A stretch of DNA of 60,164 bases from Lachnospiraceae bacterium (lineage in GTDB: Bacteria > Bacillota > Clostridia > Lachnospirales > Lachnospiraceae). The stretch covers positions 1 to 60,164 of the forward strand of contig JAFUKJ010000108.1 of the NCBI GenBank assembly GCA_017467805.1, in the 5' to 3' direction. The notes under the pieces are model-generated. The model was not told where the DNA came from. It did no database searches and saw only the letters and a list, made by a program, of their open reading frames with translations. This document shows, piece by piece, positions 1 through 60,164 of the stretch; position 1 is the first letter of the stretch; each line of letters opens with the position of its first letter. Position numbers and translations under genes: made by a program.

Positions 1-316
1 AAATACATACCGAGTTACCATGATGATATTTCATCCATACACTTTCCACATAATTTCCATCCGCAAGTTCAAACAGGAACTTCTTAGTTCCGTCAATTGC
101 CGAGGTCTGAACCATAACCTCTTTTACTGATGTATATTCATAATTCTGCTTACACTTTTCAATCAGACTTTTCGGAATATTAGTCATTTCCTCATAGCTT
201 CTTGCCAGCTTTACATGCATCCACTCATAAAGCTGCTTTGCTCGAAAGGGCTTTTCCCCCAGCTTAAGCATTTCATCCTTTAGTTCCTTCAAAGTCAAAG
301 ATTTAATATCAATCAC
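1..316 (-). CDS. rlmN: 23S rRNA (adenine-2503-C2)-methyltransferase RlmN, N-terminal part (cut by window edge)
   Basis: The reading frame runs off the left edge of the window, so only about 105 N-terminal residues are visible. It starts MIDIKSLTLKELKDEM and contains GEKPFRAKQLYEW and the DGTKKFLFELADG stretch, which are typical of RlmN before its radical SAM core. The family makes the C2-methyl on A2503 of 23S rRNA and on A37 of some tRNAs. The catalytic CxxxCxxC motif would lie beyond the edge. The start codon is GTG with GGAG seven bases upstream. It lies 11 bp after the rsmB stop, so it is the distal gene of the murE-to-rsmB run. Confidence 0.9.
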   Translation of the reverse strand, partial: MIDIKSLTLKELKDEMLKLGEKPFRAKQLYEWMHVKLARSYEEMTNIPKSLIEKCKQNYEYTSVKEVMVQTSAIDGTKKFLFELADGNYVESVWMKYHHGNSVCI

Positions 317-327
317 AAAGCTTCTCC

Positions 328-1692
328 TTATTCCTTACGAAACACGCTGATAAAGAATCCATCTGTTTCGTGGATTTCAGGCAACAGCTGCAGATATCCC
401 TTCTTCGTCGTATCTGAATGCAGCTGTGCAGGTAATGTATCATCTAAGGATACTGGTATCATACCAAGCTCCTCCTGCAGCCACTTCGCATGTGCTTCAT
501 TTTCCTGTTTATTGATTGTACAAGTACTAAATAACATCCTGCCGCCTGGCTTCACATAGGACACTGCCCGTCTTAGAATATCCTCCTGCAGCTTCACGAT
601 ATCTGCCACCGCCTCAGGTGTCATCTTATACTTTATGTCTCTCTTCTTACCAATTATACCTAGTCCTGAGCAAGGAACATCGGCAATTACCACATCTGCC
701 TGTCCAACAAAAGACTCATCAGGCTCCAAGGCATCCCATACAACAGCCTTCACATTAGTAAGACCGCATCTGTCAAAATTCTCCTGCATAAAGGCTACCT
801 TATACTCTGAAATATCTCTTGCCTCCACGCTGCCGCTTCCAACAGACTGTCTGTTCAATATATCTGCTGCCAGCATACTCTTTCCGCCTGGTGCAGCACA
901 AATATCCAACACCCTGCTGCCCTTTGGAATCCCAATTGCCTCCACTGCAAGCATGGAGCTGACATCCTGCACCACAAAGGCTCCGCTCTCATACCCTGGA
1001 AGCTCACTCATATCATCTGTCTTCTCAAGCATATAGGCATAATCTATATATGGGTGCTGCTTTATCGTACCACCCTGTTTTACTAATGCATCCTGTAATC
1101 TACTGATTGCACCTTGCTCCTGTGTCCTCATTCGAAGTGTTACTGGATGCTCCTTTAAAAGTCCCTCTAATATCTGTAAGGTAACTGCCTTACCAAACTG
1201 TTCTTCCCATAGCTTCACAATCCATTCAGGCATGGAATACTTTATGGATGCATATGCAGTAAAGTTCTTCTCCTGACTTGGATATGCAATATTCTCTTTC
1301 TCTCTGCTAAGATTTCTAAGCACACCATTTACAAAGCCCTTCAAGGTGCGAAAGCCCTTCTTCTGTGCAAGCTTCACAGCCTCGTTACAAGCTGCCGAAT
1401 CAGGGACACTGTTCATATAAAGAATCTGATAAGCGCCCATTCGCATAATGGTACGAATCACTGGCTTCATTTTATTTACCTTAACCTTAGAAAACTGGTC
1501 AATGCAATAATCAAGCTCTATCATTCTCTCTAAAGTTCCCTCAAAAAGGCGCTTCATAAATGCCTTTTCCTGTGTCCCCAGATAATTGTATTTATTCTGC
1601 ACATCCCTGATAACAATGTGACTGTATTCACCATCCTTAGTAACGGATAACAGCATCTCCATTACCAGCTGACGAACATTTATCTGCTCCAT
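328..1692 (-). CDS. rsmB: 16S rRNA (cytosine-967-C5)-methyltransferase RsmB
   Basis: This 454-residue protein has the usual two-part layout. An N-terminal NusB-like RNA-binding domain covers about residues 1-135, and a Rossmann SAM-dependent methyltransferase domain follows. The SAM-binding DICAAPGGK is near residue 263. The two catalytic cysteines of m5C methyltransferases are visible in PCSG (Cys341) and in STCT (Cys391). The family methylates C967 of 16S rRNA. It sits 27 bp after the Zn-protease gene and just before rlmN, a standard Firmicute order downstream of def-fmt. Length is normal for the family. Confidence 0.95.
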   Translation of the reverse strand: MEQINVRQLVMEMLLSVTKDGEYSHIVIRDVQNKYNYLGTQEKAFMKRLFEGTLERMIELDYCIDQFSKVKVNKMKPVIRTIMRMGAYQILYMNSVPDSAACNEAVKLAQKKGFRTLKGFVNGVLRNLSREKENIAYPSQEKNFTAYASIKYSMPEWIVKLWEEQFGKAVTLQILEGLLKEHPVTLRMRTQEQGAISRLQDALVKQGGTIKQHPYIDYAYMLEKTDDMSELPGYESGAFVVQDVSSMLAVEAIGIPKGSRVLDICAAPGGKSMLAADILNRQSVGSGSVEARDISEYKVAFMQENFDRCGLTNVKAVVWDALEPDESFVGQADVVIADVPCSGLGIIGKKRDIKYKMTPEAVADIVKLQEDILRRAVSYVKPGGRMLFSTCTINKQENEAHAKWLQEELGMIPVSLDDTLPAQLHSDTTKKGYLQLLPEIHETDGFFISVFRKE

Positions 1693-1719
1693 GTATCCAT
1701 ATCCTTCCTAATTCAAACC

Positions 1720-2430
1720 TTAGTCATCTCTGCGTCTTCCACCAAACAACAGTATCAGACGTAATAACTGCAAAATAGCGGATGCTGCTGCTGCCACATA
1801 GGTCAAAGCTGCCGCACGAAGCACCTTTGCGCTTCCACTCTTCTCCTCGTGGGTTACCATACCATACTGCTCTAAGCATGCCAATGCTCTTGATGAAGCA
1901 TTAAATTCTACTGGAAGCGTAACCAGCTGTACAAATACTGCAATAGCAAATACCCAGATACCAATATTTACCAAGGTTGCGTTATATCCAAATAAAATAC
2001 CTAACAAAATAATCGGAATACCTGCCTTTGAAGCAAAGCTTGCCGCTGGAGACAATGCATTCTTTACTCTGACAGGAAAATAATTCTGCTGATACTGAAT
2101 GGCATGTCCACACTCATGTGCAGCAATTCCCAGTGCTGCAATACTTGTCGAGTAAAATACACTTTCAGAAAGGCAAATCACACCCTTTGACGGATGATAA
2201 TAATTCGTCAATGCATTGCCTTTGATACACTCCACTCTGACATCTGTAATTCCATTATTTCTAAGAATGGTATTCGCCACCTGCGCTCCCGTGATGCCAG
2301 ACATACATCTAACCTTGCTATATTTGTTATATGCCGACTCCACCATACCTGATGCTATCATGGATACGATTGCACCTATTAACACCAATATATAAGTCGG
2401 GTCAAAATAATAATAATAAGGATACATCAT
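1720..2430 (-). CDS. Membrane-anchored neutral zinc metallopeptidase (YugP-like, Zn_peptidase_2 family)
   Basis: This 236-residue protein begins with a Tyr-rich start and a hydrophobic segment (about residues 12-28). The HECGH zinc-binding motif lies near residue 105, followed by two or more hydrophobic segments (about 130-170 and 205-230). This is the PF04298 family, which is found between fmt and rsmB in many Clostridia. Zinc protease activity is predicted from the motif; substrates are unknown. It is 13 bp downstream of fmt, consistent with co-transcription. Confidence 0.85.
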   Translation of the reverse strand: MMYPYYYYFDPTYILVLIGAIVSMIASGMVESAYNKYSKVRCMSGITGAQVANTILRNNGITDVRVECIKGNALTNYYHPSKGVICLSESVFYSTSIAALGIAAHECGHAIQYQQNYFPVRVKNALSPAASFASKAGIPIILLGILFGYNATLVNIGIWVFAIAVFVQLVTLPVEFNASSRALACLEQYGMVTHEEKSGSAKVLRAAALTYVAAAASAILQLLRLILLFGGRRRDD

Positions 2431-2443
2431 AGAATAACCTCCT

Positions 2444-3376
2444 CTATTCGCCTAATCTAAAGCCTGCTTTCCATGCATTACCAAGCAAAAAGCTCTTCAC
2501 ATCCATTCTCTTCTTACCTTCGAGCTGAAGCTCGGTTACTCTTAGCAGACCTTCACCAGTTGCTACATCAAAGGACTCCTTATTAACCTCAACAATCGTT
2601 CCTGCCTCAGCCTTAGTGTTGCTTTCAATGACATCAGCTGCCCAAAGCTTCACACTCTTACCCTGAAAATAAGTATATGCACTTGGCCATGAATTCAATC
2701 CGCGAATCAGACGCTCTATCTCATTAGCTGACTTTGTCCAGTCAATCTTACCAAAAGACTTATCCATCTTTCTTACATGAGTTGCCTTGCTCTCATCCTG
2801 TGGCACTGGTGTAATCTCTCCTGCCTCAAGCTTTGGTAACGTCTCTACAATAAGCTCGGCTCCTGCAATTGCCAGCTTATCAAATAAACTCTCTGCGGTT
2901 TCCTTTGCATCAATCGCCACAACCTTTGTAGTCAGAATATCTCCTGTATCACACCCTAAAGCCATCTGCTGAATGGTTACTCCTGTTTCCTTTTCTCCAT
3001 CCACAATTACCTGATTAATCGGTGCCGCACCTCTGTACTTTGGTAATAAAGAAGCATGAATATTCACACAGCCAAACTTTGGCATATTCAGAATCTCCTC
3101 CGAAAGCATCTGTCCAAATGCCGCTACCACAAAAATATCTGCCTCAAACTTTGCAAGCTCTGCCACAGACTCAGGTGTCTTAATCTTAACAGGCTGAAAT
3201 ACAGGAATATTATACTTCAATGCACATTCCTTTACTGGAGGAAACTGCATCTGTCCGCTTCTTCCCTTTGGCTTATCAGGCTGTGTCACAACACCTGTTA
3301 CCTCATGTCCTGCCTTAACTATCGCCTCTAATGCGCCTACCGCAAAGTCAGGCGTTCCCATAAATACTACTTTCAT
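2444..3376 (-). CDS. fmt: Methionyl-tRNA formyltransferase
   Basis: Fmt formylates Met-tRNAfMet for initiation using 10-formyltetrahydrofolate. The 310-residue length is normal. The hydrolase-fold catalytic set is present: Asn105 and His107 within NIHASLLPKYRG, and Asp143 in GCDTGDI. A C-terminal OB-like tRNA-binding domain follows (about residues 205-310). Its ATG directly abuts the TAA of def with no spacer, so the two are translationally coupled. The stop codon is TAG, which is relevant to the pyrH anomaly elsewhere in the window. Confidence 0.97.
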   Translation of the reverse strand: MKVVFMGTPDFAVGALEAIVKAGHEVTGVVTQPDKPKGRSGQMQFPPVKECALKYNIPVFQPVKIKTPESVAELAKFEADIFVVAAFGQMLSEEILNMPKFGCVNIHASLLPKYRGAAPINQVIVDGEKETGVTIQQMALGCDTGDILTTKVVAIDAKETAESLFDKLAIAGAELIVETLPKLEAGEITPVPQDESKATHVRKMDKSFGKIDWTKSANEIERLIRGLNSWPSAYTYFQGKSVKLWAADVIESNTKAEAGTIVEVNKESFDVATGEGLLRVTELQLEGKKRMDVKSFLLGNAWKAGFRLGE

Positions 3377-3877
3377 TTATTCCTCATCCTCGTCCCAGTC
3401 ATCATCACTATATAAATCTTCATTATTGAGAAGCTCACCTTCCACCTTTTCTACATAAAGATGTCCGTCCAAATGCTCAATCTCATGACAAAGCGCTCTG
3501 GCTAAAAGCTCTGTTCCTTCAACAACAATTTCTTCCATATCTTCATTCAATGCAACCGCTTTTACATAGTTTGGTCTTGTTACTGTACCAGACTTACCTG
3601 GTACACTTAAGCAGCCTTCATAACCTGTCTGCTCACCACTTGTCTCTACAATACGAGGGTTAATCAGAACCAGCAGGTCCTCTCCCGTTGTATCAATTAC
3701 TACGATTCTCTTTAAAATACCAACCTGTGGTGCCGCAAGACCTACTCCACACGCCTCATACATTGTCTCTATCATATCGTCAATTAAGTCCTGAATCCTT
3801 GGTGTCATCTCGGTTACTTCCTTAGACACTTTATTTAATACAGGGTCTCCCATTTCTCTGATTGTTCTAATTGCCAT
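3377..3877 (-). CDS. def: Peptide deformylase
   Basis: Def removes the N-formyl group from new proteins. With the start at [12 protein letters not shown] it is 166 residues. All three family motifs are present: GVGLAAPQ (about 44-51), EGCLS with metal ligand Cys89, and HEIEH with His131, Glu132 and His135. The C-terminus is a highly acidic tail. A longer frame reaches 3919, but it would overlap the priA stop. The start at 3877 has a good AAGGAAG ribosome binding site, so I chose it. It lies between priA and fmt. Confidence 0.96.
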
Positions 3878-3908
3878 TTTCTTATCTTCCTTTCTGATTT
3901 GTATTGAA

Positions 3909-6143
3909 TTAATAAGCACTCATTGGATTAAAATCGAACTGTACAGTATCCGTATTCCAGCCCTTCCTCTCAATCTCCTGCTCCATTCTGTCCTTTATTC
4001 TAACCAGAGTATCATACTCTGTATGCTTGATATAAAATACATTGCGGTATACATCATTAATCTTACCAATTGATGCCGCCGCAGGTCCTATAATAGCAAT
4101 ACGCTCCTTTGCATAAAGCTGTCTTATCATATCTGCCAGCTCTCTTGCATGCGCAACACCTGTCAATTCATCCGATGACAATACAAGCACTGCCATCATA
4201 TTGGCAGCAGGCGGATATAGCATCAGGTCCCTGTATGCCATCTCTTCCTCGTAAAAGCCCTCGTAATCCTGATTGGCAGCATGTACTACGGCATAGTTCT
4301 CAGGCTGATAGGTCTGTATCACTACCTCGCCAGGTAATGCACTTCTTCCTGCTCTTCCTGCTGCCTGAGTCAATAGCTGAAAAGTTCTCTCCTCCGCTCT
4401 GTAGTCTCCCGTATGAAGTGACATATCTGCAGCAAGAACTCCTACAAGCGTTACCTTAGGGAAATCATGTCCCTTTACAATCATCTGCGTTCCTACCAGA
4501 ATATCCGCCTCTTCATTGGCAAACTGAGAAAGAATCTGCTCATAGCTGTCTTTACTCTTAGTCGTATCTGCATCCATTCGCAGCACTCTTGCCTTAGGAA
4601 ACAGCTTTAACAGTTGCTCCTCTATCTGCTGTGTTCCTGCGCGAAATCCTAATATATATTTGGAACCACAGCTCGGACACTTGCTAACCTGTGGTGTCTC
4701 ATAGCCACAATAATGGCAAATCAGCTTGCCATTCCTATGCTCTGATAAGGACACATCACAGTGCGGACACTTCATTACATGACCGCAGGCTCTACAGGAT
4801 ACAAAACCTGCATAGCCCCTTCGATTCAGAAACAGCATACTCTGCTGTCCCTTAGAAAGTCTGTCAGCCAATAGCTCCTGTAACTTACGACTAAAGATAG
4901 AACGATTACCCTCTCTTAATTCCTCTCGTAAATCCACAGTATATACCTGCGGCAGTTCTCCTCCTGCCAATCGGTTCTTGAGTGTAAACAGCCGTATATC
5001 TCCCCTTCTTGCACGATAATATGCCTCCAAAGAAGGAGTTGCTGAACCCAAAAGAAGGCTTGCGCCTTTCATACTGCAAATCTTTGCAGCAACCTCTCTT
5101 GCGTGATACTTTGGCATGGTCTCACTCTTATAGCTGGACTCATGCTCCTCATCTATAATAATCAGTCCCAATCGTTCAAACGGTGTAAATAACGCCGAAC
5201 GAGGTCCTATCATAATGTCTATCTCTCCCCGAGAGGCTCTCTCAAACTGGTCTGAGCGTTCTCCCGCTGACAGCTTTGAGTTCATCACTGATACTCTATC
5301 GCCAAACCTCTGATAAAAACGGAACAAGGTCTGATAGGTTAATGCAATCTCAGGGATTAGCACAATCGCCTGCTTTCCTTCTCCTATTATCCTCTCAATC
5401 AACTCCATGTATACTTCTGTCTTACCGCTCCCAGTCACACCGTGAAGCAGGTAGCTATCCCGAATCCCCATGGAAAATTCATCAAATATCTCTGTTACAA
5501 TCCTCTGCTGTTCCTCAGAAAGCTGCTTCTTGCTCTGCGTCGTTTCCTTCATCTTCACAGGATTACGATATACACTTTCCTGTGTAACCTCCAAAAGCTG
5601 TGCTTTTTCTAAGGACTGTATGGTCTGTGTGGTAACACCTAGCTTTCCTGTAACCAACAGCTGTGGTAATGTATCTGACACAGCAAGCTCTCTCATCAGT
5701 CTTGCCTTGGCAGTCTGATGCTTACGTTCAAACTCTTCACTAAGGCGCAGTGCCTCCTCGCTGCTAACCTTTGAGTAAATAGTCTTCTTAATGACCTGTT
5801 TCATCTTCTGCTTCACAGGAAGTACTGTTTTCAATGCCGCAATCATGGTAGAACCGTAATTCTCCTTAATCCACCACGCAAGACGTAACGAATCCGCCTT
5901 GGCACTGACACCGCCTTCTACGATAGAATCTATCTCCTTAAGCTTTGTCACATCGTAATTTGGCACATCTGTAATCTCCATGACATAGCCCTTTATTAAC
6001 TTGTTGCCCATTCCAAAGGGTATCCTTACCGACATTCCCACATCAAGACTTCCCTGCATCCTGTCAGGAATCTTATACTGAAATGGTCTGTCTACCTTTT
6101 CATGGGATATATCCACGATAATATTAGCAAATCTGCCCGTCAT
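3909..6143 (-). CDS. priA: Primosomal replication-restart helicase PriA
   Basis: This 744-residue superfamily 2 DNA helicase restarts stalled replication forks. The N-terminal DNA-binding part (about 1-200) is followed by the helicase core, with Walker A GVTGSGKT at 235-242 and Walker B DEEH at 331-334. Eight cysteines in CxxC pairs (about residues 450-490) form the two zinc sites inside the helicase lobe that are unique to PriA. A helicase motif ending QAAGRAGR follows. It is flanked by murE (18 bp upstream) and def (31 bp downstream) on the same strand. Length is typical. Confidence 0.97.
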
Positions 6144-6161
6144 CTATTACCCCTATCTGTC

Positions 6162-7631
6162 TTAGGCGTGAAGCTCCTCTAATATCTCCTGAATCAATAC
6201 TCTTTCATCCATCGGATACTTCACACCCTTAATCTCCTGATAATCCTCATGGCCCTTACCTGCAAGCACAATAATATCTCCAGGCTCACCATGTGTAATC
6301 GCATAGCGGATAGCTTCCTTACGGTCACAAATCTCCACATATGCTCCATCTGTCTTACCTATGCCCTGCTTAATATCATCTATAATATCCTGTGGCTCCT
6401 CAAAGCGTGGATTATCAGATGTAATAATCGTCAAATCAGCAAGCTTACCGCTTACCTCTCCCATCTCATAACGTCTAAGCTTCGAGCGGTTACCACCGCA
6501 ACCAAAGAGGCAAACCAGACGGTTCGGCTGATACTCCTTCAAGGTTGTAAGTAAGCTCTCCAAAGACATGGCATTATGCGCATAATCTATCATAAGAGTA
6601 AATTCATCTGATACCTTCACCATCTCAATTCTACCCTTTACCTTTGCCTTGGAAAGTGCAGATAAGATATCCTCTTCCTTCACATCAAAATGACGGCATA
6701 CTGCAATCGCAGTCATTGCATTATAAGCACTGAACTTACCTGGCACATCAATCATGGCGTGCATCTTCACTAATCCGTCTACATCAAATTCTATTCCAAG
6801 GTAACCTGCTCCTGTAATCAGTTTCAGATTACTTGCCCGCAAATCCGCTTTCTCACTAAAGCCATAGGTCTCAAGCTCACAGGTATAACCCTCAAGCACC
6901 TGCTGCCAATGCTTATCATCACAGTTGGCAATACCTACCTTGCACTGCTTAAAAAGCATTCCCTTACACTGCATATACTCCTCAAAGGAGGCATGCTCAT
7001 TTGGTCCGATATGGTCAGGCTCCATATTGGTAAAAATACCATAATCAAAGACAAAGCCCTGTGTTCTGTGCATCATCAGTCCCTGTGAGGAAACCTCCAT
7101 TACCACAGTATCACAGCCCGCATCTGCCATCTCTCTAAAATACTTCTGCAAGGTCAAAGACTCAGGTGTTGTATTGGCTGACGGAATTGCCTTATCACCA
7201 ATCAGAGTCTCTATCGTACCTACAAGACCTACCTTATGTCCTGCCGTCTCTAATATATTCTTAATCAGATAAGTCGTTGTAGACTTACCCTTTGTACCTG
7301 TAATACCGATAATCTTCATCTCTGATGCTGGATTGCCATAATATGCTGCAGCAATAAATGCCATGGCATATCTGGTATCCTCTACCTTAATAATAGTCAC
7401 CTGTACATCGGAAGGTACTTCTACCTCTTTACTTACCACTAATACTGCTGCACCTGCTTCTACTACCTGTGCCGCAAACTCATGGCCATCAAAATTTGCA
7501 CCCTCTATGCATAGAAAAAGGCAGTCCTTTGAAACCTTTCTTGAGTCATTTACGACTTCAGATACGTTTACGTCAACACCGCCCTTAATGCATTCATATG
7601 TCAAACCCTGTAATAATTCCCTACACTTCAT
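6162..7631 (-). CDS. murE: UDP-MurNAc-tripeptide synthetase (meso-DAP-adding type)
   Basis: MurE adds the third amino acid to UDP-MurNAc-L-Ala-D-Glu in the cytoplasm. The ATP-binding GTKGKST motif is near residue 113. The substrate-selecting motif near residue 410 reads DNPR, the meso-diaminopimelate signature, as opposed to the Lys-type motif. That agrees with dapL in this window. Three ATGs are possible. The most downstream (MKCRELLQ, 7631) is 10 bases from GGAG, whereas the two upstream ones (7637, 7640) sit almost on top of it, so 7631 is preferred but not certain. It has its own promoter and heads the murE-priA-def-fmt run. Confidence 0.96.
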   Translation of the reverse strand: MKCRELLQGLTYECIKGGVDVNVSEVVNDSRKVSKDCLFLCIEGANFDGHEFAAQVVEAGAAVLVVSKEVEVPSDVQVTIIKVEDTRYAMAFIAAAYYGNPASEMKIIGITGTKGKSTTTYLIKNILETAGHKVGLVGTIETLIGDKAIPSANTTPESLTLQKYFREMADAGCDTVVMEVSSQGLMMHRTQGFVFDYGIFTNMEPDHIGPNEHASFEEYMQCKGMLFKQCKVGIANCDDKHWQQVLEGYTCELETYGFSEKADLRASNLKLITGAGYLGIEFDVDGLVKMHAMIDVPGKFSAYNAMTAIAVCRHFDVKEEDILSALSKAKVKGRIEMVKVSDEFTLMIDYAHNAMSLESLLTTLKEYQPNRLVCLFGCGGNRSKLRRYEMGEVSGKLADLTIITSDNPRFEEPQDIIDDIKQGIGKTDGAYVEICDRKEAIRYAITHGEPGDIIVLAGKGHEDYQEIKGVKYPMDERVLIQEILEELHA

Positions 7632-7683
7632 ATACATCATACTCCATTCAAGTAATCAAATCTGCATTATTTCCCTACTCTAC

Positions 7684-7712
7684 AGAATAGCATATGCGTC
7701 GTCGTTTTTCAA
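7684..7712 (-). promoter_or_regulatory. Sigma-A-type promoter for murE
   Basis: On the minus strand TTGAAA is followed by 17 bases and TATTCT, with a TG one base before the -10 box (extended -10). Transcription would start near 7677, about 46 bases upstream of the murE start. No matching gene lies on the plus strand. Confidence 0.6.
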
Positions 7713-7764
7713 GAATACATATACAAATCGCACATACGCTAGTTTGTGCGTCGCGCCGAGTGCA

Positions 7765-7840
7765 GTCGCTTGCGACATATTCCTCATGCACGAGTGCGCA
7801 TACACATAACAAGAGCTCGGCACTGCCGAGCTCCTGTTAT
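7765..7840. repeat. Cluster of inverted repeats in the recJ-murE gap (structured or repetitive element)
   Basis: The 327-bp gap between recJ and murE holds no convincing gene. It contains a GC-rich block with at least three hairpins. The largest has 17-bp arms (7806-7840, one A/C mismatch, core GAGCTCGGCA/TGCCGAGCTC). Two smaller ones are at 7765-7776 (GTCGC-TT-GCGAC) and 7788-7797. On the plus strand the big hairpin is followed by ATTTTCTT, and on the minus strand (the direction of recJ) no U-run follows. It could be a weak terminator, a processed RNA structure or a dispersed palindromic repeat. The GC content is clearly above that of the flanking AT-rich DNA. Confidence 0.5.
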
Positions 7841-7967
7841 ATTTTCTTATGAGGGGGAGATAGTGAGTGTTTCAACTACCTGTAACCTACTATACGATAT
7901 AAATGTGTCGCTTTTGTGTACAAATCATAAAAATTGAATTATATTTATAAACAATGTATAAAGGAAA

Positions 7968-9749
7968 TCACTGGTAGTATTTCATCACCATCTGCACGGT
8001 TACATTCCCGCGGAACTCATTAATCTCAGGATAATATACTACAGACAGACTAATATCGTTGCCTCTTCCATTATAAAGTGCCGCCACCTGCTCCGCCGTA
8101 TACTTTGCTTCCAGATATTCATGAAAGCCTTCTATATTTCCAAAATAAATCATTTCATAAAGCTTACCTGTCTCATCTGCTACTGTATACTTTCCAACAT
8201 TCTTATTCTGACCAAGAAGTCTGCCCTTTACAAATCTGACATTCTTCTGCGCAAACTGAGGCTTGGAATTGCCATTTCCAAATGGCTCTAATCTGTCCAA
8301 CTCCTTCACAAAATCAATATTGGCATAGCTCATCGGCATCGCCACATCAATCATTACCTTTTCTTCAAAATCAGCTTCCGTCAGCGTACAATTCTGATTG
8401 ATAGCCTTTCTAAAAGTATCAACATCCTCTTTTCGAAGCGAAAGACCTGCCGCCAGCTTATGTCCGCCGTATTTTGTAAAAAGCTCCTTACATCTGGTCA
8501 TTTCTTCATACATATGAAATGCTTCTATAGAACGTCCAGAACCCTTAACGCCTTCCTCTGCATCTGTCAGCACAAAGGTCGGCTTTCCATATTTCTCACG
8601 AATACGTCCTGCAATAATACCCGCAAGGCTTTCATGCACCTTGGGAAGATACACTACCAGTACTCTGTCATCTAAAAGCTTCTGTGTCTCTATCTGCCAG
8701 ACAGCCTCCTCAACACCCTCAAGCGTCAGCTCCTTACGGCTGTCATTCATCGCCTTCAAATCGCCTGCAAGCCTTGCCGCCTCTGCCTTGTCCGTTGTCT
8801 TAAACAGCTCCAAAGCATTCACTGCCGTATCCAGTCTTCCCGTGGCATTCAGACATGGCCCTAACACAAAGCCTATGGTATAGGGCTTCATATGCTCGGC
8901 ATCCACACCCGTTACATCAATCAGAGCCTTCAAGCCCAGATTCCTTGTATTTGCCATAAGTGACAATCCGCACTTTACGATAATACGGTTCTCATCCTTA
9001 AGCTCCATAACATCGCCAATGGTCGCAAAAGCCGCCAGCTCTAAAAGCTCCTGTCCAAGCTCGGAATACAACACTTCCTTCCATGTCATCCCCTGCTTTG
9101 CCGCAACCAACGCCAACACCAGCTTATATGCCACCACTGCACCGCAAATCTCTGAAAAAGGATACATGCAATCCTGACGCTTAGGGTCTACTACCGCCGC
9201 CGCAGGTGGTAGTTTATACATTCTTCCGTCCTCGGTATCTTCATACGGAACCTCATGATGGTCTGTTACCACCACTGTCATACCAAGCTCATTTGCATAA
9301 GCAATCTGGCTATATGCCGCAATTCCATTATCACAAGTCACAACCGTATCTGTTCCCGCAGCCTTCGCCTCTTCTATCAGATTCTCATTTAGTCCATAGC
9401 CATCCTTAATACGATGCGGTATGGCAGTATCGACCTTTGCTCCACAGTGCGACAATCCTTTGTATAGAATATAGGTTGAGCATATGCCGTCAATATCATA
9501 ATCACCGATAATACGAATCTGCTTATCCTCAGCAATCTTTTCTAAAATAATCGCAACCGCCTGCTCCATATCCTTAAGGAGTAATGGGTCATACAAGTCT
9601 TCACAGTCTCCATACAAGAATTTTCTAATATCATCTTCCTCAATCACATCTCGGTTACGAATCAGCCTTGCCAACACAGGACTAATCCCAAAACGCTCTG
9701 CAATTCCATTAAAATCAGCCCTTTTCGCTGTTACCATCCATTTACTCAT
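7968..9749 (-). CDS. recJ: Single-stranded-DNA-specific exonuclease RecJ
   Basis: RecJ is a 5'-3' ssDNA exonuclease used in recombination and mismatch or base-excision repair. From the start MSKWMVTAKRAD it is 593 residues. Metal-binding DHH-family motifs are present: DYDID at 83-87, VTCDNG near 137 and the hallmark DHH at 163-165. The DHHA1 region (GxGRS-like GSGRSIEAF) and the C-terminal OB-fold complete the protein. The frame could begin 30 bases earlier, but this ATG has GTGGAG seven bases upstream and overlaps the thioesterase stop by 8 bases (ATGAGTAA), indicating translational coupling. Confidence 0.95.
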   Translation of the reverse strand: MSKWMVTAKRADFNGIAERFGISPVLARLIRNRDVIEEDDIRKFLYGDCEDLYDPLLLKDMEQAVAIILEKIAEDKQIRIIGDYDIDGICSTYILYKGLSHCGAKVDTAIPHRIKDGYGLNENLIEEAKAAGTDTVVTCDNGIAAYSQIAYANELGMTVVVTDHHEVPYEDTEDGRMYKLPPAAAVVDPKRQDCMYPFSEICGAVVAYKLVLALVAAKQGMTWKEVLYSELGQELLELAAFATIGDVMELKDENRIIVKCGLSLMANTRNLGLKALIDVTGVDAEHMKPYTIGFVLGPCLNATGRLDTAVNALELFKTTDKAEAARLAGDLKAMNDSRKELTLEGVEEAVWQIETQKLLDDRVLVVYLPKVHESLAGIIAGRIREKYGKPTFVLTDAEEGVKGSGRSIEAFHMYEEMTRCKELFTKYGGHKLAAGLSLRKEDVDTFRKAINQNCTLTEADFEEKVMIDVAMPMSYANIDFVKELDRLEPFGNGNSKPQFAQKNVRFVKGRLLGQNKNVGKYTVADETGKLYEMIYFGNIEGFHEYLEAKYTAEQVAALYNGRGNDISLSVVYYPEINEFRGNVTVQMVMKYYQ

Positions 9750-10449
9750 ATGTAAACTCCACCACTGCGTAGATTTCATGCTGCAAAGAATCCAGCTGCA
9801 CTACAACCTTTCCATTATCTTCATACACAATCGGTACTATCTCATCATGTAACAGTGCAGGCTTCTTATATTCACTTCTTACCTGTGTAATAACTGCATG
9901 ATCAGGTAAATATTCATATGCCATCGCTATATATTCTGTATTATTTACATGATGATTGGAATCAATCTGTGCCTTTCGTACCTTGATATGCTCCATTTCC
10001 TTGCCTTCGCCCACTGTTGCAATCTTACGGGGTGCATAGTCCATCTCCAGCTTCGGGCTTGTCTGATAACACTCCATTAACTCATCCGTCGGCTTTACAG
10101 GACGCATCGCCTCCGTATCCATATGACTCCACATGGAATTAACCCTTACCAATACCTCACCAGCCTTGGTCTCTATCGCAAAGTTACGATAGCCGATAAA
10201 GCCCTTAAAGTCATAAGGAAAAGTTATCACACGAATCTCTTCACCAAACCTTGGCATCCTGTCTATTACTATCTGCCATGCACCTAACACCCATGCTCTA
10301 TGCACCTTTGCCAGATATTCCATATTGGCACCTCTGTTCTCCGAATCAAAAATTGCAATATCCTGGAAATATCTAACCAATCCTAATACGGACAACTTCA
10401 AATCTGCATCTGTTTCACTATAGCTTACCTTTTTCTCCAAAGAATACAT
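9742..10449 (-). CDS. Acyl-ACP thioesterase (FatA/FatB-type)
   Basis: This 235-residue protein consists of two hot-dog domains and matches the acyl-ACP thioesterase family (PF01643), which hydrolyses acyl-ACP to free fatty acid. Recognisable features are YSETDAD near the start, the WVLGAWQIVIDRMP segment, and the C-terminal HHVNNTEYIAM stretch that carries the catalytic Asn/His region. It lies 31 bp after the traX-like gene and overlaps recJ. Chain-length preference cannot be read from the sequence. Confidence 0.88.
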   Translation of the reverse strand: MYSLEKKVSYSETDADLKLSVLGLVRYFQDIAIFDSENRGANMEYLAKVHRAWVLGAWQIVIDRMPRFGEEIRVITFPYDFKGFIGYRNFAIETKAGEVLVRVNSMWSHMDTEAMRPVKPTDELMECYQTSPKLEMDYAPRKIATVGEGKEMEHIKVRKAQIDSNHHVNNTEYIAMAYEYLPDHAVITQVRSEYKKPALLHDEIVPIVYEDNGKVVVQLDSLQHEIYAVVEFTYE

Positions 10450-10480
10450 TTAACATCCTGCCTTTCCACTGTATGCTAAT

Positions 10481-11197
10481 CTATAAAAAAAATTTTTGAA
10501 TCAACCCAAATATCAGTAAATGAATCGGATAGACCATATAAAAGAAGTACTTATTCTGTTTGCCTCTTTGACCATTGTAAAAATAGATTGGAATAAATGC
10601 AAGCGGTGCTGTCTTCTCAAATGCAAAAGCCACCGCTCCCACCAGGCTTCTGACTAAAGGTGTAAATTCCCTGCAGTAGTACAAAGCCGCAATCAGTAAA
10701 ATACCCATATAATGATAATCCATTTCCAAAAGCTGCGCTGCTCCTGCTCCTATTGCAATGCATAAGAAGGACGCTCCCCACTGAAAATACTCAACAGGAA
10801 CAATTCCAGCCCACCTTTTAGGGACAAGATACGCTCCCTTTATCCGCTCCAGACACCATATCATACACAAGCCTGTTGTCAATGTAAAATATATATTTTG
10901 TGACTGTAGATAAAAAACACTTCCATGTGTTGCTAAATCAAACGGAATCTCTGATACCAAACCAAACATCAGACAGCGCAAAACATATCTCTTAACATTC
11001 TTCGTATGATAAAAGCCCTCTATCAAAAGGAAACAATATATCGGAAAAGAAATTCTCCCTATATAACGCATGATACGATAATACTCATACACCCAGTCTG
11101 TTGTATGCACATAAATTGTCAATCCATAATGATCAATCAGCATTGTAATCACTGCAATCCATTTTAAGGCTCCAGCAGTTATTCCTTTTCCCTTCAT
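10481..11197 (-). CDS. TraX family integral membrane protein
   Basis: The 238 residues form about seven to eight hydrophobic segments. The N-terminus reads GALKWIAVITMLIDHYG, followed by FPIYCFLLIEGF and RCLMFGLVSEIPFD. These are hallmark blocks of the TraX family (PF05857), related to membrane O-acyltransferases. F-plasmid TraX acetylates pilin, but chromosomal Firmicute members have unknown acceptors. No conjugation genes are nearby, so a link to pili is not supported. It starts the minus-strand traX-thioesterase-recJ run, just after the terminator of the LCP gene. Confidence 0.85.
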   Translation of the reverse strand: MKGKGITAGALKWIAVITMLIDHYGLTIYVHTTDWVYEYYRIMRYIGRISFPIYCFLLIEGFYHTKNVKRYVLRCLMFGLVSEIPFDLATHGSVFYLQSQNIYFTLTTGLCMIWCLERIKGAYLVPKRWAGIVPVEYFQWGASFLCIAIGAGAAQLLEMDYHYMGILLIAALYYCREFTPLVRSLVGAVAFAFEKTAPLAFIPIYFYNGQRGKQNKYFFYMVYPIHLLIFGLIQKFFL

Positions 11198-11231
11198 CTT
11201 GCCTCCAAAGAATTCATGTTTATAATTTTAA

Positions 11232-11261
11232 AAAGAAGCCGCAAATCATTGCGGCTTCTTT
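11232..11261 (-). terminator. Rho-independent terminator after the LCP-family gene
   Basis: A perfect 13-bp stem (11232-11244 with 11249-11261) with a 4-base loop follows the stop of the LCP gene. On the minus strand it ends in a run of T. It separates that gene from the traX-like gene. Confidence 0.85.
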
Positions 11262-11267
11262 GATTCA

Positions 11268-12407
11268 TTACCATTCAAGATACCCTTCTGTCTGTTGACG
11301 AATATCTTTATTGTACTGTTTCACTGTATCGGATGGTTCGTAGTCCTGCACATCGAATAAAAATCTATGCAGTTCTGTTACATTCGCTTCCAAATCATAT
11401 GGAATTACACAGCTACCCTTATTACTTACAAATGCATTCGCCCTATATTGCTGAAATGGCATTCCCGTATTATCCACTACCCGATATAATGGCAGGGCTG
11501 TTGCAAGCTCCAAAATCTCTGCCGAACTAAAAGATGTAGATACAGACGGCAAGACAGCATTAATTGCATCATTAATTTCTACAAGTGACTTTGTCTTTGC
11601 CTTTTCCAATACAGCAATCAAAACATTGCGCTGCCTTTGTGTTCGCATAAAGTCGCTACCTGCCGTATATCTGATTCTACAATATGCCGTTGCCTGCATA
11701 CCATTTAAAAGCTGTAAGCCAGGCTCTTCAATCGGAGTATACTCTAATCCAAGCTCCTGTGCCATCATCATCTGATAGGAATTCAGATATTCAATCTCTT
11801 CCTCAGAAATCTCCATCTCAATGCCATCGACAGACTCTACTGTATCAATAAGACCTCTAAAGCCTACTGTTACATAATCCGAAATATTCAAATCAAGATT
11901 ATTATTCAACATCTCTATTGCTCTTTCGGGACCTCCCTTAGCGTAGGCAACATTCGCTTTATTATAAATATCCTCTCCCACATTCAAAAACGAATCTCTG
12001 TAAACTGATACCAGCTTAATCTCCTTCGTTTCTTCGTTAATAGAGGCAATCATAATCGTGTCCGAACGCGTTCCCGCCAAAAGCTGCCCTTCTCTGGAAT
12101 CCACACCAAACAAAGCAATATTACGATAGGTAACTCCATCCTCTGTTACCATTGATGATACGGGAGTCTCTGTAGAAGATAAATTATCTCCTGCCTGCTC
12201 ATCGGATACGTCCTGTTCATCTGATAAAGCTCCAGCATAGACTGTCATATCCTTCTCTACAATATTCAAAGATACCCGTTGCACGTTGTCAGCCAATTTG
12301 GAAGAAAAGAAATAAAACACAATACCCACTACCAAGAGTACAACCTCAACAAAATACAACGCTGCATTCTTCGCTATGGCTCTTCCATTCTTAGACTCAC
12401 TACTCAT
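11268..12407 (-). CDS. LytR-CpsA-Psr (LCP) family cell-wall glycopolymer ligase
   Basis: This 379-residue protein has one N-terminal transmembrane helix (about residues 14-34), a linker and an extracellular LCP domain (about 95-280). The pyrophosphate-binding Arg/Asp residues are visible in GTRSDTIM (Arg114, Asp116) and SVYRDSF (Arg137, Asp138). A conserved YCRIRYT-xx-SDFMRTQRQ block lies near 245-265. LCP enzymes transfer undecaprenyl-linked glycopolymers such as teichoic acids or capsule to peptidoglycan on the outer face of the membrane. It follows secDF by 51 bp on the same strand and ends at a strong terminator. Confidence 0.93.
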   Translation of the reverse strand: MSSESKNGRAIAKNAALYFVEVVLLVVGIVFYFFSSKLADNVQRVSLNIVEKDMTVYAGALSDEQDVSDEQAGDNLSSTETPVSSMVTEDGVTYRNIALFGVDSREGQLLAGTRSDTIMIASINEETKEIKLVSVYRDSFLNVGEDIYNKANVAYAKGGPERAIEMLNNNLDLNISDYVTVGFRGLIDTVESVDGIEMEISEEEIEYLNSYQMMMAQELGLEYTPIEEPGLQLLNGMQATAYCRIRYTAGSDFMRTQRQRNVLIAVLEKAKTKSLVEINDAINAVLPSVSTSFSSAEILELATALPLYRVVDNTGMPFQQYRANAFVSNKGSCVIPYDLEANVTELHRFLFDVQDYEPSDTVKQYNKDIRQQTEGYLEW

Positions 12408-12458
12408 TTAAACACATCCTCCAGGACTCCGACAGTCAATACTCCGACTGTCAGGCGA

Positions 12459-14711
12459 TTACTCCCCCTTCGATGCAATCTTAGTCTTTAATACATACCA
12501 AAGTGCGCCTGCAATACATACTGAAGAGTATGCACCACATACAATACCAACCATTAATGGTAATGCAAACTCACGAACAGACGATACACCCAAAACAAAA
12601 AGTGCTGCTACCATTATAAAGGTTGTTAATGAAGTAAAAATACTTCTGGTAAGTGTCTGTCCGATACTTCTATTAACAATATCTTCCAGCGTATCCTTCT
12701 TACGCATCTCAGCCATATTCTCTCTGACACGGTCAAACACTACAATAGTTGCGTTGATTGAATAACCAACGATTGTCAACATACAGGCAATAAAAGTACC
12801 GCCTACCGAAACTCTTGCTACAGCATAGAATGTAAGTACTACTAATACATCATGAATTAATGGTACTACAGATGCTGTCGCAAAGCGTATATCCTTAAAT
12901 CTAAACCAAATATATATCAACATGCAGACAGCTGCAATAAGAACTGCAAGAATTGCATCATTTCTCATCTCACCACTGACAGTTGCACTAATTGTCTCTG
13001 CTGTAATTGACGATTCATCTACCGCAAACTTCTCAACTAATACATCGGCTAACGCCTGTCTTTCCTCAACCTCTAAGCTTCTGGTCTTAAAGATAACCTG
13101 TGTTGAATCTGCTACCTTCTGTACCTGAACATTAGCATCATTGGTAATCTTCTCAAACTCAGGTGTTACCTTCTCATCAATCTCTTCAAGTGTCATATCC
13201 TCATTAAAGGTTACACTTGTTGCCGTACCACCTACAAAATCAAGACTATAGTTCAATGCTGAACCTGTTGAAGCCTTATTTACTCCCATGAATACAAATC
13301 CAAGAAGAATTACCGCAATAGAAGCACTAAAGAACCACTTCTTATTACCAAGGAAGTTAAGAGGCTTCTTCTCTAATGTCATACCATAATACTTGATGTC
13401 CTTAAAGCCAATCGCATAAAGCGCTCTAAGCAACAACTTGGTAATTACTAATGCTGTAAACATAGAAAGGATAATACCAAGCGCTAAGGTCTGTGCAAAG
13501 CCTCTTACAGTACCTGTACCTTTAACACCAAGCACCAACGCTGCAATCAGGGTTGTTACATTACCATCAACGATTGCTGATAATGCCTTCTTAAATCCAA
13601 TATCAATAGAAGAGCGAACTGTCTTACCTGTTGCAATCTCTTCCTTAATTCTGGCGAAAATAATAACATTCGCATCTACCGCCATACCAATTGACAGGAT
13701 AATACCTGCAATACCAGGCAGTGTCAATGTCAATTCAAACATATTCAAGCACAATACAGTTAAGATTGTATAAATAATCAATGCTATTGCAGAAGCAAGA
13801 CCTGGAATGCGATATGCAAAAATCATAAATAACATAACTATCACAAGTCCAATTGCACCTGCCAAAAGACTGGTCTCAATCGCTGCTGAACCAAGCTGCG
13901 CACCTACTACATTAGAACGAAGCTCTTCAAGCTCAAGCTTTAAGCCACCGATACGAATCTGGCTTGCAAGCTGCTCAGCCTCTTCATAGCTTTCCATACC
14001 TGTAATCTGTGCCTGTCCTGCTGTAATTACGCTGTTAACCTGTGGAACACTGATAAATGCACCATCATAATAAATACCGATAGACTCGCCTGCATAATAA
14101 GCCTTCTCTGTAGCCTTAGCAAACTTCTCTGTTCCTGCCTCTGTAAAGCTTAAGGAAACTACAAACTGGCTATTACCCATTGTATCCTGAGCACTTCCGC
14201 CCTGTGCCGCTTCAACATCAGTACCCTCTAAGACAATACTTCCATCTGCCTTAAGCTCATCAATAGACTTAGTTAACTCATAGATTGCTCTGCCATCTTC
14301 CCCTACACCTGTATAGGTATAATTCAAGTTACCAGAAGCATCTGTCTGTGCGATGAAGTATAACGCACCTGGTCTTCCTAAATCCTGTAAAATCGCATTT
14401 GCATCAGACACACCAGGAATCTCAATATTAATACGGTCTGTACCTTCCTGATATGCAATCGCTTCAGTACTGTATACGCCTACTCTCTGCTGAAGCTTAT
14501 AAACTGTATCACTCATATCCTCTGCTGAAGGCTCCTCATCTCCTACAACCTGATATGTGATACTTACACCACCTGCAAGGTCAAGACCAAGCTTAATCTC
14601 TGAGGCAGCACCTGCCTTCTCTGTTCCAATACCGCAGATTGCCACAAAACCTAATGCAACCGTAACAATCAAGGTAAGAATCAGAGTCATAATACCCTTA
14701 CTCTTTTTCAT
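12459..14711 (-). CDS. secDF: Protein translocase subunit SecDF (fusion)
   Basis: SecD and SecF are fused into one 750-residue protein with about 12 transmembrane segments. SecD features are the start-proximal LGLDLAGGVSITYQV, the periplasmic-type domain, and the GLVIVMLFM, SIGMAVDANVIIFARIKEE block (about 335-355). SecF features include SLDFVGGTATSV (about 490), YSINATIVVFDRVRENM and the C-terminal helices. It uses the proton gradient to assist late steps of Sec export. It starts 14 bp after scfB, an arrangement shared by many Clostridia with SCIFF loci. A short inverted repeat (12431-12452) lies between it and the LCP gene. Confidence 0.96.
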   Translation of the reverse strand: MKKSKGIMTLILTLIVTVALGFVAICGIGTEKAGAASEIKLGLDLAGGVSITYQVVGDEEPSAEDMSDTVYKLQQRVGVYSTEAIAYQEGTDRINIEIPGVSDANAILQDLGRPGALYFIAQTDASGNLNYTYTGVGEDGRAIYELTKSIDELKADGSIVLEGTDVEAAQGGSAQDTMGNSQFVVSLSFTEAGTEKFAKATEKAYYAGESIGIYYDGAFISVPQVNSVITAGQAQITGMESYEEAEQLASQIRIGGLKLELEELRSNVVGAQLGSAAIETSLLAGAIGLVIVMLFMIFAYRIPGLASAIALIIYTILTVLCLNMFELTLTLPGIAGIILSIGMAVDANVIIFARIKEEIATGKTVRSSIDIGFKKALSAIVDGNVTTLIAALVLGVKGTGTVRGFAQTLALGIILSMFTALVITKLLLRALYAIGFKDIKYYGMTLEKKPLNFLGNKKWFFSASIAVILLGFVFMGVNKASTGSALNYSLDFVGGTATSVTFNEDMTLEEIDEKVTPEFEKITNDANVQVQKVADSTQVIFKTRSLEVEERQALADVLVEKFAVDESSITAETISATVSGEMRNDAILAVLIAAVCMLIYIWFRFKDIRFATASVVPLIHDVLVVLTFYAVARVSVGGTFIACMLTIVGYSINATIVVFDRVRENMAEMRKKDTLEDIVNRSIGQTLTRSIFTSLTTFIMVAALFVLGVSSVREFALPLMVGIVCGAYSSVCIAGALWYVLKTKIASKGE

Positions 14712-14725
14712 TATATAGCTCTCCT

Positions 14726-16105
14726 TTATTCTTCGTCAGCTAACGCTGCTTTTATCATAATTGCACATTCCACTCGCTTTCTCTGAAGCTCACAACCCAA
14801 ATCATATGCATCATGAATGCTGCCATGGAAGTTATAAGAATTCGCCGCGCAGCCCCCACTGCAATAAAACTTAGCAAAGCAATTCTTACACTTTTCTTTA
14901 GAATATACATTACAGCTCTTAAACTCATCGCGAACCTTAGTATTCACAATACCTGTATCCACATTACCCATCAGGAACTCTTCCTGTCCCACAAACTGAT
15001 GACATGGATAGAAATCGCCCCAAGGTGTTACCGCAAGATACTCTGTTCCTGAGCCACAGCCTGACAATCTCTTATATACACAAGGACCGCCTGATAAATC
15101 AACCATAAAGTGGAAGAAGTTCACACCCTTACCAGCCTTACGACGCTCAATCAATTCCTTCGCAAGCTTATCATACTCTGCAAGAATCTGCGGAACATCC
15201 TCTTCTCTTAATGCATAAGCCTCTGTATCTGCTGCAACTACAGGCTCTACCGAAATCTGCTTAAAACCTAAATCTGCCAAATGACAAACATCTGCCGCAA
15301 AATCAAGATTATTATGAGTGAAAGTTCCTCTTACATAGTAATCCATCTGATTACGACTCTCGGCAACCTTCTGGAACTTAGGAACTATCATATCATAGCT
15401 TCCCTGACCGCCTCTGAAAGGACGCATATTGTCATGAACCTCTTTACGTCCGTCTATACTTAATACGATATTACTCATTTCCTTATTGGCAAACTCTAAA
15501 ATATCATCATTCAGAAGAACGCCATTCGTTGTTAATGTAAATCTGAACTTCTTATTATGAGACTCCTCAAGACTTCTGCCGTATGCTACCAAATCCTTAA
15601 CAACCTGCCAGTTCATAAGCGGCTCACCGCCAAAGAAATCTACCTCAAGGTTCTTACGGCTTCCCGAATTCGCCACCAAGAAATCCAAAGCCTTCTTACC
15701 AACCTCAAAGCTCATAAGAGCGCGTCTGCCATGATACTCTCCCTCTTCTGCAAAACAATACTTGCATGCAAGATTACAATCATGGGCTATATGCAGGCAA
15801 AGTGCCTTAACAACTGTCTCTCTATTCTTAAATGCTTCTATACTCTTCTCATAAATATCCTCTGAGAATAGCATGTCCGCTTCCTTTAATTCAAAAATCT
15901 CATCCACTGCTTCGCTAATTACATCCTTCTCATAAGAAAGATATCCACAAAGCTTATCCTTAACAGCCTCTTTATCCTCTGACTCCAAATGATGCTCGTC
16001 AACACACGCAATAATGTCATAAACGATGTCATCTACAACATGTACGGAACCGCTGTTCACATCCAATACTATGTTATAGCCATTGTTCTTATACTGATGT
16101 ATCAA
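14726..16105 (-). CDS. scfB: SCIFF peptide maturase, radical SAM/SPASM thioether-forming enzyme
   Basis: This 459-residue radical SAM protein carries the [4Fe-4S] motif CNLACKYC (Cys110, Cys114, Cys117). An N-terminal RRE-like peptide-binding region (about 1-85) precedes it, and a Cys-rich SPASM domain with auxiliary cluster ligands (about 345-450, including CGSG, CHQF, CKNCFAKFYCSGGC) follows. The family (six-Cys-in-forty-five maturase) forms Cys-to-Thr thioether crosslinks in the SCIFF precursor, which is encoded immediately upstream. The start is TTG with AAAGGAAAG upstream. A hairpin lies between scfA and this gene. What the mature peptide does is not established. Confidence 0.95.
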   Translation of the reverse strand: MIHQYKNNGYNIVLDVNSGSVHVVDDIVYDIIACVDEHHLESEDKEAVKDKLCGYLSYEKDVISEAVDEIFELKEADMLFSEDIYEKSIEAFKNRETVVKALCLHIAHDCNLACKYCFAEEGEYHGRRALMSFEVGKKALDFLVANSGSRKNLEVDFFGGEPLMNWQVVKDLVAYGRSLEESHNKKFRFTLTTNGVLLNDDILEFANKEMSNIVLSIDGRKEVHDNMRPFRGGQGSYDMIVPKFQKVAESRNQMDYYVRGTFTHNNLDFAADVCHLADLGFKQISVEPVVAADTEAYALREEDVPQILAEYDKLAKELIERRKAGKGVNFFHFMVDLSGGPCVYKRLSGCGSGTEYLAVTPWGDFYPCHQFVGQEEFLMGNVDTGIVNTKVRDEFKSCNVYSKEKCKNCFAKFYCSGGCAANSYNFHGSIHDAYDLGCELQRKRVECAIMIKAALADEE

Positions 16106-16171
16106 TGTAATTCTTTCCTTTCCAACTCAATCAAGCCTATCACACTTAATCATATTACTTATTCGCATAAA

Positions 16172-16197
16172 GAAGCAGCGACATTCATCGCTGCTTT
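16172..16197 (-). terminator. Hairpin between scfA and scfB, probable partial terminator
   Basis: A 9-bp stem plus a G-T pair (16172-16181 with 16188-16197) with a 6-base loop lies 35 bp past the scfA stop. On the minus strand the descending arm is followed by CTTTATG, a weak U-run. The position and strength suit partial termination or 3'-end protection of scfA, making far more precursor than maturase mRNA. Confidence 0.6.
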
Positions 16198-16231
16198 CCA
16201 AGTCTAGTATGCGAATACACTTAATTATAAA

Positions 16232-16375
16232 TTATTTAACCTGTTCGCAGCTCTGATTTCCAACTGTGCAAGATGTCTTACAAGCTGACTGGCAGGATGT
16301 CTGGCATTCTCCACATCCACCCTTTTTCATAGACTCTTTATAATCTCTTGTGGTTAATGTTTTGATGTGTTTCAT
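16232..16375 (-). CDS. scfA: SCIFF ribosomal peptide precursor (six cysteines in forty-five residues)
   Basis: This 47-codon gene encodes a peptide starting MKHIKTLTTRDYKESMKKGG and ending in a Cys-rich core. The six cysteines are at 21, 24, 28, 32, 36 and 43, and threonines lie between them (for example TSC at 26-28 and KTSCT at 33-37). That is exactly the SCIFF pattern. An AGGAGG ribosome binding site lies 8 bases before the ATG. The next gene downstream is its radical SAM maturase, which installs Cys-Thr thioethers. SCIFF is nearly universal in Clostridia, yet its mature form and role are unknown. No dedicated peptidase or transporter is adjacent, but secDF follows scfB. Confidence 0.96.
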   Translation of the reverse strand: MKHIKTLTTRDYKESMKKGGCGECQTSCQSACKTSCTVGNQSCEQVK

Positions 16376-16398
16376 AACATAAGCCTCCTAACATATTT

Positions 16399-16439
16399 AA
16401 GTCTGAACAGACTTTCTCTTTATACTTTATGTAGTATAA
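16399..16439 (-). promoter_or_regulatory. Palindromic leader/promoter region of scfA
   Basis: Two inverted repeats precede the scfA ribosome binding site. One is AAGTCT-GAAC-AGACTT (16399-16414), probably a hairpin in the 5' leader. The other is TTATACT-N6-AGTATAA (16420-16439), a perfect 7-bp palindrome that overlaps TATACT and TATAAA-like -10 boxes on the minus strand. It could be an operator. No clear consensus -35 box is seen at 17 bp. Confidence 0.4.
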
Positions 16440-16500
16440 CATACATTTTTCAATGCGAAAAGTATTTTTGTAATATTTTTGGACAAATTACATTCAAAAA

Positions 16501-17175
16501 CTAATCTTCTACAAGACGAAGACCTGCAGTATCCGTTACAGGAAGTGAGAATACGATGGATTTGGCCTTACTGTTCAAGCCAGCCTTCTCCATAATCGCT
16601 TTCATAATCGGATTCTTAAGCTCTGTCTTAGTAACAATAAACACCATTTCCTTCTCAGCTGCAATTGTTACTCCCATAAACTTCTCTGCCGCTGCAATAC
16701 CTGTTCCTTTAGCATGCAAAACAGTTCCGCCATACGCTCCCGCTTCTCTTGCTGCACTCATAATTAATTCTGTATATCCCGACTCTGCTATTGCAATAAT
16801 CAATTCATGTGATGTATTCTTCAAGGTTGACTCCTCCTCTTTCTGATATTCCCGTCCTTCCAGTAAAAACTGCATCTGCTTATTACCGCCAATACTGCTT
16901 AATGGTACGATAAATGCAATTCCTTCTCCTGGCGCATCAATCTTAAGCGTCTTTTCAAGCTGTCTCTTAATATCAATCCAATCAGCCTCCTGTACCACAT
17001 GGAAAAGCACTGCTTTCTCAGAAGAATCAAGCCCTAAATAGTCAAGCACCTCATTCGATACAGTTCCCTCGCCCAAGCTGGCAAACATCACTGTATGACC
17101 AGTCTGCTCGTACAATTCATGATAACGCTTTACTGCCTTTCTATCTACAATTGTTGTCATCAAATTTATACTCAT
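16501..17175 (-). CDS. PII-like protein with two tandem domains, partner of DUF1538 protein
   Basis: The protein is 224 residues from MSINLMTTIVDR. It looks like two PII (GlnB)-type ferredoxin-like halves. The first runs over about 1-100 with HTVMFASLGEGT. The second covers about 120-224 with GAYGGTVLHAKGTG and FIVTKTELKNPIMKAIMEKAG, which resemble PII core and B-loop positions. Canonical GlnB is a single domain of about 112 residues, so this is double length and lacks an obvious uridylylation Tyr loop. It follows the DUF1538 gene by 33 bp, and in other genomes PII-like genes also neighbour DUF1538. A sensor or regulator role for that membrane protein is inference. The stop is TAG. Confidence 0.72.
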   Translation of the reverse strand: MSINLMTTIVDRKAVKRYHELYEQTGHTVMFASLGEGTVSNEVLDYLGLDSSEKAVLFHVVQEADWIDIKRQLEKTLKIDAPGEGIAFIVPLSSIGGNKQMQFLLEGREYQKEEESTLKNTSHELIIAIAESGYTELIMSAAREAGAYGGTVLHAKGTGIAAAEKFMGVTIAAEKEMVFIVTKTELKNPIMKAIMEKAGLNSKAKSIVFSLPVTDTAGLRLVED

Positions 17176-17208
17176 ATAAACCAAGCCTTTCTATCTCATT
17201 AAGCAATA

Positions 17209-18756
17209 CTATAATTCGATAATCTCCATATCTTCGTCAGCGTGTACTGCAACAAACTCAGCCTCCACTGCAGCTGCCTTACGCATCTTGCTCTCCTTAA
17301 TCTTAAAGATAAGTCCCATTGCCTGAATCGTAATCAACGGTGTCATGGCTACCATTGCTACAATACCAAAAGCATCTGTAATAATATTACCGCCTACTGC
17401 CTCACATGCTCCCATAGCAAATGGAAGTAAGAAGGTTGCAGTCATCGGACCAGATGCAACTCCACCAGAGTCAAACGCAATCGCTGTAAAAATCTTTGGA
17501 ACAAAGAAAGTCAATACCAGCGCCACCAAATATCCTGGTACCAAAAGCCACAAAATAGAAATACCTGTCAGAACTCTTGTCATCGCAAGTCCAACTGAAA
17601 CAGCCACACCAATTGACAAGCTCATGCCCATCGCTCCTGCCGAAATCGCTCCCGAGGTCATCTCCTCTACCTGTCTTGTAAGCACGAATACTGCAGGCTC
17701 TGCACGAACGATAAAGTAACCAATTATCATACCTATCGGAACAATAATCCATCTGTAATCAAGTCCTGCCATAGTCTGTCCAAGATAGTTACCAGCAGGC
17801 ATAAATCCAACATTAACACCTGTCAGGAACAATACCAGACCAATATATGTATATACGAGACCAATACCTATTCTGGTAAGTGTTCTTTTATTAATATCCC
17901 TTGCTACCAGCTGGAATATCGCAAAGAATACAATAATCGGCAATAAAGATACTACCATCTCTTCCATATACTTAGGTATCTCTTGTGAAAATAATTTCCA
18001 CAAATCTACAGTATTATCAATCATAGGAATAGCTTCCGACACCTGCTCTGCCTGCTCTGGCTTGAAAATCATTCCCAAAATCATTACCGCAATAATCGGT
18101 CCAATAGAACACATGGATACCAAACCAAAGCTATCGTCCTCTGCATGTCTATCACTTCGAATTGCAGAAATACCAATACCAAAAGCCATAATAAACGGAA
18201 CTGTCATCGGTCCTGTTGTTACTCCACCCGAATCAAATGCAATTGCAAGGAAATCTCCAGGTACAAATAATGTCATTCCAAAAATCACAGCATAGAAAAA
18301 TAATAGCAGACGTGATAATGGAATTCCTAAAAGCATACGCAAAATCGCAATCACTAAGAAAACTGCAACTCCCAGTGCTACTGCCAGAATAATAACCAGA
18401 TTAGGAACAGACGGTACCTGCTGTGCCAATACCTGCAAATCAGGCTCGGATATGGTAATCACAAAGCCCATAATAAAACTGATAAGAATGACAACAAATA
18501 CATTCTTAGACTTTGTCATAATCGAACCTACACGTTCTCCCATAGGCGACATCGACAAATCAACGCCTACATTAAAAAACAGCATACCAACGATTAATAA
18601 AACGGCACCAACCAAAAACGTCATCAGAATACTTGGTGGTATCGGTGCTATTGTAAAACACAACACCAGCACGATAATCAATATCGGTAACACTGCTTTT
18701 ACGGTTTCTTTTAACTTTTCTTCAAATGTGGATTTAATAAACTGCAATAATATCAA
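17209..18756 (-). CDS. DUF1538 family polytopic membrane protein (putative transporter)
   Basis: This 515-residue protein has about 12 or more hydrophobic helices and belongs to DUF1538 (PF07556). It is visibly duplicated: AIAFDSGGVTTGPMT near residue 175 recurs as AIAFDSGGVASGPMT near 430. Each copy is preceded by a glycine-rich helix bundle and followed by an acidic/His cytosolic piece or membrane helices. The repeated Asp-Ser-Gly-Gly motif in broken hydrophobic segments suggests a transport path, but no substrate is known. It is co-transcribed with the PII-like gene. The start is probably TTG at 18756, with AAAGG only 3 bases upstream. An in-frame TTG at 18747 is an alternative. Confidence 0.82.
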   Translation of the reverse strand: MILLQFIKSTFEEKLKETVKAVLPILIIVLVLCFTIAPIPPSILMTFLVGAVLLIVGMLFFNVGVDLSMSPMGERVGSIMTKSKNVFVVILISFIMGFVITISEPDLQVLAQQVPSVPNLVIILAVALGVAVFLVIAILRMLLGIPLSRLLLFFYAVIFGMTLFVPGDFLAIAFDSGGVTTGPMTVPFIMAFGIGISAIRSDRHAEDDSFGLVSMCSIGPIIAVMILGMIFKPEQAEQVSEAIPMIDNTVDLWKLFSQEIPKYMEEMVVSLLPIIVFFAIFQLVARDINKRTLTRIGIGLVYTYIGLVLFLTGVNVGFMPAGNYLGQTMAGLDYRWIIVPIGMIIGYFIVRAEPAVFVLTRQVEEMTSGAISAGAMGMSLSIGVAVSVGLAMTRVLTGISILWLLVPGYLVALVLTFFVPKIFTAIAFDSGGVASGPMTATFLLPFAMGACEAVGGNIITDAFGIVAMVAMTPLITIQAMGLIFKIKESKMRKAAAVEAEFVAVHADEDMEIIEL

Positions 18757-18780
18757 GCACCTTTCATATAAACTGCTTTT

Positions 18781-18789
18781 ATTATAGCA
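18781..18789 (-). promoter_or_regulatory. Extended -10 promoter for the DUF1538/PII-like operon
   Basis: The minus strand reads TGCTATAAT, a consensus TATAAT with the upstream TG of extended -10 promoters. It lies about 25 bp before the proposed start codon. No good -35 hexamer is at the standard distance. Confidence 0.5.
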
Positions 18790-18828
18790 TAAAGTTGATA
18801 AAAAATAAGTAAAGATTTTATTAATTTA

Positions 18829-19191
18829 TTATCGAAGCATTCCTCCCAGCATTCCACTTCCTATACAAATAAATAAAGTCGTAACACATGAGGTTGACAG
18901 CAGTTGAAAATCAGCCTCAACTCCGACAGATATTACTAATAAAATTGCATAATACGCAAAGCCTGCCAGCATACCCCACGCAAACTTTCTGCTCTTTGCA
19001 TTGATTGCATAACACATTCCCGCTATCAGTGCTGATATTACATAGCAAATCAGAATTCCTATATCCACAACCGTTTCACTCAGATTAAATTTATAAAGCA
19101 GAAATGCCATCACCAAAAGCATAATTCCCGTTACTATGTACGCCAGCAATATTCCCTTCAATAAACTTATTACTCTCTCATAATTCTTCAT
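18829..19191 (-). CDS. TIGR04086 family small membrane protein
   Basis: This 120-residue protein has four hydrophobic segments (about 10-32, 42-62, 70-88, 98-118) joined by short loops. The pattern matches TIGR04086, a Firmicute family of unknown function that is often near secDF or scf genes. Here it lies just beyond the scf-PII-DUF1538 block. It is divergent from the CBS-domain gene at 19329. No terminator hairpin is evident after its stop. Confidence 0.8.
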   Translation of the reverse strand: MKNYERVISLLKGILLAYIVTGIMLLVMAFLLYKFNLSETVVDIGILICYVISALIAGMCYAINAKSRKFAWGMLAGFAYYAILLVISVGVEADFQLLSTSCVTTLFICIGSGMLGGMLR

Positions 19192-19241
19192 TTTCTCTCC
19201 CTCTCTTTATATTTTTTCATTTTCCTATTACGAACATATTA

Positions 19242-19270
19242 TTGTTTTTTTCTTATACCACTGATATAAT
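19242..19270 (+). promoter_or_regulatory. Promoter for the CNNM/CBS-domain gene
   Basis: TTGTTT, 17 bases, then a perfect TATAAT. Transcription would start near 19277. This places the first in-frame ATG (19242) inside the promoter, so the true start must be downstream, at the TTG at 19329. Confidence 0.65.
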
Positions 19271-19328
19271 CTATGCATATATTCAATTTTTATTACAATA
19301 CTTGCTTTACAAAAGGAGGAATTTTATT

Positions 19329-20624
19329 TTGGATACCACTGGTGTCATACAACTTTGTATTCTTGTAGTTTTATTAATCTTTTCTGCATTTTTCTCATCA
19401 GCTGAGACTTCACTTACCACGCTTAGTATCGTGAAAGTTCGCACATGGGTAGAGGAGAATCCAACCAAGAGTGTTCTCACACTTCAAAAGATACTGGATA
19501 AAAAGAGCAAGCTTATCAGTGCCGTTTTAATTGGTAACAATATTGTCAATATCAGTGCTTCTTCCCTTACTACGGTCTTTGTCATGAATGTATTTGGCAA
19601 TGCAGCCGTCGGTATCGGAACAGGTGTCCTGACACTTCTCATTCTCTTATTTGGCGAGATTGTTCCTAAGACATGGGCGATGTATAACAATGAAAAGATA
19701 GCGCTTATCTACGCAAGACCTGTTTATCTTCTGACCCAGATACTTACTCCGATTATTTTTATTGTAGATATTTTTTCGGGTGCGATACTTCGATTACTGC
19801 ATATCGACTCAACTAAGAAGCAGACTATGACTGAAAGCGAACTTAAGACCTATGTAGATGTAAGTCACGAGGATGGAGTAATCGAGCAGGAAGAGAAGAA
19901 GCTTATTTATAACGTGTTTGATTTCAGCGACTCAGTAGCCAAGGATATTATGATTCCGCGAATTGACATGACAAGTATTGATGTGAATGCTTCCTATTCT
20001 GAGTTACTTACTGTTTTTAAGGATTCCATGTATACCCGAATTCCTGTATATGAGAATGAAAGTGATAACATCATCGGTATTATCAATGTAAAGGATTTCC
20101 TATTAGTTCCGAATAAAAAGCTTTTCAAAATAAAAGATATTTTACGCGAAGCGTATTATACCTATGAATTTAAGAAGACTGCTGATTTACTGTTAGAGAT
20201 GCGTAACATTGCAGCCAACGTAGCATTGGTTCTCAACGAATACGGAGCAACTGTTGGTATGATTACTATGGAAGATTTGCTGGAGGAGATTGTAGGCGAG
20301 ATTCGTGACGAATACGATGAGGACGAAAAGGACCTTATCCAGAAGCTCGATGATTTTGAATATCTGGTAGATGCCAGTATGAAGCTTGACGATATTAATG
20401 ATGTTCTTCATACCGAGTTCAGCTCTGAGGACTTTGATTCTATCGGTGGTATCATTATCGAGCTCTTAGACCGATTCCCTTCTGAAGGCGAACAGGTAGT
20501 AACAAAGAGCGGTATTACACTTACTGCAACCGAGGTTATTCAAAACCGTATTGAAAAGGTTACGATTCTTCTTCCTCCACAGGCGAAAGAAGCTTCCGAA
20601 GAAACAGAATCAGACGATGTATAA
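19329..20624 (+). CDS. CNNM/HlyC/CorC-type membrane protein with CBS domains
   Basis: Starting at TTG (MDTTGVIQL), 9 bases after AGGAGG, the protein is 431 residues. It has an N-terminal DUF21/CNNM transmembrane region (about 1-140, with SAFFSSAETSLTT), then two CBS domains (about 200-320, with PRIDMTSIDVNASYSEL and TVGMITMEDLLEEIVGEI), and a C-terminal CorC_HlyC domain (about 340-425). Relatives are implicated in Mg2+/cobalt efflux or resistance. The hemolysin label is historical. Adenine nucleotide or Mg2+ sensing by the CBS pair is expected. It is a single-gene unit, convergent with the 20656-22977 gene through a shared terminator. Confidence 0.9.
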   Translation: MDTTGVIQLCILVVLLIFSAFFSSAETSLTTLSIVKVRTWVEENPTKSVLTLQKILDKKSKLISAVLIGNNIVNISASSLTTVFVMNVFGNAAVGIGTGVLTLLILLFGEIVPKTWAMYNNEKIALIYARPVYLLTQILTPIIFIVDIFSGAILRLLHIDSTKKQTMTESELKTYVDVSHEDGVIEQEEKKLIYNVFDFSDSVAKDIMIPRIDMTSIDVNASYSELLTVFKDSMYTRIPVYENESDNIIGIINVKDFLLVPNKKLFKIKDILREAYYTYEFKKTADLLLEMRNIAANVALVLNEYGATVGMITMEDLLEEIVGEIRDEYDEDEKDLIQKLDDFEYLVDASMKLDDINDVLHTEFSSEDFDSIGGIIIELLDRFPSEGEQVVTKSGITLTATEVIQNRIEKVTILLPPQAKEASEETESDDV

Positions 20625-20654
20625 AAAGGTGGCAGATTAATTTCTGCCACCTTT
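20625..20654. terminator. Bidirectional terminator between convergent genes
   Basis: A perfect 12-bp stem (20625-20636 with 20643-20654) with a 6-base loop starts right after the stop codon of the plus-strand gene and ends one base before the stop of the minus-strand gene. T-rich tails are present on both strands (TTTATTA on plus, TTTTTAT on minus). Confidence 0.85.
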
Positions 20655-20655
20655 A

Positions 20656-22977
20656 TTACATACTTGAGAAGAACTCATATGTATCCATAATTTCCTTTGG
20701 AATATTATCTGTTTCCTTCTGCATTGCTTTGATTTTTAATTCAAATTCCTGTGTCTTCTTCTGACAATTACGTCCATGCCTTGCCTGCGCAAGCTCATAT
20801 GCTCTCTGACCATTTAACTTTGTTCTCAAGCTCTTTTCAAATGGACAATAGGTTGCGAGCAATTCTCTTGACACCTTATTCAGCTTCATAGAGCCGTTAG
20901 ATTCATTCTTAACCCACGCTTCATAATCCATCAGGAAGATTTCTCTTGAATTATTTCTGCCCTTCTGAATCTGTAGCTTAACCTTTTCACGCCACTCTTC
21001 TGAAAGCTCTCTATTCTTGCGATAGAACTGAATATAATCCATATATTCCGAAGTCAATGACTTAACCTTGATATCATTCCACTGCATACCCTGAATATTT
21101 CTGCAAAGCTCCCAGCGGAAACGACCGAACATCTTAACCATCATATCATCTATATTGGTATTGGTAAGCATCGGGAACGCAAAACGGCCAGGTGTGGATT
21201 TACTCTTACCGCCAACCTCCTGCCACATGGATGCATTGATACCAAACAGCGGGAACAGAATAATATCAGGATATACATTCTTCATTGTTGTTTCATTAAT
21301 AATCTTCAAATCATTATTTGAATAAATGACCTCTCGATAGAATGCTGAATAGTCAATTTTCATCAGGCGGATTACGCTTTCATTAATTGCCTTCTTTGTA
21401 ACCAGAATCTTATCCAGATATCCATAGATTGCCTCTTTATACAGAATCGGCATATATGCTGTCGGTTGTCCATATGCCACTCGCATATTGCTCATCATCA
21501 TGTTACGAACCTCGTACTCTACGCGGCGGTCCATATCATTAGCAAGCTTTTTCATCTGTTCTTCTGTAATCTCACCCTGCTTCTTCAAGGTACGAAGATT
21601 TTCTATATAATCCTCATCAAATTCACTCTTGGATGCCTCTCTTCTGCCTTCCTGAATCGCTGTCAGCCATTCAACCATAGTGAATACATGACACGGACCA
21701 TCATCTTCCGCAATATCAATTCCGCAAAGGAATTCAAGCTGCTCCTGCTCCAATAACCTTTCATCCAGCATACCAAAATTAAGGAAAAGCTCTACTGCCT
21801 TTGGTATACCACGGTTCTCACTATACATCTTGCGGAAGCATGCCAGATATAATTCAAATACAATCGGTGTAATTGTTTTCTTTGCTTTCTTTACATCATC
21901 CTCAACAGACAATCTGTCAGGTGCCTTCACAAGATGCTCCACATTGGTACGAAGCTTCTCTGCTGTTTCCTCATCCAGACCGCCATATTTAATTACCTGC
22001 TCCATAGAGCCCTTCAAAGACAGCACATCCCGCTTAATGGTTGCTTCCTTCTCTTCCTTGCTCTTCTTTTCCGTCTCTGTCATTTCCTTGGTAATAACAT
22101 CTGACACCCTTGCGCGCATAGCATCAATATCAATCTGTGCAACATTCTTAATCTGCTTTTTCAAGGCAGTATACTGGAAATCTACTTCATTTACAATGTC
22201 TGAAAGCAGCTCCTGCATATCTTCAGATACATTACCGCCCTTGCGCATCTCCTGCCCCTGTACGCAGGCATATTCTAACAGATTATGATTATCTCTATGA
22301 GCTATCAAAGAAAGCAAATCCTTCAAATATTCCACCATAGCAACGATGTCCTCTTTAAAGGTATCTACCAGTTCAAGAACCTCCATAACCTGATAATCCA
22401 CCATCTCTTCACTGTATGAGAAATAGAGCTTATTCGCTCCTAACGGAATCTTAGCAGCTGCCGCATAGTAACCAAGCTTATCCTCTCCTACTGCCTCGAT
22501 TTTTTCATACATAGGTAATTCGCGCAGCTCATCAAACTCTATCACAGACATTCCTGCATTCAGACAAGCGCTTTCATAATTCTCATAGCTTCTCTTTGCG
22601 AAAGTATAAAGTCTGCTGACTCTGTCATACAAATCCTGTCTGATTCTTGCAATCGCAGTAACATACTTATACTGTGACGCTATCATAATTGCCCGATAAT
22701 CTGCATTCTTATTAATAATATCCCTAAGTGTCTCCTGTCCTATTACTGGCAATGCATAGACAACCGAATCCTCCATTGCCGTATAAGTACCACTGTACTC
22801 TTCCTGATTCAAATCATTCAACGCCAAAAAAGAACCCTGCGGTCTCACAAGCTTAAACCACTCATTTTCCATGAGCACCTTGCCTGACAACACGATACCA
22901 ACCTGTTTTACCTGTTCCCCCTGCATAAAGATTATTTCGTTCTTCTTTACACTGTTCTTCCCACTTACACTTAGCAT
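20656..22977 (-). CDS. Large orphan protein with N-terminal cyclic-nucleotide-binding-like domain
   Basis: I do not recognise a function for this 773-residue soluble protein. Residues about 5-110 resemble a cNMP-binding (CRP-like) beta-roll: FMQGEQVKQVGIVLSGKVLM, a PQGSFLAL turn and TAMEDSVVYALP. The rest has no DNA-binding helix-turn-helix or membrane span. A long charged helical region with coiled-coil character (about 250-330) leads to an aromatic-rich C-terminal half (about 360-770). The phosphate-binding Arg of classical cAMP sites is not evident. It follows the phosphopantetheinyl transferase by 22 bp with a GGAGG site. It looks clade-restricted, probably to Lachnospiraceae. Confidence 0.6.
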   Translation of the reverse strand: MLSVSGKNSVKKNEIIFMQGEQVKQVGIVLSGKVLMENEWFKLVRPQGSFLALNDLNQEEYSGTYTAMEDSVVYALPVIGQETLRDIINKNADYRAIMIASQYKYVTAIARIRQDLYDRVSRLYTFAKRSYENYESACLNAGMSVIEFDELRELPMYEKIEAVGEDKLGYYAAAAKIPLGANKLYFSYSEEMVDYQVMEVLELVDTFKEDIVAMVEYLKDLLSLIAHRDNHNLLEYACVQGQEMRKGGNVSEDMQELLSDIVNEVDFQYTALKKQIKNVAQIDIDAMRARVSDVITKEMTETEKKSKEEKEATIKRDVLSLKGSMEQVIKYGGLDEETAEKLRTNVEHLVKAPDRLSVEDDVKKAKKTITPIVFELYLACFRKMYSENRGIPKAVELFLNFGMLDERLLEQEQLEFLCGIDIAEDDGPCHVFTMVEWLTAIQEGRREASKSEFDEDYIENLRTLKKQGEITEEQMKKLANDMDRRVEYEVRNMMMSNMRVAYGQPTAYMPILYKEAIYGYLDKILVTKKAINESVIRLMKIDYSAFYREVIYSNNDLKIINETTMKNVYPDIILFPLFGINASMWQEVGGKSKSTPGRFAFPMLTNTNIDDMMVKMFGRFRWELCRNIQGMQWNDIKVKSLTSEYMDYIQFYRKNRELSEEWREKVKLQIQKGRNNSREIFLMDYEAWVKNESNGSMKLNKVSRELLATYCPFEKSLRTKLNGQRAYELAQARHGRNCQKKTQEFELKIKAMQKETDNIPKEIMDTYEFFSSM

Positions 22978-22999
22978 GGCAACGCCTCCATTTCAAGGA

Positions 23000-23668
23000 C
23001 TATCCCTGTATTCCTGATACGATTTCAAGTTGTCCTGCTTTTGTCTTTTCTCTCGTACAAACACACACAATATAGTCCGCTATTGTTTCATATATTTTTA
23101 TATCAGCTAGCCAGACCCCCGCTTCATCCTGCATATGCTGATATGTATGTTCCGTTATATATTGATTTATTCCCTCACCAATCCCCCGACCAGTAAGCTT
23201 TACATAGCTTTCCTTCGCCGTCCACATGGTGTAAAATTCCTTTTTCTGCAATTCCTGCTCTTTTATTTTAATTAGTCTCTGATATTCTTCAGGATGGTAA
23301 AATCTTTTTGCCAATGTCAGCTTTGTATTCTCCATCATCTGAATATCAACGCCTAATGGTGCCATATCCACCGCGCACACCACCCAGTCTCCCGAATGAG
23401 ATAATGAGTAATGAAAATCAGGATAATTCCCCAGCATTGGTTTCCCATACGTTCCACGGATTACCCTAATCTGCTTCCATTCATCCTCTGTATACCCTTG
23501 TTCTAAAAAACTATGGCGAAGTAAAAGCCCCGCACAGATACCTCTTTCTCTATCCTGTACTCTCTTAAATCTTCCTATCTGTTCTCTTCTTGCTTCATCC
23601 AACATAGCCAGCAGCTTTTCTTCTGTTCCTGTCCTTACCAATGCTGTATTTGCTGCATAAATCTTCAT
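23000..23668 (-). CDS. 4'-phosphopantetheinyl transferase (Sfp-type)
   Basis: This 222-residue enzyme transfers the phosphopantetheine arm of CoA to carrier proteins. The Sfp signatures are present: HYSLSHSGDWVVCAVD near 85-100, LGVDIQ with the Mg-binding Asp near 106, and FYTMWTAKESYVKLTGRG near 145-163 with the catalytic Glu-Lys pair. No PKS or NRPS cluster is in the window, so it may serve a remote carrier protein or the fatty-acid ACP. It is followed by the orphan cNMP-like gene. Confidence 0.93.
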   Translation of the reverse strand: MKIYAANTALVRTGTEEKLLAMLDEARREQIGRFKRVQDRERGICAGLLLRHSFLEQGYTEDEWKQIRVIRGTYGKPMLGNYPDFHYSLSHSGDWVVCAVDMAPLGVDIQMMENTKLTLAKRFYHPEEYQRLIKIKEQELQKKEFYTMWTAKESYVKLTGRGIGEGINQYITEHTYQHMQDEAGVWLADIKIYETIADYIVCVCTREKTKAGQLEIVSGIQG

Positions 23669-23689
23669 TTGTAAATCCTTCCATTAGAT

Positions 23690-23717
23690 GATAGCCCCGA
23701 CATAAATCGGGGCTATC
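23690..23717 (-). terminator. GC-rich hairpin after the chemoreceptor gene
   Basis: A perfect 11-bp stem (23690-23700 with 23707-23717) with a 6-base loop lies 12 bp past the chemoreceptor stop and 22 bp before the next start. It lacks a good U-run on the minus strand, so it may stabilise or only partly terminate the transcript. Confidence 0.5.
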
Positions 23718-23729
23718 TTCACTTTACCT

Positions 23730-25526
23730 TTAATATTTTCCAAAATCGCCATCTAAAGATATGATATCTTCATTATCTACAAAGACTTCTTCATCTTCTT
23801 CAAAAATCTCTTCTTCTATCACAGGCTTACGCACTCTTGCTGATAACAGCTTGTACTTACCAACCGCATGCATCAGCTGTCCTGCCAGATTAGATAACTC
23901 AGCACTTGCCGCTGCACACTGCTCACTGGTTGCCGAATTAGTCTGTACTACATCCGCAATCTGTGTAATACCTGCATTAACTTGTCCAACAGATGTAGCC
24001 TGATTTGCAGATGCATCTGCGATACGACTTACCAGGGTTGCAATATTTTCAACTGAACCAAGGATTTCCTCAAGTGCCTTTGCTGTATCTGCTGCCAGCT
24101 TCGAGCCTATCTCTACCTTACGGATAGAATCATCAATCAACTCAGCAGAATCCTTTGCAGCTTCCCCTGACTTACTTGCAAGGTTTCTTACCTCTTCTGC
24201 AACTACAGCAAAACCTTTACCATGTACACCTGCTCTTGCTGCTTCTACAGAAGCGTTCAGAGCAAGAATATTGGTCTGGAATGCAATATCATCAATAACT
24301 TTCATTATCTTAGAAATATTCTCAGATGATTCATTAATATCCTGCATAGCTGCAATCATCTTGTTCATCCGCTCGTTACCACGGATAGCACCTTCCTTAG
24401 TATTCTGTACTAATTCATTTGCTGTATTTGCATCCTCTGCATTTATTTTAGCACCATTTGCAATTTCTTCAATAGATGCTGTAATTTCTTCAATTGCACT
24501 AGCCTGTTCTGTTGTTCCCTGTGCTAATGAATTACTTGCACTTGCCACTTCATTTGCACCAGACGCCATTCTGTTTGCTGAATCGCGAATTACTGAAAGA
24601 TTCTTATTGTTATCACGAAGCATCTTCTTTAATGACTTGCCCATAACATCATCATCACTTGCCTGCGGACACGCCACTGTCAAATCGCCCTCTGAAAACT
24701 TTTCAGCAACACGCGCCTGTTCTCCAATGTGCGAAACCATTTCTCCATATGCATCAGCCAAATCACCTATTTCATGAATGGCAGTTTCACACTTTGTATC
24801 AACCGCAATATTGCCTCGAGCCATCTCTTTCGCTACATTAATCAACTTCAAGAATGGTCTCAGTATCTGTTTATCAATTGCAAATCCAGCTGAACCAACA
24901 CATAATAATGTTACAACAATTGCAAGGATAATCAGGAAATTACTTCTTGTTGCGATATAATGTTCATTCTCTGTGTTAGGCTGTCCTACAAAGAGCATAC
25001 CTACACAATCACCGCTATTCTCAATCAATGGTAAATAGTATGCATAATAAACCTGTCCATTAATCACGATATCAGTCGCTTCATATTCAGCACGATTATT
25101 CAATACCATATCTGTAACCGCTGTATCCGCTTTTGTGCCTACAATTCTCTCTCCAGCAGAGTCCGTCATGGTAGTCGCTCTTCTGGTATCACCATAGAAG
25201 AATGTAATATCTACTGAATTCTGCGCTGCAATATAATCCAGATAATCTACATTCGCAGTGAGATTATAATCGCCCTTATACAAATCTTCACCCTTTAGTT
25301 CGAATCCGCCTGCCGATACCTCATTCACAGAAAGTGCAACCGTTGTTGCTACCGCTCTCAATCCATCTAACGCCTCGCTCTCCAGACCTTGGCGCAATAC
25401 CATCGATGCAAAGATTGTAATCAATATAGCTGTAATTGCTACTGCAGAAGATGAAAACAATATCAGCATTGTTCTCAAGCCTATTTTTCTTCCCTTTTTA
25501 TCTCTTTTCTTCATTTGTATTCCCAT
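23730..25526 (-). CDS. Methyl-accepting chemotaxis protein
   Basis: From [12 protein letters not shown] this is a 598-residue receptor. Order of parts: transmembrane helix 1 (about 20-42), an extracellular Cache-like ligand domain (about 43-195, with [13 protein letters not shown]), transmembrane helix 2 (about 196-218), a HAMP domain (about 220-275), a second linker, and a signalling domain whose hairpin tip reads [18 protein letters not shown]. The last 40 residues are acidic. A GTG 18 bases further upstream is in frame, but the AAAGGA site is 9 bases from this ATG. Ligand is unknown. No other che or flagellar gene is nearby. Confidence 0.93.
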
Positions 25527-25585
25527 AAAGCGACATCCTTTCACACCAAATCTTTTTGGACTTTTAATTTAACTTACTATAATAT

Positions 25586-25614
25586 ATTGTAAATTGTTTG
25601 TCTTTTAAAGTCAA
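25586..25614 (-). promoter_or_regulatory. Promoter for the chemoreceptor gene
   Basis: On the minus strand TTGACT is followed by 17 bases and TACAAT, a near-consensus sigma-A promoter. It lies between sigG and the chemoreceptor. This is not the sigma-28 type often used for motility genes. Confidence 0.7.
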
Positions 25615-25671
25615 TACTTGTATTTGTCGCTCTTTGTCGGATTTTTGAATTATTTTACACTTTTCTTATTT

Positions 25672-26454
25672 TTATTGATACATTAAATATTTTTTCATAT
25701 TCTCCAATGCATTCTTTTCCAGTCTGGATACCTGTGCCTGTGAGATGCCTATCATATCAGCCACCTCCATCTGTGTTTTTCCCTCAAAAAATCGCAGCAC
25801 TACAATCTCATTCTCTCTCTCATTTAATCTCTTCATCGCTTCACTTAGTGAAATATTCTCAACCCAATTCTCTTCCTTGCATTTCTTATCGCTAATCTGA
25901 TCCATAACATACAGAGTGTCTCCCCCTTCCGAAAACACAGGTTCATACAGACTCATAGGATTCTGTATCGCATCCAGAGCATACACAATATCCTCCTTTG
26001 ATACACCTATCTCTGTAGCAATCTCCATAATGGTAGGTTCACGCAAGTTCTTCTTCATAAAGCTTTCCTTGGCATAAATTGCCTTATATGCCGTATCCTT
26101 CAAAGAACGGCTAACTCTAATCGTGCTATTGTCCCTTAGAAAGCGCTTAATCTCTCCTGCAATCATAGGAACTGCATAGGTGCTGAACTTCACCCCAAGG
26201 CTTCTGTCAAAGTTGTCAATTGCCTTGATTAAGCCAATACAGCCAATTTGAAATAAATCATCCACATTTTCATTCGATTGTGAAAAGCGCTTAATAACAC
26301 TTAAGACCAATCGCAAATTCCCCTTGATATACATTTCTCTTGCATACAAGTCTCCCTGCTCTATTCGTAAGAATAATTCTTCCTTTTCCTCATTCTTTAA
26401 CATCGGTAATTTTGCTGTATTTACGCCACATATTTCAACCTTTCCCTGTGCCAT
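25672..26454 (-). CDS. sigG: Sporulation sigma factor SigG (late forespore)
   Basis: This 260-residue sigma-70 family protein has region 2 (DDLFQIGCIGLIKAIDNFDR, about 65-85), region 3 and region 4 (TQMEVADMIGISQAQVSRLEK, about 225-250). The N-terminus, EICGVNTAKLPML, carries the SigG-specific block involved in anti-sigma control. SigG drives late forespore genes after engulfment. It follows sigE by 83 bp, the standard spoIIGA-sigE-sigG order, and has an AGGAGG site. The 83-bp gap contains repeated GCATA-type words that could include a forespore sigma promoter, but I cannot assign it securely. Confidence 0.95.
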   Translation of the reverse strand: MAQGKVEICGVNTAKLPMLKNEEKEELFLRIEQGDLYAREMYIKGNLRLVLSVIKRFSQSNENVDDLFQIGCIGLIKAIDNFDRSLGVKFSTYAVPMIAGEIKRFLRDNSTIRVSRSLKDTAYKAIYAKESFMKKNLREPTIMEIATEIGVSKEDIVYALDAIQNPMSLYEPVFSEGGDTLYVMDQISDKKCKEENWVENISLSEAMKRLNERENEIVVLRFFEGKTQMEVADMIGISQAQVSRLEKNALENMKKYLMYQ

Positions 26455-26537
26455 AGCTATTCCTCCTATTTTCTATGCATTGTTATGCAACACAGTTGCT
26501 ATGCATATGTACAAGAGGCGTAAATACCGCTAACAAA

Positions 26538-27272
26538 TTATTCCTTCATCATTTCTTTTTTTAATCGCTTCATTATTTTCTTCTCAAGTCTTGAGATATA
26601 AGACTGGGAAATCCCCAGATAGTCTGCCACTTCCTTCTGCGTCATTTCAGTTCCCGTTGCACTTCCAATGCCAAAGCGCAGCTTAATAATCATCTGTTCT
26701 CTTTCACTAAGCTTCGCTATTGCCTTTCGTAGCAGCTTACGCTCTGCTTCCTTCTCTAAATCCTTATAAATCACATCCTCATCCGTTCCCAATATATCCG
26801 ACAAGAGAAGTTCATTCCCATCCCAATCCACATTCAAGGGTTCATCAATAGACACCTCCAATCGTGTCTTATTATTACGTCTTAAATACATCAAAATTTC
26901 ATTTTCAATACATCTTGACGCATACGTTGCACGCTTGATATTTTTATCGCGATTAAACGTATTAATAGATTTTATTAATCCAATTGTTCCTATAGATATC
27001 AAATCCTCTACGCCAACTCCCGTATTATCAAATTTCTTGGCAATATATACCACTAAACGCAGATTATGTTCAATCAATGTCGCTCTTGCCTCATCTGCAT
27101 CCTCGCTGTCCAAGCCATTAATCACTTCACTTTCTTCAACGCTTTCCAAAGGCGGCGGTAAAATTTCCGTTCCTCCAATATAGTGAACCTCCTGATGTCC
27201 TGCAAGTGTTGCCATTTCTTTTTTTCTAAGGCACAGCTTCATTCTTCCTGGTAAATATACTTTTAATATCAT
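26538..27272 (-). CDS. sigE: Sporulation sigma factor SigE (mother cell), made as a pro-protein
   Basis: This 244-residue protein has an N-terminal pro-sequence region ahead of [13 protein letters not shown] (about 30-42), where SpoIIGA cleaves in characterised species. Region 2 ([20 protein letters not shown], about 95-115) and region 4 ([22 protein letters not shown], about 208-230) follow. It activates early mother-cell genes. Its ATG overlaps the spoIIGA stop (ATGA), so the protease and its substrate are translationally coupled. Confidence 0.96.
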
Positions 27273-28081
27273 AGCCCATTCCTCTTTTCCAACATCATTT
27301 TCTGATGTAATATCATTCCAAACCTGCCATCACTCGACAGCTTTCCATCATACAATGCTACAATTTCCCCGTATCTTTCTATACGCTCATCATCTTTTCT
27401 GATAAACAATCCATCTACCTCCATCCCCATAATCACACCATGCTCCTTTCCCACACTGTGAAATGGAATATACTTATATCTTTGTATTTCCTCCAGCTTC
27501 CATATCTCTTCCACTAATGCTTTTTCAATAATCGAAACAGGTCTGCCGCTAATCGGTTCTGTCAAAACATTGCCAGTATCATATAATGCTCTAACCTGTA
27601 TTTTCTTTCCCTTTGACAATATTTCTACCTCATAATACACATCCTCTTTCTCTCTTCTTTTGCAATATTTTAGATAAGCAATTGTTATGCTGATAATTGT
27701 AAGTACTCCAAGACTAATCACCAGCCCATGCACCTCGCCCAGTTTCCCCCGCAGCAATTCATACACCTCGGAAAACACAAAGCTTATCGTATAGAAATAC
27801 GTTGCGCCCCGTAACAGCTCTCGGATATTCGTTTTACAAAATGCTATCTTTAGCACAAGAAAACCTTGTAACAGATTGCATATCATCCTTACCTGGTATC
27901 CCTGTATTCGAAATAGTAATAATCCGCATGACACGACTGCCCCCGCAATAGCTGCAGCCCATATCATTTTCCACCGTAAACGCTTATCCCATAAAAGCGT
28001 AGTCAGCACCAAAACCGACACATCCAATAGCAGATTTTCTATAAAATACGTATCCAAATATACTGCATAAATAACAATCAC
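27269..28081 (-). CDS. spoIIGA: Sigma-E processing peptidase SpoIIGA
   Basis: This aspartic-type membrane protease cleaves pro-SigE when triggered from the forespore. It has five hydrophobic helices in residues about 10-137 and a cytosolic protease domain with the D-T-G active-site motif at 168-170 in RALYDTGN. The length of about 270 is normal. The annotated start is GTG at 28081, but that codon lies inside the Shine-Dalgarno match AGAGGTGAT. An in-frame ATT at 28070-28072, 8 bases after GAGG, would give a start closer to that of known SpoIIGA proteins. The start is therefore uncertain by 3 codons. Confidence 0.92.
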
Positions 28082-28103
28082 CTCTTTGCTTAAGTATACA
28101 AAA

Positions 28104-28140
28104 AAGCCTGCTCATATTTTGTCATAATATGAGCAGGCTT
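28104..28140 (-). terminator. Strong rho-independent terminator upstream of spoIIGA
   Basis: A perfect 15-bp stem (28104-28118 with 28126-28140) is followed on the minus strand by TTTTTGTAT. It insulates spoIIGA from ftsZ transcription. Confidence 0.9.
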
Positions 28141-28203
28141 ATCCTATATTTCTCGCGTTTTTTCGCGTCCTTTTTATGCAAAGCACCACCATTAAATGTA
28201 ATA

Positions 28204-28228
28204 AAGGACCACCCTTAGGGTGGTCCTT
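28204..28228 (-). terminator. Hairpin just after ftsZ
   Basis: Near-perfect 12-bp arms (28204-28215 with 28217-28228) lie about 31 bp past the ftsZ stop. The minus-strand tail TTTATTACATTT is moderately U-rich. Together with the hairpin at 28104 it forms a tandem terminator. Confidence 0.75.
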
Positions 28229-28259
28229 AAGCTTGTCCATTTTAATTTAACCAGTTAAA

Positions 28260-29408
28260 CTATTTCTTTAAGAAGTCAGGAATGTTAATCGACTGAGGCT
28301 TAACATTACTTCTTAACTCTGTAGGCTTTGGCTGAAGCATTGGCTTCGGCGCTACCTGCTGTGACTGCACTGTATTAATACCAGGAATTGGCTTAATCGG
28401 TGTCTTAGGTGTTACAGAGAAATTACTTCCAATCTTATTAACTGGTGTATTCACCGCATTCTGATCAAGACCTGTTGCGATAACTGTAATCGTACATGCG
28501 TCCTTCATCTCCTCATTAAACATAGCACCGAAAATAATATTCACATCAGAGCCTGTTAACTCCTGTACATAACTTGCTGCATCAGATGCATCAAAGATAG
28601 AAATCTCACCTGAAACATTAAGGATAACATCTGTTGCTCCCTTAATAGTAGTCTCAAGTAATGGTGACTCAACTGCCATCTTAACAGCCTGCATCGCCTT
28701 ATCCTCACCTGTACCGTGACCAATACCAATATGTGCAATACCCTTGTTCTTCATAACAGTCTGTACGTCTGCGAAGTCAAGGTTAATAACAGCTGGAACA
28801 TTAATCAGATCTGTAATACCCTGTACAGCCTGCTGTAATACTTCATCCGCCTTCTGTAAAGCCTGCGGCATGGTTGTCCGTCTGTCAACTATCTCTAAAA
28901 TCTTGTCATTAGGAATGACAATCAATGTATCTACATGGTTCTTGAGCTTCTCAATACCACCAAGTGCGTTGGTCATTCGCTGCTTAGCCTCAAAACTGAA
29001 AGGCTTAGTTACTACACCTACTGTAAGGATTCCCATTTCCTTAGCAATAGCTGCTACAACTGGTGCTGCTCCTGTACCGGTACCGCCACCCATCCCACAG
29101 GTAACGAATACCATATCAGCATCCTTTAAAATTTCTTTGATATCCTCAGAATTCTCTTCTGCTGCCTTCTCACCCTTCTCAGGCTTGGCTCCTGCGCCCA
29201 GTCCTCTGGTCTCCTTCTCGCCAATCTGCAAAAGCTTTGGTGCCTTACAAAACTGCAATGCCTGCTTGTCTGTATTTATCCCAATAAATTCAACACCTGT
29301 AATCTTCTGATCTACCATTCGGTTCACCGCACTGTTACCTGCGCCACCGACACCCACAACAATAATCTTTGCTGCAACATCTGTATCGTTAGTTATAATC
29401 TCGAGCAA
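28260..29408 (-). CDS. ftsZ: Cell division protein FtsZ
   Basis: This 382-residue tubulin-like GTPase forms the Z-ring. The GTP-binding tubulin signature GGGTGTG is at 107-113, the T7-loop block NLDFADV follows near 208-214, and a conserved C-terminal peptide ([10 protein letters not shown]) binds partners. The start codon is TTG with AAGGAGG 9 bases upstream. It has its own promoter and a tandem terminator, so it can be expressed apart from the upstream dcw genes. The stop codon is TAG. No ftsA precedes it, as is usual in Clostridia. Confidence 0.98.
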
Positions 29409-29453
29409 GATTCTCTTCCTCCTTCACAATCCCAAAATAATTCCATTTAATTA

Positions 29454-29482
29454 ATCATATAATTTTTCGAGTAATTTATCAA
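29454..29482 (-). promoter_or_regulatory. Promoter for ftsZ
   Basis: On the minus strand TTGATA is followed by 17 bases and TATGAT in the AT-rich 106-bp gap between ftsQ and ftsZ. Confidence 0.65.
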
Positions 29483-29514
29483 TATTTTTTTTGCTTTATT
29501 TGATATTTTTTATG

Positions 29515-30273
29515 TTACCCCGACGAATCTTTTTCAAAAGTTATCGTTTTCTTATCCGCCGAATAATTCTTCATATCTAAAATCCCGCTTTCACTCTCCA
29601 ATGAGGGCAATATGTATGGCAGCTGCATCAGCTTATCGTCCAGATTTTCCATTTGTCCAAGGTGTACCTTAACCTTCCCATAGCCAAGAATCACATTATA
29701 ATCTTTATCGAACTGAATCTTCTGTACTGCCACCTCATATTTATTCAAAAGCTTTGTAATTGTCAGGATATTCTGAAATATCTCTTCATTATCAATTGGA
29801 AGCTTTTCATACAAAACAATATAATCAAAATCAAGTCCCGTAACCTGAGGCACACCACTTGTTGGCACCTTAGTTGACTCAATCACCACTCCGTCATTAT
29901 CAAAGTACATATAGCTTCCCAGGTATTCCACATAGCCTGCAATCGACTTTTCATATACTTTTATTCGAATAGTATCATTAGACTCAATGATAACATCCAT
30001 TGTTTCCACAAACGGAATATCCTTAATATCCTTATTCGAATACTTCAGCGACAGATACAACGAGTTATCTCCCAGATATCCTGTCATAACCTTCGCCTGA
30101 ATCTCCTCTGCCGAATAATGCTTATTGCCCTCCACATAAACGGTCTTAACCTGAAAATGGATAAGAAGGAAATATACCACTCCCAATAGTAGTGTAATCA
30201 TTCCCAATATAACAATAAGTCTGATTTTCAATCGCAGATGTGGTATTCCTCTCTCTCTTCTATCCATTACCAT
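29515..30273 (-). CDS. ftsQ: Cell division protein FtsQ/DivIB
   Basis: This 252-residue bitopic protein has a short basic cytosolic end, one transmembrane helix (about 16-38), a POTRA domain (about 42-112, with VKTVYVEGNKHYSAEEI) and a beta domain to the C-terminus. With FtsL it forms the divisome scaffold that activates FtsW and the septal PBP. It lies 14 bp after ftsW. An in-frame ATG two codons later is an equally possible start. murG, commonly located just before this gene, is absent. Confidence 0.9.
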   Translation of the reverse strand: MVMDRRERGIPHLRLKIRLIVILGMITLLLGVVYFLLIHFQVKTVYVEGNKHYSAEEIQAKVMTGYLGDNSLYLSLKYSNKDIKDIPFVETMDVIIESNDTIRIKVYEKSIAGYVEYLGSYMYFDNDGVVIESTKVPTSGVPQVTGLDFDYIVLYEKLPIDNEEIFQNILTITKLLNKYEVAVQKIQFDKDYNVILGYGKVKVHLGQMENLDDKLMQLPYILPSLESESGILDMKNYSADKKTITFEKDSSG

Positions 30274-30287
30274 GTATCATATCCCTC

Positions 30288-31445
30288 TTACTGTTCTCTC
30301 ATTCCTCTGCTTACATTCAGCACCAAACCAATCTCAATCAGCAGAAATACTATGGACGAGCCGCCATAGCTTATAAACGGAAGTGTAATTCCTGTATTCG
30401 GTATGGTATTTGTTACAACACCAATGTTCAGAATCACCTGAATCGCAAAATGTGCCATAACACCAACTACCAGAAGAGCGCCAAACATATCCTCCGTGTT
30501 ATTTGCAATAACCATACAGCTCCATATTAAAATAGCAAAGAGAAAAATAACTGTTATTGCTCCAAACAAGCCAAGCTCCTCACAAAGAATAGAAAATATC
30601 ATATCATTCTGCGCCTCAGGCAAAAATCCCATTTTCTGCATACTTTGCCCTAAACCTTTCCCCCATATACCACCCGAGCCGATGGCATACAACGACTGCA
30701 AGGTCTGGAAAGCCTTGTCTGTACTAAAGTCCTCGGGATGAAGCCATGCCTGCACACGTAATAATCGGAAGCTCTCCACATCGCTGCCGCTAACCGCATA
30801 CAAAACAACTCCAACCACTACCGCTATCACAGCAATTCCCGACACCACAAAAACCTTATAATTAGGTAATGCAACAAAAAGCATTGCCACAGCGATTCCC
30901 ATAACAATTACTGCCGAGCTTAAATTCTTCGTAATTGCGTAAATCAAAATTGCCGCTATCGTCGGAGGAATCAACGCTATCATCAGTCCCTTCCTGGTTC
31001 GAATATTCTTACCAAGCTTTGCAATTACCGCTGCCAGATAAATAATCATACACAACTTCGTAATCTCTGCAGGCTGCACTGTAACAATATTCAAATCAAT
31101 CCACCTGGTCGCACCATTAGCCGTCACGCCAAGTCCTGGTATCTTTACCAGTGGAATAACCAATATACCAACCAGGCCTATCCAAAGATCAAGCTCTTTC
31201 CAAAGTCGGTAGGGGATCCTGACTGTCACAATCAAGGCTCCAAATCCAATCAAAGTGGAAAGCAGCTGCTTTTTCAAAAAATACGCAGGATCGCCATAAT
31301 CCAAGCCCGCCTTATAAGAGCTTGCCGAATAAATCATCAACAAACCAAATGCCACCAAAAACAGCACTACTATTAATAGTACAAAGTCAAAATGTCCATT
31401 CGCAGCTTTATATGCATTCCTTCGTCTGTTATGCTGTTCCTTCAC
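30288..31445 (-). CDS. ftsW: Lipid II polymerase FtsW/SpoVE (SEDS family)
   Basis: This SEDS-family glycosyltransferase has about 10 transmembrane helices in 385 residues. It polymerises lipid II at the septum together with a class B PBP. Characteristic blocks include LLMIYSASSY near 36-45, NDMIFSILCEELGLFG near 280-295 and the C-terminal NTIPNTGITLPFISYGGSS. The start is GTG at 31445 with GGGG eight bases upstream, only 4 bases after the murD stop. A TTG one codon earlier is possible. In Clostridia it may serve both vegetative division and spore cortex synthesis. Confidence 0.94.
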   Translation of the reverse strand: MKEQHNRRRNAYKAANGHFDFVLLIVVLFLVAFGLLMIYSASSYKAGLDYGDPAYFLKKQLLSTLIGFGALIVTVRIPYRLWKELDLWIGLVGILVIPLVKIPGLGVTANGATRWIDLNIVTVQPAEITKLCMIIYLAAVIAKLGKNIRTRKGLMIALIPPTIAAILIYAITKNLSSAVIVMGIAVAMLFVALPNYKVFVVSGIAVIAVVVGVVLYAVSGSDVESFRLLRVQAWLHPEDFSTDKAFQTLQSLYAIGSGGIWGKGLGQSMQKMGFLPEAQNDMIFSILCEELGLFGAITVIFLFAILIWSCMVIANNTEDMFGALLVVGVMAHFAIQVILNIGVVTNTIPNTGITLPFISYGGSSIVFLLIEIGLVLNVSRGMREQ

Positions 31446-31449
31446 CAAA

Positions 31450-32817
31450 TCAACCCCTAAGCTTATTTACATATTCCTTAAACATCTTTCCACGAACCTC
31501 ATAATTCGGGAACATTCCCCAGCTTGCACAGGCAGGTGACAACAATACCGCATCTCCAGGCTGTGCCTCCTTTACGCAGATATCCAAAGCTTCCTCAAAG
31601 GAATCTGCAAACACAATATCCGTAAAGCCATTTCTCTTGGCACATTCAGCGATTCGTTCTCTTGTCTGACCAATCAGCACCAGCTTCTTCACCTTATTAC
31701 CAAAGCACTGAATCCAGTCATCGAACCCACCACCCTTGTCGTAGCCTCCACCAATCAGAATAGTCGGTCTGTCCATTGCCTTAATACCCTGAATTGCTGC
31801 ATCTGTATTTGTTGCCTTGGAATCGTTATAATACATAACATTATTCTTTGTTGCCACATATTCGATTCTGTGCTCTACAGCCACAAAACGCTTAATTGTC
31901 TGCAGAATATTCTCCATCGGCACACCTGCATTCATGCTGATTCCAATTGCCGCCATAACATTCTCAATATTGCAGATTCCAACAAGATTCATATCCGTCT
32001 TAACATTCAAAAGCTTCTTTGCCTCTCCATTCTTAGCCAGCCAAATATACTCATCTGCATAATACAAACCATTCTCCAGCACTCTTGCAGAAGAGAAATA
32101 TACCACAGTTGCAGGACATCGCTTGCCAAAATCCCTGGTATATTCATTCTCATAATTCAAAATACAGAAATCATCCTTTGTCTGATTCATCGTCACAGCT
32201 TCCTTAGCTGCTGCATAATTCTCCATCGTATGATGTCTGTTCAAATGGTCAGGTGTAATATTCAAAATAGCCGACACGCATGGATGGAAATACTCTATTG
32301 TCTCAAGCTGAAAGCTTGAAATCTCTGCCACAGAAACAGTCTCCTCTGTCATAAGAGGTGCTGCCTCTGTATAGGGATTACCAATATTTCCTACTATATA
32401 AACACTGTCATAATACTCCTGCATAATCTGTCCTACAAGAGAGGTTGTAGTCGTCTTGCCATTTGTACCTGTAATGGCAAGAACTTTGCCCTTTGCATAG
32501 TTATATGCAAGCTCAATCTCCCCCCAAACAGGAACCTTCTTATCCTTCAACAGCATGACAAAATCCAAATCCGTTGGTACACCAGGACTAAGTACCGCTA
32601 GCGAAACAGTATCACCAAGCCCAGAAGGGAACGCACCAATTATTATCTCAGCCTTACTTTGTTCACCCAACTTTGTTCTTATTTCACTCTCAATAGCCTT
32701 CTCATTACTCTCGTACAATATAACATCAGCTCCATTTGCTTCTAAAAGCTGTGTTGAACCAATACCGCTAATTCCTGCTCCCACTACGAGAACTTTCTTT
32801 CCACGTAAATCTATCAT
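31450..32817 (-). CDS. murD: UDP-N-acetylmuramoylalanine-D-glutamate ligase
   Basis: MurD adds D-Glu to UDP-MurNAc-L-Ala in the cytoplasm. The 455-residue protein has an N-terminal Rossmann domain (VLVVGAGISGIGS near 9-21), the ATP-binding GTNGKTTTTS near 116-125, and the family ITPDHLNRH block near 190. The C-terminal domain contains DSKATN and the SPACAS stretch. It lies between the second PBP and ftsW. mraY, which usually precedes murD in this cluster, is missing: only 51 bp separate murD from the PBP gene. Confidence 0.97.
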   Translation of the reverse strand: MIDLRGKKVLVVGAGISGIGSTQLLEANGADVILYESNEKAIESEIRTKLGEQSKAEIIIGAFPSGLGDTVSLAVLSPGVPTDLDFVMLLKDKKVPVWGEIELAYNYAKGKVLAITGTNGKTTTTSLVGQIMQEYYDSVYIVGNIGNPYTEAAPLMTEETVSVAEISSFQLETIEYFHPCVSAILNITPDHLNRHHTMENYAAAKEAVTMNQTKDDFCILNYENEYTRDFGKRCPATVVYFSSARVLENGLYYADEYIWLAKNGEAKKLLNVKTDMNLVGICNIENVMAAIGISMNAGVPMENILQTIKRFVAVEHRIEYVATKNNVMYYNDSKATNTDAAIQGIKAMDRPTILIGGGYDKGGGFDDWIQCFGNKVKKLVLIGQTRERIAECAKRNGFTDIVFADSFEEALDICVKEAQPGDAVLLSPACASWGMFPNYEVRGKMFKEYVNKLRG

Positions 32818-32868
32818 TTTATTCCATACCTTTCTAATCTCAAAAGCTTAAGTCTACATAATAACTCA

Positions 32869-34614
32869 CTATTCATTATAATCCATATCCTCTAAATAAG
32901 GAAGAATATTTTCAAAAAGCTGTTTCACAACTGGCGCAGCAATTTGACCACCATAATACATTCCCTGTGGATTGTCTATAATCACAAGTGCCATGACCTG
33001 CGGCTCGCTTGCAGGCCAGAAGCCAAGAAAGGACGATATGTATCGATTGGCACTTCTTGGCAATGTCTGACTTGTCGCTGTCTTTCCGCCAATCTCAAAG
33101 CCTTCAATATACGCCTTACTTCCACCGCCCTCCGAAACTACAGTTTCCAACATATATCGCATTTTCTCTGATGTTTCCTCAGATACAATTCCCTCTGTCA
33201 CAGAATATTCAAACTCCTCTATCGTCTCCTTATCTTCGCTGATTACATATCTGCCAAAATGAGGTGTCACCACATTTCCTCCATTAATAATACCTGCTAC
33301 TGTTGCCATCAGCCTTATTGGTGTTATCTGAAACGACTGTCCAAAGGAAATGGTTGCCAGCTCTACATTTCCGACATTTTCCTGTTTGTGCATAATCGTT
33401 CCCGCTTCTCCTGGCAAATCAATTCCCGTCCTGTTCATCATTTGATACTTGTTAAAATACGAATAATACCGTTCTGTTCCAATGCGAAGCCCCAGATTAA
33501 TAAATACAGGATTGCAAGAGTTCTGAAAACCTTCCAGAAAGCTCTGCGCTCCATGTCCTCCCACTTTACTGCATCGAATTTTTCTGTCATCAACTATAAT
33601 ATACCCTGGGCAGTGAAAGCCCTCCTCCAGTGTTACGACACTTTCTTCCAAGCCTGCTGCCGCCGTAATTATTTTAAAAATAGAACCAGGCTCATAGGTA
33701 TCATTTATACAGCCATTGCGCCACATAGCATTCAGCAAATCCTGTTCACTCGGCACCTCTTCGCCCTCCTCCACGTTCTCCTGTACCCATATATCCTGTA
33801 ACGTAAACGGGTCATTTAAGTCAAACTCAGGTACATCTGCCATCGCAAGAATTTCACCATTATTTACATTCATTACAATCATCGAAACACTGTCTGCCTG
33901 CTTTGTCTCATAGGTTTGCATCGCTAACTGTGTCGCATACTGTTGTATATTTACATCTATGCTGATATGCAAATCTCCTCCAGCAATTGGCTCCTGTCGC
34001 TTTTCACCGACATCTTCTATCTCAACGCCTCTTGCATCTGTTACAGTAAGAATCTTCCCCTTTAGCCCCGTCAGATATTCCTCATACTTTACCTCTAACC
34101 CTATAATTCCTTGATTATCTGCCCCCGTGAACCCAAGCACCTTAGATGCCAGACTGCCATAGGGATAATACCTTTTATAATCCTCGTCAACCTTAACTCC
34201 CGCCAAATCCATATTGCGAATGCGGTCCCCTGTTTCCTTATCTACATTACTCTTAATCCGCTCTCTTGCAGAATACTTTTCTACTCTTTTACGAACATAT
34301 TCCTCCGTCAGACCAAGCTCCTTAGAAAGCATTTCAATTACCCGTTCAGGCTCTTCTATCTGATTATAAATTACCGATACTGTACACACCGTTTCATTAT
34401 CAGCAAGCACAATACCATTTCTATCAATAATTCTGCCCCTCGCCGCCTTAATATCTCTTTCTCTCTCATGAAGCACCTCTGCTAAATATGTATAATGCTC
34501 CGATCTGCCAATCATCAAATAACCAACACGAACAATCAGTGCAGCCAACACCAAAACACACAACATGCACATGACAAACGCTTTTCTCTTATGCTTTGTC
34601 TTAAATCCTGCCAT
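32869..34614 (-). CDS. Class B penicillin-binding transpeptidase (SpoVD/FtsI type) with KTA third motif
   Basis: From MAGFKTKHKR the protein is 581 residues. It has a transmembrane anchor (about 13-33), a dimerisation/pedestal region and a transpeptidase domain. Active-site motifs are S-I-F-K (nucleophile Ser311, Lys314), S-C-N (366-368) and K-T-A (511-513), where KTG is the usual third motif. No PASTA domains follow. It is the second of two adjacent class B PBPs, as in Firmicutes with separate division and sporulation enzymes, and I cannot tell which is which from sequence alone. Its ribosome binding site (GGGG) lies in the arm of an upstream hairpin. An in-frame ATG at 34626 is less likely. 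Confidence 0.9.
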   Translation of the reverse strand: MAGFKTKHKRKAFVMCMLCVLVLAALIVRVGYLMIGRSEHYTYLAEVLHERERDIKAARGRIIDRNGIVLADNETVCTVSVIYNQIEEPERVIEMLSKELGLTEEYVRKRVEKYSARERIKSNVDKETGDRIRNMDLAGVKVDEDYKRYYPYGSLASKVLGFTGADNQGIIGLEVKYEEYLTGLKGKILTVTDARGVEIEDVGEKRQEPIAGGDLHISIDVNIQQYATQLAMQTYETKQADSVSMIVMNVNNGEILAMADVPEFDLNDPFTLQDIWVQENVEEGEEVPSEQDLLNAMWRNGCINDTYEPGSIFKIITAAAGLEESVVTLEEGFHCPGYIIVDDRKIRCSKVGGHGAQSFLEGFQNSCNPVFINLGLRIGTERYYSYFNKYQMMNRTGIDLPGEAGTIMHKQENVGNVELATISFGQSFQITPIRLMATVAGIINGGNVVTPHFGRYVISEDKETIEEFEYSVTEGIVSEETSEKMRYMLETVVSEGGGSKAYIEGFEIGGKTATSQTLPRSANRYISSFLGFWPASEPQVMALVIIDNPQGMYYGGQIAAPVVKQLFENILPYLEDMDYNE

Positions 34615-34618
34615 AAAA

Positions 34619-34667
34619 AACCCCATAAAAGTGATTACTAATAGTGTATTAGCTCTTCTATGGGGTT
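34619..34667 (-). promoter_or_regulatory. Terminator-like hairpin between the two PBP genes that contains the next ribosome binding site
   Basis: The outer 9-bp stem (34619-34627 with 34659-34667) and inner 6-bp stem (34638-34643 with 34647-34652) lie 37 bp after the first PBP stop. On the minus strand the 3' arm ends TATGGGGTT and runs into TTTTTT, then the ATG of the second PBP. The GGGG in the stem is the only ribosome binding site 6 bases from that ATG. The structure may therefore act as a terminator and as a translational lid. Confidence 0.65.
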
Positions 34668-34704
34668 ATGTTTTGATTTTTATTCTTTTGTTATGAAATT
34701 ATCT

Positions 34705-36705
34705 CTACTGTGCCGTTCCTTCTCCAAGATAGCTGTCAGTTTTCTCAGCCTCTTCACCAGTAACAGCATCCACCAGCTCTCCAGTCTCAGAATCGACCAC
34801 ATAGTAAGCTCCTGGTCCTAAGACATTCTCTACCTCCTGCTGCTCTGCAACCGTCATATCCTCAGTCTTGGTAATATGCAGATAAGGAAGCACCTCTGTT
34901 AATATATTACGCACAATACCTGTTGCATAATATGCATGGTCCTGCTCTTCTTCGTTTGGTTCATCAATTACAACATAGATTGCTATCTGTGGGTCATTGG
35001 CAGGAGCATGTCCAAGAAAGGATACCACATAATTTGTCTTATCTCTCGGAACCTTCTCCGCGGTTCCTGTCTTACCGCCAATTGCATAACCCGCTGGTCT
35101 TGCTGTTCTACCCGTACCTTCCGCAACAACTGCATTCAGATACTCAAGCATCTGCTGGGAGGTTGTTGCCGATACCGTCTGCTTCAACACTCTCGGCTCA
35201 ATATTTTCTATCGTATCTCCCGATGAATTCAATATCTTATTTACCATATGCGGCTCATAATAATAGCCGCCATTTATAATGGATGAATACGCTGAAATCA
35301 TCTGAATCATTGTCACATTAAAGCCTTGTCCAAAGGATGTTGTCGCGAGTTCAACCGAACGCATGGATTCTTCATTATAAATCAAAGCATCTGTTCTTGG
35401 CTCGCCCACCAAATCAATATTGGTCTTCAAACCTAAGTTAAATATATTCTCAAACTCTAAAATATTACTTTCTCCAATGCTTTCTGCCATTTTCATAAAA
35501 GCAACATTACAAGACTGCTCCAACGAGCCGCTCACATCCAGTATACCATGGCCTCTTCTCAGGTTACATCTCATCGTAGTATCTGCAACGGTGTGATAGC
35601 CTGGACATTCATAGCTCTCATTGCCTTGTATTCTTCCTGTCTCCAAGCCTGTTGCCAAGGTAATCGCCTTTGCTGTTGACCCAGGCTCATAAGTATCAGA
35701 AATACAGAAATTTCTCCATAATTGGTTCAGCGTCTCATAATAAGTCTCTTCCTCTATCATGGTATTAATTTCTTCCTGCGTGTAATACGCCGTCAAATCC
35801 TTTGGATGATTCAAATCATAATTAGGATAACTTGCCATAGCCAATATCTCACCACTATGAATGTCCATAACAATGCATCCCGTATTAGTTGAGCCAAGTC
35901 CTTCACGGTAATAGTCCTTATGCTCCTCATTAAATTGAACAATATATTTTTCCACGATAGACTGTATATTAGCATCAATTGTACTCTGTAAAGTATATCC
36001 GTCAACAGCTGCAACCGTAGTACGCTCTATATTCGAATCATCATTTACATAGCCATACTCCCTGCCATTAGTTCCATTAAGCTCATCGTTATAATATTCC
36101 TCCAAGCCAAAGGTTCCGTTATTATCCGTTCCCGTAAACCCTATGACATCACAGGCAAGCGTACCACTCGGATAATTTCTAATATATTCATCCTCGAACC
36201 AAACACCATGAATATTCTCATTCATGGATTCCATCGTTTCAAAGACCTGTACCTCTTCATAGGTAAGATGCTTTTTTAGTACATAATATTGGGAATTGGG
36301 CTTTGCTTCGATATAATCCATTATTGTTGCTCTATCCAGCCCAAAGCATTCCACCAAAGCATTCACCGTAGGCTGTGTACTGCCCTCATTGGCAAGCATT
36401 ACCTTGCAATCCAATACCACATTATATACCTTCTCACTTACAGCCAGTATAGTACCGTTTCTGTCCGTAATCATTCCACGCTTAAAAGGCAATGTCTTAG
36501 AATCATACTTCTGCTGAGACAGCACCTTTTTCAGATATTCATCATGTTCTTCTGTGGTAAGCATTACTAATCTTACGCTCAAACCCGTAAAAGCCAGCAG
36601 TATGAGTATCCACATAACTCCCAGCTTTTTGTTCTTATGTCTGTCAGCCCGACGTTTCCGAGCCCTTTGATTTCTTCTGTTACTTCTTGTTCTTCCAGTT
36701 GCCAT
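34705..36705 (-). CDS. Class B penicillin-binding transpeptidase (PBP2B/FtsI type)
   Basis: This 666-residue protein has a basic cytosolic end, one transmembrane helix (about 29-50), a pedestal domain and a transpeptidase domain. All three motifs are canonical: S-T-A-K (Ser343, Lys346), S-C-N (398-400) and K-T-G (545-547). A short acidic C-terminal tail follows, with no PASTA repeats. Directly after ftsL, it is the better candidate for the main septal transpeptidase partner of FtsW. The stop is TAG. Confidence 0.94.
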   Translation of the reverse strand: MATGRTRSNRRNQRARKRRADRHKNKKLGVMWILILLAFTGLSVRLVMLTTEEHDEYLKKVLSQQKYDSKTLPFKRGMITDRNGTILAVSEKVYNVVLDCKVMLANEGSTQPTVNALVECFGLDRATIMDYIEAKPNSQYYVLKKHLTYEEVQVFETMESMNENIHGVWFEDEYIRNYPSGTLACDVIGFTGTDNNGTFGLEEYYNDELNGTNGREYGYVNDDSNIERTTVAAVDGYTLQSTIDANIQSIVEKYIVQFNEEHKDYYREGLGSTNTGCIVMDIHSGEILAMASYPNYDLNHPKDLTAYYTQEEINTMIEEETYYETLNQLWRNFCISDTYEPGSTAKAITLATGLETGRIQGNESYECPGYHTVADTTMRCNLRRGHGILDVSGSLEQSCNVAFMKMAESIGESNILEFENIFNLGLKTNIDLVGEPRTDALIYNEESMRSVELATTSFGQGFNVTMIQMISAYSSIINGGYYYEPHMVNKILNSSGDTIENIEPRVLKQTVSATTSQQMLEYLNAVVAEGTGRTARPAGYAIGGKTGTAEKVPRDKTNYVVSFLGHAPANDPQIAIYVVIDEPNEEEQDHAYYATGIVRNILTEVLPYLHITKTEDMTVAEQQEVENVLGPGAYYVVDSETGELVDAVTGEEAEKTDSYLGEGTAQ

Positions 36706-36722
36706 ATTCTATCACCTAGTCC

Positions 36723-37229
36723 CTAGTCAGGAATGTTTCCATACTGTCTTACATAGTCACTGCCTTCACCCGTATATGTGATGACCTGTCCCTCGCTTGC
36801 ATACTTCATCCCTAACTCTTGAATAGCAACTCTTTTTATTTCCTCCAAATCCACATCACTCATAATACGCATATATTCCTCATCATTTGCCAAGCGCATG
36901 CTGTTCAGCTCACTTTCCAATGACGAAATATGGTTCATTCTATTCGTAATGTCTGCCTGTAAATTAACGTATCCTATCAGAACGCCACCCACTACCACAA
37001 TTGACACTGCAATAAATGCAACATATATCATGGATTGTAAAGACACCTTCTTCTTACGTCTACGAATCGTTCGCTCCGTCTCCACTGGTCTGCGCGGTTG
37101 TCGCGGCGCGACCTCAGGTATCTCTTCCAGCTTTCTTACTGTATTTCCATCTATATATATTTGTCGGCTATTAGTACTTCTAGGTGTTTGTCTGTTCGTA
37201 TACGGTGATGACGAACCTACATTTTTCAT
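36723..37229 (-). CDS. ftsL: FtsL-like divisome protein
   Basis: This 168-residue protein has a Pro/Arg-rich cytosolic region (about 1-65), one transmembrane helix (about 66-90) and an extracellular coiled coil (about 90-125, NLQADITNRMNHISSLESEL) of septum-initiator type. Low conservation is normal for FtsL, so the call rests on this architecture and on its position between rsmH and the PBP gene. The cytosolic part is longer than in Bacillus. The stop is TAG. Confidence 0.82.
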   Translation of the reverse strand: MKNVGSSSPYTNRQTPRSTNSRQIYIDGNTVRKLEEIPEVAPRQPRRPVETERTIRRRKKKVSLQSMIYVAFIAVSIVVVGGVLIGYVNLQADITNRMNHISSLESELNSMRLANDEEYMRIMSDVDLEEIKRVAIQELGMKYASEGQVITYTGEGSDYVRQYGNIPD

Positions 37230-37312
37230 AAATCGCTCTCCTCGCTATGACCTATACGGCATTCCCCGCGTGTTACACACATTTCGCCGTCGCTTCCCTG
37301 CTTTTACATCTT

Positions 37313-38248
37313 TTATAGCTTCTCAAATACTCTCAACTTTGCACTCTTTGAGCGTGAGTTTTCCTCAAGCTCCTCTTTACTTGGCAAAATAGGCTTTCTT
37401 GGTGTTGCCTTTCCAAGCGGTGTTTTACCACATACACATACTGGAAACTCCGATGGACATGTACATGGATTCTCTTTGTCTCTGTATATTGTCTTAACAA
37501 TTCTGTCCTCCAAGGAATGGAAGGTAATAATACAAAGTCTTCCACCTGGATTTAACATATCAATAAAATCATCTAACGAATTTCTCAAAACATCTAACTC
37601 GTGATTACATTCAATACGAATCGCCTGAAAGGTTCTCTTGGAAGGATGTCCACCCGTCGCACGCATCTTTGCTGGAATCGCCGCCTTGATTAACTCATTT
37701 AATTCGAAAGTAGTCTCTATCGGCTTAATCTCTCTTGCCTTCACGATATGCTTGGCAATATTCTTCGCAAACTGGTCTTCACCGTAATCTTTGATAATAC
37801 GGTATAAATCTTTCTCTGAATAGTCGTTAACGATGTCCTTTGCCGTTAAGCTTTGTCTTTGGTCCATTCGCATATCTAATGCTGTATCATAATTGTAAGT
37901 AAAGCCTCTCTCGACAGTGTCTAGCTGATATGACGAAACGCCCAAATCCAATACAATTCCATCAACCTTCTCAACACCGATTTCTGATAAAGCCGCCTTA
38001 GCATTGCAATAATTATTACGAATAATGGTTACCTTATCTCCAAATTCTTCTAATCTTGCACTTGCCGCCTTAATCGCATCTGCATCCTGGTCAATTCCAA
38101 TGAATCTTCCTTTATCACTCAGTCTCTTGCAAACATGGTAAGCATGTCCGCCTCCCCCCAGTGTACCATCCAGATAAGTTCCATCAGGCTTTATGTTCAG
38201 TGATTCAATTACTTCATCTAATAAAACTGATTTATGTTTGAATTCCAT
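37313..38248 (-). CDS. rsmH: 16S rRNA (cytosine-1402-N4)-methyltransferase RsmH
   Basis: RsmH (MraW) methylates N4 of C1402 in the ribosomal P site. The 311 residues include the SAM-binding [10 protein letters not shown] near 28-37, GIDQDADAI near 55, and the [10 protein letters not shown] block near 101-110. The C-terminus contains a CxC-rich loop ([13 protein letters not shown]) seen in Firmicute members. It is 25 bp downstream of mraZ and starts with ATG behind an AAGG-type site. Confidence 0.97.
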
Positions 38249-38273
38249 ATCTTTCTACGTTCTCCTTCATTCA

Positions 38274-38705
38274 TTAAATCATAAGCCCAAGCTCTGACAT
38301 ATGTTCTGCAATGTCTTCCATATCATCGTATTCAGAAGCCTCTTCCCATCTCTGCTTACTCCAGATTTCAATTCGACTTGCTACACCAACCAGTACAACC
38401 TCTTTATCAAGTTCTGCAAATTCTCGCAATACTGACGGCACAAGGATTCTTCCTTGCTTGTCCACCTCAACGCTTGCTGCTCCTGCCAGGAAAAAACGTA
38501 CAAATTTACGTGAATCCTTATTCATAAGCGGTAGGTTCTTAAGCTTCTCCTCAAAGGCAGCCCACTCATGGTTATCATACACAAATAAGCAGCCATCCAA
38601 TCCCTTCGTTACAACAAATTCATCACCAAGTACCTCTCTGAATTTGGAAGGAATAATAAGCCTGCCCTTAGCGTCGATTGTATGATTGTATTCACCCATA
38701 AACAT
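38274..38705 (-). CDS. mraZ: Transcriptional regulator MraZ
   Basis: From the canonical start [16 protein letters not shown] this is 143 residues with two SpoVT/AbrB-like swapped-hairpin halves ([14 protein letters not shown] and [14 protein letters not shown]). MraZ binds repeated boxes in its own promoter and controls the dcw operon. A longer frame to 38741 would read through the MraZ boxes, while the ATG at 38705 has GGGAG 9 bases upstream, so the shorter start is right. Confidence 0.96.
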
Positions 38706-38717
38706 GGCAATCATCTC

Positions 38718-38754
38718 CCACTTTGAACCACTTTGTTCCACTTTCCACCACTTT
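38718..38754 (-). promoter_or_regulatory. MraZ operator: four AAAGTGG boxes at 10-bp spacing
   Basis: On the minus strand four exact copies of AAAGTGG, each with a 3-base spacer, occur at 38718-38724, 38728-38734, 38738-38744 and 38748-38754. The perfect 10-bp period places all boxes on one helix face. This matches the known MraZ recognition pattern of tandem AAAGTG repeats. They lie between the predicted -10 box and the mraZ start, so binding would block transcription. Confidence 0.88.
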
Positions 38755-38761
38755 TAACTAC

Positions 38762-38790
38762 ATTTTACATGACTTTATATAAAATAACAA
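38762..38790 (-). promoter_or_regulatory. Promoter of the dcw (mraZ) operon
   Basis: On the minus strand TTGTTA is followed by 17 bases and TAAAAT, ending just before the first MraZ box. An alternative TTGAAT/ATATAA pair slightly upstream also fits, so the exact start is uncertain. Confidence 0.55.
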
Positions 38791-38885
38791 GCATTATATT
38801 CAATTTTTATTGGTAAATAATGTGTTCGTATTGTTCAAAAAACAATATTTTTCTTTTATTTGTTTCTCATTTGCATAATTTCGTG

Positions 38886-38914
38886 TTGACAAAGCGCAGC
38901 TTGCTTCATATAAT
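38886..38914 (+). promoter_or_regulatory. Consensus promoter for the riboflavin operon
   Basis: Perfect TTGACA, 17 bases, perfect TATAAT. The start would fall near 38921, about 15 bases before the FMN aptamer. A full-consensus promoter is expected where control is by riboswitch. Confidence 0.9.
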
Positions 38915-38935
38915 ATGTCTGTAAATTGAATAATG

Positions 38936-39042
38936 TCTTCAGGGCAGGGTGCAATTCCCTACCGGTGGTATAGCCCACGAGCCGCAAGGCATGATTCGGT
39001 GTAACTCCGAAGCCGACAGTACAGTCTGGATGAAAGAAGATT
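38936..39042 (+). promoter_or_regulatory. FMN riboswitch (RFN element)
   Basis: The conserved RFN blocks occur in order: AGGGCAGGGTGCAATTCCCT, ACCGGTGGTATAGCCC, GAGCC, GATTCGGTGTAACTCCGAAGCCGACAGT, and AGTCTGGATGAAAGAAGAT. The flanking TCTTC and GAAGA segments pair as P1. The aptamer binds FMN and lowers ribD-ribE-ribBA-ribH expression. Downstream, CACAGAGTA/TACTCTGTG (39049-39071) can alternatively pair with the terminator strand, giving the switching helix. Confidence 0.96.
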
Positions 39043-39083
39043 ATGATACACAGAGTACCTACTACTCTGTGCTAATATCGTTG

Positions 39084-39113
39084 CTCTGGTATTTTGTGTA
39101 CCAGAGTTTTTTA
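39084..39113 (+). terminator. Riboswitch-controlled terminator
   Basis: An 8-bp stem (39084-39091 with 39099-39106) with a 7-base loop is followed by TTTTTTATTT. The 3' arm (CAGAGT) is complementary to ACTCTG in the preceding hairpin, giving a plausible antiterminator. Confidence 0.85.
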
Positions 39114-39145
39114 TTTATAGGAATACCTATATACTTTTTTGCGTT

Positions 39146-39180
39146 GCCCTGAACATATCGTTCAGGGCTTTTGTTTTTTA
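39146..39180 (+). terminator. Second terminator in the riboflavin leader, just before ribD
   Basis: A perfect 9-bp stem (39146-39154 with 39160-39168, GCCCTGAAC/GTTCAGGGC) with a 5-base loop is followed by TTTTGTTTTTTATTT. It ends 3-4 bases before the ribD ribosome binding site, so the operon leader carries two intrinsic terminators in series. Confidence 0.85.
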
Positions 39181-39193
39181 TTTGGAGGAAACT

Positions 39194-40300
39194 ATGAAAG
39201 ACAAAGAATTTATGAAAATCGCCTTACAACTGGCGAAAAACGGTTGGGGCAACACCTCCCCTAATCCAATGGTAGGTGCTGTCATTGTAAAGAACGATGA
39301 AATCATCGGTCAGGGCTGGCACGAGGAATATGGCAAGCTACATGCCGAACGAAATGCACTGGCAGCCTGCACTGCCAATCCCCAAGATGCAACCATGTAT
39401 GTAACACTAGAACCCTGCTGCCACCATGGCAAACAGCCACCTTGTATAGATGCCATCATTGGTGCAGGCATCAGACGCGTAGTAATTGGTTCCACTGATC
39501 CTAATCCCCTCGTTAGTGGAAAAGGCATACGCATCCTAAAAGAACACGGTATCGAAGTTACTCAAAATGTACTCAAATCCGACTGTGACCGACTGAACGA
39601 AATCTTTTTCCATTTCATCAAAACAAAAACTCCCTTTGTCACGATGAAATATGCTATGACCATGGACGGCAAAATCGCTACTATAACTGGTGAGTCCAAA
39701 TGGATTACTGGCGAAACAGCAAGATTACATGTACATAAACAAAGGCATCGGCACAAAGCTATCATGGTTGGCGTCGGCACAGTTCTTGCAGATGATCCGC
39801 TCCTAACCTGCCGCATAGATGGCGGACGTAATCCTATTCGTGTTATATGCGACTCCAAGCTGCGCACTCCTTTGTCTGCGCAAGTGGTAACTACAGCCAA
39901 GCAATTTCCTACAATCATTGCAACCACTTGTAATGAGCAGAAAAAATGGGTACCTTACGAAGAACAAGGATGCCAGATTCTCGCTGTTGATGCACTGAAT
40001 CAGCATGTAAATTTACAACAGCTTATGAAGCTATTAGGGCAAATGCAGATTGACAGTATTCTACTCGAGGGTGGAGGCACCTTGAACTGGTCCGCATTAG
40101 AAAGCGGTATCGTTCAAAAGCTTCATACCTACATTGCTCCCAAGATATTCGGAGGGCAGCTTTCTCAAAGTCCTGTCGGCGGCCTCGGTGTTCAAATTCC
40201 TTCTACTGCATTTTTGTTGCAAAACAGTTCTATCACCCAGCTCGGTGAAGACTTTTTGATAGAAAGTGAGGTACGTCCAAATGTTTACAGGAATTATTGA
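39194..40300 (+). CDS. ribD: Bifunctional riboflavin deaminase/reductase RibD
   Basis: This 368-residue enzyme carries out steps two and three of riboflavin synthesis. The N-terminal deaminase (about 1-145) has zinc ligands in HAE (His50, catalytic Glu52) and in EPCCHHGKQPPC (Cys75, Cys84). The C-terminal reductase (about 146-368) has KYAMTMDGKIAT and the NADPH-binding LLEGGGTLN block. GGAGG lies 5 bases before the ATG. Its end overlaps ribE by 20 bases. Confidence 0.97.
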   Translation: MKDKEFMKIALQLAKNGWGNTSPNPMVGAVIVKNDEIIGQGWHEEYGKLHAERNALAACTANPQDATMYVTLEPCCHHGKQPPCIDAIIGAGIRRVVIGSTDPNPLVSGKGIRILKEHGIEVTQNVLKSDCDRLNEIFFHFIKTKTPFVTMKYAMTMDGKIATITGESKWITGETARLHVHKQRHRHKAIMVGVGTVLADDPLLTCRIDGGRNPIRVICDSKLRTPLSAQVVTTAKQFPTIIATTCNEQKKWVPYEEQGCQILAVDALNQHVNLQQLMKLLGQMQIDSILLEGGGTLNWSALESGIVQKLHTYIAPKIFGGQLSQSPVGGLGVQIPSTAFLLQNSSITQLGEDFLIESEVRPNVYRNY

Positions 40301-40931
40301 GGAAGTCGGTATAGTTACTCAAATCACTCACCTGAAGGACTCCGCTGTCCTAACCATTAGTGCCAATAAAGTTCTTGAAGGAACAAAAGTCGGCGACAGC
40401 ATTGCCGTCAACGGAATCTGTCTTACTGTCACCACCCTTACAAACGACAGCTTTACAGCAGATGTGATGCACGAAACCCTAAATCGCTCTTCGCTTACAC
40501 AGCTTACAAGCAAAACTCATGTGAATCTGGAACGCGCCATGGCTGCCACTGGAAGATTCGGTGGGCATATTGTGTTAGGTCATGTTGACGGCATCGGAAC
40601 CATTACCAATATAAGGCGTGACAGCATCGCAATTTGGTTCACTATCCAAACCACGCCAGAGCTTATGCGATTTGTTGTCGAAAAAGGCTCCATTACAATA
40701 GATGGCATCAGCTTAACCGTTGCCAAGGTTGGGAATACAGATTTTTCTATATCCGCTATCCCCCACACCGTCGCGCAAACAGTTCTATCCAAACGACGAG
40801 TTGGAAGTATTGTTAATCTTGAAACCGACATAATTGGAAAATATGTAGAGAAGTTCTTAACCTATAACCACCATGAAGCTCCCAAAAGCACGATTACCAA
40901 AGACCTTCTCTCAAGGTATGGTTTTACCTGA
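40281..40931 (+). CDS. ribE: Riboflavin synthase alpha chain
   Basis: This enzyme dismutates two lumazine molecules to riboflavin. The 216 residues begin [10 protein letters not shown], the family hallmark, and consist of two similar beta-barrel halves (about 1-97 and 98-200) with paired motifs [13 protein letters not shown] and [13 protein letters not shown]. It starts inside the end of ribD (20-bp overlap), so translation is coupled. Confidence 0.97.
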
Positions 40932-40978
40932 TTTTCCAGCCAACACACTCTAGATTATTTAGAAAGGAAATCTTGATT

Positions 40979-42181
40979 ATGAATAGATATAACACAATTG
41001 AAGAAGCTCTCGAAGATTTGAGTAAAGGGAAAATTATTCTTGTTACAGATGATGAGAATCGTGAAAACGAAGGAGATTTTATCTGTGCTGCAGAATTTGC
41101 CACCACGGAAAATATTAATTTCATGGCAACACATGGAAAAGGACTCATCTGTATGCCTATGGCCGAGCCTTATATCCAGAAGCTGCAAATTCCACAGATG
41201 GTGCAGCACAACAGCGATAATCACGAAACAGCCTTCACAGTCTCTATCGACCATGTATCCACAACCACAGGTATCTCGGCATATGAGCGTTCCGTAACCG
41301 CTATAGCATGTGTTGACGAATCCGCTTCTCCCGCAGATTTTCGTCGTCCTGGCCATATGTTTCCGCTCCTTGCCAAGAAAAACGGAGTCCTAGAACGCGC
41401 TGGACACACAGAAGCAACTGTTGACCTATGCCGTCTGGCAGGACTCAAGGAATGTGGACTTTGCTGTGAAATCATGCGTGAAGACGGTACCATGATGCGC
41501 ACAGATGAGTTAGCAGGATTTGCAGAAAAATATGATTTAAAATTTATCACTATTCGTCAATTGCAGGAGTATAGGAAGTGCCACGAGTGTTTAGTAGACC
41601 GTATTGAAGATGTTAAAATGCCTACCAAATATGGAGAATTCACGGCTTGCGGATTTGTGAACCGCTTAAACGGTGAGCATCATGTTGCGCTAGTCAAAGG
41701 AGACATTGGCGATGGAAAGGACGTATTATGCCGTGTTCATTCCGAATGTCTGACAGGTGACACCTTCGGTTCTTTACGTTGCGATTGCGGCCAGCAGCTC
41801 TCTGCTGCCATGTCCCAAATCGAAAGAGAAGGCCGAGGCATCCTACTCTACATGCGCCAGGAAGGCAGAGGGATTGGTCTTATCAACAAGCTAAAAGCTT
41901 ATAAGCTGCAAGAAGAAGGCATGGATACCTTAGACGCTAATCTTGCGCTTGGCTTCGCCGGTGATGAAAGAGAATATTATATTGGCGCACAGATTTTAAA
42001 GGAGCTTGGTGTTAACAGCATCCGCTTATTAACCAACAATCCCGACAAAGTCTATCAGCTCTCAGAATTTGGTTTGGAAATTACCGAGCGCGTGCCAATA
42101 CAAATGGAAGCTACCACACATGATTTATTTTATTTAGTTACTAAGAAAAACCGTATGGGACATATATTAAGATATGAATAA
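40979..42181 (+). CDS. ribBA: Bifunctional DHBP synthase / GTP cyclohydrolase II RibBA
   Basis: The 400-residue fusion supplies both branches of the pathway. The N-terminal RibB domain (about 1-202) has [10 protein letters not shown] and the HTEA motif. The C-terminal RibA domain has zinc cysteines in [18 protein letters not shown] and the catalytic [11 protein letters not shown]. The ATG at 40979 is 10 bases after AAAGGA. A TTG two codons upstream is a possible alternative. Confidence 0.97.
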
Positions 42182-42205
42182 ATATAGAAAGAAGAGGTTA
42201 TTTAC

Positions 42206-42673
42206 ATGAAAACATTTGAAGGAAAGCTTGTATCAAAAGAAATTAAAGTAGGAATTGTTGCTGCCAGATTCAACGAGTTCATTACATCCAAGCTCTTAGG
42301 CGGCGCTATTGACGGCTTAGTACGACATGACGTTAGCGAGGACAATATCCATGTTGCATGGGTACCTGGCGCATTCGAAATCCCTCTCATCGCCTCCAAA
42401 ATGGCTAAGAGCAGAAAATACGATGCCATTATCTGTCTTGGCGCAGTCATTCGTGGCTCCACTACTCACTACGATTATGTATGTAATGAAGTATCAAAAG
42501 GCATTGCTTCTGTGTCACTCGAGAGCGATATTCCTGTTATGTTCGGTGTTCTTACTACTGAAAATATTGAACAGGCTATCGAAAGAGCTGGCTCTAAGGC
42601 AGGCAACAAAGGCTATGACTGTGCTGTAGGTGCTATTGAAATGGTAAATTTAATTCGAGAGATAGAGGGGTAA
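42206..42673 (+). CDS. ribH: 6,7-dimethyl-8-ribityllumazine synthase
   Basis: RibH condenses the RibA/RibD-derived pyrimidine with DHBP to lumazine and forms an icosahedral or pentameric shell. The 155 residues contain [32 protein letters not shown] with the catalytic His, and [33 protein letters not shown] lies upstream of the ATG. It is the last gene of the FMN-controlled operon and converges on polC. Confidence 0.97.
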
Positions 42674-42706
42674 GTTGCTGCTCCTTCAAGAGATAGCACA
42701 TATAAA

Positions 42707-42738
42707 GCTACACAAACTACTCACGTAGCTTGTGTAGC
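42707..42738. terminator. Hairpin between convergent ribH and polC
   Basis: A 9-bp stem (42707-42715 with 42730-42738) contains a small inner pairing. On the minus strand it is followed by TTTATATG, so it more clearly serves polC. No U-run follows on the plus strand. Confidence 0.6.
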
Positions 42739-42751
42739 CCTAATACATTGT

Positions 42752-45700
42752 TTACACCACCCAATCAAACAAACTAATCTGATTTGACTCTGGGATATCT
42801 CCTAATAAATTCAATTGTGACATTAATTCAATAACAGTCTTAGAAACCTTCGTCCTGCTTCTAAAGTCATCCTTAGACAGGAACGGACCGTCTTTGGCAG
42901 CCTCCATGATAGCATCCGCCGCTTTTTCTCCCAAGCCGTCAATGCTACTAAGCGATGGCATAATCTTTCCATCTATAATCTGGAAATTACGGGAATGCGC
43001 CTTAAATACATCAATCGGCATAAACTCAAAGCCTCTTGCATACATTTCCTGTACGATTCTCATATCCTTCAAACAATCCTGTTCCTTATTCGACAAGGTA
43101 TCTGAACGTTTCTTGTAATCCGCTAATATACTCTCAAGATGTGGTCTTCCCTGACACATAATCTCATAGGAAAATGCAGACGCACGAATACTAAAATATG
43201 CACAATAATAGGCAAGCGGATGGTATATCTTACAATATGCAATTCGCCATCCCATCATAACGTATGCCGCCGCATGAGCCTTTGGGAACATATACTGAAT
43301 CTTCTTACAAGACCAGATATACCAATCAGGTACATTATGGGCAAGCATCGCCTCTTCCCATTCAGGCTTAAGTCCCTTACCCTTACGAACACTCTCCATA
43401 ATCGTAAAGGACAGCTCACTATCCATTCCCATGTTAATCAGATAAATCATAATATCATCTCGCGTACAAATCGCAGTTGAAATGGTAGCCTTTCCTTCTT
43501 GAATCAAGGTCTGTGCATTACCAAGCCATACATCCGTACCGTGAGAAAGTCCTGAAATTCGAACCAAATCCGAAAAATACTTTGGCTGTGCATCAATAAC
43601 CATCTGCATCGCAAAGTCTGTACCAAACTCTGGAATACCCAAAGCGCCAAGCTTACAGCCGCCAATATCATCTGGCTTAATTCCCAATGCATCCGTATTC
43701 TGGAATAAAGACATTACATTCTTATCATCCAAAGGAATGGTAACAGGGTCTATTCCCGTTAAGTCCTGCAACATACGAATCATGGTCGGATCGTCGTGTC
43801 CGAGAATATCAAGCTTTAACAGGTTATGGTCAATGGAGTGGTAATCAAAGTGCGTCGTAATCGTATCCGTTGTCATATCATTTGCAGGATGCTGTACAGG
43901 AGTAAAGGAGTTAATCTCTTCTCCCACAGGCAATACTACAATACCACCAGGATGCTGTCCTGTTGTTCTTCGCACGCCCGTACATCCCTCTACAATACGA
44001 TTAATCTCGCTGGTTCTCTTATATTTTCCACGTTCCTCATAATAATTCTTCACATATCCAAATGCCGTCTTATCCGCAAGTGTACCAATTGTTCCCGCAC
44101 GGAAGGTCTGTCCATAACCAAAGATAACCTCCATATACTTATGTGCCTTACTCTGGTACTCTCCCGAGAAATTAAGGTCGATATCAGGCTCCTTATTTCC
44201 TTTGAATCCAAGGAATGTCTCAAACGGAATATCAAATCCATCCTTGACCAAAGGCTCTCCACATACAGGACAATTTTTATCAGGCATATCACAGCCTGCC
44301 ATACCAGAGAATTTCCTTACCTCTTCCGATTCAAAGTCACTGTAATGACATTTCTTACAGTAATAATGAGGACTCAGCGGATTAACCTCCGTGATTCCAG
44401 CCATGGTCGCAACAAAGGAAGAACCTACCGAACCACGGGAGCCTACCAGATATCCGTCTTCAACTGACTTCCACACCAGCTTCTGCGCAATAATATACAT
44501 AACGGCAAATCCGTTACTGATAATAGAGTTAAGCTCCCTCTCCAATCGCGCTTCTACAATCTGTGGCAGTTCCTCACCATACATCTCATGAGCCTTGCGG
44601 TAACAAATATCCCTCAGCTGACCGTCACTGTTCTCAATGACAGGCGGACACTTATCGGGCCTTACTGGTGCAATATAATCGCACATATCCGCTATCATAT
44701 TGGTATTGGTAACAACTATCTCCTCTGCCTTCTCACTACCAAGATAATAAGCAAACTCATCTATCATCTCTTCTGTAGTTCTAAGATACAAAGGCGCCTG
44801 GTCATCTGCATCCTTAAAACCCTTTCCTGCCATAATGATTCTTCGATAAATCTCATCCTCAGGGTCTAAGAAATGCACATCACAGGTTCCAACCACAGGC
44901 TTATGGAACTGTTCGCCCAGCTTTACAACACGCTTATTCAAAGCAATCAAATCTTCCTCACTCTGAATATCAGGGTGTTTATCCGACTCTATCATAAATC
45001 GGTTATTACCTATCGGCTGAATCTCCAAATAATCATAGAAGTTCACAATCTTTGCAATCTGTTCATCGCTCTTGCCATCCAGCATCGCCCTAAAAAGCTC
45101 TCCAGCCTCACAGGCACTTCCGATAATCAAACCCTCTCTGTACTTCATAATCAGACTCTTTGGTATCAAAGGTCTCTTATAAAAATAAGTCAGATGTGAC
45201 TCAGAAACCAATTTATACAAATTAATTCTACCTGTCTGATTCTTCGCCAGAATAATAATGTGATAAGAATGCAGCTTACGAACCGCCTCAACACTGGACT
45301 TTCCAAGTGCATTCATCTGTGTCAGGTTCTCATGTCCGTCCTTTTTCAGCATCGCAAGGAACTTCACATAGATTTCCGCCGTAGCTTCTGCATCATCTAC
45401 CGCTCTATGATGATTCTCAAGGCTGATTCCAAGCGTCTTTGCCACTGCATCCAGAGTATATTTCGCCTGTCCTGTCAGCAACACTCTTGCCAAAGCTACC
45501 GTATCTACATAAGTAAAATCTGTAGGAATTTCCATGCGCTTTGCATTTTCCAAGATAAAGCTCATATCAAAGCTGGCGTTATGCGCTACCAGTACCGCAT
45601 CGCCCACAAACTCCAAGAATCTTGGCAACACATCCTCTATCGTATCTGCATCAATTACCATATCATCTCTGATGCCTGTCAGTTTCTCAATATTGAACGG

Positions 45701-47233
45701 AATCGGCACCTGCGGATTGACAAAGGTCGAAAATCTATCTGTAATCTCGCCATTTACAACCTTCACGGCACCAATCTCAATAATTCTATTATTTACAGGA
45801 GAAAATCCCGTTGTCTCGATATCAAAGACTACATAGGTTCCATCCAATGACTGTCCCTTATCATTGGTAACCATCTCCTTCAAATCATCTACCAGATAGC
45901 CCTCTACACCATAAATAACCTTAAATTCATCGCCATGGTCAAGAGCATGATTCGCATCAGGGAATGCCTGTACGCAACCGTGGTCTGTAATTGCAATTGC
46001 CTTATGTCCCCACTTCTTAGCGCGTTTGATAATCGTTTTCACATCCGATACCGCATCCATATCACTCATCTTGGTATGGCAGTGCAGCTCTACACGTTTC
46101 TTAACACTATGATCCTCTCTTGCTGTTGTAAAATCAGGAATCTTCTTCAAGCCTACCACAGTTGCAATTGTTAATTCATGGTCAAAGGTATCATTTGTCG
46201 TTACACCCTTTACCTTAAAGAAAGCTCCCACCTTCAAATCACCAAGAAGCTCTTCTAACTGTTCATTATGTACGAACATTTTCACCTTAATGGTATCTGT
46301 GAAGTCCGTAATCTCAAAGCTGACGATAGTCTTTTCGTTTCGAATCTCGCGCTTGTCCAAGCTCCTTACCTTACCACGAATGACTACCTCGCCCATTTCA
46401 CCCCAGATTTCTTCAATTTTGATTACTTCATCCTCAAAATCACGACCATAAATAACATCTGGGTTATCCGACTTCTTAGGCATACGTCTAAAGGAGCCTT
46501 TTTCAAACTTCTTCTCAGACTTTTCAAACGTCTTAGTCGGAGCCTTAGGCTGTGCGTTCTCTGTCTTAGGCTTCTCTGTAGCTGTTTCTGCTGCCGCCAT
46601 CTCCTGTGCAGTTGTCTCCTCTGCTACAGGTGCTTCACCAAACTCATCACTAACGCCCACTCGTCCTGAAATACTTGCAACAATCTTGCGAATTCTCTGT
46701 TCATCCTCTTCCTTATACTTGCTGGCAGCTGCTTCCTTATAGCTCACATCAAACTTTACCATAAAGCCACAACGTTCATTCAGCACCTTATCAAGAATAC
46801 CGATAAATTCATCCTCTTTTGCTCTCGCTATTACACTTTCCTCAAGAATCAACTCCATACTGTTATTGTCTGGGAATCTCATATCCGCCTGACGAAACAT
46901 CGTATATAACATATGCTCCGCCTCTTTTAACTCAAGCAAAATACTTTCCTTATATACATCCATCAGCTTCTCAGGATTATATTGTCCAGAAAGTATAAAT
47001 TTCTCGTATATTTTTATTGTAATATTATCATTCGGAAAGAACTGCTTCTTAATCTCGCTCTCCGTACGATAAATAATCTCCTTCTCAATTAACCTTTCAC
47101 TCCGAATATAGATACGCAGAAGGTCTTTTCGCTTGGTTGCCGTGATTTTCTCCACTAAAACCTCCTCGAATAATTCCTTCTGCATACCTGTCAGGTTCAG
47201 ATTAGGAAAGGCTTCAAAAAACTTCTTCTCCAT
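42752..47233 (-). CDS. polC: DNA polymerase III alpha subunit, PolC type
   Basis: This is the 1493-residue main replicative polymerase of Firmicutes, carrying its own proofreading nuclease. Order of parts: N-terminal domain (1-165), a low-complexity Ala/Glu/Lys linker (about 195-250), an OB-fold (about 280-365), a PHP domain split around the exonuclease (HCHTKMS at 384-390), a DEDDh 3'-5' exonuclease (Asp471 and Glu473 in DIETTGF), a zinc-binding pair CKKC and CPVCGEPL in the palm region, and polymerase and fingers motifs (EPDIDLNFSGEYQ and RAGTIGTLADKTAFGYV). Length is normal, and it lies 12 bp after ispG. Confidence 0.98.
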   Translation of the reverse strand: MEKKFFEAFPNLNLTGMQKELFEEVLVEKITATKRKDLLRIYIRSERLIEKEIIYRTESEIKKQFFPNDNITIKIYEKFILSGQYNPEKLMDVYKESILLELKEAEHMLYTMFRQADMRFPDNNSMELILEESVIARAKEDEFIGILDKVLNERCGFMVKFDVSYKEAAASKYKEEDEQRIRKIVASISGRVGVSDEFGEAPVAEETTAQEMAAAETATEKPKTENAQPKAPTKTFEKSEKKFEKGSFRRMPKKSDNPDVIYGRDFEDEVIKIEEIWGEMGEVVIRGKVRSLDKREIRNEKTIVSFEITDFTDTIKVKMFVHNEQLEELLGDLKVGAFFKVKGVTTNDTFDHELTIATVVGLKKIPDFTTAREDHSVKKRVELHCHTKMSDMDAVSDVKTIIKRAKKWGHKAIAITDHGCVQAFPDANHALDHGDEFKVIYGVEGYLVDDLKEMVTNDKGQSLDGTYVVFDIETTGFSPVNNRIIEIGAVKVVNGEITDRFSTFVNPQVPIPFNIEKLTGIRDDMVIDADTIEDVLPRFLEFVGDAVLVAHNASFDMSFILENAKRMEIPTDFTYVDTVALARVLLTGQAKYTLDAVAKTLGISLENHHRAVDDAEATAEIYVKFLAMLKKDGHENLTQMNALGKSSVEAVRKLHSYHIIILAKNQTGRINLYKLVSESHLTYFYKRPLIPKSLIMKYREGLIIGSACEAGELFRAMLDGKSDEQIAKIVNFYDYLEIQPIGNNRFMIESDKHPDIQSEEDLIALNKRVVKLGEQFHKPVVGTCDVHFLDPEDEIYRRIIMAGKGFKDADDQAPLYLRTTEEMIDEFAYYLGSEKAEEIVVTNTNMIADMCDYIAPVRPDKCPPVIENSDGQLRDICYRKAHEMYGEELPQIVEARLERELNSIISNGFAVMYIIAQKLVWKSVEDGYLVGSRGSVGSSFVATMAGITEVNPLSPHYYCKKCHYSDFESEEVRKFSGMAGCDMPDKNCPVCGEPLVKDGFDIPFETFLGFKGNKEPDIDLNFSGEYQSKAHKYMEVIFGYGQTFRAGTIGTLADKTAFGYVKNYYEERGKYKRTSEINRIVEGCTGVRRTTGQHPGGIVVLPVGEEINSFTPVQHPANDMTTDTITTHFDYHSIDHNLLKLDILGHDDPTMIRMLQDLTGIDPVTIPLDDKNVMSLFQNTDALGIKPDDIGGCKLGALGIPEFGTDFAMQMVIDAQPKYFSDLVRISGLSHGTDVWLGNAQTLIQEGKATISTAICTRDDIMIYLINMGMDSELSFTIMESVRKGKGLKPEWEEAMLAHNVPDWYIWSCKKIQYMFPKAHAAAYVMMGWRIAYCKIYHPLAYYCAYFSIRASAFSYEIMCQGRPHLESILADYKKRSDTLSNKEQDCLKDMRIVQEMYARGFEFMPIDVFKAHSRNFQIIDGKIMPSLSSIDGLGEKAADAIMEAAKDGPFLSKDDFRSRTKVSKTVIELMSQLNLLGDIPESNQISLFDWVV

Positions 47234-47245
47234 AATCCCCGTCTG

Positions 47246-48304
47246 TTATTTCTCCCAATTGTCTAAAGCATCCTTCAAAGTTGCTAAAAGCTCCGCCTCT
47301 GGTACTTTTCTGATAATCTCACCCTTCTTAATCAGAAGACCTTCCCCGATACCACCAGCAATACCGATGTCCGCTTCCTTTGCTTCTCCTGGACCATTTA
47401 CTGCGCATCCCATAACTGCAACCTTAATATCCAAGTCATAATTCTGTACCATAGTCTCTACCTGATTAGCAAGACCAATCAAATCAATGTTAGTTCTTCC
47501 ACAGGTCGGACATGACACAACCTCGATGCCTCCCTTGCGCAGACCTAAGGTTCTCAAAATCAGTTTCGCTGACTTAATCTCCTCTACAGGGTCACCTGTT
47601 AACGAAACACGAATCGTATCACCCACACCTGAATTCAGTATAATTCCCAAACCAATCGCCGACTTAATATTACCACTTGTAACAGTACCAGACTCCGTAA
47701 TACCAACATGAATCGGATACGGTGTCTTACCTGCCAAAAGCTCATGAGCCTCTACACTCATCATAACATCGGATGACTTAATACTGATTACCAGATTATC
47801 ATAGCCAAGCTCCTCAATAATACCAACCTTATCTAAGGCACTCTCCACAATTCCCTGTGCTGTTACACCATTATACTTAGCAACCAGCTCCTTCTCCAGA
47901 GAACCGCTATTTACACCGATACGGATTGGAATATTCCTCTCCTTAGCGACACGAACAACCTCAGCCACTTTCTCACGGCTTCCAATATTACCAGGATTGA
48001 TACGAATCTTATCCGCGCCATTTTCCATAGCCGCAATCGCCATCTTATAATCAAAATGAATATCTGCCACTAACGGAATCTCTATCTGCTTCTTAATCTC
48101 AGCAATCGCATTTGCAGCCTCAAGATTTGGCACAGTACATCGAATAATATCACAGCCCGCCGCCTGTAAACGTTGAATCTGTGCCACTGTAGCTGCCACA
48201 TCCTCCGTCTTTGTATTTGTCATCGACTGAATCATAATAGGATTACCGCCGCCTATCACCTTATTACCAATATGAATCTCTTTGGTATGATTTCTGTATA
48301 TCAT
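47246..48304 (-). CDS. ispG: 4-hydroxy-3-methylbut-2-en-1-yl diphosphate synthase IspG
   Basis: IspG reduces MEcPP to HMBPP in the MEP isoprenoid pathway using a [4Fe-4S] cluster. The 352-residue protein has a TIM barrel beginning GGGNPIMIQSMTNT, and a C-terminal domain with the cluster ligands in CPTCGRT and MGCAVNGPGEA. It follows rseP by 54 bp. With dxr and uppS nearby, it links isoprenoid supply to lipid carriers for the cell wall. Confidence 0.97.
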   Translation of the reverse strand: MIYRNHTKEIHIGNKVIGGGNPIMIQSMTNTKTEDVAATVAQIQRLQAAGCDIIRCTVPNLEAANAIAEIKKQIEIPLVADIHFDYKMAIAAMENGADKIRINPGNIGSREKVAEVVRVAKERNIPIRIGVNSGSLEKELVAKYNGVTAQGIVESALDKVGIIEELGYDNLVISIKSSDVMMSVEAHELLAGKTPYPIHVGITESGTVTSGNIKSAIGLGIILNSGVGDTIRVSLTGDPVEEIKSAKLILRTLGLRKGGIEVVSCPTCGRTNIDLIGLANQVETMVQNYDLDIKVAVMGCAVNGPGEAKEADIGIAGGIGEGLLIKKGEIIRKVPEAELLATLKDALDNWEK

Positions 48305-48358
48305 ATGAATACCATGCCTTTCTAACTTACTTCTACAACTTTGTATCCTGCACTTTAC

Positions 48359-49441
48359 TTAACGAAAGATTTTCGTTATATCGTTATATAATACAAACAC
48401 CATTAATATCATCAATGCTACAAATCCAATAAAATGAACAATACCTTCCTTTTCTGGCGGAACAGGCTTACCTCTAAGCACTTCGATAAACATAAACACT
48501 AATCTTCCACCATCCAATGCAGGAAGCGGCAATAAATTCATAACGCCAAGGTTCACGCTAAGCAGCACTGCAAAATTCATCATCGTCAATACCACTGTCG
48601 GTATGCCATACGGTGTTGCCTGCTCTACCATATCATCAATCGCAACTGCAATACCTACAGGTCCCGACAAATCATCCCCTGTCAACTTACCCTGCACAAG
48701 CATCAGAAGACTTTCCACAGTAGCCTTTAACCAGTATCTGACTTCACACGCACTATATTTAATCAAATTCCAGCCCTTACACTCGATATTCTCACCAATT
48801 GTAAAGCCAATATAATATCTGCTATCCTCTTCACTGTACTTTGGTGTCAGCATCGTTGTATGCTTCTCACCACCACGCGTATATTCAATCTCCAGCTCTT
48901 CACCTGTACTCATAGACGAAATAAATGTCACTTCATTGTACAGATAAATGCGCTCACCATCTATCTTAGTAATCACATCGCCTACTTGCAATCCCGCATC
49001 TGCTGCTGGGTATCCGTCCATCAAAGAAGTAATCTTTGGAATCGTAGCTCCTGTAAATCCTACTACAATCAAAGAAAGCAAAAATGCAAGAATAATATTA
49101 AAGAAAGGTCCTGCAAACACAGTTGCAATTCTTGACCATACATTTGCATCATTGAAAGTACCCTCTGGCTTCTCTAATACATTTTTCTTCTCCTCTTCGT
49201 TTCCCTTTTCTTCTGTATAAATACCATCCTCGCCTTCAAATACACAGGCACCGCCTAAAGGCAAAAGCTTCAGCGCATAGTTAGTCTCTCCTTTTGTAAA
49301 TTCCAGCAAGGTAGGTCCCATACCAACTGAAAACTCAACAACTTTAATTCCGTTAAGCTTTGCTATGAGAAAATGTCCCAGTTCATGAGAAACTACCACT
49401 ACACCAAATACAAGAATAAATACAATTAATGTAACAAGCAT
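48359..49441 (-). CDS. rseP: Site-2 intramembrane metalloprotease RseP
   Basis: This 360-residue protease cleaves membrane-bound regulators such as anti-sigma factors. The zinc motif HELGH lies in the first helix (about 21-25), a PDZ domain sits at about 125-205, and the third zinc ligand is in MNLLPLPALDGGR near 300. About four transmembrane segments are visible. It lies in the conserved uppS-cdsA-dxr-rseP-ispG order. The GC of the N-terminal linker (EEKGNEEEKKN) is lower, and the linker is variable in the family. Confidence 0.95.
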   Translation of the reverse strand: MLVTLIVFILVFGVVVVSHELGHFLIAKLNGIKVVEFSVGMGPTLLEFTKGETNYALKLLPLGGACVFEGEDGIYTEEKGNEEEKKNVLEKPEGTFNDANVWSRIATVFAGPFFNIILAFLLSLIVVGFTGATIPKITSLMDGYPAADAGLQVGDVITKIDGERIYLYNEVTFISSMSTGEELEIEYTRGGEKHTTMLTPKYSEEDSRYYIGFTIGENIECKGWNLIKYSACEVRYWLKATVESLLMLVQGKLTGDDLSGPVGIAVAIDDMVEQATPYGIPTVVLTMMNFAVLLSVNLGVMNLLPLPALDGGRLVFMFIEVLRGKPVPPEKEGIVHFIGFVALMILMVFVLYNDITKIFR

Positions 49442-49452
49442 TCTGTTCTCCT

Positions 49453-50598
49453 CTATTCAAACTTTGTTCTAATCAAATCATATGCTTCCTGCTCGGCAGA
49501 TAATATCTGATTTACATCAGGATTCTCAATTCTTTTATGGGAATCCATACACATCTCAATAATCTCAGGAATCTGAAGGAAACGAATCTTTCTATTCAAG
49601 AACAGACTAACTGCCTTCTCATTCGCCGCATTAAACACTGTCGGCATACTTCCGCCCTCACCCGCTGCACGCATCGCAAGCTTCAAGCCTGTAAAGGTTT
49701 CCATATCAGGCTTTTCAAAGGTTATACTTCCCAATTCATAAAAATCTACTCTCTTACCAGCCATAGGACGTCTGTCAGGATAGAATAACGCATACTGAAT
49801 CGGCAGCTTCATATCTGGTGTACCAAGCTGCGCAATAATACCTCCATCCACATACTCAACCATGGAATGAATAATGCTCTGCGGATGTACAACCACCTGA
49901 ATTCTATCCAAATCCATATCAAAAAGCCACTTCGCTTCCATAACCTCAAGCCCCTTATTTACAAGGGTTGCCGAATCAATGGTAATTTTACTTCCCATTG
50001 CCCAGTTTGGATGCTTCAAAGCGTCCTCTACCTGAATATTCTCCAATTGTTCTCTTGTCTTACCTCTGAAAGGTCCACCCGATGCAGTAATGAGCAGCTT
50101 ATGAATTCTCTCCTTATTCTCTCCCTGCATAGACTGGAAAATAGCACTGTGCTCGCTATCTACAGGTAATATCGAAACTCCCATCTTAGCCGCCAATGGC
50201 ATAATAATATGTCCTGCAGTTACCAATGTCTCCTTATTTGCAAGTGCAATGTCTTTTTTCTTATTAATCGCAGCAATTGTAGGTCTGATACCTATCATAC
50301 CAACGATAGCTGTTACCAGTATATCTGATTCATCCATCTCCGCAATCTGAATCAAGCCATCCATACCGCACAGAATCTCAACCTCTACATCCTGCAGACG
50401 TACTGCCAAATCCTTGCAGGCTGCCTCTGACTGCATACATACAAGCTTCGGTCCAAATTCTCTTACCTGTTTCTCCATTAATTCAACATTAGTTCCCGCC
50501 GCCAGTGCTACCACCTGCAAATCAGAATTCTCTCTTACGATTTCCAAAGTCTGGGTTCCTATAGAGCCCGTTGAACCTAATATAGCCAGCTTCTTCAT
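49453..50598 (-). CDS. dxr: 1-deoxy-D-xylulose 5-phosphate reductoisomerase
   Basis: Dxr commits deoxyxylulose phosphate to isoprenoid synthesis. The 381 residues have the NADPH-binding GSTGSIGTQT (about 8-17), ALANKETLVTAG near 120, metal-binding DSEH with Asp/Glu near 148, and the flexible-loop block SGGPFRGKT near 185. The C-terminal domain ends the normal-length protein. The stop is TAG. It follows cdsA by 24 bp. Confidence 0.97.
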   Translation of the reverse strand: MKKLAILGSTGSIGTQTLEIVRENSDLQVVALAAGTNVELMEKQVREFGPKLVCMQSEAACKDLAVRLQDVEVEILCGMDGLIQIAEMDESDILVTAIVGMIGIRPTIAAINKKKDIALANKETLVTAGHIIMPLAAKMGVSILPVDSEHSAIFQSMQGENKERIHKLLITASGGPFRGKTREQLENIQVEDALKHPNWAMGSKITIDSATLVNKGLEVMEAKWLFDMDLDRIQVVVHPQSIIHSMVEYVDGGIIAQLGTPDMKLPIQYALFYPDRRPMAGKRVDFYELGSITFEKPDMETFTGLKLAMRAAGEGGSMPTVFNAANEKAVSLFLNRKIRFLQIPEIIEMCMDSHKRIENPDVNQILSAEQEAYDLIRTKFE

Positions 50599-50622
50599 AC
50601 TTCCTTGCTACCTTTCTAATAT

Positions 50623-51450
50623 CTACAAAAACAAAATAATTAAAAAATAAATCATCGGCGCAGTAAAAATAACACTGTCAAAGCGGTCCATAATGCCGCC
50701 ATGTCCAGGAATCAAATTACCATAATCCTTAATATCGTGATTACGTTTAATTGCCGATGCCGCCAAATCTCCCACCTGTGAAATCACAGAACCAATTGCT
50801 CCAATCACAGATAAAACAATCCAGAAATAGTTAACCCCCATTGCCTTATCCAGCAGGAAGAACCCAAATAAGCCTCCTACAACTGCCGAGCCAAGAATAC
50901 CACCAATAGAACCCTCTATAGTCTTCTTAGGACTCAAATGAGGCACAAGCTTATGCTTACCAAATAATACACCCACCAAATATGCACATGTATCTGATAT
51001 CCATGAGCTGACAAAAATCATCCACACCAGATATGCTCCATATGCCAGCTGTCTTGTTAAAAACACAAAAGAAAGCATAATCGGCGCATAAATCAGCGAA
51101 AAATAAGTTGCCATTACTTGATTTGCTGTAAACTTAGGAAACGAAAATACATAAACCACCATTAATGCCATTAACAGCAAAATAACCGTAATCATAAAGT
51201 AGGTATGCGTTTCCGCAAAATAAATCAGTAAATAGTATACCGCAATTGCGAGCAAACCCGTTATCTCCAACGCATTCAGCTTCTTCCCTGTACGAATACC
51301 GCAAGCCTTGGTCAACTCCAAAAAGGCAACATTAGAAATCAAATATAAGGTAAGAGCAAGCACAAGTCCGCCCGGTAATATTGTCGCAAGTGCAATAATA
51401 ACCAAAATTACACTACTGATTGTTCTCTCCTTACTTATCTTTGAAGCCAT
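50623..51450 (-). CDS. cdsA: Phosphatidate cytidylyltransferase
   Basis: CdsA makes CDP-diacylglycerol, the precursor of phospholipids. From MASKISKERT it is 275 residues with about eight transmembrane helices. The family signature is near the C-terminus: SAIKRNHDIKDYGNLIPGHGGIMDRFD in pattern, with the Lys-Asp, His-Gly-Gly and Asp-Arg-Asp residues all present. The start has AAGGAGG 6 bases upstream. An in-frame start at 51474 would overlap uppS, so it was rejected. Confidence 0.96.
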   Translation of the reverse strand: MASKISKERTISSVILVIIALATILPGGLVLALTLYLISNVAFLELTKACGIRTGKKLNALEITGLLAIAVYYLLIYFAETHTYFMITVILLLMALMVVYVFSFPKFTANQVMATYFSLIYAPIMLSFVFLTRQLAYGAYLVWMIFVSSWISDTCAYLVGVLFGKHKLVPHLSPKKTIEGSIGGILGSAVVGGLFGFFLLDKAMGVNYFWIVLSVIGAIGSVISQVGDLAASAIKRNHDIKDYGNLIPGHGGIMDRFDSVIFTAPMIYFLIILFL

Positions 51451-51451
51451 T

Positions 51452-52159
51452 TTATTCCTCCTTAACCAAGCCATACCTTCTATCTCTCTTGTTATATGCC
51501 TCGATTGCTTTCTCTAACTCTTTTTTATCAAAATCAGGCCACGGAACATCTGTAAAATAAAACTCTGCATATGCCAACTGCCAAAGCAGATAATTCGATA
51601 TTCTCTGTTCTCCCGATGTTCTAATCATTAAATCAGGATCAGGTATACCCGCTGTATCTAATTCATTTGCTATGCCTTCCTCTGTTATGTCCTCCGCTTT
51701 TAACTCTCCTGCTGCGACCTTTTCAGCCAGTTTCTTTACAGCTCTTGTCATCTCATCGCGACTTCCATAATTCAAGGCTATCTGAAAATGCAATCCTGTA
51801 TTATTCTTCGTTGCCTCTTCCAGCTCAGCAATTCTATTTCTAATGTCTTCATCCAATCGCGTCTTATCGCCAATCACACGAACACACATCTTATTCTTCT
51901 CTGCAGTCTTTAAGCAGGTCTTCATATAATTACGAAGCAGCTGCATCAAAGCATCCACCTCATCCTGAGGTCTGTTCCAATTCTCTGTAGAAAAAGCATA
52001 TACCGTAAGATACTGTATTCCCATCTTATACGCCTCTTCACATATAACTTCAACGTTCTTGGCGCCCTGTACATGTCCTGCTTTTCTTGGCAAGCCCTTT
52101 GCCTTCGCCCATCTTCCGTTACCGTCCAAAATAATCGCTACATGCGTAGGTACTTTCAT
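51452..52159 (-). CDS. uppS: Undecaprenyl diphosphate synthase (cis-isoprenyl transferase)
   Basis: UppS builds the C55 lipid carrier for cell-wall precursors. The 235-residue length is normal. The diphosphate-binding DGNGRWAK with catalytic Asp is near residue 12-19, followed by GHVQGAKNV, YAFSTENWNRP near 75, and RTSGEQRISNYLLWQ near 190. It lies one base from cdsA and 72 bp after frr, with a hairpin in that gap. Confidence 0.97.
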   Translation of the reverse strand: MKVPTHVAIILDGNGRWAKAKGLPRKAGHVQGAKNVEVICEEAYKMGIQYLTVYAFSTENWNRPQDEVDALMQLLRNYMKTCLKTAEKNKMCVRVIGDKTRLDEDIRNRIAELEEATKNNTGLHFQIALNYGSRDEMTRAVKKLAEKVAAGELKAEDITEEGIANELDTAGIPDPDLMIRTSGEQRISNYLLWQLAYAEFYFTDVPWPDFDKKELEKAIEAYNKRDRRYGLVKEE

Positions 52160-52185
52160 AATTGACCTCCATAATCATAACTTAA

Positions 52186-52216
52186 AGGGGCAGTACATCC
52201 CTCATGTAATGCCCCT
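52186..52216 (-). terminator. Hairpin between frr and uppS
   Basis: Thirteen-bp arms with one mismatch (52186-52198 with 52204-52216) and a 5-base loop. The minus-strand tail is TTTAAGTTATG. It probably gives partial termination, setting a lower level for uppS-cdsA than for frr, as no new consensus promoter is seen between it and uppS. Confidence 0.6.
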
Positions 52217-52231
52217 CATTATAAACCTTAT

Positions 52232-52783
52232 TTATACAGTCAGGATTTCCTTTGACTTGTCTTCAATTGCCTTGTCGATATCCTTCACATACTTATCTGT
52301 AAGCTTCTGAACAGATTCCTCTAAGCTCTTAATCTCATCTTCAGATACCTCTGTCTTAGCAAGCTTCTTGTATGCATCGTTTGCATCTCTTCTAATGTTA
52401 CGAATAGCAACCTTGGCATCCTCACCCTTCTTCTTAACATCCTTAACGAGTTCTTTACGTCTCTCCTCTGTTAACTCTGGGAACACAAGTCTGATAACTG
52501 TTCCATCGTTACTTGGTGTAATTCCGATGTCTGATGCCATGATAGCCTTCTCGATTTCACGAATCAGGCTCTTCTCCCATGGTGCAATCTGAATCATTCT
52601 TGCTTCTGGAACCGTAATATTACCAACCTGCTGAATTGGTGTAGGTGATCCATAATAATCTACCTTTAACTTATCCAATACGTGCGGATTTGCACGTCCT
52701 GCTCTGATTGTCAAATAATCTGCAAGAAGGAAATCGTATGCCTTCTGCATTTTCTCTTCATATGGTTTAATTCTCTCGTCCAT
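52232..52783 (-). CDS. frr: Ribosome recycling factor
   Basis: Frr splits post-termination ribosomes with EF-G. The 183 residues show the family blocks YLTIRAGRANPHVLD-like (about 25-40), VDYYGSPTPIQQVGNI, and the C-terminal helix KSLEESVQKLTDKYVKDID. It normally follows pyrH, and does so here by 22 bp. Confidence 0.98.
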   Translation of the reverse strand: MDERIKPYEEKMQKAYDFLLADYLTIRAGRANPHVLDKLKVDYYGSPTPIQQVGNITVPEARMIQIAPWEKSLIREIEKAIMASDIGITPSNDGTVIRLVFPELTEERRKELVKDVKKKGEDAKVAIRNIRRDANDAYKKLAKTEVSEDEIKSLEESVQKLTDKYVKDIDKAIEDKSKEILTV

Positions 52784-52805
52784 GTTCTTCGTCCTTCCTA
52801 GTTTA

Positions 52806-53501
52806 CTACACTGTAATTACAGTGCCATTTGACTTTCCTTTTGCTGTATTTGCTATACTATTCTCTTCATTCAGTCCGAAAATAGTCATTGGCATCTTAT
52901 TCTCCATGCAAAGAACTGCTGCAGCCAAATCCATAACGCCAAGCTGCTTATCAACTACTTCCTTAATCGGAATTGTATCATACTTCTTAGCATTCGGATT
53001 AAGCTTAGGATCTGAATCATATACGCCATCCACCGCTCTTGCAGATAAAATCATATCCGCTTCAATCTCGATTGCTCTTAATACTGTTCCCATATCTGTT
53101 GAAAAATAAGGATGGCCGATACCACCAGCAAAGAATACAACCTTTCCTTCCTTTAACGCACCAACTGCCTTATCCTAAGAGAAAAGCTCTGTAAATGCCG
53201 CACACTGGAACGGTGTAAATACCTCTGTCTGCATTCCTACATATCTGAAAATTTCTGATACATAAATACAGTTCATAACCGTTGCAAGCATACCAATCTG
53301 ATCTGCCTTAGTTCTGTCGATTGTCTCACTGGTACGTCCTCTCCAGAAGTTACCTCCTCCAATTACAATACCAACCTGAATATTCGAATCAACAAGCTCC
53401 TTCACCTGCATAGCAACCTTAGTTACTGTTGCTTCATCAAAGCCCATCTTCTTATCGCCTGCGAGTGCCTCACCACTTAATTTTAATAATATTCTTTGCA
53501 T
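52806..53501 (-). pseudogene. pyrH: UMP kinase gene interrupted by one in-frame TAG
   Basis: UMP kinase phosphorylates UMP to UDP. The frame of 231 codons has normal length and family sequence throughout: KLSGEAL at 7-13, GIVIGGGNFWRGR near 43-55, and ATVMNCIYV. Codon 109 is TAG (53175-53177), between FTELFS and DKAVGALKEGKVVFF. The downstream part continues in the same frame with FAGGIGHPYFSTD, the ARAVDGVYDSDP motif and the C-terminus, with no frameshift. A downstream ATG (53093) would make only an unfoldable C-terminal piece. As pyrH is generally essential, a sequencing or assembly error, a very recent mutation, or suppression are the options. Confidence 0.93.
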
Positions 53502-53526
53502 GTTTCTACATCCTTACTCTTATGAT

Positions 53527-54363
53527 TTATTTTCTCTTCTTTACATCACTAAAGAATGATGTTGGACTTACATCTGCATAGCACTGTGAGCACATACCCT
53601 CAATAACTGCACCATTATTAATCTGTACAGACTTTGACTTGATGTTACCCATAACAATCGCTGATGTATCTAAAATTACAGGACCGTGTACATCAATATC
53701 ACCCTTTACAGCGCCTGCAATTACAGCGCTTGTCGCAAAGATATTACCAATGATTACAGAGCTCTGTCCAATCTTAACGCTTCCCTTGCTCTTAACTTCA
53801 CCATTAATCTGTGCTGACTCAGCATAAATCTCTGCTGCTGATGAATTACCGTTTACACTACCTGTAACATTTAACTTTCCCAAAATCTCGATGTTACCGT
53901 TAATATTACCGATTACATCCATATTACCACTGCTGCTGATATCACCAAGGATTGTCATACCCTCAGTAATCACTGCTGTATCAGAAGAAACCTCTACATT
54001 ATCTGTAAATACGCTTTCTTCCTTCAATGCTGTTGCATCTGTTGACTCATTCTCTATGTATACAGCTTCTGATAAATTCATCTCAACTTCATTCAAAAGC
54101 TCTTCTACTTCTTCATTAACTTCCTCTGCAAGTGTCGCATCGGCATCTGCAATACCATCATCAAGTGCTGCAACCTCCTGCTCAAGCATAGCCTCCAAAT
54201 CCTTAAGCTCATTGCCCTCAGTTCCGAATAAATCCTCTGATAATGATTCTACCTTCTCGTCCTCCATTACCATCTCGTTACCCAAATCTGCACTTGTTTC
54301 CTCTGGCATCAACTCATTAACTGCCTGTGACAAATCCTGCTTCAAATCCTGAAAAAAACCCAT
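53527..54363 (-). CDS. Bactofilin-family polymer-forming cytoskeletal protein with acidic N-terminal extension
   Basis: Residues about 1-135 are strongly acidic and low complexity, with Glu/Asp/Ala/Leu repeats. Residues about 135-255 form the bactofilin beta-helix: repeating GNINGNIEILGKLNVTG, KIGQSSVIIGNIFAT and GDIDVHGPVILD units with hydrophobic/Gly spacing. A short basic tail with a Cys-x-x-Cys follows. Bactofilins self-assemble without nucleotide and often scaffold envelope enzymes. It lies between a NodB deacetylase and pyrH, so a cell-wall role is plausible but inferred. It is longer than minimal bactofilins because of the acidic region. Confidence 0.85.
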   Translation of the reverse strand: MGFFQDLKQDLSQAVNELMPEETSADLGNEMVMEDEKVESLSEDLFGTEGNELKDLEAMLEQEVAALDDGIADADATLAEEVNEEVEELLNEVEMNLSEAVYIENESTDATALKEESVFTDNVEVSSDTAVITEGMTILGDISSSGNMDVIGNINGNIEILGKLNVTGSVNGNSSAAEIYAESAQINGEVKSKGSVKIGQSSVIIGNIFATSAVIAGAVKGDIDVHGPVILDTSAIVMGNIKSKSVQINNGAVIEGMCSQCYADVSPTSFFSDVKKRK

Positions 54364-54387
54364 TATAACTCTCCTCCAATTTCCGCC

Positions 54388-55437
54388 TTACTCTTCTTGT
54401 GCCTTAACATGCTGTATAGGAATAGTATCCTCTGTAATCGGTAGCAAAACCGTATTCTCTGACTGCAGTATACTCTCTATTATCGTAGGAAGAGCCTCCA
54501 CCGTAGACTTCTTTCCTGCAGCATCGTGCATTAACACAATGACAGTATTATATCTGTCAACATGACCCAACACATTATCCGCAATCTGTTCAGCGCTTAT
54601 CGGCACACTTGCCGCATCACCGCTGGACACATTCCAATCGTAATATTGAATTCCCACTTCACCAAGGTAACGAATCAGCTCCTGCATATTTACCCTGCTG
54701 GTCTTCTTATTGCTGCTACCTCCAGGAAATCTTACAATATTGCAATCAACACCTGTCAGCTCATATAAATAGTCATGAAGCTTGTCTAAATCCTGTCGAT
54801 ATGCATCTACTGACCTGTAAATCTCCTGATATTTATGACTATAAGAATGCATTCCCAATGTATGTCCCTCTTCGACAATCCTTTGGTACTGTTCCGTGTA
54901 GCCCTGCTTTCCAACGACGAAAAATGTAGCTTTCACACCATATGCATCCAATATGTCCAGTATATCATCTGTATACGCACTCGGTCCATCATCAAAAGTC
55001 AGATACACCCTTCTGATACCAGACGACGAATCCCAAGGCTCCACACCTCCTGCAACATCATCCCAAACCAACTGATTCTCCAGCGCTTCTATCACTGCTG
55101 ACTCTACCGTCGCCGAATCTATCGTCTGTTCTGACTCTGTGAGATCATCTGCCTTCTGACTGTCAACACCTTGAGTCACCACCGCATCCGCATCAGTTCC
55201 CTGCAAAGCATCTGCCAAAGCCTGTAGTTCCTCAATCTTGTCTTCCAGCTGTGCCTGTTCCGTCTGATATGTCGAAATCATCTCCTGTAGCTGCATCTGA
55301 GTCCTGGTCAGATTCGAAACCTGCACCATCAACAGCAAACACGTCACCATAGGCGCCAGTACAACTAATATAACAATTGCAATAATCAATCGCTTTATAA
55401 TCTCTACACGCCTCTTGCTCCCTGTCTCTTTTGTCAT
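54388..55437 (-). CDS. Membrane-anchored polysaccharide deacetylase (NodB homology)
   Basis: This 349-residue protein has a basic start, one transmembrane helix (about 16-40), a coiled coil (about 42-78), an acidic linker, and a NodB domain (about 142-335). Catalytic residues are in TFDDGPS (Asp149, Asp150) and HSYSH (His197, His201), with RFPGGSSN and a C-terminal IVLMHDAAG block. It would act outside the cell on peptidoglycan or another glycan. It is 24 bp before the bactofilin gene, with its own consensus promoter. Confidence 0.93.
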   Translation of the reverse strand: MTKETGSKRRVEIIKRLIIAIVILVVLAPMVTCLLLMVQVSNLTRTQMQLQEMISTYQTEQAQLEDKIEELQALADALQGTDADAVVTQGVDSQKADDLTESEQTIDSATVESAVIEALENQLVWDDVAGGVEPWDSSSGIRRVYLTFDDGPSAYTDDILDILDAYGVKATFFVVGKQGYTEQYQRIVEEGHTLGMHSYSHKYQEIYRSVDAYRQDLDKLHDYLYELTGVDCNIVRFPGGSSNKKTSRVNMQELIRYLGEVGIQYYDWNVSSGDAASVPISAEQIADNVLGHVDRYNTVIVLMHDAAGKKSTVEALPTIIESILQSENTVLLPITEDTIPIQHVKAQEE

Positions 55438-55494
55438 CCCCTAATCAGCCACTCTTTCTATACATGTCGCTTGCGTTTACTATATACAAGGGCA

Positions 55495-55523
55495 ATTATA
55501 ACACATATAACACCTTTTATCAA
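55495..55523 (-). promoter_or_regulatory. Promoter for the deacetylase-bactofilin-pyrH run
   Basis: On the minus strand TTGATA, 17 bases, perfect TATAAT. The rest of the 280-bp gap up to 55717 is AT-rich, and I see no gene or strong hairpin in it. Confidence 0.75.
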
Positions 55524-55717
55524 ATCCGTTTTTTAAGTTTCATAACTTTTTTACACATTCATTATCATATTTGCATAAAAAGACTGTAACCTAGTGTTTT
55601 AAAGCATTTAAAAGCACCTGTTCTTTTTACCAGATTAACATAATATCACTTGTAATATTTATTATAATTATATTGATAACCACACGCCGGTCTTTATCGT
55701 CTCTTGTGCGAATAAAC

Positions 55718-56269
55718 TTAGTTCAGTGCTTCATTATAGCAGGCACGCTCTCCGCCAATGTACTTAGCTCTGGTTCTTGCACACACAATATGAGCACTGC
55801 CAATTACAGGATGCTGTATTCTGACTGGAACTGCAACAGCCTTCAAATGCATACCAATCAAAGTATCTCCAATATCAATTCCGCCATGCGCCTGAATTCT
55901 CTCTACTGCCACTGGGTCTGACATATGCTTCCATGCTGCTGTAGAAAAAGAGCCGCCCGCCTTAGGCTGTGGCACAACATTCACTTCCTCATAACCGAAC
56001 TTCTCCGCAGTTGCCCGCTCCAAAATCAAAGCTCTGTTCAAATGCTCACAACACTGTGTTGCAACCAAAATGCCCTTCTCACAAAAGCTTTCATACATCG
56101 CTAAAAATACCGCTTCGCCAAGCTCCGCGCTGGAATAGGAGCCAATCTTCTGTGCTGCAATCTCACTGGTCGAACATCCGATTACAATTAAATTCCCAGC
56201 CTTGATATTGGCTGCTTCCACAAATTCTTCCACAACTCTTTTTGCATCTTCTATTTCCTTCTGATACAT
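55718..56269 (-). CDS. TIGR01440 / UPF0340 family protein (YwlG-like)
   Basis: This 183-residue soluble protein has the family blocks NLIVIGCSTSEIAAQKIG, GILVATQCCEHLNRALI and the C-terminal DIGDTLIGMHLKAVAVPVR. The fold resembles thiamine-fold or Rossmann-like enzymes. The function is unknown even in Bacillus. A GAGG site precedes the ATG. It is a single gene, divergent from dapL. Confidence 0.88.
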   Translation of the reverse strand: MYQKEIEDAKRVVEEFVEAANIKAGNLIVIGCSTSEIAAQKIGSYSSAELGEAVFLAMYESFCEKGILVATQCCEHLNRALILERATAEKFGYEEVNVVPQPKAGGSFSTAAWKHMSDPVAVERIQAHGGIDIGDTLIGMHLKAVAVPVRIQHPVIGSAHIVCARTRAKYIGGERACYNEALN

Positions 56270-56333
56270 ATCTCTGCCTCTTTTCCTAATCTACTTTTTC
56301 AAGCAACTTTTCCCGCAATCTAGTATATCCTTA

Positions 56334-56362
56334 TTGACAAAATAATGCAACCGCGATATGAT
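56334..56362 (+). promoter_or_regulatory. Promoter for dapL
   Basis: TTGACA, 17 bases, TATGAT. Transcription would start near 56369, leaving a leader of about 130 bases. Confidence 0.8.
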
Positions 56363-56409
56363 TCATTTAGTGTTCCTTTTAAGAACAACTACTTTTTTTA
56401 AAAATTGCC

Positions 56410-56456
56410 AGTAGAAATTCTTCGTCTAGAGATAGTCGAAGAATATGAATTCTGCT
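56410..56456 (+). promoter_or_regulatory. Structured 5' leader of dapL
   Basis: A bulged hairpin: 7 bp (56410-56416 with 56450-56456, one G-U) stacked on 8 bp (56417-56424 with 56437-56444), with a 5-base bulge and a 12-base loop. No U-run follows, so it is not a simple terminator. It does not match the lysine riboswitch that I know. Confidence 0.5.
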
Positions 56457-56500
56457 AGTCGTTCACAAAATCATATTGTATCGGAAAGGAAGAATATACT

Positions 56501-57697
56501 ATGCCAAAATTAAATGAGAATTATCTAAACTTACAAGACAGTTATTTATTCGCCAAAATCAATCAAAAGGTAACAGCCTATAGCAAGGAGCATCCCGACC
56601 ACAAAATCATACGACTCGGCATTGGCGATGTCACTCTGCCACTAGGTTCACACATTATAGACGAGCTTCATGCTGGCGTTGACGCATTAGGCAGTGCTGA
56701 CAGCTTCAAGGGATATGGTCCTGAACAAGGCTACGAATTCCTGAGAAATGCTATTGTTGAATATTATGCTGAACATGGCGTAAGCATTGCTGCTGATGAA
56801 ATTTTTATTTCGGACGGTGCCAAAAGTGACACTGGAAATATTACTGATTTATTCGCACAAGACAATGTCATTTTAATTCCTGACCCTGTCTATCCTGTAT
56901 ACGTCGATACTAATATTATGAATGGCAGAAATATTACCTATATAGATGCAAACGCTGAAAATAATTTCCTGCCAATGCCTGATAAAAATATTCATGCAGA
57001 TGTTATCTATATCTGCTCCCCAAATAACCCGACAGGCGCTGTATATAACCATGCACAGCTTCAGGATTGGGTAGATTACGCTCTTGCTAATCAGGCTGTT
57101 ATTTTATTCGATGCCGCTTACGAATGTTTTATCACTGATTCCACACTTCCAAGAAGCATCTTCGAAATTAAAGGAGCAAAGAAATGTGCTATCGAATTCT
57201 GTTCTCTTTCCAAAACGGCAGGTTTCACAGGAACCAGATGTGGATACACTATTGTCCCTAAAGAATTGGTCTTCACTGCATCAAATGGCAGTGAAATGTC
57301 ACTCAATGCCATGTGGAATCGCCGTCAAACTACTAAATTTAATGGAGTTTCTTATATTGTACAGAAGGGAGCTTCCGCTGTATTCACCATAGAAGGTATG
57401 GCTCAGTGCAAGGAGAATCTCGCTTACTATCAGGAAAATGCCCGCATTATTGCTGAAACGCTTTCCAAGAAAGGTATTCGATATTTCGGAGGCATTAACT
57501 CACCATATATCTGGTTCGAATGCCCTCAGCAAATGGATTCTTGGCAATTCTTTGATTATCTTTTAACCAATGTGCAGGTTGTCGGAACACCTGGTGCTGG
57601 CTTTGGTAAAAACGGCCAGAACTTCTTCCGTCTCACATCATTTGGCAGCCGCGAAAATACAATAGAAGCAATGGAGCGTTTCAAGAAGCTGTTTTAA
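56501..57697 (+). CDS. dapL: LL-diaminopimelate aminotransferase
   Basis: DapL converts tetrahydrodipicolinate directly to LL-diaminopimelate with glutamate as amino donor. The 398-residue class I PLP aminotransferase has RLGIGDVTLPLG (38-49), the substrate-binding FKGYGPEQGYEFLRNAI, SPNNPTGAVY, and the PLP lysine Lys238 in SLSKTAGFTGTR. It starts MPKLNENYLNLQDSYLF, typical of the bacterial family. It supplies meso-DAP for MurE and lysine. It is monocistronic with a shared terminator. Confidence 0.97.
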   Translation: MPKLNENYLNLQDSYLFAKINQKVTAYSKEHPDHKIIRLGIGDVTLPLGSHIIDELHAGVDALGSADSFKGYGPEQGYEFLRNAIVEYYAEHGVSIAADEIFISDGAKSDTGNITDLFAQDNVILIPDPVYPVYVDTNIMNGRNITYIDANAENNFLPMPDKNIHADVIYICSPNNPTGAVYNHAQLQDWVDYALANQAVILFDAAYECFITDSTLPRSIFEIKGAKKCAIEFCSLSKTAGFTGTRCGYTIVPKELVFTASNGSEMSLNAMWNRRQTTKFNGVSYIVQKGASAVFTIEGMAQCKENLAYYQENARIIAETLSKKGIRYFGGINSPYIWFECPQQMDSWQFFDYLLTNVQVVGTPGAGFGKNGQNFFRLTSFGSRENTIEAMERFKKLF

Positions 57698-57730
57698 TTC
57701 GTTTCTACATTCTTTCATTTAATTTACTAA

Positions 57731-57768
57731 AAAAGGTATTGAAGTATTCCAACACTTCAATACCTTTT
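57731..57768. terminator. Bidirectional terminator between dapL and the arabinofuranosidase gene
   Basis: A perfect 15-bp stem (57731-57745 with 57754-57768) with an 8-base loop. Its own ends are A/T runs, so it works on both strands (minus-strand tail TTTTAGTAAATT). Confidence 0.88.
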
Positions 57769-57779
57769 CTCATTCACAC

Positions 57780-59735
57780 CTAAGCCTTAAGTTCAATAAT
57801 GACAAAACTTTGCGGTTCAATGTTTATTATTTCTGAAAATTGCAATTCTTCCTTCATTGGAACCACATTTTCAGGTTTATCAATAGAATTTGTTGCAAGC
57901 AAATCTGCATACATTGTGATTCTATTCATTTTCAAATACTTCTCATCCAGCTTCATTTTCACTTCATGCTGCTTATCAGAAGCATTTACAAGCTTAATAT
58001 ACACATCCCCTGTTTTTTCATTCTTTGACACACAATGGTATATCCTCTGTTCTTCACCACCATCTAGTACACTTCTCAATGTGCAAGAACCTGTATACTT
58101 GCGATATAACATCTGTACATAAAAGTTAGGAGTTCCATAGCAGCTCTTATCATCGAACCATATTAAATCAGGCGACCACTGCACATAGCCAATTCTTGCA
58201 AGCAAAGGCGCATAGGATGCAAGATAAACCACATCTGCATTTCTCTCAACACCAGTCAAAAATGCTGCCTCAGCCAATGCACATTTCCAGTTATTTCTCA
58301 ATTTAGGCTGCTGTACTTCTTTATCATGAGCCGCATATTCACCTGAAAAAACCTTCACATCACGAGGATATTCATCATAAAAATGTGTATTTGCCAAAAA
58401 CCACTCAGGCTCCATATAATAATGCTCATCTACAGCATATGTAAAATTCGCTTTATCCTTCTTATCATGGTAGAACTTCCATGCTGCCTCATAGGTTGGT
58501 GTATGCACTGTTGGTCCTGCAGAGCCTATCAGCTTCATATCAGGATATTTCTCATGTATCGCTTTTTCAAAATCTTCGTATCGCTCAAAAAAATCTACAT
58601 TTTCAGTCTGCCACTGCTCATTTCCTATTCCAATCAATTCCAATCCAAATGGAGCAGGATGTCCCATATCAGCTCTAACTTTTCCCCAAGTAGTCGTTTC
58701 ATCTCCATTCGCAAACTCAATTAAATCTAATGCATCCTGAATATACTGCTGATAATCAGGATCGTCACGCCTTACCAACTCATCTGACTGATACTGACAT
58801 GCCAGACCTACATTTACAACAGGAAGAGGCTTTGCACCAAGATACTCACACAGAACAAAATATTCATAGTATCCCATTCCCAATGTCTGATTATAATATC
58901 TAAAATCTGAAGTATAATTATTCTCTTCATTACAATTATGAACCGCCCAACGATTCCAATTCGCCTTACGCTGCTCTATCGGTCCAACTGACAGCTTCCA
59001 CTGATAGCGATTCTCCAAAGTATTACCTTCAATCACACAGCCTCCTGGGAAACGCATAAATGCAGGGCTAAGCTCCTTCAGTTTTTCTGCCAAATCCCTT
59101 CTAAAAAGGCCACAAACTGCATCTTCTGGCATCATGGAAACGGTATCTATATCAAGTGTACAAGCTTCCTCTGCCACTATACCAAATAGTGCATTCTCTA
59201 TTGTTTCTAATACCGTAATCTCTAGCTTATATTGTTTCCACTCTGCACTATCAATCTCTATCTTGCCTAATATTCGAATTTGATTACTATTCTGATTTGC
59301 CTCATCCACGGCAGATGCGCAATCTATTGCTACAATCTGAAAACGTGTCGCTCTATCACATCTTGCCCAAAAGCTTACTCGATATTTCTTACCTTCCTCT
59401 AAGTGTAATCCATCATAAGCCTTATTGGTAATACCTTCACCTCTCTGAAGCTCTACATGTAAATAATGTGTATTAATCTCATTTTGCGGATTATCCTCCT
59501 GTATCGTCAACTTTGGACTTGTTGCATTCGGATAGCCCTTCCAGCCATATAAGCCATCATATATCTGATAATAATCATTCTTTTTTCCTCTTGAATCCAT
59601 AAACTCAAAAGAACGATTCTCTATCATCTCTGCATACAATCCACCATCTGCCCCATAATTAATATCCTCAAAGAAAATACCAATTAAATCTTCTTGAATA
59701 TCTACACCGCGTTTGTTTGAAACATATAACTCCAC
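57780..59735 (-). CDS. Alpha-L-arabinofuranosidase, GH51
   Basis: This 651-residue enzyme removes terminal arabinofuranose from arabinoxylan, arabinan or their oligomers. The N-terminal region (about 80-205) looks like a CBM4/9-type beta-sandwich inserted in front of the catalytic barrel. The acid/base Glu373 is in IGNEQW and the nucleophile Glu466 in FSGEYAAHD. A C-terminal beta domain follows. No signal peptide is visible, so it is likely cytosolic and acts on imported oligosaccharides. The start is GTG with GGGAGG 8 bases upstream. It is the only carbohydrate-degrading gene in the window. Confidence 0.94.
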   Translation of the reverse strand: MELYVSNKRGVDIQEDLIGIFFEDINYGADGGLYAEMIENRSFEFMDSRGKKNDYYQIYDGLYGWKGYPNATSPKLTIQEDNPQNEINTHYLHVELQRGEGITNKAYDGLHLEEGKKYRVSFWARCDRATRFQIVAIDCASAVDEANQNSNQIRILGKIEIDSAEWKQYKLEITVLETIENALFGIVAEEACTLDIDTVSMMPEDAVCGLFRRDLAEKLKELSPAFMRFPGGCVIEGNTLENRYQWKLSVGPIEQRKANWNRWAVHNCNEENNYTSDFRYYNQTLGMGYYEYFVLCEYLGAKPLPVVNVGLACQYQSDELVRRDDPDYQQYIQDALDLIEFANGDETTTWGKVRADMGHPAPFGLELIGIGNEQWQTENVDFFERYEDFEKAIHEKYPDMKLIGSAGPTVHTPTYEAAWKFYHDKKDKANFTYAVDEHYYMEPEWFLANTHFYDEYPRDVKVFSGEYAAHDKEVQQPKLRNNWKCALAEAAFLTGVERNADVVYLASYAPLLARIGYVQWSPDLIWFDDKSCYGTPNFYVQMLYRKYTGSCTLRSVLDGGEEQRIYHCVSKNEKTGDVYIKLVNASDKQHEVKMKLDEKYLKMNRITMYADLLATNSIDKPENVVPMKEELQFSEIINIEPQSFVIIELKA

Positions 59736-59786
59736 TTCTATAACCTCCCATTATGCCACATTAATTCGAAAGCACACTATGATGGT

Positions 59787-59816
59787 ATCATAATACGCAT
59801 AACGTATGGTTTTCAA
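59787..59816 (-). promoter_or_regulatory. Promoter of the arabinofuranosidase gene with palindrome in the spacer
   Basis: On the minus strand TTGAAA, 18 bases, TATGAT. The spacer holds ATACG-N5-CGTAT (59793-59807), a candidate site for a sugar-responsive repressor. Confidence 0.5.
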
Positions 59817-59853
59817 TTCATATTCCTACAAATATTATGCAATAAAATACAAA

Positions 59854-59880
59854 AAAGCGATTGCAAAATGCAATCGCTTT
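59854..59880 (-). terminator. Terminator of the tRNA operon
   Basis: A perfect 12-bp stem (59854-59865 with 59869-59880), a 3-base loop and a minus-strand TTTTTT tail lie right after tRNA-Val. Confidence 0.92.
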
Positions 59881-59884
59881 CTAA

Positions 59885-59957
59885 TGGGACCTACAGGGCT
59901 CGAACCTGTGACCCTCTGCTTGTAAGGCAGATGCTCTCCCAGCTGAGCTAAGATCCC
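59885..59957 (-). tRNA. tRNA-Val (anticodon UAC)
   Basis: 73 bases fold into a full cloverleaf. The acceptor is GGGATCT/AGGTCCC with one G-U, and the D arm is GCTC/GAGC. The anticodon loop CTTACAA gives UAC, and the T arm ACAGG-TTCGAGC-CCTGT is complete. The discriminator is A and CCA is not encoded. Confidence 0.95.
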
Positions 59958-59966
59958 AAGTAATAA

Positions 59967-60040
59967 CGACCCAGAAGGGACTCGAACCCTCGACCTCCGC
60001 CGTGACAGGGTGGCGCTCTAACCAACTGAGCCACTAGGCC
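59967..60040 (-). tRNA. tRNA-Asp (anticodon GUC)
   Basis: 74 bases with acceptor GGCCTAG/CTGGGTC (two G-U pairs), anticodon loop CTGTCAC (GUC) and T arm GAGGG-TTCGAGT-CCCTT. The discriminator is G and CCA is not encoded. The anticodon stem CCACC/GGCGG contains an A-C mismatch at positions 29-41. The rest looks functional. Confidence 0.93.
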
Positions 60041-60047
60041 ATATAAA

Positions 60048-60119
60048 TGACTCCAACGGGAATCGAACCCGTGTTACCGCCGTGAAAGGGCGATGTCTTA
60101 ACCGCTTGACCATGGAGCC
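60048..60119 (-). tRNA. tRNA-Glu (anticodon UUC)
   Basis: 72 bases with acceptor GGCTCCA/TGGAGTC, anticodon loop CTTTCAC (UUC) and T arm ACGGG-TTCGATT-CCCGT. The discriminator is A and CCA is not encoded. It is the first of three clustered minus-strand tRNAs. Confidence 0.95.
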
Positions 60120-60164
60120 TTATTTATTAAAGGTTTTTGTACCTTCAAAACCGAACACACAAAT

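Follow-up and report, generated by a model that had tools for sequence, protein, structure and literature searches.

A single in-frame TAG in the pyrH gene of a draft Lachnospiraceae genome is probably a one-base consensus error

In a 60,164-nucleotide contig from a Lachnospiraceae bacterium (GenBank assembly GCA_017467805.1, contig JAFUKJ010000108.1; hereafter the window), the gene for UMP kinase, pyrH, is interrupted by a TAG codon close to the middle of its reading frame. The question raised by this locus is whether the TAG exists in the living cell or in the assembled sequence only. Were it genuine and fixed, synthesis of an essential enzyme would require the decoding of a codon that the bacterium uses elsewhere as a stop, which would be surprising. 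The initial annotation, made from the letters of the window, listed four options, namely a base-call error, a very recent nonsense mutation with a second pyrH elsewhere, an amber suppressor tRNA and programmed readthrough. In the analysis described below, a base error and a very recent mutation remain, while a second pyrH, a suppressor and readthrough find no support.

Translation of the minus strand from 53501 to 52806 yields pyrH, encoding a 231-residue UMP kinase with X standing for the TAG. The gene contains a single internal in-frame TAG, at codon 109 (53177-53175), is intact in the rest of its length, and ends with an ordinary TAG of its own at codon 232. With X at codon 109, the protein matches profile TIGR02075 (pyrH_bact) along its full length and above the cut-off of 243.9 bits, while the 108-residue front part alone falls under it. 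The translation and the profile score bear out the initial description of a lone in-frame TAG with UMP kinase sequence on both sides in the same frame. As assembled, pyrH cannot be translated in full under the standard code, owing to the TAG at codon 109, and the mechanical list of open reading frames gives its front part only (108 residues, 53175..53501). The plus strand of 52806-53501 contains several stops. The features of the locus are as follows.

52806..53501, minus strand: pyrH (UMP kinase); 231 codons and a stop, interrupted by one internal TAG; 277.1 bits against TIGR02075
53175..53177, minus strand: in-frame TAG, codon 109 of pyrH; a lysine codon in 36/36 congeners covering the codon
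53178..53501, minus strand: pyrH codons 1-108, the product expected if the TAG terminates translation; 117.1 bits against TIGR02075
52809..53174, minus strand: pyrH codons 110-231, frame kept past the TAG; on the lineage of the window, 11 changes here are silent and 1 is missense
52232..52783, minus strand: frr (ribosome recycling factor), intact, the next gene downstream of pyrH; 227.9 bits against TIGR00496, cut-off 149.1
53527..54363, minus strand: bactofilin-family gene, intact, the next gene upstream of pyrH; 79.2 bits against PF04519, cut-off 27.9

Downstream of frr, the undecaprenyl-diphosphate-synthase gene uppS passes its profile cut-off, and the gene that follows it gives a weak phosphatidate cytidylyltransferase match (111 bits against a cut-off of 385). 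The position of a bactofilin-family gene directly upstream of pyrH is common to the congener G010; the more usual neighbours of pyrH are rpsB and tsf.

Alignment of relatives at codon 109, which the initial annotation had suggested as a check, gives lysine in every congener that covers the codon. Specifically, a pyrH copy extending over codon 109 is present in 36 of the 38 other congeners searched, and all 36 encode lysine there, 28 with AAG and 8 with AAA. Among the best 80 of 586 named loci, 79 encode lysine and 1 encodes arginine at this position, and none has an inner stop; 10 of the 80 are congeners already counted, leaving about 70 new loci (69 lysine, 1 arginine). Across the aligned copies, ten of which are counted twice, residue 109 is K in 115/116 and R in 1, and is thus a nearly invariant lysine. 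Furthermore, a wider search of the family found a pyrH match in 387 of 397 genomes, and no inner stop is present in the 149 pyrH matches listed besides the window's own. In PMC12847342, an allosteric loop of the S. aureus enzyme is placed at residues 104-117; residue 109 of the window's protein may fall in the corresponding region.

In the genus, 39 genomes including the window's own were searched, and 37 have a pyrH match, 36 of them a single one; two have no match. The remaining genome, G021, has pyrH broken over two contig ends, C46 (L062, G021:C46:1-600) and C92 (L063). The C46 fragment starts at residue 116, so that L062 is excluded from the codon-109 counts, and it carries an internal TAG within the first 109 bases of the contig, at a codon other than 109. 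In the overlap, C92 agrees with C46 for 60 bases and then differs at 9/49, with no inner stop; the TAG of C46 lies in this differing stretch. We interpret that TAG as a fault of the contig end or as the result of mixed strains. A doubtful pyrH stop thus also occurs in another draft assembly of the genus, beside a contig end. We did not accept it as a parallel case, because it lies at another codon and next to a contig end, whereas the TAG in the window is about 6.7 kb from the nearest one.

The age of the change can be judged from the frame on either side of the stop. The window's pyrH differs from that of its nearest relative, G010, at 59/696 bases. Fifty-six codons are silently different, 25 before the TAG and 31 after it, and the residue is the same at 229/231 positions, the exceptions being codons 109 and 118. 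Polarising the changes by the state that most of the other 35 congeners share assigns 12 silent base changes upstream of the stop to the lineage of the window since its split from G010; downstream of the stop, 11 changes are silent and a single one is missense. The latter falls at residue 118, a variable position for which the 36 copies in the genus show six residues (A 20, S 8, K 4, Q 2, D 1, E 1). In a sequence free of selection, missense changes are generally expected to outnumber silent ones by roughly 3:1. On that expectation, the stop can have existed during no more than a brief final portion of the lineage, if it existed at all. The pyrH frame after the TAG shows no decay, and the initial argument that a conserved frame past the stop speaks against old decay therefore holds.

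The assembly comprises 2,994,647 bases in 121 contigs, with a completeness of 95.25% and a contamination of 3.13%. It yielded no 16S rRNA gene, and since the same search missed the gene in 5/14 control genomes, this absence is weak evidence for a metagenome bin. Twenty-eight tRNA matches were found in the genome, with none for Ala, Ile, His or Phe. Taken together, the 121 contigs, the 16S result and the missing tRNAs make the assembly look like a draft metagenome bin. Within it, the pyrH protein has one match, and the AA_kinase matches number three, corresponding to pyrH, argB and proB. No second UMP kinase was found by the protein and AA_kinase searches of this 95.25% complete assembly, and the second pyrH that had been proposed to cover for the interrupted gene finds no support in the assembled part of the genome. 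A plasmid search returned 55 records, all with less than 60% identity. Aspartate kinase, which is expected in such a genome, is not among the three AA_kinase matches, perhaps owing to an assembly gap or a miss at first look.

Could the TAG be read as an amino acid? An amber suppressor tRNA, perhaps encoded in an unassembled part of the genome, would allow full-length UMP kinase to be made, and it could have been missed, as the tRNA set is incomplete. Against it, none of the 28 tRNA loci identified has a CUA anticodon, in a set that lacks four amino acids, and the PylS profile scores 25.0 and 23.5 bits, short of its cut-off of 178.15, on which ground pyrrolysine insertion was also rejected. RF1 and RF2 are both present and full length. 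TAG terminates 13/48 open reading frames of the window, TAA 30/48 and TGA 5/48 (non-overlapping frames of at least 100 residues chosen by a greedy script, with pyrH entered by hand as one), confirming the earlier remark that TAG is a normal stop in this genome. Moreover, inner stops are absent from all 184/184 matches in three domain families across the whole genome, counted within the matched domains (98/98 ABC_tran, 94 of them above cut-off; 46/46 BPD_transp_1; 40/40 Response_reg); PF01411, represented by one intact gene, was left out of this tally. RF1, the use of TAG as a terminator and the stop-free domains lead us to reject general recoding of TAG. We therefore regard a suppressor, whether an amber tRNA or the pyl system, as very improbable. 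A narrower form, in which the TAG is real and fixed in the species and a suppressor tRNA from an unassembled part of the genome permits synthesis of the essential UMP kinase, is more doubtful still; were it true, pyrimidine synthesis would hinge on amber suppression although TAG serves as a stop elsewhere in this bacterium. Programmed readthrough at the TAG, or a split enzyme produced by restart after it, would account for the frame being conserved past the stop. Yet no relative examined has a stop at codon 109, and from the TAG onward the folding of the RNA does not set it apart from its shuffles (z -0.18, with 77/200 shuffles at least as good). As for restart, the next in-frame start is an ATG at codon 137, 28 codons on, and inspection by eye of the 20 bases preceding this ATG reveals no evident ribosome-binding site. 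Both forms were rejected, and we give them next to no weight.

The two readings that remain are a wrong base and a very young mutation. A real nonsense mutation, very recent or at low frequency in the sampled population, might have entered the consensus before selection could eliminate it. A single substitution separates the TAG from the codon of G010, and the undecayed frame fits a very young change. However, pyrH is single-copy here, and deletion of pyrH is stated to be lethal in S. aureus in PMC12847342 (citing Lee et al. 2007), so that such an allele should be rare and seldom the consensus base. We consider this reading unlikely, although far from negligible. The alternative, which we favour with a probability of about 0.76 on the basis of sequence comparison, is that the TAG is a one-base consensus error in the draft assembly. 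The wrong base would have arisen from a read error, low local depth or strain mixing, and the living cell would most likely have one normal copy of pyrH, in which codon 109 specifies lysine. What is expected of a consensus error is seen here: the sense codon of close relatives, AAG in 28/36 congeners, is one substitution from TAG, and the frame beyond the stop is undecayed. A real recent mutation would produce the same pattern, and we infer an error in preference to it from priors and from the want of other support, not from reads.

Counted against an error is the good quality of the local sequence in other respects. The letters of the window are A, C, G and T only, the TAG is well away from either contig end, and 41/42 genes syntenic with G010 are without an inner stop (genes picked by eye as the longest open reading frame per place, with overlapping frames, many of them containing stops, dropped). 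The same 41/42 mark the TAG in pyrH as a lone event. Among the possible single-base changes in the window's pyrH, 89/2070 create a stop, a count that leaves out codon 109 and the last codon; a large scan should therefore meet such lone stops occasionally. The TAG in pyrH is thus to be treated as ordinary unless raw reads show otherwise, and the case mainly shows that, where a conserved single-copy gene in a draft assembly carries a lone nonsense codon, the reads should be consulted first.

The gene in the window resembles the bacterial UMP kinase PyrH (TIGR02075; amino-acid-kinase fold PF00696) in matching it over the full length with X and in being conserved along the entire frame, and differs from it by the in-frame TAG at codon 109, present in no relative examined. 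Amber suppression and TAG recoding are known kinds of systems. The case described here is like them in having an in-frame TAG inside a conserved gene, but differs in that no CUA tRNA or PylS was found, RF1 is present, TAG is used as a stop, and one gene only is affected. The third comparison is with false truncations, shortened predicted proteins being used as a sign of assembly errors in metagenome assemblies in PMC6785717. The truncations treated there concern insertions and deletions in long-read assemblies, whereas the window has one substitution; the two are alike in that a conserved gene of a fragmented assembly is disabled by a single isolated change.
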